Positions 1 through 49,505 of a DNA stretch of 49,505 nt are shown here, in pieces; within the stretch, counting starts at the first letter, position 1, and every line of letters starts with the position of its first letter. Source of the DNA: Alphaproteobacteria bacterium (GTDB lineage: Bacteria; Pseudomonadota; Alphaproteobacteria; DSM-16000; Inquilinaceae). The stretch lies in assembly GCA_028281265.1 (NCBI GenBank), contig JANQKE010000124.1, positions 1 to 49,505 on the forward strand. Direction: 5' to 3'. The position numbers were made by a program, and so were the translations under genes. Below the pieces are notes generated by a model. The model saw only the letters and a list, made by a program, of their open reading frames with translations, did no database searches and was not told where the DNA came from.

Positions 1-48
1 CGACGACGAGCGACGCCGCAGCAGGGCCCATCCGCCCGGCCCTTCGGG

Positions 49-146
49 TTGGCGTGTGCCGGCCGCCCGCTGCGTTGCGCCGCTGGCCCGATGGCACCGC
101 GTTGCGCGCCGTGTCGCGCCGTGCGGATCGATCCGGCACACGCCAA
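49..146. repeat. 14-bp perfect inverted repeat upstream of cheB
   Basis: The arm at 49-62 (ttggcgtgtgccgg) is repeated exactly in reverse complement at 133-146, with 70 bases between. No coding sequence could be supported in bases 1-198: the open frames there are short, Arg/Pro-rich and resemble no family I know. The repeat could be an operator, a transcript-end structure of a gene left of the window, or a decayed repeat element. The pairing is certain; the function is unknown. Confidence 0.45.
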
Positions 147-198
147 CAGATCGACCCGGTATTCCCTGAAAACGCTCTAGACGAGACAACCGCTCCGC

Positions 199-1374
199 AT
201 GTCCGCGCTGTACCGACCCCATGCCCCGCCCGCCAAAGGGGCCTCCAAGCCGGCCGTCAAGCCGGAGGCCGACGGTCCGTTCCGGATCCTGGTCGTCGAC
301 GACAGCGCGGTCATCCGTGGCCTGTTGACCCGGGCGCTCGAGACCGACCCGGAGGTCGCGGTCGTCGCCAGCGTCGGCAACGGGCAGATGGCGATCTCGG
401 CCGTCGGCCGGCAGCCGGTCGACGTCGTGGTCCTGGACATCGAGATGCCGGTGATGGACGGGCTGACGGCGCTGCCGCAGATCCTCAAGGCATCGCCCAA
501 GACGAAGGTGATCATCGCCTCCACGCTGACCAAGCGGAACGCGGATGTCAGCATCCGTGCCCTGCGGGACGGTGCTTCGGACTACATCACCAAACCGTCC
601 AGCACCCGGGATCTGCATTCGGCCGACGCCTTCAAGCGCGACCTGCTGGCCAAGGTGAAAGCCCTCGGTCTTGCCGCCCGCGGCCGCAAGCCCGGTCCCG
701 GGTTCCGTCCGGACGCCGGGCGTGCGACCGCCATGGGACGGACCCGGGCCCCGTTGCGCACGGCGGGTCCGGTCAAGACGCTGCCGATGCCGGCGGCCTT
801 CCGGCCGGAGGTGCTGGCGATCGGCAGTTCCACCGGCGGCCCGCAGGCCCTGTTCACGGTCCTGAGCAACCTGGGCGGCCCGCCGCGGTTGCCGATCCTG
901 CTGACCCAGCACATGCCGGCCACGTTTACGACCATCCTGGCCGAGCACTTGTCCCGGCAGACCGGGATCCCCGCCGTCGAAGCCTCCGATCGCATGCCGA
1001 TCGAGCCCGGGCGCATCCATGTGGCACCGGGCGACTACCACATGGTGGTGGAGCCGACGGGCCCGGGCGGCATCGTGCGGCTCAGCCAGTCGCCACCGGT
1101 GAACTTCTGTCGGCCCGCGGTCGATCCGATGATGGACAGTCTGGTCAGGCTCCATGGCGGGCGGGTGCTCAGCCTGATCCTCACCGGCATGGGCCACGAC
1201 GGTCTCAGCGGGTGCCGTCAGGTCTCCGTCAAGGGTGGCGTGGTGGTCGCCCAGGACGAGGCGACGAGCACCGTCTGGGGCATGCCCGGAGCGGTGTCCC
1301 ATGCCGGTATCGCCAACGCCATCCTCCCTCTCGGAGAGATCGGCCCCTTCTTGCGCCGATTGATCGCGCGGTAA
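199..1374 (+). CDS. cheB: Chemotaxis response regulator, protein-glutamate methylesterase CheB
   Basis: CheB removes methyl groups from glutamates of chemoreceptors (and deamidates glutamines) to reset sensory adaptation; it acts in the cytoplasm after phosphorylation by CheA. The 391-residue product has a receiver domain at about 28-150, with the acidic pair D34-D35, the phospho-acceptor D80 in VVLDIEMP and K132. A linker of about 45 residues leads to the methylesterase domain (about 203-390), with catalytic Ser211 in GSSTGG, His238 in TQHMP and Asp334 in GMGHDG, so all active-site residues are present. cheR follows after 27 bases, an adaptation pair in one transcript. No cheA, cheW or receptor gene lies inside the window; they may be to the left. 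The N-terminal 25 residues before the receiver domain are Pro/Ala-rich and probably disordered. Confidence 0.95.
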   Translation: MSALYRPHAPPAKGASKPAVKPEADGPFRILVVDDSAVIRGLLTRALETDPEVAVVASVGNGQMAISAVGRQPVDVVVLDIEMPVMDGLTALPQILKASPKTKVIIASTLTKRNADVSIRALRDGASDYITKPSSTRDLHSADAFKRDLLAKVKALGLAARGRKPGPGFRPDAGRATAMGRTRAPLRTAGPVKTLPMPAAFRPEVLAIGSSTGGPQALFTVLSNLGGPPRLPILLTQHMPATFTTILAEHLSRQTGIPAVEASDRMPIEPGRIHVAPGDYHMVVEPTGPGGIVRLSQSPPVNFCRPAVDPMMDSLVRLHGGRVLSLILTGMGHDGLSGCRQVSVKGGVVVAQDEATSTVWGMPGAVSHAGIANAILPLGEIGPFLRRLIAR

Positions 1375-1401
1375 CGCGGTGTCTCGTGGAGTCCTGACAT
1401 T

Positions 1402-2511
1402 ATGGCCTCGATCCGTCCCGACGATTTCACCTTCCTTCAGCAGATGCTGAAAACCCGCTCCGGCCTGGTGGTGACGCCGGACAAGGCCTATCTGCTGGAG
1501 AGCCGGCTGACCCCGATCGCCCGGTCGTTCGGCCATACCGATCTGTCGGCTTTGGTGACGCAGCTTCGTGGCGGGCGCGACGAGCGGCTGGCAAAGGCCG
1601 TGGTCGACGCGATGACCACCAACGAATCCTCGTTCTTCCGGGACGGCCGGCCGTTCGAGCAGTTCCGCGCTCACGTCTTGCCGTCCCTGGTCAAGGCCCG
1701 GAGCGGCCAGCGGGCCTTGCGGGTCTGGAGTGCCGCCTGCTCCAGCGGGCAGGAAGCATACTCGATCGCGATGTGTCTGCTGGAGAACAAAGCGGCCTGG
1801 AACGGCTTCCAGATCAACATCCTGGGCACGGATCTGTCGACGGAGATCCTCGACAGGGCGCGCGACGGCAAGTTCTCCCAGTTCGAGGTCCAGCGCGGCC
1901 TGCCGATTCAGATGCTGGTGAAGTATTTCGAGCAAGCCGGCGACCGCTGGCAGGTTCGCCGGGATATCCGGTCCATGGTCCAGTGGCGCGAGTTCAACCT
2001 GCTCGACAGTCTTACCGCCCTTGGCAGTTTCGACATCGTGTTCTGTCGCAACGTGCTGATCTATTTCGACCAGTCGACCAAGCGCCGGGTGCTGGAGGCC
2101 ATCGCCCGGCAGATGCCCGAAGACGGATACCTCTTCCTCGGCGGTGCGGAAACCGTGCTCGGTATCACCGACCGATTCCAGCCCGTCGATGGCCTGCGGG
2201 GCATCTACCAGCTCGCCATGGGCAAAGGCGCCCGCCCGGCGGCCGGACCAAGGTCGGGGCGTACGGCGGCACCGGCCGCTGCTGCCCCGTCTTCGGCGGC
2301 CTCCGTCGGCGGACGCCCCTTGGCGCAGGCGGGGGCGCCGGGCGGGCGACCGCTCGGAGGCACCGGTCCGGCGGGTTCGACATCGGCGGGCGGGCGGTTC
2401 GGCAAGGCGGCGACCACAGGGACGGGCGCGCAACCGGCCGCGTCCGGTCTTTCCCGGCCGTCGGGCACGGGCGCGTTGAGCCGGTACGCCAATCTGAAGA
2501 CCAAGCGCTGA
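1402..2511 (+). CDS. cheR: Chemotaxis protein methyltransferase CheR
   Basis: CheR uses S-adenosylmethionine to methylate glutamates of chemoreceptors, opposing CheB. The N-terminal helical domain occupies about residues 1-75 and ends in the family hallmark MTTNESSFFRD. The SAM-binding Rossmann domain follows, with VWSAACSSGQEAYSIAM near 108-124, GTDLS, and FCRNVLIYFD near 215-225. The core ends near residue 275. The remaining 95 residues are an Ala/Gly/Pro/Ser-rich, low-complexity tail that CheR does not normally carry; a short basic segment (YANLKTKR) closes it. I infer a flexible tether, but it has no recognisable receptor-docking pentapeptide. The start ATG at 1402 fits the family N terminus. 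Confidence 0.94.
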   Translation: MASIRPDDFTFLQQMLKTRSGLVVTPDKAYLLESRLTPIARSFGHTDLSALVTQLRGGRDERLAKAVVDAMTTNESSFFRDGRPFEQFRAHVLPSLVKARSGQRALRVWSAACSSGQEAYSIAMCLLENKAAWNGFQINILGTDLSTEILDRARDGKFSQFEVQRGLPIQMLVKYFEQAGDRWQVRRDIRSMVQWREFNLLDSLTALGSFDIVFCRNVLIYFDQSTKRRVLEAIARQMPEDGYLFLGGAETVLGITDRFQPVDGLRGIYQLAMGKGARPAAGPRSGRTAAPAAAAPSSAASVGGRPLAQAGAPGGRPLGGTGPAGSTSAGGRFGKAATTGTGAQPAASGLSRPSGTGALSRYANLKTKR

Positions 2512-2587
2512 AACCTCCGCCCTCTGGGCAATCGGCTGCGGACCGGCTAAGTCGTCCTGTCGGCACTCCTGAGCCGGACACCGGTCG

Positions 2588-3256
2588 GTGCAGCAGTCTC
2601 TCCGAACCCTCGGCGCTCCCCGGCGCTCCCCGGCGATGATCCTGGCCGGCGGCCGAGCCCGGCGCATGGGTGGGGGACAGAAGGCCCTGGTCTCCTTGGC
2701 CGGTGAGCCCTTGGTGACCCATGTGGCGAGGCGGCTGCGTGCCCAGGCCGAGCCGATCGCGGTCAACGCGCCGGCCGCCGATCGGGACCGGATTGGGGGT
2801 ATCGGTCTGCCGATCGTGCCGGACACGCTGCCCGGCCGGCCCGGTCCGCTGGCAGGCATCCTGGCGGCCATGCGCTGGGCTGCGGCCTTGGATCCCCGTT
2901 CGAGCCACGTGCTGACGGTGCCGACAGACACACCGTTCCTGCCTCCCGACCTGGTCGATCGGCTCCGGGATGCCGTCGGCCGGGACGGTGCGGGGATCGC
3001 CTACGCGCTCTCCGACAGCGGTCCCCATCCGGTGATCGGGTTGTGGCCGCTGGGTCTGGCCGATCGGCTCGAGCGGGCCATCGTGGCCGAGGGCGTGCGG
3101 AAGGTGCGGGATTGGACAGGACGCTTGGATGCTTGCCCGGTATCCTGGTCCGGAACCCCCGATCCGTTCGTCAATCTCAACACGCAAGCGGAGGTGTCGG
3201 CGGCGGAAGGGCGGATCGCGGCCGGCTCACCGGAACGACCCGCTGCGCCCGGGTGA
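2588..3256 (+). CDS. mobA: Molybdenum cofactor guanylyltransferase MobA
   Basis: MobA attaches GMP from GTP to molybdopterin, making the bis-MGD cofactor of DMSO-reductase family enzymes. The nucleotide-binding signature LAGGRARRMGG and the following QKAL lysine are near the N terminus. Further family blocks are PGPLAGILAAM, VPTDTPFLP (metal-binding Asp) and the C-terminal FVNLNT. The frame opens with GTG at 2588 (222 residues); an in-frame ATG at 2636 (206 residues) begins MILAGGRA and is also possible, because many MobA proteins start only a few residues before LAGG. The two starts straddle a short tandem repeat (cggcgctcc repeated). Sits between cheR and a nucleotidase with no obvious functional link. 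Confidence 0.9.
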   Translation: MQQSLRTLGAPRRSPAMILAGGRARRMGGGQKALVSLAGEPLVTHVARRLRAQAEPIAVNAPAADRDRIGGIGLPIVPDTLPGRPGPLAGILAAMRWAAALDPRSSHVLTVPTDTPFLPPDLVDRLRDAVGRDGAGIAYALSDSGPHPVIGLWPLGLADRLERAIVAEGVRKVRDWTGRLDACPVSWSGTPDPFVNLNTQAEVSAAEGRIAAGSPERPAAPG

Positions 3257-3293
3257 CCTTGCCCGATCCGGCGCCGGACGCCAGGTTGGGGGC

Positions 3294-4016
3294 ATGTCCT
3301 CATCCGCTCCCGATACCGCCGCCCGGCCCCAGGTCGATCCGCTCGACCATGTCGACGTCTGGGTATTCGATCTCGACAACACGCTCTATCCGGCCGACAG
3401 CAACCTGTTCGGCCAGGTGCACAAGCGCATGGGGCAGTTCATCGTCGAGCGCTTCAGCCTGACCTGGGAGGACGCGCGGGCGTTGCAGAAGCGCTACTTC
3501 CAGGAATACGGGACGACCTTGCGCGGGCTGATGACGGTCGACGGTGTCGACCCGGCCGACTATCTGGCGTTCGTGCACGATATCGACGTCACGGCGGTGC
3601 CGCCCAGCCCCGGCCTGGAGGCGTCGCTGGGCCGGTTGGAGGGACGGAAGATCGTCTTCACCAACGGGTCGGTGAGCCATGCCGAGCGGGTACTCGACCG
3701 TCTCGGTGTCACCCGTCATTTCGCGGCGATCGAGGATATCGTGTCGTCATGCTATGTGCCGAAGCCCGACCCGGCACCCTATGCGGCTCTGGTGGCCCGC
3801 CATGGGGTCGATCCGACCCGGGCGGTGATGGTGGAGGATATGGCCGTCAATCTCGGGCCCGCGCACGATCTGGGCATGACCACCGTCTGGGTGCGGACCG
3901 GGCATGGTGTCGGCCATCCGCCGGACGACGCGCCCCATGTGCATCACCGCATCGACAAGGTCGAACCCTGGCTCGACGCCCTTGTGGCGGCCCGCGATCG
4001 CCGGACGCCCCGTTGA
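3294..4016 (+). CDS. HAD-family pyrimidine 5'-nucleotidase-like hydrolase
   Basis: A cytoplasmic HAD-superfamily phosphatase, of the subgroup annotated as pyrimidine 5'-nucleotidase (yeast Sdt1/Phm8-like). The 240-residue product has motif I VFDLDNTLYP with nucleophile D26 and acid D28, motif II FTNGS, motif III KPDPAPY and motif IV VEDMAVNL with the metal-binding acidic residues. The HAD cap region lies between motifs I and II. The ATG at 3294 places DLDNT near residue 28, as in relatives. Substrate cannot be read from sequence; release of nucleosides from UMP/CMP is the family expectation. It lies 38 bases after mobA and about 110 bases before dapD. Confidence 0.85.
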   Translation: MSSSAPDTAARPQVDPLDHVDVWVFDLDNTLYPADSNLFGQVHKRMGQFIVERFSLTWEDARALQKRYFQEYGTTLRGLMTVDGVDPADYLAFVHDIDVTAVPPSPGLEASLGRLEGRKIVFTNGSVSHAERVLDRLGVTRHFAAIEDIVSSCYVPKPDPAPYAALVARHGVDPTRAVMVEDMAVNLGPAHDLGMTTVWVRTGHGVGHPPDDAPHVHHRIDKVEPWLDALVAARDRRTPR

Positions 4017-4124
4017 CAGCCGTGGCGGTCGCCCGGCATCTGCCTGTCCGTCACCCTCCACCCCCCGCCGGCTGTCCAGCATGCCGGTGTGCGCCCTTGC
4101 CGTGACCGAAGCGATCTCGCCGCC

Positions 4125-4976
4125 ATGACCCAAGACGTTGCCGCCCTGCATACCGCCATCGATGCCGCGTGGGAGCGGCGGGCGGAGTTGACTTCGGCCA
4201 CCACCGGGGAGACCCGGGAAGTGATCGAAACGGTGATGAACGGGCTCGACGCGGGTGAGCTGCGGGTGGCGAGCAAGGCCGCCGACGGCACCTGGGCCGT
4301 CAACGAATGGCTGAAGAAGGCGGTGCTGCTGTCCTTCCGCCTGTACGATATGGCGCCGATCGATGGGGGCCCCGGTGGGGCGACCTGGTGGGACAAGCTG
4401 CCGTCGAAGTTCAAGGGCTGGGGCACCAACCGGTTCCGGGCCGCAGGGTTTCGCGCCGTTCCGACCTCGGTCGTGCGGTGGTCGGCCTATATCGCGCCGG
4501 GCGTGGTGCTGATGCCGTCCTTCGTCAACATCGGCGCCTATGTCGACAGCGGCACCATGGTCGATACCTGGGCGACGGTCGGTTCCTGCGCGCAGATCGG
4601 CAAGAACTGTCACATCTCCGGCGGGGCGGGGATCGGCGGTGTGCTGGAGCCGCTGCAGGCCGCCCCGGTGATCGTCGAGGACAACTGCTTCATCGGAGCC
4701 CGGGCGGAGGTGGCCGAGGGGGTGATCGTCGAGGCAGGCTCGGTACTGTCGATGGGGGTCTATCTCGGCGCGTCGACCAAGATCGTGGACCGGACGACGG
4801 GTGAGGTGTTCCGGGGCCGCGTGCCGGCCTACTCGGTCGTCGTCCCGGGCACTCTGCCGGGCAAGCCGCTGCCTGACGGCAGCGCGGGGCCGAACCTCTA
4901 CTGTGCGGTCATCGTCAAGCGGGTCGATGAGCAGACCCGGGCGAAGACCTCGATCAACGAGCTGCTGCGGGACTGA
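4125..4976 (+). CDS. dapD: 2,3,4,5-tetrahydropyridine-2,6-dicarboxylate N-succinyltransferase DapD
   Basis: DapD transfers succinyl from succinyl-CoA to tetrahydrodipicolinate, the committed step of the succinylase route to diaminopimelate and lysine. The 283-residue protein has the N-terminal helical region ([13 protein letters not shown]...) and then a left-handed beta-helix with hexapeptide repeats, seen in [39 protein letters not shown] and [15 protein letters not shown]. The frame is open upstream to 4089, but the ATG at 4125 gives the standard N terminus. dapE follows after only 3 bases, so the two are co-transcribed. Confidence 0.96.
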
Positions 4977-4979
4977 GCG

Positions 4980-6164
4980 GTGGCGGCGGTCTCCGTGAAC
5001 CCTCATGACGGCGGGGTCGGCCCCGATCCGGTCGCCGTCACTCAAGCCCTGGTGCGCTGCCCGAGCGTCACGCCGGAGGATGCCGGGGCGCTGGATACGC
5101 TGTCCGACGCGCTGACGGCGCTCGGCTTCGCCTGTATCCGTCTGCCGTTTGCCCAAGCGGGGACGGCCCCCGTCGACAATCTGTTCGCCCGCATCGGCGA
5201 CGGCCGGCCGCATATCTGCTTTGCCGGTCACACCGACGTGGTGCCTGCAGGCGATCGGCTGGCCTGGAGCCGAGATCCGTTCGGCGCCGACATCGTCGAC
5301 GGCGTGATGATCGGCCGCGGCACCGCGGACATGAAGGGAGCGATCGGTGCCTTCGTCGCCGCGGCGGGACGGTTCCTGGCGGCGCGGCGGGGCCGGTTCG
5401 ACGGGTCGATCAGCCTGCTGATCACCGGTGACGAGGAAGGCCCGGCGATCAACGGTACGGCCAAGATGCTCGAAACCCTGGCCAAACGGGGCGACATTCC
5501 CGATGCTTGCGTCGTGGGGGAGCCGACCAACCCCGACACCCTGGGCGAGATGATCAAGATCGGCCGGCGCGGCAGCCTGGTCGGGGACCTGACCGTGCAC
5601 GGCACCCAAGGCCACACCGCCTACCCTAATCTGGCCGACAACGCGGCCCACCGGCTGGTGCGCATGCTGGCCGCGTTGCTGGCCGAGCCCTTGGACGGGG
5701 GCACCGGGTACTTCATCCCGAGCAACCTCGAGATCACCACCATCGATATCGGCAATCCTGCCGGCAACGTGATTCCGGCTCGGGCGGCCGCCCGCTTCAA
5801 CATCCGCTTCAACGATCTGCACAGCGCCGCGAGCCTGGAATCGGGGTGCCTAGACCTGTTCGATGCCGTCGGCGGCCCCTACGAGCTTGCGGTCCAAAGC
5901 AACAGCGCGGCCTTCCTGACACCGCCCGGCCCGCTGTCCGATCGGATGGTTCACGCCGTTCGGTCGGTCACCGGCCGAACCCCGGCGTTGTCCACGACCG
6001 GGGGCACGTCGGATGCCCGTTTCATCAAAGACCATTGCCCGGTGGTGGAGTTCGGGCTGATCAACGCCACCATCCACAAAGTGGACGAGCAGGCCCGCGT
6101 CAAGGACATCCAGGATCTTGCGGCGATCTATCATCAGTTCCTGATAGACTGGTTTCCCGCCTGA
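4980..6164 (+). CDS. dapE: Succinyl-diaminopimelate desuccinylase DapE
   Basis: DapE hydrolyses N-succinyl-LL-diaminopimelate to LL-diaminopimelate and succinate, two steps after DapD. This M20 metallopeptidase-family enzyme (394 residues from GTG 4980; GTG 4995 is in frame and possible) shows the zinc ligands and catalytic residues: FAGHTDVVPAGD, GRGTADMKGAIGAF, TGDEEGPAINGT with the catalytic glutamate, VVGEPT and the C-terminal histidine region GLINATIHKVDE. The dimerisation domain covers about 180-295, including HGTQGHTAYP. The three-base gap from dapD suggests translational coupling. Confidence 0.95.
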   Translation: MAAVSVNPHDGGVGPDPVAVTQALVRCPSVTPEDAGALDTLSDALTALGFACIRLPFAQAGTAPVDNLFARIGDGRPHICFAGHTDVVPAGDRLAWSRDPFGADIVDGVMIGRGTADMKGAIGAFVAAAGRFLAARRGRFDGSISLLITGDEEGPAINGTAKMLETLAKRGDIPDACVVGEPTNPDTLGEMIKIGRRGSLVGDLTVHGTQGHTAYPNLADNAAHRLVRMLAALLAEPLDGGTGYFIPSNLEITTIDIGNPAGNVIPARAAARFNIRFNDLHSAASLESGCLDLFDAVGGPYELAVQSNSAAFLTPPGPLSDRMVHAVRSVTGRTPALSTTGGTSDARFIKDHCPVVEFGLINATIHKVDEQARVKDIQDLAAIYHQFLIDWFPA

Positions 6165-6208
6165 TCCGTTGGACGGGACGTCCTGTCCGAAATGCCCGGA
6201 GTGGCCGG

Positions 6209-6784
6209 ATGACCTTGTCTGAGACGTTGCGTAGCCTGGCCGGGGCGGCGTTGCTGCTGCGGGGGGACACGCGCGGGCTGGACTGGATCGACCAGAGCGT
6301 TCCGGGGGCCTGGCGCAGCTTCTGGGCCGCGGCGGTGGTCGCCCCGTTGCTGCTGATCATCGATGTGATGCGGTTGCCCGAATTGCCCGACGTCCCGGCG
6401 GCCCGCATCCTGCTCGGTGAGGCGTTCCTTTATGTGATCCGGTGGACGGCTTTCGTCGTCATGATCGCCCCGCTGCTGCCGGCGATCGCCCGCGGGGCGC
6501 CGTTTTCACGGTTTGTCGCGCTCTACAACTGGGCGTCGGCGGTTCTGGTGATCGTGCTGTTCCCGCTGGTGGTCGTCCAGCTCCTGGGCCTGGTGGGTCC
6601 GGAGGGGAGAGACTTTCTCAGCCTGGCCATGATCGCGGGCTCCCTGGCCTTCTATTGGGTTCTCTTCCGTGCGGCCTTGAAGGTGGACACTCTCACCGCC
6701 CTGGGGCTGGCCTTCTTCGAGTTCATCCTCGGCATCACCATTCAAGTGATGGGCGACGTGGCGATCTTCGGATCCGGCCGGTGA
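6209..6784 (+). CDS. Five-helix inner-membrane protein of unknown function
   Basis: The 191-residue protein is strongly hydrophobic, with about five predicted membrane segments: near residues 38-52 (AAAVVAPLLLIID), 72-90, 105-130, 138-158 and 162-183. A short cytoplasmic-looking N terminus carries LLLRGDTRGLDWIDQS. I do not recognise a motif that assigns a function. The ATG at 6209 was chosen because upstream codons in the frame overlap dapE and look non-coding. It lies 44 bases after dapE on the same strand and ends 9 bases before the convergent truA stop codon. A poorly characterised alphaproteobacterial membrane protein is the most I can say. Confidence 0.7.
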   Translation: MTLSETLRSLAGAALLLRGDTRGLDWIDQSVPGAWRSFWAAAVVAPLLLIIDVMRLPELPDVPAARILLGEAFLYVIRWTAFVVMIAPLLPAIARGAPFSRFVALYNWASAVLVIVLFPLVVVQLLGLVGPEGRDFLSLAMIAGSLAFYWVLFRAALKVDTLTALGLAFFEFILGITIQVMGDVAIFGSGR

Positions 6785-6793
6785 TGTGGGGGC

Positions 6794-7546
6794 TCACGCC
6801 AGCTCTTCGGGATAGCCCACCCGGGTCAGGGTCAGCCCGTCGGGCGGACAGGTCGGGCCGGCAGCAGCACGGTCACGGGCGGCGAGGATCGCCGGGATCG
6901 CGTCCGGGGGGCGCCTGCCCCGACCGATCTCGACCAGTGTACCGACCATGGTGCGGACCTGATGGTGCAGGAACGACCGGGCCCGGGCCGTGACCACGAT
7001 CTCCGCTCCCGCCGGGCGCACGTCCAGCTCATCCAAGGTCTTCACCGGCGATTTCGCCTGGCATTCCTTGGCCCGGAAGCTGGTGAAATCGTGCCGGCCT
7101 TCGAGTGCGGCTGCGGCACCGGCCATCGCCGCCACGTCGAGCGGGTAGCGCACGTGCCAGGCCAGGCCCCGGTCCACGGTCAGCGGCGCCCGGCGATTGA
7201 CGATGCGGTAGCGGTAGCGCCGTTCGACCGCCGAGAAGCGGGCCTCGAAGGTGTCCGATGCGGGGACGGCCCTCAGCACCGCGACCGGCACGGGGCGTAG
7301 ATGGGCGTTGATCGCGTCGCGCACGGTATCGGCGGGGAACGGGCGGCCGAGATCGATATGGGCCACCTGGCCGGTGGCGTGGACGCCGGCATCGGTCCGG
7401 CCGGCGCCGTGGACGGTGACCGCTTCCCCGGCGAAGCCCTGGACCGCTTCCTCCAGACACTGCTGTATGGACAATCCGTTGCTCTGCCGCTGCCACCCGA
7501 CGAAGGGTCGGCCGTCATACTCGATCGTCAGTTTGTAGCGCGGCAT
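6794..7546 (-). CDS. truA: tRNA pseudouridine(38-40) synthase TruA
   Basis: TruA converts uridines 38-40 of the anticodon arm of many tRNAs to pseudouridine. The 250-residue product begins [12 protein letters not shown] and has the catalytic aspartate D52 in [10 protein letters not shown]. Further family blocks are [16 protein letters not shown] and the C-terminal [13 protein letters not shown]. Length is typical. Located 11 bases downstream of fmt on the same strand, a conserved alphaproteobacterial arrangement (def-fmt-truA), though here def is displaced. Confidence 0.96.
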
Positions 7547-7557
7547 GGAGCGGGTCT

Positions 7558-8478
7558 TCAGATCAGCCGCGTACCGGCGGGAACCGGCGTGCCGCGCAAC
7601 AGGGCATCGGCCCTCATCGGGGCCTTGCCCGGCCGTTGAACCCGGGTCAGGCGCACCGCGGACCCGTCGGCGCAGGCCACCGCCAGCCGGTCATCCACAA
7701 CGGTGCCGCCCGGCTGATCCGTCGCCCGATCGAGGATCTCGACGGCGTGTACCTTCAACATCCGGTCGCCCCAGGGGCACCAGACTCCCGGCCAGGGCAC
7801 CAAGGCCCTGACCTGCCGGTCCACATCGGCCGCCGAGCCCCAGATCAGGCGGCCGTCTTCCCTGTCGACCTTGCAGGCGTAGGTCACACCCTCTTCGGGT
7901 TGGGAGCGTGCGATCAGCGTCCCGGCCGCCAGGCCGTCGAGGGCCGGGTTGATCAGCGCCGCCCCTCGCGCGGCCAGCGTGTCGTGCAGATCGGCTGCGG
8001 TCGTCGTCGGGCCGATCGGCACGGATCCGGTGAGGAGCATCGGGCCCGTATCGAGCCCCGGTGCCATCCGCATGATCGTCACCCCGGTCTCGGGGTCACC
8101 GGCCAGGATCGCCCGCTGGATCGGTGCGGCCCCGCGCCAGCGCGGCAGCAGGGACGCATGGACGTTCAGGCAGCCCAGCCGTGGGGCGTCGAGGATCGCG
8201 CGGGGCAGGATCAAGCCGTAGGCCACGACCACCGCCGCATCCAGATCCAGGGCGGCGAACGCCTCCCGCACCTCGACCGGCTTCAGGCTGGCCGGCGTGC
8301 GGACCGGCAGGTCCTGCTCGGCGGCGACGCGATGCACCGGGGAGCGGCGCTCCTTGTGCCCCCGGCCGGCGGGCCGCGGCGGCTGGGTATAGACCGCGGC
8401 GATGTCGTGCCCGGCCTCCAGCAACGCGTTGAGGGTCGGCACGGCGAAGTCCGGCGTGCCCATGAACGCCAACCGCAT
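7558..8478 (-). CDS. fmt: Methionyl-tRNA formyltransferase Fmt
   Basis: Fmt formylates initiator Met-tRNA using 10-formyltetrahydrofolate. From the ATG at 8478 the protein has 306 residues and begins [14 protein letters not shown]. The active-site block has N105, H107 and S109 in [15 protein letters not shown], and the conserved D143 in GLDTGPML. The C-terminal OB-like tRNA-binding domain covers about 205-300. An in-frame ATG at 8523 would add 15 residues, but the sequence tgtggagacgat just before 8478 offers a good ribosome site. fmt normally follows def directly; here about 800 bases of foreign-looking DNA separate them. Confidence 0.95.
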
Positions 8479-8567
8479 ATCGTCTCCACAGGGGATGTCG
8501 AAACCCGTGAACCTCAGCCTCATGTCGGGGGCGCCGCCGGGTTGCCAGACGCAACAAGAGTTAGCCC

Positions 8568-8674
8568 CTAGAGCAAGATGACAAGAGAATGACTCACCCT
8601 CATGTCATCTTGCTCTCCAAGGTTATAGTAAGAGCATCTTATCTGCGTTCAGATAACTCTATCTGAACGCAGGT
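8568..8674. repeat. Bipartite palindromic repeat element, copy A
   Basis: Two adjacent hairpins. The first has perfect 14-bp arms at 8570-8583 (agagcaagatgaca) and 8603-8616, with a 19-base loop; the second has perfect 13-bp arms at 8643-8655 (ctgcgttcagata) and 8660-8672, with loop actc. The left end reads ctagagca. The segment is much less GC-rich than its surroundings (25 G+C in the 60 bases from 8581 by my count). The same layout and the core GCGTTCAGAT...ATCTGAACGC occur at 30038-30141. I interpret it as an interspersed palindromic repeat, possibly mobilised in trans; no transposase is nearby. Confidence 0.7.
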
Positions 8675-8678
8675 TGAT

Positions 8679-8921
8679 CTAACCTGAGCCGTTAGGCTTG
8701 TCACCACCTAGCCTTTCTAGGACCGCCACTCGGACTTGCGCTTCGATCAGCCGATCGGTCGCATTGAGGTAACCAAGCATCTCGCGGATCTCGCCTTCGA
8801 GCGCGACGACCCGCTGGCGGAGCAGATCATGCTCCTTTTCGAGTTCACGGATTCTCCGGTCGACTGAGACGATCGAGGTGGCAAGGTGCAGTGCCGTCTT
8901 GGCCTTGCGCAACCATCCCAT
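8679..8921 (-). CDS. Small coiled-coil protein of unknown function
   Basis: An 80-residue protein starting MGWLRKAKTALHL. An amphipathic N terminus is followed by a heptad-like coiled coil from about residue 20 to 70 (RRIRELEKEHDLLRQRV, VALEGEIREML) and a short polar tail. The ATG at 8921 lies 2 bases after the stop codon of the preceding gene; a TTG at 8927 would overlap that stop. This tight spacing argues that both frames are real and translated together. I recognise no family. The stop codon lies about 5 bases from repeat copy A. Lower GC than neighbours suggests acquisition. Confidence 0.5.
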   Translation of the reverse strand: MGWLRKAKTALHLATSIVSVDRRIRELEKEHDLLRQRVVALEGEIREMLGYLNATDRLIEAQVRVAVLERLGGDKPNGSG

Positions 8922-8923
8922 TG

Positions 8924-9217
8924 TCAAGTCTTGCGCTCGATTGCATCCGGCCGAGGCAGAGCCGGTGGAGCGACCTCAATGTCATGTTCACGGAAGCGGT
9001 CGTAGAGCGACCACAGACCGCGTGCGACCGCGACCCGATGGGCTTTCCAGCCGGGGTCGTGTTCGAGCTCGACGGTTTTCTGCCGTCGCTCGTTCCGGTC
9101 AGCCTGCGACCCTGCCATCAGTGTCACACGACCAACGGATCGTGCACTGTCGTCTACGACGATGGCACCCCATTCCCGTTCCAGATCCTCCAGCAACCGT
9201 CTCGTCTGAGCTGTCAT
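8924..9217 (-). CDS. Small hydrophilic protein of unknown function
   Basis: A 97-residue charged, soluble-looking protein beginning MTAQTRRLLEDLEREWGAI. It contains GRVTLMAG, a basic stretch DRNERRQKT and a helical segment around GLWSLYDRFREHDIEV. The ATG at 9217 is preferred because GGGAGG lies about 9 bases upstream; in-frame ATG 9226 and GTG 9235 sit too close to that site. It is followed by the coiled-coil gene with a 2-base gap. I recognise no family and no catalytic motif. The pair occupies the position where def should run into fmt. Confidence 0.5.
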   Translation of the reverse strand: MTAQTRRLLEDLEREWGAIVVDDSARSVGRVTLMAGSQADRNERRQKTVELEHDPGWKAHRVAVARGLWSLYDRFREHDIEVAPPALPRPDAIERKT

Positions 9218-9286
9218 GGGTGACATCCCTCCCACCTTACCATCGTAGTCAGCGTAGTTCAGGACGGCCGTAAGCGCAAAGGGGCA

Positions 9287-9802
9287 TCAAGCTGCGTTGG
9301 CTTTCTTCCATTTGGCGAGCCGGCGCATCAGCATGTTGCGGCGCAGGGCGGACAGGTGGTCGGTGAACAGGATACCGTTGAGGTGGTCGATCTCATGCTG
9401 CAGGCAGACCGCCGTGATGCCGTCGGCCTCCACGGTCACCGTCTCGCGCTCGAGGGTCGTGTACCGGACGGTACATGCCGCCGGCCGGACCACCTTGGCG
9501 AACTGGTCGGGGAAGGACAGGCAGCCCTCCTCGTACTCGGCCAGGTCGGCCGACTGGCTCAGGAGTTCGGGATTGATGATCACCTTCGGGTCGGGCGGTT
9601 CGTCCTTGCCGGCGAGATCCATGACGATCAGCCGCTCCGACACGCCGATCTGCGGGGCCGCCAGGCCGATCCCCTTGGCGTCGTACATGCTTTGCAGCAT
9701 GTCCTGCGACAGGCCGTAGAGGCGGTCGTCGACGACCGGAACCGGCTTTGCGACCGTCTTCAGGGTCGGGTGCGGGGCGATGAGGATATCGAGCTTGGCC
9801 AT
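9287..9802 (-). CDS. def: Peptide deformylase Def
   Basis: Def removes the formyl group from nascent polypeptides. The 171-residue protein has all three family motifs: GIGLAAPQIG (44-53), EEGCLSFP with the metal-ligand Cys94, and QHEIDHLNG with His136, catalytic Glu137 and His140. Phe replaces the more common Val/Ile in motif 2, a conservative change. The ATG at 9802 gives the usual N terminus (MAKLDILIAPHP). Transcribed toward fmt, but separated from it by the unknown small-gene pair and a palindromic repeat. Confidence 0.96.
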   Translation of the reverse strand: MAKLDILIAPHPTLKTVAKPVPVVDDRLYGLSQDMLQSMYDAKGIGLAAPQIGVSERLIVMDLAGKDEPPDPKVIINPELLSQSADLAEYEEGCLSFPDQFAKVVRPAACTVRYTTLERETVTVEADGITAVCLQHEIDHLNGILFTDHLSALRRNMLMRRLAKWKKANAA

Positions 9803-9911
9803 CGTATCTGTTTGCCGGTCCGCTCGGCAGGGTGAACGGCAGTGGCGGTCTGTGCGGGCTTATGTGCCAATGCCTGACGTGGTTTGCACATAGGCCGGGT
9901 CGCGACGGAGA

Positions 9912-11471
9912 TCAATTGGCGCCCCGTTCAGGGCCGGCGACCTCGCTCGCCCCATCTCCGTCCGGCTCGCCGTCGATCTGCACCGGGCCGGTCAGCTCGG
10001 CCGCCGTCAGCATGCGGGTCGATTGCTCGATCGTTTCGGGCGGCTGCAGTCTGTCACCATGGCCGGTGACCTTGAGGTCGCGGAACTTGCGGGCACTGGG
10101 TAGCACCCGGCCTTCCAACGACCCGACGGTCTTGTTGTAGTGGCCGACAGCGCTGTTCAGACTGCGGCCCAGGCTGGTGAAGTGCTCCCCCATCGTGGCG
10201 AGACGACCGTAGAGATCCTTGCCCAGGGCGGTGATCTCCCGGGCGTTCTCGGCCAGGGCCTCCTGCCGCCAGCCGAACGCGACCGCGCGCAGCAGGCCGA
10301 TCAGGGTGGTGGGGGAGGCGAGCACGACATTGCCGTCGATGCCGTGTTCGAACAGTGTGGGATCCTGGTGCAGGGCGGTGGCGAACAGCCCTTCCCCCGG
10401 CAGGAACAGCACCACGAACTCGGGCGAGTTGGGGAAGCGGTCCCAATAGGCCTTCTTCGACAGCTCGGCGACGCGCCCGCGGACATCGGTGGCGACCTTG
10501 GCGAGATAGAGCCGCCGCTGGTCTTCATCCTCGGCGTTGAGCAGAGACAGATAGCCGTCGAGCGAGGCCTTGGCATCGACCACGATCGACTTGCCCCCCG
10601 GCAGATGGACCACCATGTCCGGCCGCAGCCGCTCGTCGTCGTCGCCCTGGACGCTGACCTGCTGATCGAAGTCGCAATGCTCCTGCAGGCCGGCGAGTTC
10701 CACCACCCGCTGGAGCTGCATCTCGCCCCATCGTCCGCGGACGTTGGAGCTGCGCAACGCTTGCACCAGCTTGCGGGTCTCCCCCTCCAACCCCTGCTGG
10801 CCGGCGGCCAGCGATCTGACCTGCTGGGAAAGCTCCCCATAGGCGGTCGACCGCTTGGTCTCCAGCTCCCGAAGATGGCCGTCCATCTTCTCCAGCGACC
10901 GGTTCACCGGATCGACGATCTGCGCGATCGCCTTGTGCCGGTGGTCGAGATCGGCCTGGCTCGCCTTGTGGATCTGGGCGAACTGCTCCTTGGCCAAGGC
11001 CAGGAAGCTCTGATTGTTGTGGTCGAGCGCCGATTTCGACAGAGCCTCGAACGCCTGGCTCAGCTTGGCTCGGGCGTCTTCGAGCAGCACCAGCTTCTCG
11101 GCTGCGGCCGTGCGCTCGGCGGCCAGCGCACTGTCCAGCCGCACCGCCTCCGCTCTGGCCTCGGCCAGAGCGGTTTGGGTCCGGGCCAGATCGGTCCGCA
11201 GCGGTTCGAGCTGGGCGGCATGGGTCTCTGCCCGTACCCGACGTTCGTGCTCGTCCTCGCGCCGCTGCCGTTCCGTCAGGGTCTCGGCGCGGATCTCGGC
11301 CACCAGCCGATCCCGCTCCGCCCGCTCGGTCTCGACCTCATGGGCAAGCGCTTCCGCCCGCTCCCGCGCCGCTGTCGACTGCGCCCGGGCGATCGCATAG
11401 CCGAGGCCCCCCGCCGCCATTGCGATGATGGCGAGGACCAGCAGGGCCGAGGGATCGAGGGCGAGCGGCAT
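9912..11471 (-). CDS. rmuC: DNA recombination protein RmuC homologue
   Basis: RmuC is a predicted nuclease-fold protein that limits rearrangements at inverted repeats. The 519-residue product has an N-terminal membrane anchor (about residues 8-27), a long Ala/Glu/Arg-rich coiled coil to about residue 170, and the conserved RmuC domain from about 190 to 460. That domain contains VRGRWGEMQLQRVVELAGL, KSIVVDAKASLDGYL and FVVLFLPGEGLFATAL. ATG 11471 is preferred over an in-frame TTG at 11492. The last 50 residues are low-complexity and probably disordered. Followed downstream by def (110 bases). Confidence 0.9.
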   Translation of the reverse strand: MPLALDPSALLVLAIIAMAAGGLGYAIARAQSTAARERAEALAHEVETERAERDRLVAEIRAETLTERQRREDEHERRVRAETHAAQLEPLRTDLARTQTALAEARAEAVRLDSALAAERTAAAEKLVLLEDARAKLSQAFEALSKSALDHNNQSFLALAKEQFAQIHKASQADLDHRHKAIAQIVDPVNRSLEKMDGHLRELETKRSTAYGELSQQVRSLAAGQQGLEGETRKLVQALRSSNVRGRWGEMQLQRVVELAGLQEHCDFDQQVSVQGDDDERLRPDMVVHLPGGKSIVVDAKASLDGYLSLLNAEDEDQRRLYLAKVATDVRGRVAELSKKAYWDRFPNSPEFVVLFLPGEGLFATALHQDPTLFEHGIDGNVVLASPTTLIGLLRAVAFGWRQEALAENAREITALGKDLYGRLATMGEHFTSLGRSLNSAVGHYNKTVGSLEGRVLPSARKFRDLKVTGHGDRLQPPETIEQSTRMLTAAELTGPVQIDGEPDGDGASEVAGPERGAN

Positions 11472-11836
11472 GGCGGGAGGATCGGGATCCAAAGCGGTAT
11501 GCGATGATCAGAGTAGCCCGAGTCGGGCGCTCGCAGGTTGTCCTTGGGGGTATGGGCCGCGAGACCAGCTTGAGAGCCTATGGCAGCCGCCAAGATGCCT
11601 ACCGGGTTTTCGGCGATAGGCTCGACTCGGGCGATCCCCCCGACGACTGGGATGACCTGCTCAAGGGGGTGCTGACGTTTGCGGCCGGTGGGTCCGGCTG
11701 CGCGGACGGATAATGCCAAGACGCAACCGGCGCGCTTGAGCTTCTGCGAGGCAAGCCTCGCGGGGGGGCCTGAACGCGGAGGGCGCATGGAGAGGAGATC
11801 ACCTCGGCGCAAACCGGGATAAGGGCTCCCCGGCGG
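11472..11836. other. Intergenic region between recR and rmuC, no supported gene
   Basis: About 365 bases. Short open frames exist on both strands (for example 11504-11713 plus, 11599-11802 minus), but their products resemble no family and lack convincing ribosome sites. A small perfect hairpin gcgaggc-aa-gcctcgc lies at 11746-11761, near the recR stop codon side. It could belong to the end of the recR transcript. I see no other structure. Confidence 0.4.
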
Positions 11837-12430
11837 CTACCGCCGGCGGCTGGTCAGGGCGGCCGTCAGGGTGCCTGGGTCGAGATAGTCGAGCTCCCCC
11901 CCGACCGGAACACCGTGCGCAAGGCGGGTGATCGCGACGCCGGTGGGATCGAGATGATCGGCGATGTAATGCGCGGTGGTCTGCCCCTCGACCGTGGCGT
12001 TGAGGGCTAGAATCACCTCGGTCACGGCGTCGGCCCGCACGCGGTCGATCAGGGCGGGGATGTGCAGGGCCTCGGGCCCGACATCGTCGAGCGCGGACAA
12101 GGTCCCGCCGAGCACGTGATAGCGGCCGGCAAAGGCGCGCGTGCGTTCGAGGGCCCAGAGATCGGCGACCTGTTCCACCACGCAGATCAGGCGGGGATCG
12201 CGCTTGGGATCACGGCAGATGCCGCATGGATCGACCGTGTCGAGATTGCCGCACTGGCTGCACGGGGTGACCGTCTCGGCGGCGGTCGCCAGTGCGTGGG
12301 CCAGCGGACGCAGCAGGGTTTCCCTGTGGCGCAGCATGTGCAGCGCCGCCCGCCGGGCCGAGCGCGGTCCCAGCCCCGGCAGCTTGGCCAACAGCTTGAT
12401 CAGCGCCTCGATCTCCCGGCCCCCGGTCAT
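11837..12430 (-). CDS. recR: Recombination mediator RecR
   Basis: RecR works with RecF/RecO to load RecA on gapped DNA. The 197-residue protein has the N-terminal helix-hairpin-helix ([19 protein letters not shown]), a four-cysteine zinc motif ([16 protein letters not shown]) near residues 57-72, and a Toprim domain beginning [14 protein letters not shown] and including the conserved [14 protein letters not shown]. All metal ligands are present. It ends the dnaX-ybaB-recR cluster, starting about 50 bases after ebfC. Confidence 0.96.
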
Positions 12431-12482
12431 CGGGGCACACAGAGCGGTCGAAACACGGCGAGCGGGCAGCCGGGCCAGGCGC

Positions 12483-12806
12483 CTAGAACGGCAGCTTCAT
12501 CCCGGGGGGCAGCGACAGGCCACCCATCATCTCCTGGGTCTTCTCTTGGAGGGTCGCCTCGATCTTGCTCTTGGCATCGTTGACGGCGGCAACGATCAGG
12601 TCTTCCAGGACTTCGATCTCCGACGGGTCGACCAGGCTGGGATCGATCTTCACCGATTTCAGATGACCCTTTCCCGACATGGTGACGGTCACCAGGCCCG
12701 CGCCGGCGGTGCCGTCGACCTCCAGCTCTTCGAGCTTGCGCTGCATCTCCTCGACCTTGGCCTGCATCTCCTGGGCCTGCTTGAGCATGTTGCCGAGGTT
12801 CTTCAT
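12483..12806 (-). CDS. ybaB: Nucleoid-associated protein, YbaB/EbfC family
   Basis: A small DNA-binding protein (107 residues) that forms tweezer-like dimers and coats DNA. The N-terminal coiled helix [20 protein letters not shown] and the strand region [20 protein letters not shown] are family signatures, as is the Met/Gly-rich end [18 protein letters not shown] 12806 has the ribosome site AGGAG at proper distance. The gene lies 28 bases downstream of dnaX and upstream of recR, the classic order. Confidence 0.94.
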
Positions 12807-12834
12807 GGAGCACTCCTGGCTACCTGTCGGACCA

Positions 12835-14865
12835 TCACAGCAGATCGTCCGCGTCATCGGGCAGTTCATCGGGGTCGGGGACGGTCGGGCCGTCGCCGGG
12901 TACGGCCCCGTCGTCGAGACCGCTCTCCTGCTGTGCGGCCCCGGTGCTGTCAAGAGCGGCCGCGTCGGCCAGCGGGTTGCGGACCGACAGGATCCGGGCG
13001 TCCGGAAAGCGCGCCATCGCCGCTTGGACGACTGGGTTGGCCCGCGCCCGGGCTAATCGTGCCTCTTCCTCCGCCCGGTCCTGGGCGCGCAGCGGGGGAT
13101 CTCCCGGCTCACCCGACACGGTCACCACCCAGCGATGCCCGGTCCAGTCCTGCAGGCTCGCCATGACCTTCTGGACGAAGTCCGGGGGCGGATTGCCGTC
13201 CAGCCGCAGCTCGATCCGGCCGGGCTGATAGGCTACCAGGTGACTGCTCCGGTACAGGAAATCGTAGACCAGCGGCTCACCGCGGTCCCTGAACAGAGTG
13301 ACCAGCGGGCGGAAGCCCGTCGGCATCGGTTCGAGCTGCGGCGGTTCGCCTTCCGGATCGAGCAGGGGCGGGGATGGCGGTGGCCCGTCGAGGTCGGGGG
13401 CAGGATCGGTCGCGCCGGCGGTCGCCGCAAAGCCGGTGTCGTTGACCGCGCGCGCCGGCGGTGCGCTCGGCGCGAGGGGCGCGAGACTCACGGCGGCAGG
13501 GGCCCCGCCGGCCGGGGCGGTCGTCGGTGCGTAGGCCGGACCCGGGGCCGGTGGTGCGGGCCGTAGGCCCGGCGCGACATCCGCTCGGGCGGATGTCGCC
13601 GACCGGCCCGGTGAAGCCGCGTCTTGGCTTCCGGCCGCTGCCGGGATCCCGCCCTTCTCCAGCTTGGCGATGATCTCCCCGGGCGGCGGCAGATGTGCCG
13701 CGTGCATGAGCCGGATCAGCACCATCTCCAATGCCGTTTCCGCCCGAGGGGCCGACTGCACCTCGCTCACCCCCTTCAGCAGCATCTGCCACACCCGCGA
13801 CAGCACCGGCATCGGCAGGCTTTCGGCCAGTTCCTTGCCGGTCGTGCGCTCGGCCTCCGGCAAGCTCGTATCGGCCAGCACGTCGGGGAGCAGTTTGCCG
13901 CGGGTGATCAGATGGGTGAAGTCGAGCAGGTCGTTGAGGATCGCAACCGGGTCTCCGCCGCCGCGGATCAGATCATCCAGGATGCCGAGTGCCGTCGTCG
14001 GGTCGCCCTTCGCCATGGCCGCGAACAGGTCGATCACCCGGGTCCGGTCGGTCATGCCGAGCATCGACTGGACGACGGCCGTCTCCACCCGGACCGGCCC
14101 GTCCCCGGTAGCCGACATCGCAATCGCCTGGTCGAGCAGGGACAGCCCGTCCCGGGCCGAGCCGTCGGCCGCCCGCGCGATCAGGGCGACGGAGTCCGGC
14201 TCCGCCACCACGGTCTCGGCGGCCAGGACGTCGGTGAACAGCCCGTGCAGCACGCGCGCCTCGATCCGTTTGAGGTCGAAGCGCTGGCAGCGGCTGAGGA
14301 CCGTCACCGGGACCTTGCGGATCTCGGTGGTGGCGAAGATGAACTTCACGTGCGGCGGCGGTTCCTCCAGCGTCTTGAGCAACGCGTTGAACGCGTTGCG
14401 CGACAGCATGTGCACCTCGTCGATGATGTAGACCTTGTAGCGCGCCTGCACCGGGGTGTAGCGCACGCCCTCGATGATCTCCCGGATGTCGTCGACCCCG
14501 GTGCGGGAGGCGGCATCCATCTCGATCACATCGACATGCCGGTCTGCGGCGATGGCCGTGCAGTTCGCGCAGACCCCGCACGGCTCCGTGGTCATGCCGC
14601 CGGTGCCGTCGGGACCGATGCAGTTGAGGGCACGGGCGACGATCCGTGCCGTGGTGGTCTTGCCCACCCCGCGGACGCCGGTGAGGATGAAGGCCTGGGC
14701 CACGCGGCCGGCGGTGATCGCGTTGGTCAGCGTTCTGACCAGCGCGTCCTGGCCGCGCAGGTCCTTGAAAGTCTGCGGCCGGTACTTCCGCGCCAGCACC
14801 CGGTAGGCCGGCGCCCGGGTGTCGCGCGGCTGCGGCGTCTCTGGCAGATCGAGGGCGTCGTCCAT
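12835..14865 (-). CDS. dnaX: DNA polymerase III subunits gamma and tau DnaX
   Basis: DnaX is the clamp-loader ATPase of the replicative polymerase. From ATG 14865 it has 676 residues. The AAA+ module covers about 20-375: Walker A GVRGVGKT (63-70), zinc-module cysteines including CGVCANC (96-102), Walker B/DEAD-like [20 protein letters not shown], and sensor 1 FIFATTE. A Pro/Ala-rich linker (about 430-540) precedes the tau-specific C-terminal domain ([19 protein letters not shown]...). The frame is open upstream to 15066, but that overlaps the SRP RNA and is non-coding. I did not find an E. coli-like A-rich slippery site, so a short gamma form is not evident. Confidence 0.96.
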
Positions 14866-14971
14866 GACCGGGGATCGTAGGCGGAGGCGGCGCAAAGCCC
14901 AACCCCTCCTGCGCAAGACCCCCGGCGCCGAAGCGGCTTGCAGGACCGGATCCATCGAAAGGGGACAAGCA

Positions 14972-15063
14972 GAAGGCTGGACGATGACCCGCGCCGGGCT
15001 CGTTACGGCTGCTTCCTTCCGGACCTGACCGGGTTGGCGAGGGGCACGTCCACGCCAGCCTTC
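14972..15063 (-). ncRNA. ffs: Signal recognition particle RNA (bacterial small 4.5S type)
   Basis: On the minus strand this segment contains the highly conserved SRP core ggtcaggtccggaaggaag followed by cagcc (complement of 15006-15030), which forms the Ffh-binding symmetric and asymmetric loops. The 5' and 3' ends pair: aaggctgg at 14973-14980 (plus strand) is the complement of ccagcctt at 15055-15062, giving a closed hairpin of about 92 nt. SRP RNA with Ffh targets ribosome-nascent chains to the membrane. Its position immediately upstream of dnaX on the same strand is conserved in alphaproteobacteria. Confidence 0.93.
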
Positions 15064-15065
15064 CA

Positions 15066-15084
15066 CCGGTCAATATTGATCACC
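15066..15084 (-). promoter_or_regulatory. Possible promoter -10 region of the SRP RNA
   Basis: The AT-rich palindrome tcaatattga at 15070-15079 stands out in very GC-rich DNA and lies 8-17 bases upstream of the predicted 5' end of the SRP RNA. That is where a -10 element would be expected. No clear -35 box is visible. Confidence 0.3.
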
Positions 15085-15156
15085 GGGCCGGGTCGTGCAA
15101 GGGCTTCTGAGACGCGCTGGACCGGCTCCGCCGGTCATGCCAGGGTCCGCGCCGTC

Positions 15157-16098
15157 ATGAGTCTGCCTGCCCCTCTCTACCAGGAGCCGCCCGGTTTCGA
15201 CCGGCTGGCCGAGCGTCGCCGCGATACCGACTGGTGGGCGTCCCTCAAGACCGAAGCGACCGCCCGCGTGCTGCCGGTCTGGCATGGCAAGCACGCCGTC
15301 ACCGGCCCGCGCGAGGCCCCGGCCCTGAACGCGGTTTCGGCCCGAAGCGTGCCGTGGGAGGCGCTGGGCGCGCAGCCGATCCTGCTCGGGACCGACGGCA
15401 CGGTACTGTGGCTCGCGGCCGATCTCGGCGCGGTGGACGATCCGACGGTGGACGACCGTGTTTGCGGTTTCGGCCCCCTGGTCGACTTGCGGACGGTCGG
15501 TCCGCTGTTGCCTGGGGCGCAAGGGGCGCTGGCCGTACAGGCGCGCGGTCTGGTGTGGTTCCACCAGCGACACCGGTTCTGCGGGGTGTGCGGTGGTGCC
15601 ACCGAGATGATCGAGGCCGGCCACGCTCGGCGCTGCCGGGACACCGGCTGCGGTGCGACGGTGTTCCCCCGCATGGACCCGGCGGTGATCGTGCTGGTCA
15701 CGGCCGGGGCCAGCATCCTGCTCGCCCGCAGCCCGCGCTTTCCGCCCGGGATGCACTCGGTTCTGGCCGGCTTCGTGGAGGTCGGCGAAAGCCTCGAGGA
15801 CACCGTTCGGCGGGAGATCCGGGAGGAGGCGGGGATCGAGGTCGATGACATCCGCTACGTCGCCTCGCAACCCTGGCCGTTTCCGCAGTCGCTGATGCTC
15901 GGTTTCACCGCCCGGGCGGTCACCACCGATTTGCGCCTCGATCCCGAGGAGCTGGAGGAGGGGGGTTGGTACCGCCGGGAAGACCTGTTGGCGATCTCCG
16001 CCGACCGGTCGGTCGGGACCGGTGCGTTCGCCCTGCCCCGACGGGACAGCATCGCCCGCCGTCTCGTCGACGGCTGGTTGGCGGGAACGTTGCCTTAG
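15157..16098 (+). CDS. nudC: NAD(+)/NADH diphosphatase NudC
   Basis: NudC hydrolyses NADH/NAD to nicotinamide mononucleotide and AMP, and decaps NAD-capped RNA. The 313-residue protein has an N-terminal domain (about 1-125), a four-cysteine zinc ribbon (FCGVCGG...CRDTGCG) near 145-170, and the Nudix box GFVEVGESLEDTVRREI-REEAGIEV with its catalytic glutamates near 206-228. The NudC-specific SQPWPFPQSLM follows. ATG 15157 was chosen because the open upstream frame overlaps the SRP RNA. The stop codon TAG at 16096-16098 coincides with the start of a tagagca repeat-like sequence. Confidence 0.94.
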   Translation: MSLPAPLYQEPPGFDRLAERRRDTDWWASLKTEATARVLPVWHGKHAVTGPREAPALNAVSARSVPWEALGAQPILLGTDGTVLWLAADLGAVDDPTVDDRVCGFGPLVDLRTVGPLLPGAQGALAVQARGLVWFHQRHRFCGVCGGATEMIEAGHARRCRDTGCGATVFPRMDPAVIVLVTAGASILLARSPRFPPGMHSVLAGFVEVGESLEDTVRREIREEAGIEVDDIRYVASQPWPFPQSLMLGFTARAVTTDLRLDPEELEEGGWYRREDLLAISADRSVGTGAFALPRRDSIARRLVDGWLAGTLP

Positions 16099-16145
16099 AG
16101 CAAGAGTCAGAGCGGCCATAGTCTTGAGTGCTCGACTCTGACCAC
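16096..16145. repeat. Possible half copy of the palindromic repeat (copy C)
   Basis: The sequence tagagcaagagtcagag at 16096-16112 resembles the left end of copy A (tagagcaagatgacaagag). It forms an imperfect hairpin with gtgctcgactctgac (16129-16143). The second hairpin of the family is absent or decayed. It also lies between the convergent genes nudC and pheA, so it could serve as a transcript end. Identification as the same family is tentative. Confidence 0.35.
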
Positions 16146-16215
16146 ACAAAGATGATCGATTCTAAGCAATTATAGCAGCCTGCGCCGGTTCCGGCGCTGC
16201 TTGCTCCAGGCGGCG

Positions 16216-17082
16216 CTATTCCGCGTCGACCAGTTGGCTCGGATCGGTGCGGAACGGGCTGGCCGGGTAGACCCCGAGAACCTTGAGGCTGCCGGGGCGG
16301 GAGAAGAACTCCAACTCCTCCAAGGCCAGACCGAGCGCCCGGTCGTCGGGATGACCTTCCACGTCCGCATAGAACTGGGCCTGCTGGAAGCGACCGCCGA
16401 CCATGTAGCTCTCGAGCTTGGTGATGTTGACGCCGTTGGTGGCGAAACCGCCCAGGGCCTTGTACAGGGCCGCCGGTACGGACCGGACCTCGAACACGAA
16501 GCTGGTCAGGATCGGTCCGGTACCGGGTGCCGGCCGCCGAGCCTCCCGCGCCATGATCACGAACCGGGTCGTGTTGTGCTCGGCGTCCTCGATGTCGTGC
16601 GCGATGATGTCGAGCCCGTAGAGATCCGCCGCCAGCGTCGAGGCGATGGCCGCGACGGCCGGGTCGCCGCGCGCGGCGACCATCTGGGCCGCACCGGCGG
16701 TATCGGCAGCGACGACCGGTGTCATGCCGCGGGCCCGCAGCCATTGCTTGCATTGGCCCAGCGCCTGGACATGACTGTGCACCTCCCGGACGGCGTCGAG
16801 CTCGGTGCCGGGCACGGCGACGAGCTGATGGTTCACCCGGTGGAAGTACTCCCCGATGATGTGCAGGCCGGAATGCGGCAGCAGGGAGTGGATGTCGGCG
16901 ACCCGCCCGGCCACGGAGTTCTCGATCGGGATCATCCCCAGCTCCGCCCGGCGGTCGTGCACGGCGGCGAACGTGTCCTCGAAGCTCAGGCAGGGCAGGC
17001 TGTCACGCTCGGGATAGACGCGGCCGCAGGCTTGGTGCGAGTTGGCGCCGGGCACGCCTTGATAGGCGATGGTCATGGACAT
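16216..17082 (-). CDS. pheA: Prephenate dehydratase PheA
   Basis: Converts prephenate to phenylpyruvate, the committed step to phenylalanine. From ATG 17082 the protein has 288 residues (ATG 17076 and GTG 17094 are alternatives). The catalytic domain has GVPGANSHQA, IPIENSVAGRV and the essential Thr-Arg-Phe in EDAEHNTTRFVIM near 170-180. The C-terminal ACT domain (about 195-275) has the allosteric-site motif ITKLESYM, so feedback control by phenylalanine is expected. It is a stand-alone dehydratase, not fused to chorismate mutase. It begins 39 bases after kdsB. Confidence 0.95.
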   Translation of the reverse strand: MSMTIAYQGVPGANSHQACGRVYPERDSLPCLSFEDTFAAVHDRRAELGMIPIENSVAGRVADIHSLLPHSGLHIIGEYFHRVNHQLVAVPGTELDAVREVHSHVQALGQCKQWLRARGMTPVVAADTAGAAQMVAARGDPAVAAIASTLAADLYGLDIIAHDIEDAEHNTTRFVIMAREARRPAPGTGPILTSFVFEVRSVPAALYKALGGFATNGVNITKLESYMVGGRFQQAQFYADVEGHPDDRALGLALEELEFFSRPGSLKVLGVYPASPFRTDPSQLVDAE

Positions 17083-17121
17083 GGATGTAAGCACCGACAG
17101 TTGGACGGCGGAGCCCCCAGC

Positions 17122-17874
17122 CTACGCATGACCGGCGCGGGCGGCCAACAGGGCGGCTGCGCGGGGGAGGTCTTCCGGTGTGTCGACGCCCAGCGGCACC
17201 TCGTCGACGATGGCGACGTCGATCCGCATGCCGAGCGCCAGCGCGCGCAGTTGCTCCAGTCTTTCGCGGTGTTCGAGGGCTGCCGGTGGTGCGACGACGA
17301 ACCGCTCCAGCGCCGCCCGTCGGTAGGCGTACAGGCCGATGTGATGATAGAGCGGCCCGTCCCCGGTCGGTGCCGTCGCGCGGGTGAAGTACAGGGCGCG
17401 CCCGCGGTCCCGATGCACGGCCGACGGCTCGATCACCGCCTTGACCACGTTGGGATCGGTGCGTTCCGCCGCCCGGGTGATCACCGCGGCCAGGGTGCCG
17501 ATGGCGACCGACGCGTCGTCGAGGGGGGCGAGGGCCGCGCGGATCGCCGCCGGGGCGATCGTCGGCAGGTCGCCTTGGACGTTGACGACCGGGCCGAACC
17601 GTCCGTCGGGATCGAACCGTTCGATCGCTTCGACGATCCGGTCGGAACCGCTGGCGTGGTCCGGGTCGGTCAGGATGGCCTGGCCGCCATGATCCGCGAT
17701 GCACGTGGCGATTTCGGCGTCCGCGGCCGCCACCAGCACTGGACCAAGGTCGGCCTCCTGCGCGCGGTGCAGGACGTGTACGATCATCGGCACGCCGTTG
17801 ATCGTCGCCAACGGCTTGCCCGGCAGCCGGGTCGAGGCCATGCGGGTGGGGATGACGATGATCGGAAGGCTCAT
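17122..17874 (-). CDS. kdsB: 3-deoxy-manno-octulosonate cytidylyltransferase KdsB
   Basis: KdsB activates KDO as CMP-KDO for lipopolysaccharide inner-core synthesis. The 250-residue product starts [22 protein letters not shown], the CTP-binding signature. The metal-binding VNVQGDLP block (usual form NVQGDEP, here Leu for Glu) and [10 protein letters not shown] are also present. The Glu-to-Leu difference beside the catalytic Asp is worth noting but the Asp is kept. The ATG at 17874 was preferred over the GTG/ATG codons that would extend it to 17925. Likely co-transcribed with pheA, divergent from the cytochrome c gene. Confidence 0.94.
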
Positions 17875-18089
17875 GATACCGCGGTTGCGATCGGGGGGTG
17901 GACGGTGCCATGACCCGGCGTTCATGGGGCGTCAAGTCGCAAGAGCACCGATGACCGTCGCCCTTGCCCGGTCCGGTCCTTGGCACTAGAACCCGCGGCG
18001 AGCCACGGGCGCTGAGCTGCGACGTGGGGTGAGTTGGGCGCCGTGCCTGCGGCGTACGAAGTGAACGGGTTGACGAGGTCGAGGCCCCC

Positions 18090-18635
18090 ATGGGCGGCAT
18101 GGAACTGAATAAGATCTTCGCGGCGGTGCTGCTCGCGGGCGTCATCGCGATGGGCAGCGGTTTCCTCGCCGAATTGCTGCTGCCGGTGGACGAACTCGAC
18201 GAGGCGGTCATCTTCGTCGACGTCGAGACGGAACCGGAGACGACGGTTGCCCTCGCCGAGGAGCCCGCCCAGGACTTTCTGGCCTTGCTGGCGACCGCCG
18301 ACCCCAGCGCCGGCCAGAGCGTCTTCCGGCAATGCTCTGCCTGTCACACGGTCGACCAGGGCGGTCGCAACGGCGTCGGCCCTAACCTCTGGGACGTCGT
18401 CGGCGGTCCGAAGGCACATCTCGACGGGTTCAACTACTCCGATGCGTTGCAGGCCCAGGCCGACGCCGGCGGTGTCTGGGGATTCGAGGAGCTCAACGGG
18501 TTCCTCGCCAACCCGCGCGGCTGGACCCCGGGTACCTCGATGAGCTTCGCCGGTCTCCGGAACATCGAGGACCGCGCCGACTTGGTCGCCTATCTCCGCA
18601 GCCTGTCCGACGATCCCGTGCCGCTGCCGCAATAG
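18090..18635 (+). CDS. Membrane-anchored cytochrome c (class I, c552/CycM-like)
   Basis: A 181-residue cytochrome. The N terminus is one uncleaved-looking membrane helix (about residues 8-32), followed by an acidic, flexible stretch to about residue 60. The single-heme c-type domain has the attachment site CSACH near 87-91, GVGPNLW, and a candidate axial Met in GTSMSF. Such proteins shuttle electrons between the bc1 complex and terminal oxidases in alphaproteobacteria. The gene diverges from kdsB-pheA, a common Rhodospirillales neighbourhood. ATG 18099 is an alternative start. Confidence 0.92.
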   Translation: MGGMELNKIFAAVLLAGVIAMGSGFLAELLLPVDELDEAVIFVDVETEPETTVALAEEPAQDFLALLATADPSAGQSVFRQCSACHTVDQGGRNGVGPNLWDVVGGPKAHLDGFNYSDALQAQADAGGVWGFEELNGFLANPRGWTPGTSMSFAGLRNIEDRADLVAYLRSLSDDPVPLPQ

Positions 18636-18652
18636 CGATACCGAACGACCCG

Positions 18653-18716
18653 CATCGTCCGGGCGGGACGGGCCGGCAGGCCGCTTCGCCCGCCGCCCTG
18701 TCCCGCCCGGACGATG
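18653..18716. terminator. 17-bp perfect inverted repeat after the cytochrome c gene
   Basis: The arm at 18653-18669 (catcgtccgggcgggac) is exactly complementary to 18700-18716, with a 30-base loop. It begins 18 bases after the cytochrome c stop codon and ends 30 bases before the next start. There is no T-tract. It may be a GC-rich transcript-stabilising or termination hairpin, or a regulatory structure for the downstream gene. Confidence 0.5.
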
Positions 18717-18745
18717 GTGACCGCCGACGAACCCGAGGACCGTCG

Positions 18746-19543
18746 ATGACATCGGCAAGCCCGCAACCGGTCGTCGAGCCCGCCCTGATCGAGCTGGCCG
18801 GGCGCCTCGCCGATGCGGCCGGCGAGGTGATCCGGCCGCTGTTCCGGCAGCCGATCGAGGTCGACGAGAAGGCCGACAGCAGCCCGGTGACCGAGGCCGA
18901 TCGGGGGGCGGAACGGGCGATTCGGGCGATCCTGGCGGCCGAACGACCGCATGACGGCATCATCGGCGAGGAGTTCGGCCGCGAGCGCGAAAGCGCCAGC
19001 CATGTCTGGGTCATCGACCCGATCGACGGAACCAGGGCGTTCATCACCGGCCGGCCGCTGTTCGGCACCCTGATCGCCCTCCTGCGGGACGGTGCGCCGG
19101 TCCTGGGTATCATCGATCAGCCCGTTATTCACGATCGCTGGATCGGTGCCGTGGGGCACCCGACGCTGTTCAACGGACGGCCTGCACGCACGCGGCCCTG
19201 TCCGGAACTGGGCCGCGCGGTCGGTGCCGCAACGAGCCCGGACATGTTCACCGGTGCCGACCGGCCGGCGTTCCGGCGCGCGGCGGACGCGTGTTCGCTG
19301 ATGACCTATGGCGGCGACTGCTACAGCTACGGGCTCCTGGCCGGAGGGTTTCTGGACGTGGTGATCGAAGCGTCGATGAAGCTCTATGACTATGCCGCCC
19401 TGGTGCCGGTCGTTGCCGGGGCCGGCGGGATGATCACCGATTGGGGCGGCCGGGCCCTGGCCGATGGCGGCGACGGCCGGGTGCTTGCCGCCGGTGACCG
19501 GGCCGTACACGCCGAGGCGGTGCGGGCCCTTGCGGGAGCGTAG
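18746..19543 (+). CDS. hisN: Inositol monophosphatase-family histidinol-phosphatase (HisN-like)
   Basis: A 265-residue metal-dependent phosphatase of the inositol monophosphatase superfamily. Metal-site residues are seen in GEEFG, WVIDPIDGTRAF and the C-terminal MKLYDYAALVPVVAGAGG. The sequence TRAFITGRPLFGTLIALL and the DYAAL form are characteristic of the HisN subgroup, which removes phosphate from histidinol phosphate in histidine synthesis. Inositol phosphate or fructose-1,6-bisphosphate activity cannot be excluded. Ribosome-site-like GAGGA lies at 18734-18739. Confidence 0.85.
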   Translation: MTSASPQPVVEPALIELAGRLADAAGEVIRPLFRQPIEVDEKADSSPVTEADRGAERAIRAILAAERPHDGIIGEEFGRERESASHVWVIDPIDGTRAFITGRPLFGTLIALLRDGAPVLGIIDQPVIHDRWIGAVGHPTLFNGRPARTRPCPELGRAVGAATSPDMFTGADRPAFRRAADACSLMTYGGDCYSYGLLAGGFLDVVIEASMKLYDYAALVPVVAGAGGMITDWGGRALADGGDGRVLAAGDRAVHAEAVRALAGA

Positions 19544-19720
19544 GCCGGCGTTTTCGTGACGCCGCGGCCGCACCAACGGTCACGGCCGCATCACGAAGCT
19601 GCGCGATGCCGCTGGTTGCACGGTCGATCGGTCTTGAATGCCGGCGCGTTCGGAAGAAATGTGTCGGGACATCGAAACGGGCCGCCTTCGCCTCGGCCCT
19701 CCGTTGACCGGAACAGGGAC

Positions 19721-21595
19721 GTGCCCGTGGCCATACGCCGAGTACTCGCGTTTGCGGTTGTCGTTCTTGCCGCCTGGCCGGCCTTTTCGGGTGCGCAGAC
19801 CGGCTCCACCGGGCCGCTGCATGCGGTGGCCGAGTTCGGCGAGGTCAAGTACGGTCCCGACTTTCCCTATTTCGATTACGTGAACCCCGACGCGCCCAAG
19901 GGCGGGTTCGTGACGTTACGGGGCGCGCGCCAGACCTTCGAAGGCATCAACACCATCGCCGACGGCGAGTGGGCGACCGAGGCTCCCGGCCTGCACGACG
20001 CGACCCTGATGGCCCAGAGCCAGGACGAACTGTCCTCGGCCTACGGCTATCTCGCCGAGACCGTCGAGATCGCCGACGACGTGTCCTGGGCGCAGTTCGT
20101 GCTGCGGGAGGACGCCCGGTTCGGCGACGGAGAGCCGGTGCGGGCCGATGACGTCGTCTTCACCTTCGAGGCGGTCAAGTCAGGCGCCCGGCCGTTCCTG
20201 CGGGCGGCCTTCGAGGACGTCGTCTCGGCCGAGATCGTCGATGACCTCACCGTCCGGTTCACCTTCGACACCACGGGGGTGATGCAGCCGGTGATGCGGG
20301 TGGCGCTCAACCTGCCGATCTATCCCCGCCATTGGTGGGAGGCCGACGAGGACCGTGACCCGACCCGGCAGACCTTCGAGGATTGGCCGGGGGCCGGCCC
20401 GTACGAGATCGTGGATATCGACGAGGGCCGGTCGATCACCTACCAGCGCAAACCCGATTGGTGGGCGGTGGATCTGCCGGCTTTCGTCGGCACGTTCAAC
20501 TTCGACCGCATCCGCTACATCTACATCCGCGATGCCGATGTCGCCTTCGAAGCGTTCCTGGCTGGCGAGTACGATTTCCGGTGGGAGAACAGCTCCCGCC
20601 GTTGGTCGACCGGCTATGACACGCAAGCGGTGGCCGATCGGCTGATCCGGCAGCGGGCGCAGCCGCAGATCGACTATCGTGGCGTGTACGGCTTCTTCCT
20701 CAACACCCGCCGGGCTGCGTTCGCCGATATCCGGGCGCGCCGGGCGGTGGCGATGCTGTACCCGTTCGAATGGGTGCAGGCCAACGTGATGTACGGTCTC
20801 TATCAGCGGGTCGACAGCTACTTCCCGGGGTCCGAATACGCCGCGCGCGGGCTGCCGGAAGGGATCGAACTGGCCGCGCTGGAGCCGTTCCGGGATCGAC
20901 TGCCGCCGGAGGTGTTCGGTGCGCCGGTGGCGTCGCCGGCCAACGGCCCCCGCGGGGTGGAGCGGGCCAACCGCCGCTTGGCGCTCCGCCTGCTGGGGGA
21001 AGCGGGGTTCGAGGTGCGCGACGGCGTGCTGGTCGATGCGGAGACCGGCGAGCCCTTCACCTTCACGGTCCTGTTGCGCACCAACCTGTTGGAGCCGCAC
21101 ACCCAGCCCTGGCTGCGGGAGCTGGAGCAGATCGGCATTCAGGCCGATATCCGGTTGGTCGACAGCGCCAACGCGGCGCGGCTGCTCGATGCGTTCGATT
21201 TCGACGCGATACCGCTTGCCTACACGTTCTTCCCGCCGCCGGGGCCCGAACTGCGCAGCCGCTTCGGCAGCGAAGCCGCCGAGCAGCCGGGATCGGCCAA
21301 TTGGCTCGGGGTCCGGGATCCGGTGGTCGATGCGCTGATCGACCGGATCGTGGTCGCCCCGACCCTGGCGGACAAGGAAGCGCTGACCCGGGCGCTCGAC
21401 CGGGTGCTGCTGGCCGGCCATTACGTGGTGCCGGCCTGGTACAACGATGCGGCGTGGCTGGCCTATTGGGACAGGTTCGGCTGGCCGGAGACCGACCTGC
21501 TTCTGGCAGACTATTCCTTCCCCAATGAGATCGGCTTCCAGCCCACCTGGTGGGTCGATCCGGTGCGTGATGCGGCGCTCGAGGAGAGGCGGTGA
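19721..21595 (+). CDS. yejA: Oligopeptide ABC transporter substrate-binding protein (YejA-like, first copy)
   Basis: A periplasmic family 5 solute-binding protein of about 624 residues. The GTG at 19721 or 19727 gives a typical signal peptide: basic start, hydrophobic AFAVVVLAAWPAF and a cleavage region near SGAQTGS. YejA-type landmarks are FPYFDYVNPDAPKGG near the mature N terminus, FGDGEPVRADDVVFTFE and GPYEIVDI. An ATG-less 165-base extension upstream is Arg/Pro-rich and non-coding. The gene overlaps the second copy by its stop codon (TGATG), so both are made together. Substrates are likely oligopeptides, by analogy with YejABEF. Confidence 0.92.
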   Translation: MPVAIRRVLAFAVVVLAAWPAFSGAQTGSTGPLHAVAEFGEVKYGPDFPYFDYVNPDAPKGGFVTLRGARQTFEGINTIADGEWATEAPGLHDATLMAQSQDELSSAYGYLAETVEIADDVSWAQFVLREDARFGDGEPVRADDVVFTFEAVKSGARPFLRAAFEDVVSAEIVDDLTVRFTFDTTGVMQPVMRVALNLPIYPRHWWEADEDRDPTRQTFEDWPGAGPYEIVDIDEGRSITYQRKPDWWAVDLPAFVGTFNFDRIRYIYIRDADVAFEAFLAGEYDFRWENSSRRWSTGYDTQAVADRLIRQRAQPQIDYRGVYGFFLNTRRAAFADIRARRAVAMLYPFEWVQANVMYGLYQRVDSYFPGSEYAARGLPEGIELAALEPFRDRLPPEVFGAPVASPANGPRGVERANRRLALRLLGEAGFEVRDGVLVDAETGEPFTFTVLLRTNLLEPHTQPWLRELEQIGIQADIRLVDSANAARLLDAFDFDAIPLAYTFFPPPGPELRSRFGSEAAEQPGSANWLGVRDPVVDALIDRIVVAPTLADKEALTRALDRVLLAGHYVVPAWYNDAAWLAYWDRFGWPETDLLLADYSFPNEIGFQPTWWVDPVRDAALEERR

Positions 21596-23472
21596 TGATG
21601 ACGGTCGAAACCCGGTTTGCGGCCTTGGCCATCACCCTGGCGGTCGGGGTCTCGGCCGGCGCGGCGCTCGTGCAGCCGGCGACAGCCGACGAGGTCGTGA
21701 TCACCACCCATGCCGTGACCGACTACGGCGACCCGCCGCTGTATCCGGCCGACTTCCCGCACTGGAACTACGTCGACCCGGATGCGTCCAAAGGGGGTGA
21801 GTTGCGGTTGTCGGCGTTCGGCGGGTTCGACAGCTTCAACAGCTACATCATCGGCGGGACGCCGGCGGCCGGCGTCTCGTTGATCTACGACAGCCTGATC
21901 TCCTCCAACGCCGACGAAGGGCTGCTCGCCTACTACGCCGATCTCGCGCACACGATCGAGCACAACGAGGCACGCACCTGGGCGATCTTCCACATGCGGC
22001 CCGAGGCGCGGTTCCACGACGGCCATCCGATCACGGCCGAGGACGTCGTCTTCACCCACGAGACGTTGCGGGACCAGGGGGCACCGCGGTTCCGCGACCG
22101 GTTCTACGACGATATCGCCTCGGTCGAGGCGATCGACGATCACACGGTTCGGATCGAAGTGTCCAACCCATTGAACACCAAGGTGATCTTCCAGATCGCC
22201 ACCTTCCCGATCTTCCCCGCCCATTGGTGGGCGGGGCGGGAGTTCGGCGCCACCTCCCTGGAGGCGCCGCTGGGTTCCGGCCCGTACCGGATCGCCGACT
22301 TCGACTCCAACCGCTGGATCGTCTATGAGCGGGTCGAAGACTATTGGGCGGCGGACCTGCCGCAGAATATCGGCCAGTTCAACTTCGACCGTATACGCTA
22401 CGACTACTACCGCGATCCCGACGTGATGGACGAGGCCTTCATCGGCGGCGAGTACGACTTCATGACCACGATCCAGTCGGTCGACTGGGCGACCCGGTTC
22501 GGGGACGCACCGCCGATCCTGGACGGGCGGATCATTATGGAGCAGATCCCGTCGGACGAGCCGGAAAGCTGGTTCGGGCTGATGATGAACCTGCGTCGGC
22601 CGGAGATGCAGGACCCACGGGTGAGGGAGGCGCTGACGTATTTCTACGATTTCGAAACCGCCCGGCGGACGATCCACTACGGCCTGTTCACCCGGGTGAA
22701 CAGCTACTTCCCCAACGCCGACATGGCGTCGAGCGGCCTGCCCGAGGGGGACGAGTTGGCGCTGCTCGAACGCTACCGCGACCAGATGCCCGATCGGGTA
22801 CGGGAGCGGATCTTCACCGAGGTTCCCAGCCCGCCCACCACCGATGGATCGGGCAACATTCGCCGCAATCTGCGCACGGCGCTGGGCCTGATGCGCCAGG
22901 CCGGGTGGGAGGTCGTCGACGGCGTGATGACCGACACCGCCACCGGAGAGGCGATGGAGCTGGAAGTCCTCTATCGCTCTCCCAATCTCGACCGGGTCCT
23001 GTTGCCGATCCAGCAGGCGATGGAACGGGCCGGCATCAGCCTCAATCTGCGCTTGGCCGATCCGGCCCAGTTCACCCGGCGGCTGGACGAGTTCGACTAC
23101 GATCTCATCATGCTGGGCCTGGTGCAGTTCTACCCGCCCGGGGCGGCGTTGCGGGGCCTCTGGGGGTCCGAACAGGCCGGGATCCTGGGTGGGGAGAACT
23201 TCTCCGGCATCCAGGATCCGGTGCTGGATCAGCTCATCGAATACGTCGTCGAAGCCGACAGCCTGCCGGCCGTGCGCAGCGCGGCCCATGCGCTCGACCG
23301 CTACGTGCTGTGGAACTTCGTCAGCATCCCGCTCTACTACGACGACACGTATCGGATCGCGTATTGGGACATGTTCGGCCGGCCCGAGGTCAAGCCCCGC
23401 TTCAGCCTCGGTTTCCCCACAACCTGGTGGTACCAGCCGGACAATCCGGCGGCCACGCGCGACGCCCGGTAG
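21595..23472 (+). CDS. yejA: Oligopeptide ABC transporter substrate-binding protein (YejA-like, second copy)
   Basis: A second periplasmic family 5 binding protein, about 625 residues, starting at one of three consecutive start codons (GTG 21592, ATG 21595, ATG 21598) after the ribosome site GAGGAGAGG. The signal peptide (ALAITLAVGVSAGAAL) is followed by FPHWNYVDPDASKGGEL, FHDGHPITAEDVVFTHE and GSGPYRIADF. It shares family motifs with the first copy but is clearly diverged, so the duplication is old and ligand ranges may differ. Both keep full length. It is followed by the permease gene after 62 bases. Confidence 0.92.
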   Translation: MMTVETRFAALAITLAVGVSAGAALVQPATADEVVITTHAVTDYGDPPLYPADFPHWNYVDPDASKGGELRLSAFGGFDSFNSYIIGGTPAAGVSLIYDSLISSNADEGLLAYYADLAHTIEHNEARTWAIFHMRPEARFHDGHPITAEDVVFTHETLRDQGAPRFRDRFYDDIASVEAIDDHTVRIEVSNPLNTKVIFQIATFPIFPAHWWAGREFGATSLEAPLGSGPYRIADFDSNRWIVYERVEDYWAADLPQNIGQFNFDRIRYDYYRDPDVMDEAFIGGEYDFMTTIQSVDWATRFGDAPPILDGRIIMEQIPSDEPESWFGLMMNLRRPEMQDPRVREALTYFYDFETARRTIHYGLFTRVNSYFPNADMASSGLPEGDELALLERYRDQMPDRVRERIFTEVPSPPTTDGSGNIRRNLRTALGLMRQAGWEVVDGVMTDTATGEAMELEVLYRSPNLDRVLLPIQQAMERAGISLNLRLADPAQFTRRLDEFDYDLIMLGLVQFYPPGAALRGLWGSEQAGILGGENFSGIQDPVLDQLIEYVVEADSLPAVRSAAHALDRYVLWNFVSIPLYYDDTYRIAYWDMFGRPEVKPRFSLGFPTTWWYQPDNPAATRDAR

Positions 23473-23534
23473 TCCCGAAACCGCTCTAGGCTGTTTCGAA
23501 CCGCCTGCCGACATCCGGCGACCGAAAGCCCCCG

Positions 23535-24656
23535 ATGCTCGCTTACATCATCCGCCGTCTGCTGCTGATCGTCCCCACGCTGCTGGGGATCATGGTGCTG
23601 AACTTCGTCATCGTTCAGTTCGCCCCCGGCGGCCCGGTCGAGCAGGTGATCGCCCAGCTCCAGGGTCTGGCGACCGACGCCACCGCCCGGGTGACCGGCG
23701 GCGGCGGGGATTTCGAAGGCGAAGGCCAGACCCTGGAGAGCCTGGAGATCGGCACCGAAGGGACGACGACCAGCGGCTATCGCGGCGCCCAGGGGCTCGA
23801 TCCCGAGTTCATCGCCGAGCTCGAACGCCAGTTCGGGTTCGACAAGCCGCCGCTGGAGCGGTTCCTGCACATGCTGGGGAACTATCTCCAGTTCGATTTC
23901 GGGGAGAGCTATTTCCGTGACGTCGCGGTGGTCGACCTGGTGATCGACAAGCTGCCGGTGTCGATCTCCCTGGGCCTGTGGACCACGCTGCTGGTCTATC
24001 TGATCTCGATCCCCCTGGGCATCCGCAAGGCGGTCAAGGACGGTTCCCGTTTCGATGTCTATTCCAGCGGGGTGATCGTGGTCGGCTATGCGGTGCCGAA
24101 CTTCCTGTTCGCGGTGCTGCTGATCGTGCTGTTCGCCGGCGGCCGGTATTTCGACATCTTCCCCTTGCGCGGTCTGGTCTCCGACGATTGGGAGACGTTT
24201 CCCTGGTGGCGGCAGATCCTGGACTATTTCTGGCACATCGCGCTGCCGGTGACGGCCATGGTGATCAGCGGCTTTGCCACGCTGACCATGCTGACCAAGA
24301 ACAGCTTTCTCGATGAGATCGGCAAGATGTACGTGCTGACCGCCCGGGCCAAGGGGCTGACCGAGGCGCGGGTGCTGTACGGCCACATCTTCCGCAACGC
24401 GATGCTGTTGGTGATCGCCGGGTTTCCGGCCGCCTTCATCGGCATCCTGTTCACCGGCTCGCTGTTCATCGAGGTGATCTTCAGCCTCGATGGGCTCGGC
24501 CTGCTCGGCTTCGAGGCGGTGATGAACCGAGACTACCCAGTGTTCTTCGGCACCCTGTTCATCTTCGGGTTGATCGGGCTGCTGCTGAACCTGATCGGGG
24601 ACATCACCTACATGTTCATCGATCCGCGGATCGATTTCGAAGCGCGGAGGGTATGA
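23535..24656 (+). CDS. yejB: Oligopeptide ABC transporter permease YejB
   Basis: Inner-membrane permease, 373 residues, of the binding-protein-dependent transport family. The N-terminal helix ([18 protein letters not shown]) is followed by a long periplasmic segment (about 35-150) with a Gly-rich insert ([12 protein letters not shown]), typical of YejB. Five further helices include the cytoplasmic EAA-like loop around [21 protein letters not shown], which docks the ATPase. The ATGA overlap with yejE couples translation. Confidence 0.94.
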
Positions 24657-25882
24657 GCATGGCCGCCGCCCCCGCCGATCGCGACCATCTGTTCCTGGGT
24701 CTCCGGCTTTCGCCGATCACCCGGCGCCGGCTTTACAACTTCCGTGCCAATAAGCGCGGGCTGTGGTCGCTCTATTTCTTCCTGGCGGTGTTCCTGATCA
24801 CCCTGTCGGCGGAGTTCATCGCCAACGACAAGCCGCTCTTGGTCGGCTTCGACGGCCAGCTCTTCGTCCCCGTCCTGGTCGCCTATCCGGAGACCCGGTT
24901 CAACGGCGAGTTCCCGACCGAGGCCGAGTACCGCGACCCGTTCGTCCAGGAGCTGATCCTGGGCCGGGACGTCGATGGCGACGGCTTCGTCGAGGGGTGT
25001 GCGGCGGCCGATCCGGCCGAGTGCCCGCGCGGCTGGATGCTGTGGCCGCCGATCCGGTTCTCCTACGACACCATCAACTACGATCTCGACCAGCCGGCCC
25101 CCTCACCGCCCAGTCCGACCAACTGGCTGGGCACCGACGACCAGGCCAGGGACGTGATGGCCCGGCTGATCTACGGCTTGCGGATCTCGATCCTGTTCGG
25201 CCTGACCCTGACGGTCCTGGCCACGGTCATCGGGGTGATCGCAGGCGCGGTGCAGGGGTATTTCGGCGGCTGGGTCGACCTCGTCTTCCAGCGGATCATC
25301 GAGATCTGGTCGGCGATGCCGTCCTTCTTTGTCCTGATCATCCTGGCGAGCATCCTGGTACCGGGCTTCTGGACCCTGCTGGGGATCCTGTTGCTGTTCT
25401 CCTGGATCGGCAATGTCGGGGTGGTGCGGGCGGAGTTCCTGCGCGCGCGGAACTTCGACTACATCCGGGCCGCCCGGGCGCTCGGCCAGCCCGACCGGGT
25501 GATCATGTTCAAGCACGTGCTGCCCAACGCCATGGTGGCGACCATCACCTTCCTGCCGTTCACCCTGACCGCGTCGATCACCGCGTTGACCGGGCTCGAC
25601 TTCCTCGGGCTCGGCATGCCGCCGGGCAGCCCGTCGATGGGGGAGATGGTGCAGCAGGGCAAGAACAACATCCAAGCGCCGTGGCTCGGTTTCACCGCGT
25701 TCTTCTCCTTGGCGATCCTGCTGTCGCTCCTGGTGTTCATCGGCGAAGCCCTGCGCGACGCCTTCGACCCGCGCAAAGCCGTCGGGGCGGTGGCTGGCCT
25801 GCCGGCCGGGACCGGGGCCCCGGCCCCGGTCAAGCCCGTCGCGACCACAGAGTCCCGTTCCTCCAAGGCCGCCGCCGAATGA
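24653..25882 (+). CDS. yejE: Oligopeptide ABC transporter permease YejE
   Basis: The partner permease, 409 residues. The N terminus has the family [21 protein letters not shown] before the first helix. A periplasmic loop of about 130 residues ends with [21 protein letters not shown], a hallmark of DppC/OppC-type permeases. The EAA loop is [22 protein letters not shown]. The C terminus after FDPRKAVG is a short Ala/Pro-rich tail. It overlaps yejB by 4 bases and yejF by 4 bases (both ATGA). Confidence 0.94.
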
Positions 25883-27561
25883 CCGAGCGTCCCGTGTCCA
25901 CCGTCGCCGCTCCCATCCAGACCGAGGCGGAGAGCGGCGCGCCGCTCCTGTCGGTGCGCAATCTCCATGTGGGTTTCCGCCTGCCCAATGGCGACGTTCC
26001 GGCGGTCCAGGGCGTGTCCTTCGACCTCCGCAAGGGGGAGACACTGGCTCTGGTCGGGGAGTCCGGCTCCGGCAAGTCGGTGTCGGCCCTGTCGATCCTC
26101 CAGCTCTTGCCCTATCCGACCGCCCACCACCCGGCCGGGTCGATCCGGTTCCGCGGCCAGGAGATGCTGGGGGCCGACGACAAGGCCTTGCGCAGCATCC
26201 GCGGCAATCGGATCGCCATGGTGTTCCAGGAGCCGATGACCTCGCTCAACCCGTTGCACACGGTGGAGAAGCAGGTCTCCGAAGTGCTGTTCGTGCACAA
26301 GGGGCTCAGCAAGGCCGCCGCCCGCACCCGGTGCCTGGAGCTGCTGCGCCTGGTCGGCCTGCCCAATCCGGACCGGCGGCTGACCGCCTTCCCGCACGAG
26401 CTGTCGGGCGGCCAGCGCCAGCGGGTGATGATCGCGATGGCCCTGGCCAACGAGCCGGATCTGCTGATCGCCGATGAGCCGACCACGGCGCTGGACGTCA
26501 CCATCCAGGCGCAGATCCTGGAGTTGTTGCACCAGCTTCAGGCCCGGTTCGGCATGGGGCTGTTGCTGATCACCCACGATCTGGGCGTGGTCCGGAAGAT
26601 GGCCGACCAGGTCTGCGTGATGAACCAGGGTGAAATCGTGGAGTCCGCTCCGGCCAAGACCCTGTTCACCGACCCCCGGCACCCCTACACCAAGCGCCTG
26701 CTCGCCGCTGAGCCCAAGGGTAGGCCCAACACCCCGCCGGTCGACGGGGCGCCGATCCTGGTCGGGGACGCGGTCAAGGTCTGGTTCCCGATCAAGGCCG
26801 GTCTGTTCCGGCGCACGGTCGACCATGTCCGGGCGGTTGACGGCATCGACGTCACGGTGCGCCCCGGCCACACGGTCGGCGTGGTGGGCGAATCCGGTTC
26901 CGGCAAGACCACGCTGGGGCTGGCGCTGCTGCGTCTGATCGGCAGCCAGGGGTCGATCGCGTTCGACGGCAAGCCGATCCAGGGACTGCAGTTCAAGGAC
27001 ATGCGCCCGCTGAGACGGGAGATGCAGGTCGTCTTCCAGGACCCCTATGGCAGCTTGAGCCCGCGCATGTCGGTCGCCGAGATCATCGGCGAGGGTCTCG
27101 ACGTCCACGGTCTGGGCGATGGCCGGGAGGAGCGGGAGGCGATGGTGGTCCAGGCGCTGACGGAGGTCGGCCTCGACCCCGACAGCCGCCACCGCTATCC
27201 GCACGAGTTCTCCGGCGGCCAGCGCCAGCGGATCGCGATCGCCCGGGCGATGGTGCTCAAGCCCCGTTTCGTGGTGCTCGACGAGCCGACCTCGGCCTTG
27301 GACATGTCGGTCCAGGCCCAGATCGTCGATCTGCTGCGCGACCTACAGGCCAAGCACCGGCTCGCCTACCTGTTCATCAGCCACGATCTGAAGGTGGTGC
27401 GTGCGCTGTCCGACGAGGTGATCGTGATGAAGGACGGCCAGGTGATCGAGCGCGGCTCGGGCGACCAGATCTTCGACGCCCCCGAACACCCCTATACCCG
27501 CGCCCTGATCAAGGCCGCCTTCGACCTGGAAGCCGTCGAGACCCAAGCCGTCGCGGGGTGA
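25879..27561 (+). CDS. yejF: Oligopeptide ABC transporter dual ATP-binding protein YejF
   Basis: A 560-residue cytoplasmic ATPase with two complete nucleotide-binding domains fused in tandem. Domain 1 (about 25-280) has Walker A GESGSGKSV, signature LSGGQRQR and Walker B LLIADEPTTALD. Domain 2 (about 295-550) has GESGSGKTT, FSGGQRQR and FVVLDEPTSALD. Both carry the H-loop (ITHDLG and ISHDLK). The oligopeptide-family C-terminal extensions (HPYTKRLLAAEP, HPYTRALIKAAF) follow each. It completes the five-gene operon. Confidence 0.96.
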   Translation: MTERPVSTVAAPIQTEAESGAPLLSVRNLHVGFRLPNGDVPAVQGVSFDLRKGETLALVGESGSGKSVSALSILQLLPYPTAHHPAGSIRFRGQEMLGADDKALRSIRGNRIAMVFQEPMTSLNPLHTVEKQVSEVLFVHKGLSKAAARTRCLELLRLVGLPNPDRRLTAFPHELSGGQRQRVMIAMALANEPDLLIADEPTTALDVTIQAQILELLHQLQARFGMGLLLITHDLGVVRKMADQVCVMNQGEIVESAPAKTLFTDPRHPYTKRLLAAEPKGRPNTPPVDGAPILVGDAVKVWFPIKAGLFRRTVDHVRAVDGIDVTVRPGHTVGVVGESGSGKTTLGLALLRLIGSQGSIAFDGKPIQGLQFKDMRPLRREMQVVFQDPYGSLSPRMSVAEIIGEGLDVHGLGDGREEREAMVVQALTEVGLDPDSRHRYPHEFSGGQRQRIAIARAMVLKPRFVVLDEPTSALDMSVQAQIVDLLRDLQAKHRLAYLFISHDLKVVRALSDEVIVMKDGQVIERGSGDQIFDAPEHPYTRALIKAAFDLEAVETQAVAG

Positions 27562-27586
27562 GGAGGAAGGGTCCCCGGGCGTCCCT

Positions 27587-27638
27587 CACCACCGCTTTAA
27601 TGCCAGAGGCGCTGTGCCGCCTCCCCATAATGGTGGTG
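27587..27638 (+). terminator. Possible nested hairpin after yejF
   Basis: caccacc at 27587-27593 pairs with ggtggtg at 27632-27638, enclosing a smaller aggcg/cgcct hairpin. It starts 26 bases after the yejF stop codon and precedes the glycosyltransferase gene. There is no clear T-tract, so termination is only a suggestion. Confidence 0.3.
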
Positions 27639-27672
27639 ACGGCCATCGCGCCGGGCGGTAGTGAGGGGCGCC

Positions 27673-28722
27673 ATGGACTCCGTGCCGCCTCCATCTCCTC
27701 AACATCCTTCGGCACCGGCACCGCCGGCGGCCGTGATCGCATCACCGCCCCGGATGCCGCGGCCCGCCCGCCCGCTGATCAGTCTGGTCGTCCCGGTGCT
27801 CAACGAATGCACCGCGATCGACCGGTTCATCGGTGCCGTGGACGCCGCCTTGCGCGACCTGCCGGTCCGATGCGAGATCATCTTCGTCGACGATGGCAGC
27901 TCGGATGAGACATGGTCGGTGATCCGCCGGGCCGCCGGGTCGGATGACCGCCTCCGATGTCTGCGCCTGGCCCGGAACCACGGTAAGGAGGCCGCGCTGA
28001 CCGCGGGTCTCGATCATGCGCGGGGCGATGCCGTCATCCCCATGGATGTCGACCTGCAAGACCCGCCCGCGCTCGTGCCCGAGATGATCGAGCGCTGGCG
28101 CGACGGGTTCGATGTGGTCAACGCGCGACGTGCCGACCGATCGGGTGACGGCTGGGTGAAGCGCAGCACCGCCCGGCTGTTCTATGCGACGTTCAACATC
28201 CTGTCGCCGACCGTGAAGCTGATCCCCGACGTCGGCGATTTCCGTCTGCTGGATCGGCGGGTGGTGGATACGCTGCGCAGCATCCGCGAACGTAACCGCT
28301 TCATGAAGGGCATCTTTGCCTGGGTGGGCTTTGCCATGACGACGGTCGATTACCAGCGACCGGCGCGGCGCGACGGGGCGTCGAAATGGTCGACGTTGCG
28401 GCTTGTCGGTCTGGCGATGGACGGGATCTTCGGCTTCTCACCCGTTCCGCTGCGGATCATGCTGCTGGTCGGGCTGATCATGACTCTGCTGGCCTTTGCC
28501 TATGGCGCCTGGCTGGTGGCGCGCACCTTGATCTTCGGGATCGACGTCGCCGGCTATGCGTCCCTGATGACGGCGTTGTTGTTCCTGGGCGGCATGCAGA
28601 TCGCGGCGATCGCCCTGGTCGGCGAATATGTCGGCCGTATCCTGACGGAAACCCAAGCCCGCCCGATCTACATCGTCAGCGAGACCGTCGGCCTCCCCGC
28701 CGCCGAGGCGGGCGACCGGTGA
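27673..28722 (+). CDS. Family 2 glycosyltransferase, GtrB/dolichol-phosphate-sugar synthase-like
   Basis: A 349-residue membrane-associated GT2 enzyme that should transfer a sugar from a nucleotide-sugar to a polyprenyl phosphate on the cytoplasmic face. The GT-A domain (about 35-230) has LISLVVPVLNE, FVDDGSSDET and the metal-binding MDVDLQDPP. Two C-terminal helices (LLVGLIMTLLAFAYGAWL and a second around 300-325) are typical of GtrB/ArnC. ATG 27673 has GAGGGG upstream; GTG 27661 is an alternative. It overlaps the GtrA gene (TGATG). With its two neighbours it forms a three-component sugar-addition cassette. Confidence 0.9.
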   Translation: MDSVPPPSPQHPSAPAPPAAVIASPPRMPRPARPLISLVVPVLNECTAIDRFIGAVDAALRDLPVRCEIIFVDDGSSDETWSVIRRAAGSDDRLRCLRLARNHGKEAALTAGLDHARGDAVIPMDVDLQDPPALVPEMIERWRDGFDVVNARRADRSGDGWVKRSTARLFYATFNILSPTVKLIPDVGDFRLLDRRVVDTLRSIRERNRFMKGIFAWVGFAMTTVDYQRPARRDGASKWSTLRLVGLAMDGIFGFSPVPLRIMLLVGLIMTLLAFAYGAWLVARTLIFGIDVAGYASLMTALLFLGGMQIAAIALVGEYVGRILTETQARPIYIVSETVGLPAAEAGDR

Positions 28723-29153
28723 TGCCGGGCGGACGCCTCCGGCGGGAAGTCGGCCGCGTTGCCCGGTTCGGCATCGTCGGTGTCGTCGCGACGGTGGTCC
28801 ATGTCGCCGTGGCCTTCGCCGTCCTGGCGGTCGTCGGCCCCGTGGTGGCCGCGGTCATCGGCTTCCTGGCCGCCAACGGCGTTTCCTATCTGGGTCATCG
28901 GCTCTGGACGTTCCGCGAAACGCAGCGCTCGGTGATCGACGGTGCCTGGCGCCATCTGGTGGTCTCCGCCTTCGGGATGGGGATCAACGTCGCCATGGTG
29001 GCCTGTCTGGGCTATCTCGGCGCGCCGGCGCAGGCAGCGGTTCTGGCCGGTGCGCTGGTGGCACCGCCCTTGACCTATCTGGGCGCGCGGCACTGGGCCT
29101 TTGCCGTGTCCAGGCCTACGGCGATGCCCGGAGCCGATCGGCAGGCCCGGTGA
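28722..29153 (+). CDS. GtrA-family membrane protein, putative polyprenyl-phosphate-sugar flippase
   Basis: A 143-residue protein with four predicted helices. The GtrA pattern is clear: RFGIVGVVATVVHVAVAF in helix 1, AANGVSYLGHRLWTFRE after helix 2, and the C-terminal TYLGARHWAF. GtrA proteins are thought to move the lipid-linked sugar from the inner to the outer face of the cytoplasmic membrane. Its start codon overlaps the stop of the GT2 gene. Confidence 0.9.
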   Translation: MPGGRLRREVGRVARFGIVGVVATVVHVAVAFAVLAVVGPVVAAVIGFLAANGVSYLGHRLWTFRETQRSVIDGAWRHLVVSAFGMGINVAMVACLGYLGAPAQAAVLAGALVAPPLTYLGARHWAFAVSRPTAMPGADRQAR

Positions 29154-29220
29154 CGGCGCCGATTGCGATGCCGGTGTTCTCGCACCGCTCGTCCGACCGT
29201 GCGGCCCGGGTGGGGGTGCC

Positions 29221-30843
29221 GTGATCGGGCGTCTGCTCGGCGGTGTCCGGGCTCGCCCCCGCCTGTCGCTCGCGCTGCTGGCGCTGGGTCAGTTCCTGGC
29301 ATGGTGGGCGGCCGCGGCCATGACCCAGGCGACCCTGCCGTTGGACATGATGGAGGCGACCGCTTGGGGGCCGGGGTGGCAACTCGTCTACTACAAGCAT
29401 CCCCCCTTGCCGGCCTGGATGGCCGAGGCCCTGATCACCGTCGTCGGCCGGCGCGATTGGATGCTGATGGCGCTGGGCCCGCTGTTCGTCGGCGTGACGA
29501 TGCTGATCGTGTGGCGATTGGCGATCCGGCTGCTGGATCCGGTCCGTGCGCTTGCCGCGGTGGCGGTGTTTACCGGCATCCTCTACTTCACGGTCTTCGC
29601 CGCTGAGTTCAATCACAACGTCGCGCTGTACCCGTTCTGGGCCGGCGTGATCGTCTTCGGCCATCACGCGCTGAAGCGGGGGGCGACCGGATCCTGGCTA
29701 CTGGCGGCATTGTGCGCGGCGGTCGGCGTCTATGCCAAATACGCCATCCTCCTGCCGGTGGGGATGCTGCTGCTGATCGCCCTGGCCGATCCGGTGGCGC
29801 GCCGGGTCTGGCGTCGCCCGGGCCCCTATCTCGGCGCCATGCTCGGGCTGCTGGTGACCGGTCCGCATCTGTGGGCGCTGTGGCGGAGCGAGTTCGCCCC
29901 GCTGCGCTACGCCGCGTCCCGAGCGGTGAATGCGGATGGCTGGACCGATCACATCCTGTTCCCCCTCAACTTCGCCGCAGCACAGATCCTCGCGCTGCTG
30001 GGTGCGCTGCTGCTGGTCGGCCTGCTGCGGCTGCCTGGATCAGCTTACCGCGTTCGGATGGACTCATCTGAACGCGGTAAGCTGATCTGTTCTGAAGAGT
30101 TAGAGCCTCCTATCTGCGTCCGTTCGGACGCGAGATGCTCTAGCCGGGCCTCTCCCGCCCTGCCGGCGTGCCCGGTGGATCGGTTCGACCGGCGCTACGT
30201 GCTCGCGATGACAGGTGGGCCGTTGCTGATCACCATGATCGGCTCCGCCCTGACGGGTCAGGAGGCGCGCAGCATGTGGGGGGCGCCGATGTGGCCGACG
30301 GTGGGCATCGCCCTGATGCTGACCGTCGGTGCCGGTCCGCTGACCGGATCGTCGCTGCGCCGGTTCACGGTCGGCTGGGTGGGTCTGACCGTCTGCTTGC
30401 TGGCGGCCATGGTGGCCGGCACTCTGTTCGGGACCCACGTGACCGGGCGCGGCGACCGGGTCAACTGGCCGGCCGTCGCGGTGGCCGATGCCGCAGAGCG
30501 GGCTTGGCACCGCCGGATGGGTGAGGCTCCGATCGACATCGTGACCGGGCCGATGTGGAGCGCCGGCGCGGTGGCCTTCTACGGCACCGGTCGCCCGCCG
30601 GTCCTTCTGAACGGCGATCCGGCCCTCAGCCCCTGGGTCCCCGACGCGGCCCTTGCCGGTGGCGGTATCCTCGCGGTCTGGTGGATCCGGTGGGAGTGGC
30701 AGGAAGACACCGCTCTGCCCGATTGGCTCGGTCGGACGGGCCGGCAGTTCGTCCCTCTGGCCCCCGTCACCGTCCCTTGGGAAACGGGGGCGGACCTCCC
30801 TCCGGTCCGGATCGGATTGGCGGTGTCCGCTCCGCTCCGGTGA
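29221..30843 (+). CDS. GT-C fold glycosyltransferase (PMT/ArnT-like), interrupted in frame by a palindromic repeat
   Basis: A 540-residue polytopic protein starting with GTG at 29221. The first periplasmic loop has MMEATAWGP and YYKHPPLPAWM, typical of family 39/PMT_2 transferases that use a polyprenyl-phosphate sugar as donor. About ten hydrophobic helices are visible. Between residues of about 273 and 307 the coding sequence runs through repeat element copy B (30038-30141), giving a Cys/Ser/Glu-rich segment (GSAYRVRMDSSERGKLI and onward) unlike the rest. The reading frame stays open, and the downstream hydrophobic region (RFDRRYVLAMTGGPLLITM) continues normally. Function may be kept if the loop is tolerated. 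Partner of the GT2 and GtrA genes. Confidence 0.8.
   Translation: MIGRLLGGVRARPRLSLALLALGQFLAWWAAAAMTQATLPLDMMEATAWGPGWQLVYYKHPPLPAWMAEALITVVGRRDWMLMALGPLFVGVTMLIVWRLAIRLLDPVRALAAVAVFTGILYFTVFAAEFNHNVALYPFWAGVIVFGHHALKRGATGSWLLAALCAAVGVYAKYAILLPVGMLLLIALADPVARRVWRRPGPYLGAMLGLLVTGPHLWALWRSEFAPLRYAASRAVNADGWTDHILFPLNFAAAQILALLGALLLVGLLRLPGSAYRVRMDSSERGKLICSEELEPPICVRSDARCSSRASPALPACPVDRFDRRYVLAMTGGPLLITMIGSALTGQEARSMWGAPMWPTVGIALMLTVGAGPLTGSSLRRFTVGWVGLTVCLLAAMVAGTLFGTHVTGRGDRVNWPAVAVADAAERAWHRRMGEAPIDIVTGPMWSAGAVAFYGTGRPPVLLNGDPALSPWVPDAALAGGGILAVWWIRWEWQEDTALPDWLGRTGRQFVPLAPVTVPWETGADLPPVRIGLAVSAPLR
30038..30141. repeat. Bipartite palindromic repeat element, copy B, inside a coding sequence
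   Basis: Hairpin one: arms 30038-30060 (gatcagcttaccgcgttcgg + atg) and 30065-30087, 23 bp with one G:T mismatch and a 4-base loop. Hairpin two: an imperfect stem between about 30102 and 30139 around tctgcgtccgttcggacgcga, ending gctctag. Reverse-complemented, the element reads ctagagca-hairpin-gctct-spacer-hairpin with core gcgttcagat, the same plan as copy A at 8568-8674. The precise ends and any target duplication cannot be fixed from one copy. Confidence 0.75.
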
Positions 30844-30943
30844 CCCCGAGTGCTGAAGATAGTCGTTGCGTTCCGGCTGGGTTCTGCAGCGGCGCATCTG
30901 CTGTACTGGGCGTGTCGCGCTCCACTGGGGTTATGCGACCACG

Positions 30944-32701
30944 TTAAAAGACGCGGAGCCAGTCCGCAGGCCACCGGCTGTCGGCGGTTGCACCATGGCC
31001 GTGGATCACCAGACGGCTGGCTGAGATCGGGGGTCTGAACAGGTTCAGTTGTCGACCGCCAACCCTCATCTCCAGAAGACCAGCGCCATCCGCATCGAAC
31101 GCGCGGATGGTGAAGTATCGCGGGTAGTCCTCGATACCCCATAACGGAATAGCGCTGATGCGGCCAATCTTGAAGCCGCGAACACGTCGCGTGTCATTGA
31201 ACTCAACCTGAACCGCTTGTCCACCAGCCGGTTGGGCGGAGAGCATTGTGTAGGCGACACCTTCCTCCATGACGGATAGGCGGCTGTGGTAGGCGGCAAA
31301 GGCAAGCGCCGCCGCGAAGAACACCGTCGCGGCCATATGCGTCAGCGCCCGTCTCCCCAGGCAAAGCACCACCAGACCCAGCAGCACGCAAGCGCACCAC
31401 AGCAGCAGGTGCAGCGCCCGACCATCATCGAAGACCATGACATTGCGAAGGGTGAACCGGTCCCACATCGCCCAAAGTGATGGGTTCAAGGGCAAGTTCA
31501 GATGATGATGTAGGGTGTCGTACGTGGCCGAATGGAAGCGATTGGTCAGGAAGTCATTCGGCCGCAGAAACACATAAAAAGCGTTCAGCGCCGTGATGGC
31601 GGCCAAGGGCAAGGTTGCGGCGGCTTTCCAGATCGGTGCGCCATGATGCCACCAGTAGGCCGCCCCGATGACGATGGCCGGCACAACGGCGACCCAGAAG
31701 CGCGCTGTATGGGATTCCGATGCAGTGCCCCACATCATCGTGGCCAGATAAGCGACGACGGCCAGAAGGCCAATCGACAAGATGGCATTGCCCCGGATGG
31801 TCCCGGCGATGAGACCTGCGAGACCCAATAGAGCCAGCGGGTTGTAGAGAATTAACCCATGCCTGTAGCCGAGGAGTTGAACCGCCAGCCGGTCCCCGAG
31901 ATCATCCCATGACACCCTAACGGTTGCCCGCGAACTCCCCAGCAAGCTCCCCGATACGGCGTACTGGTATTGGGCGAACACGAAGACGACCACCCCCAGG
32001 ATCGCCAACAGCACCGCCTGTTGCCACAGGCGTAGAGGACGTTCCCGCAGCACTCGGTAGGCTGTTGCCAGTCCTAAGACGATCACGATGCCCACACTAC
32101 GCAAGTGGATGAAGGGTAGCAGGCAAAGCACGATGAAGATCACGATCACTGCCGTAGGCTCAAGCCGCGGCCGGGACAGCACGGCCAACCCGATCGCAAA
32201 CAGGCTGAACAGCCAGATCTCGGCGAAGATGAGTTCGAGATAGAAGATCGTTGGGATCGTCAGGCAGAAGACGATCACCCACACGGCCGAGCGGAGCGGC
32301 AATGCGAGGTTCCGTAGGGCGGAAACCAAGGCGACGGCGCCGACCAGGCCGACGAGCACATGCGCGAACCGGGCACCGTCGAGTTGAAACAGACCGGCAA
32401 ACGGCGCGATCAAGGCGGCATGGAACACCGAGTGAATGCCATGGCCGGCCGACAGGCCTCGGATGCCCAGATCGGCCAGCCACACGTCCCACTCGGCCTG
32501 CGGTAGCTGGAGATCACCCCGCAGCCAGATCGAGATGCTGGCGAAAAGGTACCGTGTTTCGTCACCGGTGAAAGTCAGGCGCGGTAGCAGCAACGACCCC
32601 ACGGTGATCGCCATCACGACGATCGAAGCAGCGACGACGAACGGGTGCTCGTCGCGGAATCGGTGCGCAGCGGTGAGGGTAAACGAGAGTCTGATGCGCA
32701 T
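30944..32701 (-). CDS. Polytopic membrane protein, probable GT-C type glycosyltransferase
   Basis: From ATG 32701 the protein has 585 residues with about eleven to thirteen hydrophobic helices. The first extracytoplasmic loop has LTFTGDETRYLF, which resembles the acidic catalytic motif of GT-C transferases. The C terminus (about 490-585) is a soluble beta-rich domain (VQVEFNDTRRVRGFKIG, FTIRAFDADGAGLLEMRVGG). I cannot name a substrate. The frame is open to 33109, but the upstream part is Arg/Pro-rich and lies antiparallel-free over a transporter remnant. Base composition is lower in GC than neighbours (31 G+C in the 60 bases from 31501, against 41 in 60 from 26041 by my count), suggesting transfer. 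Convergent with the preceding GT-C gene. Confidence 0.7.
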   Translation of the reverse strand: MRIRLSFTLTAAHRFRDEHPFVVAASIVVMAITVGSLLLPRLTFTGDETRYLFASISIWLRGDLQLPQAEWDVWLADLGIRGLSAGHGIHSVFHAALIAPFAGLFQLDGARFAHVLVGLVGAVALVSALRNLALPLRSAVWVIVFCLTIPTIFYLELIFAEIWLFSLFAIGLAVLSRPRLEPTAVIVIFIVLCLLPFIHLRSVGIVIVLGLATAYRVLRERPLRLWQQAVLLAILGVVVFVFAQYQYAVSGSLLGSSRATVRVSWDDLGDRLAVQLLGYRHGLILYNPLALLGLAGLIAGTIRGNAILSIGLLAVVAYLATMMWGTASESHTARFWVAVVPAIVIGAAYWWHHGAPIWKAAATLPLAAITALNAFYVFLRPNDFLTNRFHSATYDTLHHHLNLPLNPSLWAMWDRFTLRNVMVFDDGRALHLLLWCACVLLGLVVLCLGRRALTHMAATVFFAAALAFAAYHSRLSVMEEGVAYTMLSAQPAGGQAVQVEFNDTRRVRGFKIGRISAIPLWGIEDYPRYFTIRAFDADGAGLLEMRVGGRQLNLFRPPISASRLVIHGHGATADSRWPADWLRVF

Positions 32702-32731
32702 GTAGGGTTCGCCCGCGGTATCGGGCTCTGT

Positions 32732-32762
32732 GCCGGATCGGGGCAGCGAGCCCCGATCCGGC
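32732..32762 (-). promoter_or_regulatory. 13-bp perfect hairpin in the leader of the GT-C-like gene
   Basis: gccggatcggggc at 32732-32744 and its exact complement at 32750-32762 enclose a 5-base loop (agcga). The structure lies 31 bases upstream of the ATG at 32701. It could terminate transcription from upstream or act in the leader; no T-tract follows. Confidence 0.4.
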
Positions 32763-32879
32763 ATCGAGGCTCCTCGGAAATACACCGTTCCGCATACATG
32801 GAGGAACGAACGCCCGGTGTCGCGTCGTCGCCTCGGCGTTCGGATTGCCAAGCAGCGCGACGACAATCCCGGACCAGGT

Positions 32880-33116
32880 CTATGCCGCCGGTTGCGGCGC
32901 ACGGGTGAGCGGGGGCTGGCGGAGTTCTTCCAGAGCGTGGCGGATGATCTGGATGGCAGAATACGGAAGCGACCCCGCCCTCGCGCCGGCGACCAGAACG
33001 TCCGGCCGGCCCGTGGCGGTGATCCCGGCCATCGCCACCGCCCCATTGCCGATCGCATCGTTACGGAGAACGGCTGAACGGTCGAGCCGCCTCGGTTTGG
33101 CCGGATCACAGATCAT
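32880..33116 (-). pseudogene. C-terminal remnant of a cation diffusion facilitator (Co/Zn/Cd efflux) protein
   Basis: The 78-codon frame contains RNDAIGNGAVAMAGITATGRPDVLVAG followed by SAIQIIRHALEELR, which matches the penultimate and last helices of small CDF-family cation transporters (typical form RNDAIGNxAVxxAGxGVxxTGxxWPDLIVA...). The first helices, the His/Asp metal site and the start region are missing. The part before RND does not look like the family, and several helix positions are eroded (a short loss before PDVLVAG, ARAGSLPY in place of a hydrophobic stretch). I call it a truncated, decayed gene. The assignment rests on remembered family pattern, not on an alignment. Confidence 0.5.
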
Positions 33117-33202
33117 GCATGGCTTCGGCCGATCGACCCTTCAGACCAGCGGAAGGCGGGTTCTGGACTGCGATCGCCATACAACCCTATGACATGGAGA
33201 AA

Positions 33203-33230
33203 CGGGCAGGTTGTGTCATCACCCTGCCCG
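33203..33230 (-). terminator. Probable transcription terminator of carD
   Basis: On the minus strand the stem cgggcagg/cctgcccg (arms 33223-33230 and 33203-33210) with a 12-base loop is followed by tttctcc. It lies 56 bases after the carD stop codon. A GC-rich stem followed by Ts fits an intrinsic terminator, though the T-run is short. Confidence 0.5.
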
Positions 33231-33285
33231 CCGCATTCACCCGGTTACGCCGTCAAGCGGCGCGCGATCGACTGCTATCCGACCG

Positions 33286-33807
33286 TCACGCCGCCAGTCT
33301 GTGGGATTTGTTGAGCACGGCCTCGATTTTCTCGATCGCCTTGGCCTCGTCACAGCTCTCCACCGCGGCCAGTTCGCGGGCCAGGCGCTCCAGGGCCTGC
33401 TGATAGATCTGCCGCTCGCTATAGGACTGCTCCGGGGCTTCGGCGGGACGGAACAGGTCGCGCACGACCTCGGCGACGGCGACCGGGTCGCCGGAGTTGA
33501 TTTTCGCTTCGTATTCCTGGGCGCGGCGCGACCACATGGTCCGCTTGACCTTGCTCGGCCCCTTCAGGGTCTCCATCGCACCCTTGAACCGGTCCTTGGA
33601 GCTGAGCTTGCGCAGACCGGAGGTGCGCGCCTTGGTGACGGGGACCTTGAGCGTCATGCGCTCCTTTTCGAAACTGATGGCGTACAGTTCCACCGTAATG
33701 CCGCTGACCGTATGCTGCTCCAAGCTCTCGATCCGGCCGACGCCGTGGGCCGGATAGACCACGTAGTCACCGACGCTGTAGTCGAGATTCGCTGCAGAGT
33801 TTGCCAA
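33286..33807 (-). CDS. carD: CarD-family transcriptional regulator
   Basis: CarD/CdnL proteins bind the RNA polymerase beta subunit and stabilise open promoter complexes, especially at rRNA and housekeeping promoters. The 173-residue product has the N-terminal RNA-polymerase-interacting domain (YSVGDYVVYPAHGVGRIESLE, about 10-65) and the helical DNA-contact domain (KVKRTMWSRRAQEYEAKINSGD and RQIYQQALERLARELA). The apparent start is a TTG at 33807, preceded by a GTGGGGA ribosome site; no in-frame ATG offers the family N terminus. Flanked by a terminator-like hairpin. Confidence 0.94.
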   Translation of the reverse strand: MANSAANLDYSVGDYVVYPAHGVGRIESLEQHTVSGITVELYAISFEKERMTLKVPVTKARTSGLRKLSSKDRFKGAMETLKGPSKVKRTMWSRRAQEYEAKINSGDPVAVAEVVRDLFRPAEAPEQSYSERQIYQQALERLARELAAVESCDEAKAIEKIEAVLNKSHRLAA

Positions 33808-34308
33808 GGTTAGTCCCCACCTGTTGCGGCAACGGCCAACAGCCCGCCGATCATCACCATCGCGACGAAGGACGGTTCCAGATCGCTGAGCGTATGGTCA
33901 GACGGTCCGGGTGGCCATGCCAGTTCACATACTCAAGACGAACGACCCGATGGCACCCCGTGCGCCTGCATCCCGCGGAAGGCTGTCTAATCGTCGACGC
34001 TTCGAGCTAGGCATGGGATCGAGCTTGATCCTCTCCCACGGGATGGTGGCTTGGGTGAGTGCACCCGGTTCCGACAGTCGACGGTCGGGCCGCATCTCCC
34101 GGCAACCGACGCAATCCACCGCCCATCCGATCAATATACATCAACCGGCACCATTATTGAAGTCATGTGACGGTTGCATGGCGACGGGCGTCGGTCGGAG
34201 CGTCCCCGCCCGGCCGGCCGGGCGATCCCGGTCGGCGGGGCCGGCGCCGGGCTCGGCCTGCGCGCCGGATGACGGTGGCGGTCGGTGGTCTGCCGACATC
34301 CCAAGCCG
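33808..34308. other. Intergenic region between mgtE and carD
   Basis: About 500 bases without a supported gene; both flanking genes are on the minus strand, so this holds the mgtE transcript end and the carD promoter. A perfect 16-base palindrome (gcccggccggccgggc) at 34208-34223 lies about 85 bases past the mgtE stop codon. The AT-richer stretch near 34130-34165 is a possible promoter zone. The open frames here are Arg/Ser-rich and unconvincing. Confidence 0.4.
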
Positions 34309-35763
34309 CTACAGCAGGATCCAGGTGGCCAGGCCGAGAAAGCTCATGAACCCGACCACGTCGGTCACGGTCGTCAGGAACACGCTGGAGGCGACCGCCG
34401 GGTCCACCTTCATCCGGTCGAGGGCCAAGGGGATCAGCGTCCCGCTGAGCCCTGCCACCACCAGGGTGACGATCATGGCAAGCCCGATGACGCCGCCGAT
34501 CAGAACGTCCTGGAACCAGGCCGCGGCGACGAGGCTCCCGATCGCGGCGAAGGCGAGGCCGTTGAGCACACCTACCGCCGACTCCTTGAACACCGCCTTG
34601 CGGGCGCGGCGACCGGTGATCTCCTTGGTCGCGAGCCCGCGCACCGTTACGGTGAGCGCTTGCGTGCCGGCATTGCCGCCCATGCTGGCGACGATCGGCA
34701 TCAGCACCGCCAGGGCGACCACCTGCTCGATGGTCGCATCGAAGATCGAGATCACCAGCGATGCCACGATCGCGGTCAGCAGGTTGACGGCCAGCCACGG
34801 GAACCGGCTGCGGGTGGTCGTCCAGACCGCACTGCCGAGATCGTCCTCTTGCACGCCGCCCATCTTGAGCAGGTCGTCCTCGGCCTCCTCGTCGATCACT
34901 TCGACCACGTCGTCGAAGGTGATCACGCCGATCAACCGGCCCGCCTCGTCCACGACCGGGGCCGACACCAGACCGTAACGGCGGAAGATCAACGCGACCT
35001 CCTCCTGGTCGAGGGTGGCCGGGATGGTGCGCAGATCCTCCTCCTCGGCGATCAGGTCGGCCAGCCGCACCGACCGTTTGGAGCGCAGGAACCGGCTCAG
35101 CGACAGGCCGACCACCGGCCGGAACGTCGGGTCGACCAGGAACAGCTGGTAGAAGTCGTCCGGCAGATCGTCGGTCTGCCGCAGGAAGTCGATCGCCTTG
35201 CCGACGGTCCAGAACATCGGCAGGGCGACGAACTCCCGCTGCATCAGCCGCCCGGCGGAGTACTCCGGGAACGACAGCCCCTCCTGCAGCAGGCGGCGCG
35301 CAGCGACCGGCAGGTTCGACAGGATCGCCTGGCGCTTGTCCGCATCGAGATCGGTGATCAGGCCGAGCGCGTCGTCGGTATCCAGTTCCTTGAGCGCGCC
35401 GGCGATCTCGTCGGCGTCCAGGAGACCCAGCATATCGTCCCGTACATCCGCATCGAGATAGGTCAGCACCTCCCCGTCGATCCGCAGGCTCGGCCGGATG
35501 ACGGCGACCACCGTATGCCGGTCATCGGGGTGCAACTGGGTCAGGAGGTCGGCCAGGTCGGCCGTGTGCAGGGTCGCGACGATCTTCTCGACCGTCTCCA
35601 GCCGGGCATCATCGATCGCGGTTTCCACCGCATCCACCACCTCGGGGTCGAGGCGGTGGGAGTGTTCGGTGGTCACGGCGTCGGTGTCGGTCGCAGGCCG
35701 CGGGTCCGCCGGCGGCGGGGCGTCGGACGCCGGTTCGGCGGGGTCGGTGCGACCGTCGCTCAC
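34309..35763 (-). CDS. mgtE: Magnesium transporter MgtE
   Basis: A 484-residue inner-membrane Mg2+ channel. The cytoplasmic N domain (about 40-165) is followed by paired CBS domains (about 170-300) that sense Mg2+, with VSAPVVDEAGRLIGVITFDDV in the second. Five C-terminal helices carry the pore signature PIVASMGGNAGTQ and LDRMKVDPAVASSVFLTTVTD, whose Asp forms the ion site. The first 35 residues are an acidic/Pro-rich extension. The GTG start at 35763 overlaps the maeB stop codon (GTGA), so the two are co-translated. Confidence 0.95.
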   Translation of the reverse strand: MSDGRTDPAEPASDAPPPADPRPATDTDAVTTEHSHRLDPEVVDAVETAIDDARLETVEKIVATLHTADLADLLTQLHPDDRHTVVAVIRPSLRIDGEVLTYLDADVRDDMLGLLDADEIAGALKELDTDDALGLITDLDADKRQAILSNLPVAARRLLQEGLSFPEYSAGRLMQREFVALPMFWTVGKAIDFLRQTDDLPDDFYQLFLVDPTFRPVVGLSLSRFLRSKRSVRLADLIAEEEDLRTIPATLDQEEVALIFRRYGLVSAPVVDEAGRLIGVITFDDVVEVIDEEAEDDLLKMGGVQEDDLGSAVWTTTRSRFPWLAVNLLTAIVASLVISIFDATIEQVVALAVLMPIVASMGGNAGTQALTVTVRGLATKEITGRRARKAVFKESAVGVLNGLAFAAIGSLVAAAWFQDVLIGGVIGLAMIVTLVVAGLSGTLIPLALDRMKVDPAVASSVFLTTVTDVVGFMSFLGLATWILL

Positions 35764-38135
35764 GATTCGAGCTCCTCCAACGCCTGCAGGGTGGCCAGAC
35801 GCGCTGCCGGATCCATCGGACAGACGTCCCCCGCCATCGCCGCATCGACGCTGGCCAGGGCCGTGACATTGACCAGCCCGCGGACCGTCACCGACGGGGT
35901 CACGACATGGGCCGGCCGGGCCATGCCCAACAGCAGCGGACCGATCGAGACCGCCTCATCCAGTATCTTGACCATGTTGAAGGCGATGTTGGCGGCATCC
36001 AGGCTCGGCATCAGCAGCAGGTTGGCCGGACCGGTCAGCCTCGACGCCGGGAAGATGCGGCGCCGGATCTCGTCCGACAAGGCCGCATCGGCATGCATTT
36101 CCCCGTCGATCTCGAGATCCGGGACCCGTTCGCGGATCAGCCGCAAGGCGTCCCGGGCCTTGGTCGCGCTGGGCAGGTCCAAGGTGCCGAAGTTCGAGGC
36201 GGACAGCAGGGCCGCCCGTGGTGTGATGCCGAACCGGCGGATCTCTTCGGCCGCCAGTGCGGCCGTCTCCGCCATATGCGCCGGCGTCGGGTCGGGATGG
36301 ACATAGGTGTCCGCCATGAACACCAGGCCGCGCGGCAGGATCAGGGCCGACAGGGCGGCCGGCATCGACACCCCGGGCTTGAGCCCGATGATGCTGAGCG
36401 CGTGACGCAGATGCTCGCGGAACGGCCCGAAGCTGCCGCAGACCATGGCATCGGCTTCCTGCCGCTGCACCATCAGCGCGCCGATCACCGTGGTGTTGGT
36501 GCGCACCATCACGCGCGCCCGGTCGGGGCTGATACCGCGGCGGGCCAGGAGATCGTGATAGCAGGTCCAGTAGTCGTGGTAGCGCGGATCGTCTTCGGGA
36601 TCGCACAGCTCGAAATCCTGGCCTTCGGCGAGCCTCAGGCCGAGCCGCCCGATCCGCGAGCCCACGACCGCCCGCCGGCCGATCAGGATGGGCCGGGCCA
36701 ACTGTTCGTCGGCGACCACCTGAACGGCGCGCAGGACCCGCTCATCCTCCCCCTCGGCGTAGACGATCCGCTTGCCGACCTCCCGGGCCCGGGCGAACAC
36801 CGGTCTCATCGCCAGGCCGGACCGGTAGACGAACTGCTCCAACTGCTGGCGGTAGACGTCGAGATCATCGATCGGCCGAGTGGCGACACCGGTCTCCATG
36901 GCGGCCTTGGCCACGGCGGGGGCGATCTCGACGATCAGCCGGGGATCGAACGGCTTGGGGATCAGATAGTCCGGGCCGAACTGCAGCGACTGATCGCCAT
37001 AGGCGTTGGCCACCAGGTCCGAACCTTCCTGCAGGGCGAGATCGGCGATCGCATGGACGCAAGCGATCTTCATCGCCTCGTTGATCTCGGTGGCGCCGAC
37101 GTCCAACGCGCCGCGGAAGATGAACGGAAAGCACAGGACGTTATTGACCTGGTTGGGGAAATCCGACCGGCCGGTGGCGATCAGCGCGTCGGGGCGGACC
37201 GCCCGTGCGGCATCCGGCATGATCTCCGGCGTGGGATTGGCCAATGCCAGGACGACCGGCTTGTCGGCCATCCTGGCGAGATAGTCCGGCTTGAGAACGT
37301 CGGGGGCCGAAAGGCCGACAAAGATGTCGGCGCCGTCGATGGCCTCCGCCAGCGTCCGGGCCTCGGTCCGTTTGGCGTAGCGCGCCTTGCGCGGGTCCAT
37401 CAGTTCGACCCGGCCCTCGTAGACCACGCCGGCAAGGTCGGTGACGGTGACGTGATCGACCGGCAGGCCCATGTCGACCAACAGGTCCAGGCACGCGATC
37501 GCCGCGGCCCCGGCCCCGGCGGTGACCAGGCGGACATGTTCCAGGGTCTTGCCGACCACCTTGAGCGCGTTGGTGATCGCCGCGGCGACGATGATGGCGG
37601 TGCCGTGCTGATCGTCGTGGAACACCGGGATCGTCATCTTCCGCCGCAGGGCCGCTTCGATCTCGAAGCATTCCGGTGCCTTGATGTCCTCGAGATTGAT
37701 GCCGCCGAAGGTGGGTTCCAGCGCCGAGACGACGTCGATGAACCGGGCCGGATCGTTGGCATCGACCTCGATGTCGAACACGTCGATGCCGGCGAACTTC
37801 TTGAACAGGACCCCTTTGCCTTCCATCACCGGCTTGGAGGCGAGCGGGCCGATCGCGCCCAGGCCCAGCACGGCCGTGCCGTTGGTGATCACGGCGACCA
37901 GATTGGCGCGGCTGGTCATCGCCGATGCGGCCATCGGGTCGGCGACGATCGCCTCACAGGCCGCCGCGACGCCCGGTGAATAGGCCAGGGCAAGGTCCCG
38001 CTGGGTGGTCAGCGGCTTGGTCGGGGTTACGGCGATCTTCCCGGGCGTCGGACCCCGGTGATAATCGAGTGCGGCCTCGCGGATATCGGTCGACTGGCTT
38101 TGCCCGGCGCTGCCCTTGGTCATGCTCATTCCCAT
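35760..38135 (-). CDS. maeB: NADP-dependent malic enzyme with phosphotransacetylase-like domain (MaeB type)
   Basis: Decarboxylates malate to pyruvate with reduction of NAD(P)+. The 791-residue protein has the malic enzyme half (about 20-430), with [33 protein letters not shown] and the nucleotide-binding [13 protein letters not shown]. The C-terminal half (about 450-785) resembles phosphate acetyltransferase but in such fusions is usually regulatory. Start codons ATG 38135, 38129 and 38123 are all in frame within 13 bases; the true one is not certain. Followed with a 4-base overlap by mgtE, an arrangement of interest because malic enzyme needs Mg2+ or Mn2+. Confidence 0.95.
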
Positions 38136-38281
38136 CCGAACGGTGTGTTCCGATGGGGGAGGCCGCCCGCTCCCCCGATCCCGGTCGCGGACCCTCGCAG
38201 ACCTGTCCGTCTATTGCACGTGTATCCTGGGTCTGACACGGATCGCGGCAGCACAGATCACCATGTTTCCACGCGCCGGGG

Positions 38282-38989
38282 TCAGGGCGTCCGGCGACCG
38301 GTCAGCGCTCCCAAGGCCCGTTTCCACGCCGGCGCGTCGGAGGACGTACCGGGCTCGGCCGGTGCAGGGGCCTCGGCGACGGCCCGCCGGGGCCCGTCGA
38401 CGGGCGGGCGCCGTGCCGGGGTCGACGGTGGGGTCGGCGCGATCCGGGTCATGAACTTGTCGGGCCCGCCGCTCAGCAACAGGCTGATCGCGTCCGCCAT
38501 GGCGTCGAGCAGCGGGTCGAGCCAGTCGGCATCGGCCTTGGCGAAATCGCTGAGCACATGGCCGTGTACCCGGTCCTTATGGCCGGGATGCCCGATGCCG
38601 ATCCGTACCCGCTGGTAGTCCTTGCCGATGACGGGATCGATGTCGCGCAGGCCGTTATGGCCGCCATGCCCGCCGCCGCGTTTGACGCGGACCTTGCCCG
38701 GCGGCAGGTCCAACTCGTCGTGAAAGACGGTGATGGCGCCGGCGCCGAGCTTGTGGAAGCGCCCCGCCTCCCCCACGGCCAGGCCCGAACGGTTCATGAA
38801 GGTCTGCGGTTTGACCAGCAGCACCCGCGTACCGGCGATATGGCCGTCGGCGATCTCCGCGTTGAACTTCTTGCGGAATGGCCCGATGCCGTGGCGTTCG
38901 GCGATCCGGTCGATCGCCATGAACCCGACATTGTGCCGGTGCCCGGCATAACGGGAACCGGGATTGCCCAGACCGACGAGGATCTGCAT
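38282..38989 (-). CDS. pth: Peptidyl-tRNA hydrolase Pth
   Basis: Pth releases peptides from prematurely dropped peptidyl-tRNAs. From ATG 38989 the protein has 235 residues. The catalytic His is in AGHRHNVGFMAID (near 20); other active-site blocks are VKPQTFMNRSG, FHDELDLPPGKVRVK and GGGHGGHNGLRDI. The enzyme core ends near 185; the remaining 50 residues are a Pro/Ala/Arg-rich tail (APTPPSTPARRPP onward). The tail is longer than in E. coli Pth. The gene follows rplY, the usual alphaproteobacterial order rplY-pth. Confidence 0.95.
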   Translation of the reverse strand: MQILVGLGNPGSRYAGHRHNVGFMAIDRIAERHGIGPFRKKFNAEIADGHIAGTRVLLVKPQTFMNRSGLAVGEAGRFHKLGAGAITVFHDELDLPPGKVRVKRGGGHGGHNGLRDIDPVIGKDYQRVRIGIGHPGHKDRVHGHVLSDFAKADADWLDPLLDAMADAISLLLSGGPDKFMTRIAPTPPSTPARRPPVDGPRRAVAEAPAPAEPGTSSDAPAWKRALGALTGRRTP

Positions 38990-39117
38990 GGCCGCGCAGC
39001 TCCTGCACGGGGACGGGGGTGGTGGCGGTAACGGTCGTCCGTGCCGCCATGCCACCACGCCTTAGCACGAAACCGCTCCGGTCAGCGACCGCTTTGCCTG
39101 GTGCCGGGTGCCCGGAC

Positions 39118-39151
39118 GGCCGGGAGGGTGCAGACAGCGCCCTCCCGGGCC
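39118..39151 (-). terminator. GC-rich hairpin after rplY
   Basis: ggccgggaggg at 39118-39128 pairs with ccctcccgggcc at 39140-39151, with one bulged base and an 11-base loop. It starts 12 bases downstream of the rplY stop codon (minus strand). No T-run follows, so it may attenuate or stabilise rather than terminate. Confidence 0.45.
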
Positions 39152-39162
39152 GATGGCACGGA

Positions 39163-39783
39163 TCAGCCTCCGGCGTCGCCGTCCCCTTCGGCCGGTTCGG
39201 CCGCCGCCTTCACGCCACCGGACGGGGCGGCGATGGTGGCGACGGTGAAGTCGCGGTCGGTGATGGTGGGGGTGATGTTCGGCGGCAAGGTGACCGCACT
39301 GATATGGATCGTCTCACCGACGCCGAAGCCGGCCAGGTCGACCGTGATGTGGTCGGGAATATCGGCTGCCGGACAGTTGAGTTCGACCTCGTGGCGGACG
39401 ACGTTGAGCACGCCGCCGACCTTGAGCCCCGGGCATTTGTCTTCGTTGATGAAGATCACCGGCACCATGACGGCGATCTTGGTGGCCCTGCTCACCCGCA
39501 GGAAGTCGACATGGATCGGGAAATCCATCACCGGGTCGAGCTGGACGTCCCGAGCGATGACCTGATGGCCCTTCTCACCGACCTTGACGTCGTAGAGATG
39601 GGTAAAGAACGCCGGGTCGCGCAGCACGCGATTGAAGGCGATCTCGGGAAGGTTGATCAATACCGGCGGCTCCTTGCCGCCGTAGATCACGCCGGGGATC
39701 ATCCCGGCCCGCCGCGCCGCCCGGGCTGCCCCCTTACCGGCCCGATCGCGGGGTTCGGCGTCGATGACGATGGGTTGTGCCAT
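39163..39783 (-). CDS. rplY: 50S ribosomal protein bL25, long (Ctc) form
   Basis: bL25 binds 5S rRNA. This 206-residue long form has the N-terminal 5S-binding domain (RAARRAGMIPGVIYGGKEPP, QVIARDVQLDPVMDFPIHVDFL) and the C-terminal TL5/Ctc beta domain (VPVIFINEDKCPGLKVGGVLN..., DLAGFGVGETIHISAV). The last 20 residues are acidic/Ala-rich. A good ribosome site (AAGGAG) lies upstream of ATG 39783. Located between prs and pth on the same strand. Confidence 0.95.
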   Translation of the reverse strand: MAQPIVIDAEPRDRAGKGAARAARRAGMIPGVIYGGKEPPVLINLPEIAFNRVLRDPAFFTHLYDVKVGEKGHQVIARDVQLDPVMDFPIHVDFLRVSRATKIAVMVPVIFINEDKCPGLKVGGVLNVVRHEVELNCPAADIPDHITVDLAGFGVGETIHISAVTLPPNITPTITDRDFTVATIAAPSGGVKAAAEPAEGDGDAGG

Positions 39784-40162
39784 CTGACCGTCACTCCTTG
39801 GCTCGCCGGCCCGGTGGCGTCCCGGCCGGCCGTGAAACGACAGCGCCGGCCTCCAGGGGTGCCGGCGCTTTTCGGCGGATCGCCGAAGGGGTGCTGTCTA
39901 GGCTTGCGGTCGGGGCGTGACAAGCCCGGCCGACCGCAGGGCACCCTTACGGGGGGGCGGTGTGGCGCGGAGGATCGGATCGCCGCCGGCATGCGGCGGT
40001 GGGGCGCGTGCCGGCTGGGCCGACGCGGTCGGCGCTGGCCGGAACCTCCGCTATCGCGCCGGCTTGTCGGATCGGACAAGGGAGGGATCGAGCCGCCTCG
40101 CGCCGCGTTGGCGACGGGCAAGCCGGCCGGCCGATCGCGTCGACGGTGCGGCGGATGCCCGG
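39784..40162. other. Intergenic region between prs and rplY with several hairpins
   Basis: About 380 bases without a supported gene. agcgccggc (39842-39850) pairs perfectly with 39861-39869 and on the plus strand is followed by tttt. A ttcggcg/cgccgaa hairpin lies at 39871-39887, and gcggtcgg (39906-39913) pairs with ccgaccgc (39930-39937). On the minus strand these would form the 3' end of the prs transcript or the 5' leader of rplY. I do not recognise a known riboswitch or ribosomal-protein leader. Confidence 0.4.
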
Positions 40163-41098
40163 TCAGACGAACAGGCTCGACACCGACCGCTCTTCCGAAA
40201 TGCGGAGCATCGCTTCCCCTATCAACTCGGCGATCGAAAGCTGCCGGATGTTCTGGGAGATCCGCACGGCTTCGGTCCCGGGGATGCTGTCGGTGATGAC
40301 CAGCTCCTTGAGCGGGGAGTCGGCGACCCGTGCGACGGCGCCGCCGGACAGGACCCCATGGGTGACGTATGCCCGCACCGACGTCGCGCCGGCCTCGGAC
40401 AGGGCTCTGGCCGCGTTGCACAGGGTCCCGGCACTGTCGGCGATGTCGTCCAGCAGGATGCAGTGGCGGTTCTCGACATCGCCGATGATGTTCATCACCT
40501 CGGACACGCCGGCGCGTTCCCGCCGCTTGTCGATGATCGCGAGGTCCGCGTCCACCCGCTTGGCGAGAGACCGGGCCCGCACCACCCCGCCGACATCGGG
40601 GGAGACGATCACCAGATCCGCACCGGCCTCGGTCGTGCGCTTGATGTCCCGGCTGAACACCGGCGCGGCGGCGAGGTTGTCGAGCGGAATGTCGAAGAAG
40701 CCCTGGATCTGACCGGCGTGCAGATCCAGGGTCAGGACCCGGTCGGCCCCGGCTTCGGTAATCAGGTTGGCGACGAGTTTGGCCGAGATCGGCGTGCGCG
40801 GTCCGGTCTTCCGGTCCTGCCTGGCGTAGCCGTAATAGGGCATCACGGCGGTGATGCGCTTGGCCGATCCGCGCTTGAGCGCGTCGACCGACACCAGCAG
40901 CTCCATCAGATTGTCGTTTGCCGGGTAGCAGGTCGACTGGATGACGAAGACGTCCTCGCCGCGGACGTTCTCCATGATCTCGACGAACACCTCCTGATCG
41001 GCGAACCGGCGGATCGTGGCCTTGGTCAGGGGTGCCTTCAGGAATGCGGTAATGGCCTCGCACAACGGCCGATTGCTGTTGCCGGCGATGATCTTCAT
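40163..41098 (-). CDS. prs: Ribose-phosphate pyrophosphokinase Prs
   Basis: Makes 5-phosphoribosyl-1-diphosphate (PRPP) from ribose-5-phosphate and ATP for nucleotide, histidine and tryptophan synthesis. The 311-residue product has [12 protein letters not shown], the ATP-loop residues, [15 protein letters not shown] with the metal-site His, the catalytic DKRRERAG (usually DKRR), and the PRPP-binding [12 protein letters not shown]. In the last motif the family form is VDDMIDTAGT; the acidic pair is conserved. Length is standard. Confidence 0.96.
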
Positions 41099-41290
41099 GA
41101 CGCGGAGGCCCTTTGGCGCTGTCGGTGACGCTCGCCCGTCGACACGAGCCCGCGAGACGCGCGCGGATATATCAGTGCCGTCTCAACACTGGCAATCGCT
41201 GAAACAGGACTGTCATACGCAAGCACCGCATGGTTAAGATACCGGGGGCGGAACCGGCATACGGGCGCGGTGGGACGGCGGGCGGATGCT

Positions 41291-41359
41291 TCATGTCGCG
41301 ATGCAGGACACCATCAGCCCCAGCACCAGCACGAACATCATGGTCAGGATATAGGGCAT
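41291..41359 (-). CDS. Candidate 22-residue hydrophobic small membrane protein
   Basis: On the minus strand an ATG at 41359 opens a frame encoding MPYILTMMFVLVLGLMVSCI-AT and then TGA. Almost the whole product is one membrane helix. It lies between pgeF and prs on the same strand. The ribosome site is weak (gga about 8 bases upstream). Composition like this is unusual for GC-rich intergenic DNA, but a frame this short can arise by chance. The rest of 41099-41432 holds nothing else I can support. Confidence 0.35.
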   Translation of the reverse strand: MPYILTMMFVLVLGLMVSCIAT

Positions 41360-41432
41360 CGCGGATCCGTCATCGGTGCTGCCGTGGCGTGTCGCGGCTC
41401 GACCGACCAGACATCGATCGCCCGGCTCGGGT

Positions 41433-42200
41433 TCAATCGGTGATCACGATGGCGCTGAGATTGCGGCCGTAATCGGGTTCACCCCGGAGACGGGCGCGAC
41501 GATAGCTGAAGAACCGGGCTTCCTCCTGCATCGTGTCGTTGGGCGCCACCGCGACATCCGTCACTCCGGTGGCCAGCAAGCGGGCCGCGATGTAGGCGCC
41601 CAGGTCGAAGAACTGCCGGTCCCCGGCCGGTGCGAGAGAGAAGTGGACGGCATTGCCCGCATCCGCGGCCGTGAACCGGTCCTTGAACTCGGGGCCGACC
41701 TCGTAGCTGCGCTGGGCGATCCGCGGGCCGATCCCGGCCATCAGCCGGCTGCGCCGAGCGCCCAGCGCTTCCATGGCGCCGATCGTGGCTTCGACGACGC
41801 CGGCCAGTGCCCCCTTCCAGCCGGCATGGGCCGCACCGACGACCCCGGCCTTCGGGTCGGCCATCAGGACCGGTGCGCAGTCCGCCGCCAGGACGCCCAG
41901 CGCAAGGCCCGGCCGGTTGGTGACCAGGGCGTCGGCTCGGGGCGCGTCATCGGGTGCCCATGCGTCGGTCACCGTCACCACCGTGGCGCTGTGGACCTGA
42001 TGGGCGGTGATCAGGGCCGCGGTGGGGGAGGCCATCTGCTGGAGGCAGATGGTGCGGTTGCGGGCGACGTTCTCCCGAGCGTCCGCCGAACCGAAGCCGC
42101 AGTTCTTGGAGGCGTAGAGACCGTCGCTGACGCCGCCGGCACGGGTGAAGAAGCCGTGCCTGAGCCTGGACACCTCGTTGAAGTTTCCCAAGGTGATCAT
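41433..42200 (-). CDS. pgeF: Peptidoglycan editing factor PgeF / YfiH (multicopper polyphenol oxidase-like fold)
   Basis: The family was described as laccase-like and is now linked to removal of misincorporated amino acids from peptidoglycan precursors and to purine nucleoside phosphorolysis. From ATG 42200 the product has 255 residues, with HGFFTRAGGVSDGLYAS, ITAHQVHSATV, ALGVLAADCAPVLMAD and GAAHAGWKGALAGV, including the metal/active-site His and Cys residues. A GGGGGG ribosome site precedes 42200. An in-frame ATG at 42305 overlaps the upstream stop (ATGA) and would add 35 atypical residues; I prefer 42200. Confidence 0.9.
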   Translation of the reverse strand: MITLGNFNEVSRLRHGFFTRAGGVSDGLYASKNCGFGSADARENVARNRTICLQQMASPTAALITAHQVHSATVVTVTDAWAPDDAPRADALVTNRPGLALGVLAADCAPVLMADPKAGVVGAAHAGWKGALAGVVEATIGAMEALGARRSRLMAGIGPRIAQRSYEVGPEFKDRFTAADAGNAVHFSLAPAGDRQFFDLGAYIAARLLATGVTDVAVAPNDTMQEEARFFSYRRARLRGEPDYGRNLSAIVITD

Positions 42201-42216
42201 GTGTCGGGCCCCCCGT

Positions 42217-42289
42217 GGCGGTGTTGTCCCGCATTCCGCTGGCGCAGATAGCGCACCGGCCACCCTGTTCCAAGCGGGACGACACCGCC
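42217..42289 (-). promoter_or_regulatory. Long inverted repeat in the pgeF leader
   Basis: ggcggtgttgtcccgc at 42217-42232 pairs with 42274-42289 over 16 bp with a single G:T. It fills the roughly 100 bases between the preceding methyltransferase stop codon and the preferred pgeF start. It could mask or present the pgeF ribosome site or end the upstream transcript. Function unknown. Confidence 0.4.
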
Positions 42290-42301
42290 CGGGCGGTCGG
42301 A

Positions 42302-43432
42302 TCATGCCGGCATCCCCGCAGCGGCCGGACCGCCGGCTTCCGTGACGGCCAACACCTTGAACAGGCAGCCCATACCCGTGGGCCGCGGATCGGTCAGTCG
42401 GGCTGCGGCGGCGTCGATGTCCCGCTGCTGGACGGCGTCGGCGCGTGTCTTCAGCCGCTCGGTCCGGGTCTGGAGGCCGAGTGCGGACAGAAACGGTCCC
42501 TGCTCGACCGGTCCTTGCACCCGGAGCCCTCGGTCTCGGGCCACCCGGCCAAGGGCGGTGAAATCGACATGGGCGGTGAGGTCGGCCTCACCGGGCCGGG
42601 CCAGCGGATCGACGGGGCGGTGGCCGGCGACCGCCTGCAGCGTATCGCCGGCGGCGGGGCCGACATGGCCGTAGTCGATGATGAGAGCGCCGCCGCCGGC
42701 CGCGGCGATCCGGGCGGCCAGCATGTCCATGATGGCCGTGCCGGCCGGACAGGCCTCGACGAGGCTGCCGGCCGGAAGGGCGGTTTCATCCTGGCCGCGC
42801 AGACCGGCCACCGCGACCGTGCCGACCGGGCTCAACCCGAAAGCCAGGGTCTCGCCATCCGCGCCGAGCGCCACCACCCGCTCGGCCCAGCCCGTGTCCG
42901 TCCGCACGAACTGGCGGATGGGCAAGGCGTCGAAGAACTCGTTGGCGAACACGATCAACGGCCGGTCGACCGGCAATTCGGCCACCGTGTCGTGCCAGGT
43001 CAGTGGGACGCCCGCACCGGCCAAGGCGGCCCGCTGCCGATCCCTCAGGCGGGGGCTGCTTTCGACCAGGTGGACCGACACGGCCTGGTGAAACGCCGGC
43101 AGCACGCGGGCCGCCCGCAGCGCATCGGCCATCAGCGTGCCGCGGCCGGGGCCCAGTTCGACCAGCGCGATCCCAGGCGGCCGGCCCGCCCGGGCCCACC
43201 AGTCGGCCGCCCACAGGCCCAGCAGCTCTCCGAACATCTGGCTGATCTCCGGGGCGGTGACGAAATCGCCACCGCGACCGAACGGATCCCGGCACCGATA
43301 ATAGCCGTAACGCGGGTGCTGCAGGGCCTCTTGCATGTATTCGGCGACCGTCAGCGGCCCCGTCTGCCGGATCCGCCGGGCCAGAGCGTGCCGGAGGCGA
43401 GCCCCGTCCGTCCCGCCGCCAGCCCCGGTCAT
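42302..43432 (-). CDS. SAM-dependent methyltransferase of the MidA/NDUFAF7 family
   Basis: The 376-residue protein belongs to the DUF185/MidA family; the mitochondrial relative NDUFAF7 dimethylates an arginine of a complex I subunit. Family blocks are LTVAEYMQEALQHPRYGYY, GGDFVTAPEISQMFGELLG, the SAM-binding VELGPGRGTLMADAL and FANEFFDALPIRQFV. ATG 43432 overlaps the lgt stop codon (ATGA), supporting this start over codons further up to 43537. A role in respiratory complex I assembly is a family-based inference. Confidence 0.92.
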   Translation of the reverse strand: MTGAGGGTDGARLRHALARRIRQTGPLTVAEYMQEALQHPRYGYYRCRDPFGRGGDFVTAPEISQMFGELLGLWAADWWARAGRPPGIALVELGPGRGTLMADALRAARVLPAFHQAVSVHLVESSPRLRDRQRAALAGAGVPLTWHDTVAELPVDRPLIVFANEFFDALPIRQFVRTDTGWAERVVALGADGETLAFGLSPVGTVAVAGLRGQDETALPAGSLVEACPAGTAIMDMLAARIAAAGGGALIIDYGHVGPAAGDTLQAVAGHRPVDPLARPGEADLTAHVDFTALGRVARDRGLRVQGPVEQGPFLSALGLQTRTERLKTRADAVQQRDIDAAAARLTDPRPTGMGCLFKVLAVTEAGGPAAAGMPA

Positions 43433-44244
43433 GTGGCCGCCGGCCGCGGTGCCTGGCGCCAGGCCCACATGGCCAGGGCCACCCCGCCGACGATCATCGG
43501 CATGCTCAACAGTTGCCCCATGGTGGCGCCCAGCCACAGGAAGCCGAGCTGGGGATCCGGCTCGCGGACGAACTCGATCAGGAACCGACCGGCGCCGTAG
43601 CCGGCCAGGAACACGCCGGCGATCACGCCGGGGCGGCGGCGGATCGCCTCCCGCCTAGCCAGGATCGCCAGGATCAGGAACAGGATCAGCCCCTCCGCCA
43701 CCGCCTCGTAGAGCTGGCTGGGATGCCGGGGCGCCGGCCCGCCGGTAGGGAAGACCACACCCCAGGGGGCATCGGTCACCCGACCGTAGAGTTCGGCGTT
43801 GACGAAGTTGGCGACACGGCCAAGGAAGATCCCGATGGGCGCCACCGCCGCGACGATGTCGCCGACCGCGAGCGGGTGGATCTTGCGGGCGAGGCCGAAG
43901 GCGAAAACCGCGACGATGATGCCGAGCAAGCCGCCGTGAAAGCTCATCCCGCCCTGCCAGGTGAACAGGATCTCGACCGGGTGTTGGAGATAGTAGGGCA
44001 GGTTGTAGAACAGGACGAAGCCCAGACGCCCGCCGACGATGACCGCGACGATCGCCCAGGTCAGGAAGGCGTCCATGTCCTGCCGGCTCGGCCGATCGGG
44101 CCCCCGCTCGGCCAGAGCCATCGCGTATCGCCAGCCCAGCAGGAACCCGGCGATGTAGGCCAGGGCATACCAGTGCAGATCGACCGGCCCGATCGACAGC
44201 GCGACCGGATCGATGGTCGGGAAGGGGATCGCAAACGGGGCCAT
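43429..44244 (-). CDS. lgt: Prolipoprotein diacylglyceryl transferase Lgt
   Basis: Lgt adds diacylglycerol to the lipobox cysteine of lipoprotein precursors in the inner membrane. The 271-residue protein has about seven helices, the catalytic-loop HGGLLG with its His, the Lgt signature GRVANFVNAELYGR, and HPSQLYEA. The C-terminal region has REPDPQLGFL. ATG 44244 gives MAPFAIPFPTIDPVALSIG, the usual start. Coupled by overlap to the methyltransferase gene. Confidence 0.96.
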   Translation of the reverse strand: MAPFAIPFPTIDPVALSIGPVDLHWYALAYIAGFLLGWRYAMALAERGPDRPSRQDMDAFLTWAIVAVIVGGRLGFVLFYNLPYYLQHPVEILFTWQGGMSFHGGLLGIIVAVFAFGLARKIHPLAVGDIVAAVAPIGIFLGRVANFVNAELYGRVTDAPWGVVFPTGGPAPRHPSQLYEAVAEGLILFLILAILARREAIRRRPGVIAGVFLAGYGAGRFLIEFVREPDPQLGFLWLGATMGQLLSMPMIVGGVALAMWAWRQAPRPAAT

Positions 44245-44394
44245 GCTGTTTCCTGGACGCGGGACGGCGGATCGCAGGCGTGATATCGGGTCGCCGCACC
44301 CCGTTGCAACGCGCGGACACGGCACCCATAGTCGGGTCGGACCGGCATCCGTTCACCGGTCCTCCCCTTTTGCCCCCGCCGAGGACGAGAACCG

Positions 44395-44754
44395 ATGGCC
44401 GCCGATCCCCGCATGCTCGACGATGTCGCCAAGGTCGTTTCCAGTGCGATGGGGACGGCGTTCGGAATGCGCGACGAGGTCGAGACGCGGATGCGGGCGC
44501 GGCTGCAGTCGGCGCTGAGCCGGATGGATCTGGTGACGCGGGAGGATTTCGAGGCCGTCCGAGACCTCGCCGCCAACGCCCGAGCGGAGCAGGAAGTGCT
44601 GGCCGAGCGGGTCGCCGCTCTCGAAACCAGGATCGACGAGCTGGAGACGGCCTTGAAAACGGTGACCGTGGCTCGAAAGGCCGCCCCGCGTCCCCGCGCA
44701 GGAACGGCCCGCAAAGGGCCGGCCAAGACGGCCCAACCCAAGACCCAAGACTGA
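44395..44754 (+). CDS. ubiK: UbiK/BMFP (YqiC) accessory factor
   Basis: A 119-residue small protein with the BMFP pattern: an amphipathic N-terminal helix (MLDDVAKVVSSAMGTAFGM), then VTREDFEAVRDLA, then a C-terminal coiled coil (ERVAALETRIDELE). The last 25 residues are a basic Ala/Lys/Pro-rich tail. UbiK assists ubiquinone biosynthesis in gammaproteobacteria. In alphaproteobacteria the tail is longer and the role is inferred. Divergent from lgt. Confidence 0.85.
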   Translation: MAADPRMLDDVAKVVSSAMGTAFGMRDEVETRMRARLQSALSRMDLVTREDFEAVRDLAANARAEQEVLAERVAALETRIDELETALKTVTVARKAAPRPRAGTARKGPAKTAQPKTQD

Positions 44755-44806
44755 CGGCGTCTCGGTCGGTAGCGGGGGTCGGATACCGTCCCCGGACCCT
44801 CGAGGG

Positions 44807-45013
44807 TCAGACGTCTTCCTCCAGGATCGCCATCTGGAACTGGTAGGAGGTCTCGCCGTCCTCCACATCCTTGGCCATCAGGCCGATGAACTCGTCGTCG
44901 ATATAGACCTCGACCGTGCCGTCCTTATGCATGCCCCGCCGCAGGACGATGCCGTCATTGCCGAAGGTACGCTGCAGGTAGCTTTGCAGTTTGGCCATTT
45001 CCTGCTGGGTCAT
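44807..45013 (-). CDS. DUF3126 family protein
   Basis: A 68-residue protein found in alphaproteobacteria: MTQQEMAKLQSYLQRTFGN, then LRRGMHKDGTVEVYIDDEFIGL and an acidic end DEDGETSYQFQMAILEEDV-like. Function is unknown. The frame continues open for 1.5 kb upstream on the minus strand, but that part is antisense to the chorismate mutase gene and is Arg/Gly/His-rich. ATG 45013 gives the family N terminus. Convergent with ubiK, divergent from the chorismate mutase gene. Confidence 0.85.
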   Translation of the reverse strand: MTQQEMAKLQSYLQRTFGNDGIVLRRGMHKDGTVEVYIDDEFIGLMAKDVEDGETSYQFQMAILEEDV

Positions 45014-45217
45014 GAGGTGTTCTCTCAAGCGTTTCCACGTCGGTCTGGATGACCGTTGTCGTGTCGGGGAGCTACGTGCGGCAGGCGCGGCTGTCCACCC
45101 CCACGCCAGTTTTCTTTGCCATCGCTTATGGCGCGCACTAAACCAGGGACCCACGCCCGTCCCCGCTTGCCGCGGCCGGGGTGCCCGTCCCGCCCCGAGC
45201 AGTGAGCCCGTTCCTCG

Positions 45218-46117
45218 ATGCCCAGCACCGACAGCGTCGGTTCGGCCCCCGGACCCGCCGATGGCCCGCAATTGGTACGGCTGCGCGAGCGCATCGACCA
45301 GATCGATACCCACATCCACGACCTGCTGATCGAGCGCTCCACCGTGGTGGAGCAGGTGGCCGACGCCAAGGGCCGGCCCTCGCACGACGAATCGGGCGCG
45401 GTCTACATGCGGCCGGGCCGGGAAGCCGCGATCCTGCGACGGCTGGTGGCGCGCCACGATGGCGGTCTGCCGGTGGCCGTGCTGCTGCGTATCTGGCGGG
45501 AGATGGTGGGGGGCTTCACGCAGATGCAGGCGCCGTTCTCGGTGGCGGCGGTATGCGACGACGATCGCCGGGTGCTGTGGGATATCGCGCGGGACTATTA
45601 CGGCTGCATCACCCCGGTGCTGGGTGTGGACAAGGCCAACGCCGCCTTGCGGGCGGTGATGGAGAACCGGGCCGCGGTTGCGGTTCTGCCGTTGCCTGAG
45701 GACGGCGATCCGCAAAGCTGGTGGCCGATGCTGATGGCCGGTGGCCCGTCGCCCCCCAACGTGATCGCGCGGCTGCCCTTCCTGAGCCGGCCGGATGGGA
45801 TCAGCGCGTTCGCCGTCGCCCGCATCCTGCCGGAGACGACCGTGGACGACCGCAGCCTGATCGCGGTCGAGGTCGACCGCGATACCAGCCGCAGCCGGCT
45901 GAAGTCGGTCTTCGAGGCCGCAGGCTGGCCGGTGACCGCCATGTGGTCCACACCCCGCCCCGGCGAGCCGGTCTCCCTGCACCTGCTGGAAGTGACGGGG
46001 GCGCTGCATCGGGCGGATCCCCGTCTGTCGGACCTCGCCGGCCGGTTCGGCGATGCCGATGCCCGGCTGGTGCCGATCGGCGGCTACGCCACGCCGCTGA
46101 CCGTTGCGGACGCCTGA
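45218..46117 (+). CDS. Chorismate mutase with a degenerate prephenate-dehydratase-like C-terminal region
   Basis: The 299-residue protein has an N-terminal AroQ-type chorismate mutase domain (about 18-105: LVRLRERIDQIDTHIHDLLIERS, RPGREAAILRRLV, LLRIWREMVGGF), which rearranges chorismate to prephenate. After this the remainder (about 108-299) aligns in style with the dehydratase and ACT parts of P-proteins, but the catalytic Thr-Arg-Phe is missing; the equivalent place reads GISAFAVA. A separate intact pheA is present at 16.2 kb. I infer that the C-terminal part is regulatory or structural. The product feeds hisC and tyrA directly downstream. Confidence 0.85.
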   Translation: MPSTDSVGSAPGPADGPQLVRLRERIDQIDTHIHDLLIERSTVVEQVADAKGRPSHDESGAVYMRPGREAAILRRLVARHDGGLPVAVLLRIWREMVGGFTQMQAPFSVAAVCDDDRRVLWDIARDYYGCITPVLGVDKANAALRAVMENRAAVAVLPLPEDGDPQSWWPMLMAGGPSPPNVIARLPFLSRPDGISAFAVARILPETTVDDRSLIAVEVDRDTSRSRLKSVFEAAGWPVTAMWSTPRPGEPVSLHLLEVTGALHRADPRLSDLAGRFGDADARLVPIGGYATPLTVADA

Positions 46118-46231
46118 CGGGATCGATCCTCGGACCGCTTGGGGCCGATCCGGACCCAAGCCCGAGATCGCTGCCGGGCGACCCGTGCCTGTCGTTGCCC
46201 GTTCTTGCCCCCTACTGCCGCCCCCAAGACC

Positions 46232-47332
46232 ATGGCCGATCGTCCGACCCCGCGCCCCGGCGTGCTTGATATCGATCTCTATGTCGGCGGGGAAAGCCGG
46301 GCCGTGCCGCATGCCAGCCTGGGCCGGACGGTTCGGCTGGCCTCGAACGAAGGCGCGTTCGGACCGAGTCCGTCGGCCAGGGCCGCCTATCTGCCGGTGG
46401 CCGAGGATCTCCACCGCTATCCCGACGGTGCTTCGGCCGACCTGCGTGCCGCCATCGCCCGGGTGCACGGGCTGGAGGCCGACCGGGTGGTGGTCGGCCA
46501 CGGCTCGGATGAGCTGATCGCCAATCTGATCCGGGCCTATGCCGGGCCGGGAGACGAGGTGGTGCATTCGGCGCACGGCTTCCTGATGTACAGGATCAGC
46601 GCGCTGGCGGCAGGGGCGACGCCGGTTGCCGTGCCGGAGCGGAACCTGACCGCCGATATCGACGCCATCTTAGCGGCGGTCACGCCGCGCACGCGTCTGG
46701 TGTTCCTGGCCAACCCGAACAACCCGACCGGCAGTGTGCTGCCCTTGGACGACGTGCAGCGGCTGCAGGCGGGCCTGCCGCCGCCGGTCGTGCTGGTGCT
46801 GGACGGTGCGTATGCGGAGTACGTCAACCGCAACGACTACGATCCGGGGATCGGCCTGGTGGAGAGCTGCCCGAACGTCGTGATGACCCGGACGTTCTCG
46901 AAGATCCATGGCCTGGCGGCGTTGCGGCTTGGCTGGGGCTACGCGCCGGCGCCCGTGGTCGATGCGCTGAACCGTATCCGGGACCCGTTCAACGTCTCGC
47001 TGGCCGCTCAACGGGCCGGCCTGGCGGCGATCGAGGATACCGACTTCGTCGACCGCTGCCGCCGGCACAACGAGATCTGGCGGGACTGGCTGGCGGCTCG
47101 GCTCGCCAGCCTTGGCCTGATCGTCCATCCTTCGGCCGGGAACTTCGTTCTGGCCGATTTCGGCGGGCGGTCCGATGTGACGGCCGTCGCCGCCACGGAC
47201 GGTCTGAGGGACCGTGGGATCCTGGTCCGTCGGGTGGCGCGCTACGGGCTCCCCCGGTGCTTGCGGATCTCCATCGGCCTCGAGCAGGAGATGGCGGCCC
47301 TGACCGATGCGATGGCGGAGATACTGGGATGA
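46232..47332 (+). CDS. hisC: Histidinol-phosphate / aromatic aminotransferase HisC
   Basis: A 366-residue PLP-dependent class I/II aminotransferase. It has the substrate-binding LASNEGAFGPSP, the cofactor-binding VVGHGSDELI, LANPNNPTGS, the Asp contact in VLDGAYAEYV and the Schiff-base lysine K224 in RTFSKIHGLAALRLGW. HisC enzymes often also transaminate aromatic keto acids. Its place between chorismate mutase and tyrA suggests a role in tyrosine/phenylalanine synthesis as well as histidine synthesis. ATG 46232 was chosen from family length; the stop overlaps the tyrA start (ATGA). Confidence 0.93.
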   Translation: MADRPTPRPGVLDIDLYVGGESRAVPHASLGRTVRLASNEGAFGPSPSARAAYLPVAEDLHRYPDGASADLRAAIARVHGLEADRVVVGHGSDELIANLIRAYAGPGDEVVHSAHGFLMYRISALAAGATPVAVPERNLTADIDAILAAVTPRTRLVFLANPNNPTGSVLPLDDVQRLQAGLPPPVVLVLDGAYAEYVNRNDYDPGIGLVESCPNVVMTRTFSKIHGLAALRLGWGYAPAPVVDALNRIRDPFNVSLAAQRAGLAAIEDTDFVDRCRRHNEIWRDWLAARLASLGLIVHPSAGNFVLADFGGRSDVTAVAATDGLRDRGILVRRVARYGLPRCLRISIGLEQEMAALTDAMAEILG

Positions 47333-48252
47333 CCGTACAGCCTTCGAGGGATGACCGGACGATACCCCCCGCGCTGCCGGTCTTCGACCGGGTCGCGATC
47401 CTGGGGCTCGGCTTGATCGGCGGTTCAGTGGCGCGGGCGGCCCGCAAGCATGTCCTGGCCAACGCGATCGTAGGCTACGACCGCGATGCCGGGGTTGGCG
47501 AGCGGGTGCGGCAGATCGGCTTCGTCGATCGCGTCGCCGATACGGCCCGGGATGCGGTCTCCGGGGCCGATTGCGTGGTGCTGGCGATCCCGGTGGGCGC
47601 TTGTGCGCCGGCGATCGTGGAGATCGCCGACAGCCTGATGCCGGGGGCCGTGTTGACCGATGTCGGCTCGGTCAAGGGGTGTGTGGTTCGCGACGTCGGT
47701 CCGCATGTGCCGCCGGGTGTGCATTTCATTCCCGGTCATCCGATCGCCGGAACGGAGTTCTCCGGCCCCGATGCCGGCTTTGCCGAGCTGTTCGACGGGC
47801 GGTACTGCGTGCTGACCCCGCCCGGTGCCGCCGATCCGGCCGCGCTCGCCCGCCTCACCGCGTTCTGGGAAGGCGTGGGGTCGACGGTGGAGGTGATGAG
47901 CGCGGATCATCATGACCGGGTGCTGGCGATCACCAGCCACCTGCCGCATCTGATCGCCTATACGATCGTTGGCACCGCGGCCGAGCTGGAAGAGGACATA
48001 AAGCAGGAGGTTATCCGCTTCTCCGCCTCGGGCTTCCGGGATTTCACCCGGATTGCGGCCTCCGATCCGGTGATGTGGCGGGATGTGTTCCTGAACAACA
48101 AAGAAGCGACGCTGGAGATCATCCAGCGCTTCACCGAGGATCTGACCGCGCTGCAAAAGGCGATCCGCCGGGGCGACGGTGCCAGGCTGCAGGACTGGTT
48201 CATCAAGACCCGCAGCATCCGGCGCAGCATCATCGAGGCCAAGCAGGCCTGA
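47329..48252 (+). CDS. tyrA: Prephenate/arogenate dehydrogenase TyrA (TyrC)
   Basis: Oxidatively decarboxylates prephenate (or arogenate) toward tyrosine. The 307-residue protein has the Rossmann GLGLIGGSVARAA near 26-38, LAIPVGA, DVGSVKG, the catalytic His in PGHPIAGTEFSG, and the helical dimerisation domain with VLAITSHLPHLIAY. No ACT domain is attached. The ATGA overlap with hisC makes this a coupled aromatic amino acid operon with the chorismate mutase. Confidence 0.95.
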   Translation: MTVQPSRDDRTIPPALPVFDRVAILGLGLIGGSVARAARKHVLANAIVGYDRDAGVGERVRQIGFVDRVADTARDAVSGADCVVLAIPVGACAPAIVEIADSLMPGAVLTDVGSVKGCVVRDVGPHVPPGVHFIPGHPIAGTEFSGPDAGFAELFDGRYCVLTPPGAADPAALARLTAFWEGVGSTVEVMSADHHDRVLAITSHLPHLIAYTIVGTAAELEEDIKQEVIRFSASGFRDFTRIAASDPVMWRDVFLNNKEATLEIIQRFTEDLTALQKAIRRGDGARLQDWFIKTRSIRRSIIEAKQA

Positions 48253-48766
48253 CCCTCCTGTCACGATCGGAGCCCGTGCGGGTCGGCGGTGGCACGGGGA
48301 TGGTGCCGCCGACCGGATCGCACGGTCCCGCAGCCCAGCTGACGCCGCATCAACGGTGGCGCCATACTGGTGATGCCGTCCGACAGGCCATGACAGTTGT
48401 TCAAGCAACATATTGCCCGACGACCCTACTATCGCAGGCCAAATCCATGCGAACGGATGTATTCGGTGGGTGGATACCAGTTCGCATTTTAGGAAGCGCT
48501 TTGCATTTTGCGAATGATCCTGCGTGGCTGACGGAGGGAGCACCTGCGTTCGTATAGAGCCGCCTGCCGGGTCTTGTCGGGGCGTTAACCGTTCCCGGCC
48601 CCGGCGCTGTCGCTCGATAGGCCGAGAATTCGTTGAATTTTAGGGAGTTTGGCGGCCCCCCGTGCCGCTAGCCGTTTGGTGTAACGGCTGGCGGCACGGG
48701 CATTGCCCTTGGACCTCACGGAACGCGGTCGGTGCATCCGACTGCCAAGAACCTGGAGGTCCAGAG
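48253..48766. other. Intergenic region with a lower-GC segment and a strong hairpin
   Basis: About 510 bases with no supported gene. Bases 48380-48540 are less GC-rich than their surroundings (31-33 G+C per 60 by my count). They contain small inverted repeats (gttg...caac near 48390; gcgaac 48450 with gttcgc 48480). A strong hairpin lies at 48659-48700: 18-bp arms cccgtgccgctagccgtt and aacggctggcggcacggg with one G:T and a 6-base loop. It ends 66 bases before the next start codon and may regulate that gene or terminate transcription from the left. Confidence 0.5.
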
Positions 48767-49505
48767 ATGCCCGGAACCCTCACTCCGCTTAGCACGTTCG
48801 GTTCGACGACCCGTACCTATGACGGGATCGACGACAGCGTAGTCCTGAATCATGACCCGCTCTACGAGATCGAAAACGGTACCCTGAGCTTCTGGTTCAA
48901 GGCGGCGGAGGTCGCGAGCGAGCAGGGCTTGGTCTCCAAGGATTCGTCCGGTTTCGATGATGGCGGGCACCTGACGGTCAGGATCAAGAACGGGGACGTT
49001 AAGGTCCGGCTGCAGTCCGAGGACCATTCGTACAATCTGAACGGCGGTGACCTCCAGGGGGGGGAGTGGCATCACGTCGCCATCAGTTTTGGTGACCAGG
49101 GTTTCTCACTGTGGGTCGATGGCCAGGAAGTCGACAGCACCTCGACCACGACGGACATCGCGCCCAACCACGAACCGTGGGTGTTCGGTGCCGAGCAGAC
49201 CAACAGCGGTGACCTCGCCGCCGACCACCTGAAGAAGTTCTTCGAAGGAGAGATCGCGCGCGCAGCCTTGTTCGACGAGCAACTCGCCGACGAGGAGATC
49301 GAAGCGATCTTTGCCGCCGGCGAGGAGACGGAAGCCGGCGATGTGGATCCGGCGGATAGTTCCGACGATGACGACGACGGCTCCGACGACGATGACGACG
49401 GGGACGATGACGACGACGGCTCCGACGATGATGACGACGGGGACGATGACGACGACGGCTCCGACGACGATGACGACGGGGACGATGACGACGACGGCTC
49501 CGACG
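48767..49505 (+). CDS. LamG-like (concanavalin A fold) protein with Asp-rich repeats, incomplete at window end
   Basis: ATG 48767 follows an excellent ribosome site (GGAGG, 7 bases upstream). The visible 246 codons have no stop. Residues about 15-185 form a LamG/ConA-like domain: YDGIDDSVVL, GTLSFWFKA, GEWHHVAISF, SLWVDGQEVD and the closing FFEGEIARAALFDEQL. From residue about 199 the sequence is only Asp, Gly and Ser, in 13-residue units. No signal peptide is visible, so a type I secretion system with a C-terminal signal outside the window is a reasonable guess. Such proteins are often large calcium-binding surface or adhesion proteins. The rest is beyond the window. Confidence 0.8.
   Translation, partial: MPGTLTPLSTFGSTTRTYDGIDDSVVLNHDPLYEIENGTLSFWFKAAEVASEQGLVSKDSSGFDDGGHLTVRIKNGDVKVRLQSEDHSYNLNGGDLQGGEWHHVAISFGDQGFSLWVDGQEVDSTSTTTDIAPNHEPWVFGAEQTNSGDLAADHLKKFFEGEIARAALFDEQLADEEIEAIFAAGEETEAGDVDPADSSDDDDDGSDDDDDGDDDDDGSDDDDDGDDDDDGSDDDDDGDDDDDGSD
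49361..49505 (+). repeat. 39-bp near-identical tandem repeats encoding an Asp/Gly-rich tract
   Basis: Three full units at 49382-49420, 49421-49459 and 49460-49498 encode SDDDDDG-DDDDDG each. They follow a partial unit at 49361-49381 and run into the window edge. The first and third units are identical and the second differs at one visible base (gac to gat). Low divergence implies recent expansion or gene conversion. The acidic repeats resemble calcium-binding linker repeats. Confidence 0.9.

Follow-up and report, generated by a model that had tools for sequence, protein, structure and literature searches.

The described repeats that come closest to the one analysed here are the CIRs, the Caulobacter CcrM-associated intergenic repeats found in Caulobacter and Brucella (Chen and Shapiro 2003, as reviewed in PMC2229807 and PMC10969869), which are described as confined to intergenic DNA (PMC10969869) and as carrying multiple stops in each of the six frames (PMC2229807). 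The present repeat shares with them a length of about 110 bp, a pair of independent hairpin arms with a linker between them, a GANTC at a terminal loop and TA termini (PMC2229807), together with an alphaproteobacterial host and a nearly always intergenic position. It differs in that one copy lies in frame in a gene, with 130 of 137 placed clusters intergenic, and in that one frame is open both in that copy and in the family consensus. Because the strict-intergenic and six-frame-stop descriptors fail, the repeat is not filed here as a CIR, and its comparison with CIR1-4 is by description only. Nearly half of the palindromic elements of Rickettsia (RPEs) are genic and encode a conserved peptide (PMC10969869). 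The initial annotation compared our locus with these, and the likeness holds for the outcome, a palindromic repeat in frame in a protein gene that adds a short peptide segment. The repeat itself resembles a CIR rather than an RPE: it has two hairpins and CTAG ends, and only 1 of the 137 placed clusters is genic. RUP of Streptococcus pneumoniae, a 107-bp MITE at TA that is tied to an IS630 transposase (PMC2229807), is also similar but lies in intergenic DNA or in IS elements and has stops in all frames, whereas the transposase tie of the present repeat consists of a shared terminal motif only. ERIC, the Correia 107-bp repeats and QMITE of Coxiella are likewise non-autonomous, with TA or direct duplications and occasional in-frame fusions (PMC2229807, PMC5896051); compared by description, they differ in having unrelated hosts and in their lack of the CIR-like two-arm layout.

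The window is the whole stretch of DNA analysed, 49,505 nucleotides (contig C25) of a 4.33-Mb genome that is assembled in 232 contigs and 99.4% complete. Its relevant features are as follows.

27661-28722, plus strand: family 2 glycosyltransferase (PF00535, E 9.1e-30), first in an apparently intact three-gene cluster.
28386-29153, plus strand: GtrA-like membrane protein (PF04138, E 5e-21, residues 127-239); open reading frame as listed, the true start being probably near 28710.
29221-30843, plus strand: GT-C type glycosyltransferase gene (Pfam PMT_2), 540 aa, GTG start (translation, Pfam and homologue alignment).
30035-30143, plus strand: whole inserted element, 109 bp, with ends CTGG (altered CTAG) and CTAG (alignment to the repeat family).
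30035-30038: left-hand target site copy, which reads CTGG where the family ends in CTAG.
30038-30087, plus strand: hairpin 1, a near-perfect palindrome (minus-strand self match and fold).
30061-30065, plus strand: GACTC in the hairpin 1 loop, a putative GANTC (CcrM-type) methylation site (sequence).
30088-30099, plus strand: linker joining both hairpins (fold).
30100-30143, plus strand: hairpin 2, with right end GCTCTAG (fold).
30140-30143, no strand: right-hand CTAG, presumed target site copy with the TA duplicated (family ends CTAG...CTAG).

The glycosyltransferase frame was first described as intact-looking and crossed by the repeat without a stop codon, and this is borne out: 29221-30843 is open from end to end, its product matches PMT_2 (E 7.8e-28), the codon-model score is positive on both flanks of the element, and an alignment with eight homologues shows invariant residues retained along the entire protein. 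These features of an unbroken 540-aa frame, together with the intact GT2 and GtrA-like neighbours, argue against a decaying pseudogene that is open across the element by chance, a reading we hold to be improbable even though the closest homologues are remote and the gene is known from sequence alone. A PDB sequence search gave no match, and a search of the genome collection with the protein gave no close named homologue. Downstream, a 721-aa hydrophobic open reading frame (30944-33109, minus strand) is convergent with the glycosyltransferase gene and lacks a Pfam match, and at the far end of the window an array of 9- and 12-base units (49325-49505), whose translation in one frame would be Asp/Gly-rich, runs off the contig end.

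Homologues in the family, which are 31-36% identical over the whole length and up to 41% in the N-terminal part, align with residues 18-274 and 320-538 in the same frame. Between these aligned blocks they have 3-14 residues against 45-54 in the window protein, about 43 fewer, and the size gap is made up of the 35 residues of the element and a native loop that is some 7-8 residues longer. The clean gap anticipated at residues of about 273-307 is thus present, and the 35 residues occur in none of the homologues aligned, the nearest of which are about 36% identical. The initial annotation had put the addition in a loop between helices; the loop does sit between hydrophobic segments 251-269 and 327-345, with the refinement that it is longer than in the homologues without the element too. 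A single-sequence AlphaFold model, at a pLDDT of 43 too low for use, hints at a mostly non-helical stretch between helices 242-270 and 325-344. On this comparison, the 105 bp absent from the homologues is an insertion in the window gene; with nearest homologues only about 36% identical, the exact target and the duplication of TA at this gene are those that the family ends would suggest.

The bipartite palindrome that had been placed at 30038-30141 is real, but its limits were slightly short of the element at 30035-30143. The DNA fold of 30030-30150 is predicted at -40.8 kcal/mol, compared with -17.2 +/- 2.8 for shuffled sequences (z -8.6). When one 4-bp target copy is counted as host, the net insertion is 105 bp, or 35 codons, giving residues 273-307 (GSAYRVRMDSSERGKLICSEELEPPICVRSDARCS), which contain three cysteines as first noted and include the predicted tryptic peptide LICSEELEPPICVR; the segment is polar with a net charge of zero. 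Of the six reading frames across the element, only one is open. This copy is unique in its own genome, where the best other copy is 86% identical, and at about 85% identity to the consensus it is rather old: a quarter of the longer copies fall below 88% and half exceed 92.5%. An Rfam search returned sub-threshold microRNA matches only. A partial second copy is found elsewhere in the window (8575-8682, minus strand), comprising a hairpin 1 that is 90% identical and is joined to a palindrome ending TTGCTCTAG.

A chance palindrome is ruled out by recurrence of the sequence in its own genome, where a search with the window copy gave 396 first-look candidates (51 matches listed) and a search with a consensus query gave 409. 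Gene context was read in a 2.03-Mb sample (47% of the genome) whose contigs were partly chosen for carrying copies, and which holds 210 hits, grouped in 198 clusters. Most full copies measure 107 or 103 bp, within limits of 99 and 112, and they have no long open reading frame; 4-bp blocks (TTAT/ATAA) in the arms make the difference between the length classes. One frame of the family consensus is open, and the commonest open frame is stop-free in 31 of 97 copies. GANTC stands at the hairpin 1 loop position in 64 of 97. CTAG is present at both ends in 46 of about 100 full copies, and the terminal 15-mers (TAGATCAACCTGCGT and TAGAGCATCCTGCGT) agree at 13 of 15 positions as imperfect terminal inverted repeats. 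Tandem copies have one CTAG in common, as would result if one copy entered another's terminal CTAG at its TA. There are also 49-bp single-hairpin versions with CTAG on both sides (L041:12374-12422 and L089:958-1006), suggesting that hairpin 1 can move, or stay in place, without the rest of the element.

Copies are strongly depleted from genes. With gene calls from a home-made codon model (coding density 0.84, approximate), 130 of the 137 placeable clusters are intergenic, six lie over a gene end and one, the window copy, lies inside a called gene; a further 61 clusters, mostly young, are at contig edges and outside the 137. The genome count proposed at the outset therefore finds a large family that is nearly all intergenic, in which an in-frame copy is unusual. 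An automated continuous-frame test on 89 full placeable copies yielded one further candidate (C48:21486-21592, or L042:1486-1592), a recent, 96%-identical copy of 103 bp net length that interrupts an AbiEii-like gene and shifts its frame, leaving two sides that each match PF08843 separately and showing the losing outcome in contrast to the window gene. In the same sample, the gaps between convergent genes hold more than their share of copies, 44 of 129 where such gaps number 212 of 1360 (p 3e-7), which would fit a use as transcription terminators.

Part of the depletion is accounted for by target choice, since CTAG is 8.6-fold rarer in genes (0.090 per kb) than between them (0.776 per kb). Even so, 39% of CTAG sites are genic (153, against 243 intergenic) and only 1 of 137 copies is (p ~1e-27), so that selection must account for the remainder. 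The net length is divisible by three in 28 of 97 full copies, and 19 of the 582 combinations of copy, orientation and frame are both divisible and stop-free. The expected number of in-frame survivors is then 137 x 0.39 x 0.033, or about 1.7, a rough figure in that other repeats inflate the intergenic CTAG count, against one seen. These odds predict one or two in-frame survivors in the absence of any special mechanism.

At this site and frame, just one other of the 97 full copies would keep the gene open. Relative to the long-armed form, which is the more frequent, each arm of the window copy is one base short at a corresponding position; with just one of these differences the frame would be lost, and with both the stem remains paired. 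Its exact arms occur in no other copy in the genome, the nearest (on C214) having three mismatches. A palindrome-correcting replication event could yield both differences at once. Across the family, and mostly in intergenic copies, the arms show 59 two-sided pairing changes, compared with 16.7 expected for independent columns and 12 two-sided non-pairing changes. Such covariation is not proof of selection, as subfamily ancestry contributes.

These observations bear on whether selection keeps the insertion as an adaptive one, with the loop of 35 residues, the three cysteines in it or the GANTC hairpin altering the enzyme or its expression. The gene has stayed intact around a fairly old copy (about 85% identity to the consensus), and the stem is nearly perfect despite arms unlike those usual in the family, both of which such an account would explain. 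Against it, there is one copy in one species, the number of survivors agrees with the neutral expectation, and compensatory changes occur family-wide and mostly in intergenic copies, so a perfect stem needs no selection in the window gene; we therefore consider adaptation unlikely. We are similarly doubtful of a more specific proposal, that a CIR-like, CcrM-site-bearing repeat is now a stable functional protein loop whose paired one-base arm differences keep both hairpin and frame. If true, it would mark the first time that a CIR-type element has been put to use in a gene and would place a methylatable hairpin inside coding sequence.

The family has the traits of a miniature element (MITE): it is short, high in copy number and without a transposase of its own, with terminal inverted repeats and target-site duplication seen in the family and a duplication presumed at the window gene. 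IS630-family elements target TA, and IS630 itself targets CTAG. The genome has two DDE_3 (IS630) transposase fragments, both at contig edges, one of them followed by ...AACGCTCTAG, the same type of end as that of the repeat; no complete IS630 was found in the genome, where copies may be lost at contig breaks. That fragment (L170:1-220, contig C170) is followed by AACGCTCTAG and then by another palindromic repeat. At least three other repeat families start with CTAGAGC, namely CTAGAGCGTTTTCAGGGA (about 43-57 sites), CTAGAGCGGGAT and CTAGAGCAAGAT (for example at L061:94 and L059:1-170), and all of them apparently use CTAG ends. When empty sites were sought within other repeat families, the alignments obtained were noisy rather than clean, though consistent with insertion at CTAG-like ends. 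Beyond this genome, one genus of the same taxonomic family (G003) carries the repeat at identities reaching 97%, with weak matches in G006; searches of further members of that family did not find it. A Tepidamorphus MAG has a copy of about 95% identity. Falsiroseomonas, Roseomonas and further alphaproteobacterial records contain a related form that keeps the layout and has GAATC as its loop motif. Of 141 other genomes from the class, 3 gave relatives in a search with a covariance model at strict settings. High identity across genera combined with patchy presence fits mobility.

A REP/RAYT-type element in place of an IS630-type MITE would also be a short, palindromic, high-copy repeat, but CTAG at both ends and the sharing of TA fit a TA-targeting transposase, making this alternative very improbable. 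A REP/RAYT origin was rejected on a search for the Y1 (RAYT) transposase, PF01797, which gave no match in the 99.4% complete genome. Least credible of all is an artefact in which two contigs were joined at a repeat, for although many contigs of the assembly do end within near-identical copies, the window copy differs by at least 14% from all others and the sequences that flank it are parts of a single gene in a single frame.

We conclude that the locus very probably holds a tolerated, fairly old in-frame MITE insertion, a chance survivor that calls for no special mechanism. A non-autonomous MITE of CIR-like build, probably mobilised by a transposase of the IS630/Tc1-mariner type, would have entered a CTAG at its TA (codons CCT AGC), within the loop that follows hydrophobic segment 251-269. 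Either from the start or through later change, the copy would have measured 105 bp net and offered one frame without stops in the orientation of insertion, so that the gene stayed in frame and gained 35 polar residues. The enlarged gene was presumably not selected against, and its product would be expressed and tolerated.

In-frame palindromic mobile repeats are a proposed route to new protein segments, documented mainly in Rickettsia and in few other bacteria. Here a CIR-like repeat of about 400 copies gives countable odds, with genes nearly free of the repeat and a single in-frame survivor, as the frame arithmetic predicts. CIR-type repeats have been stated in the literature never to be genic, and the window copy is an exception.
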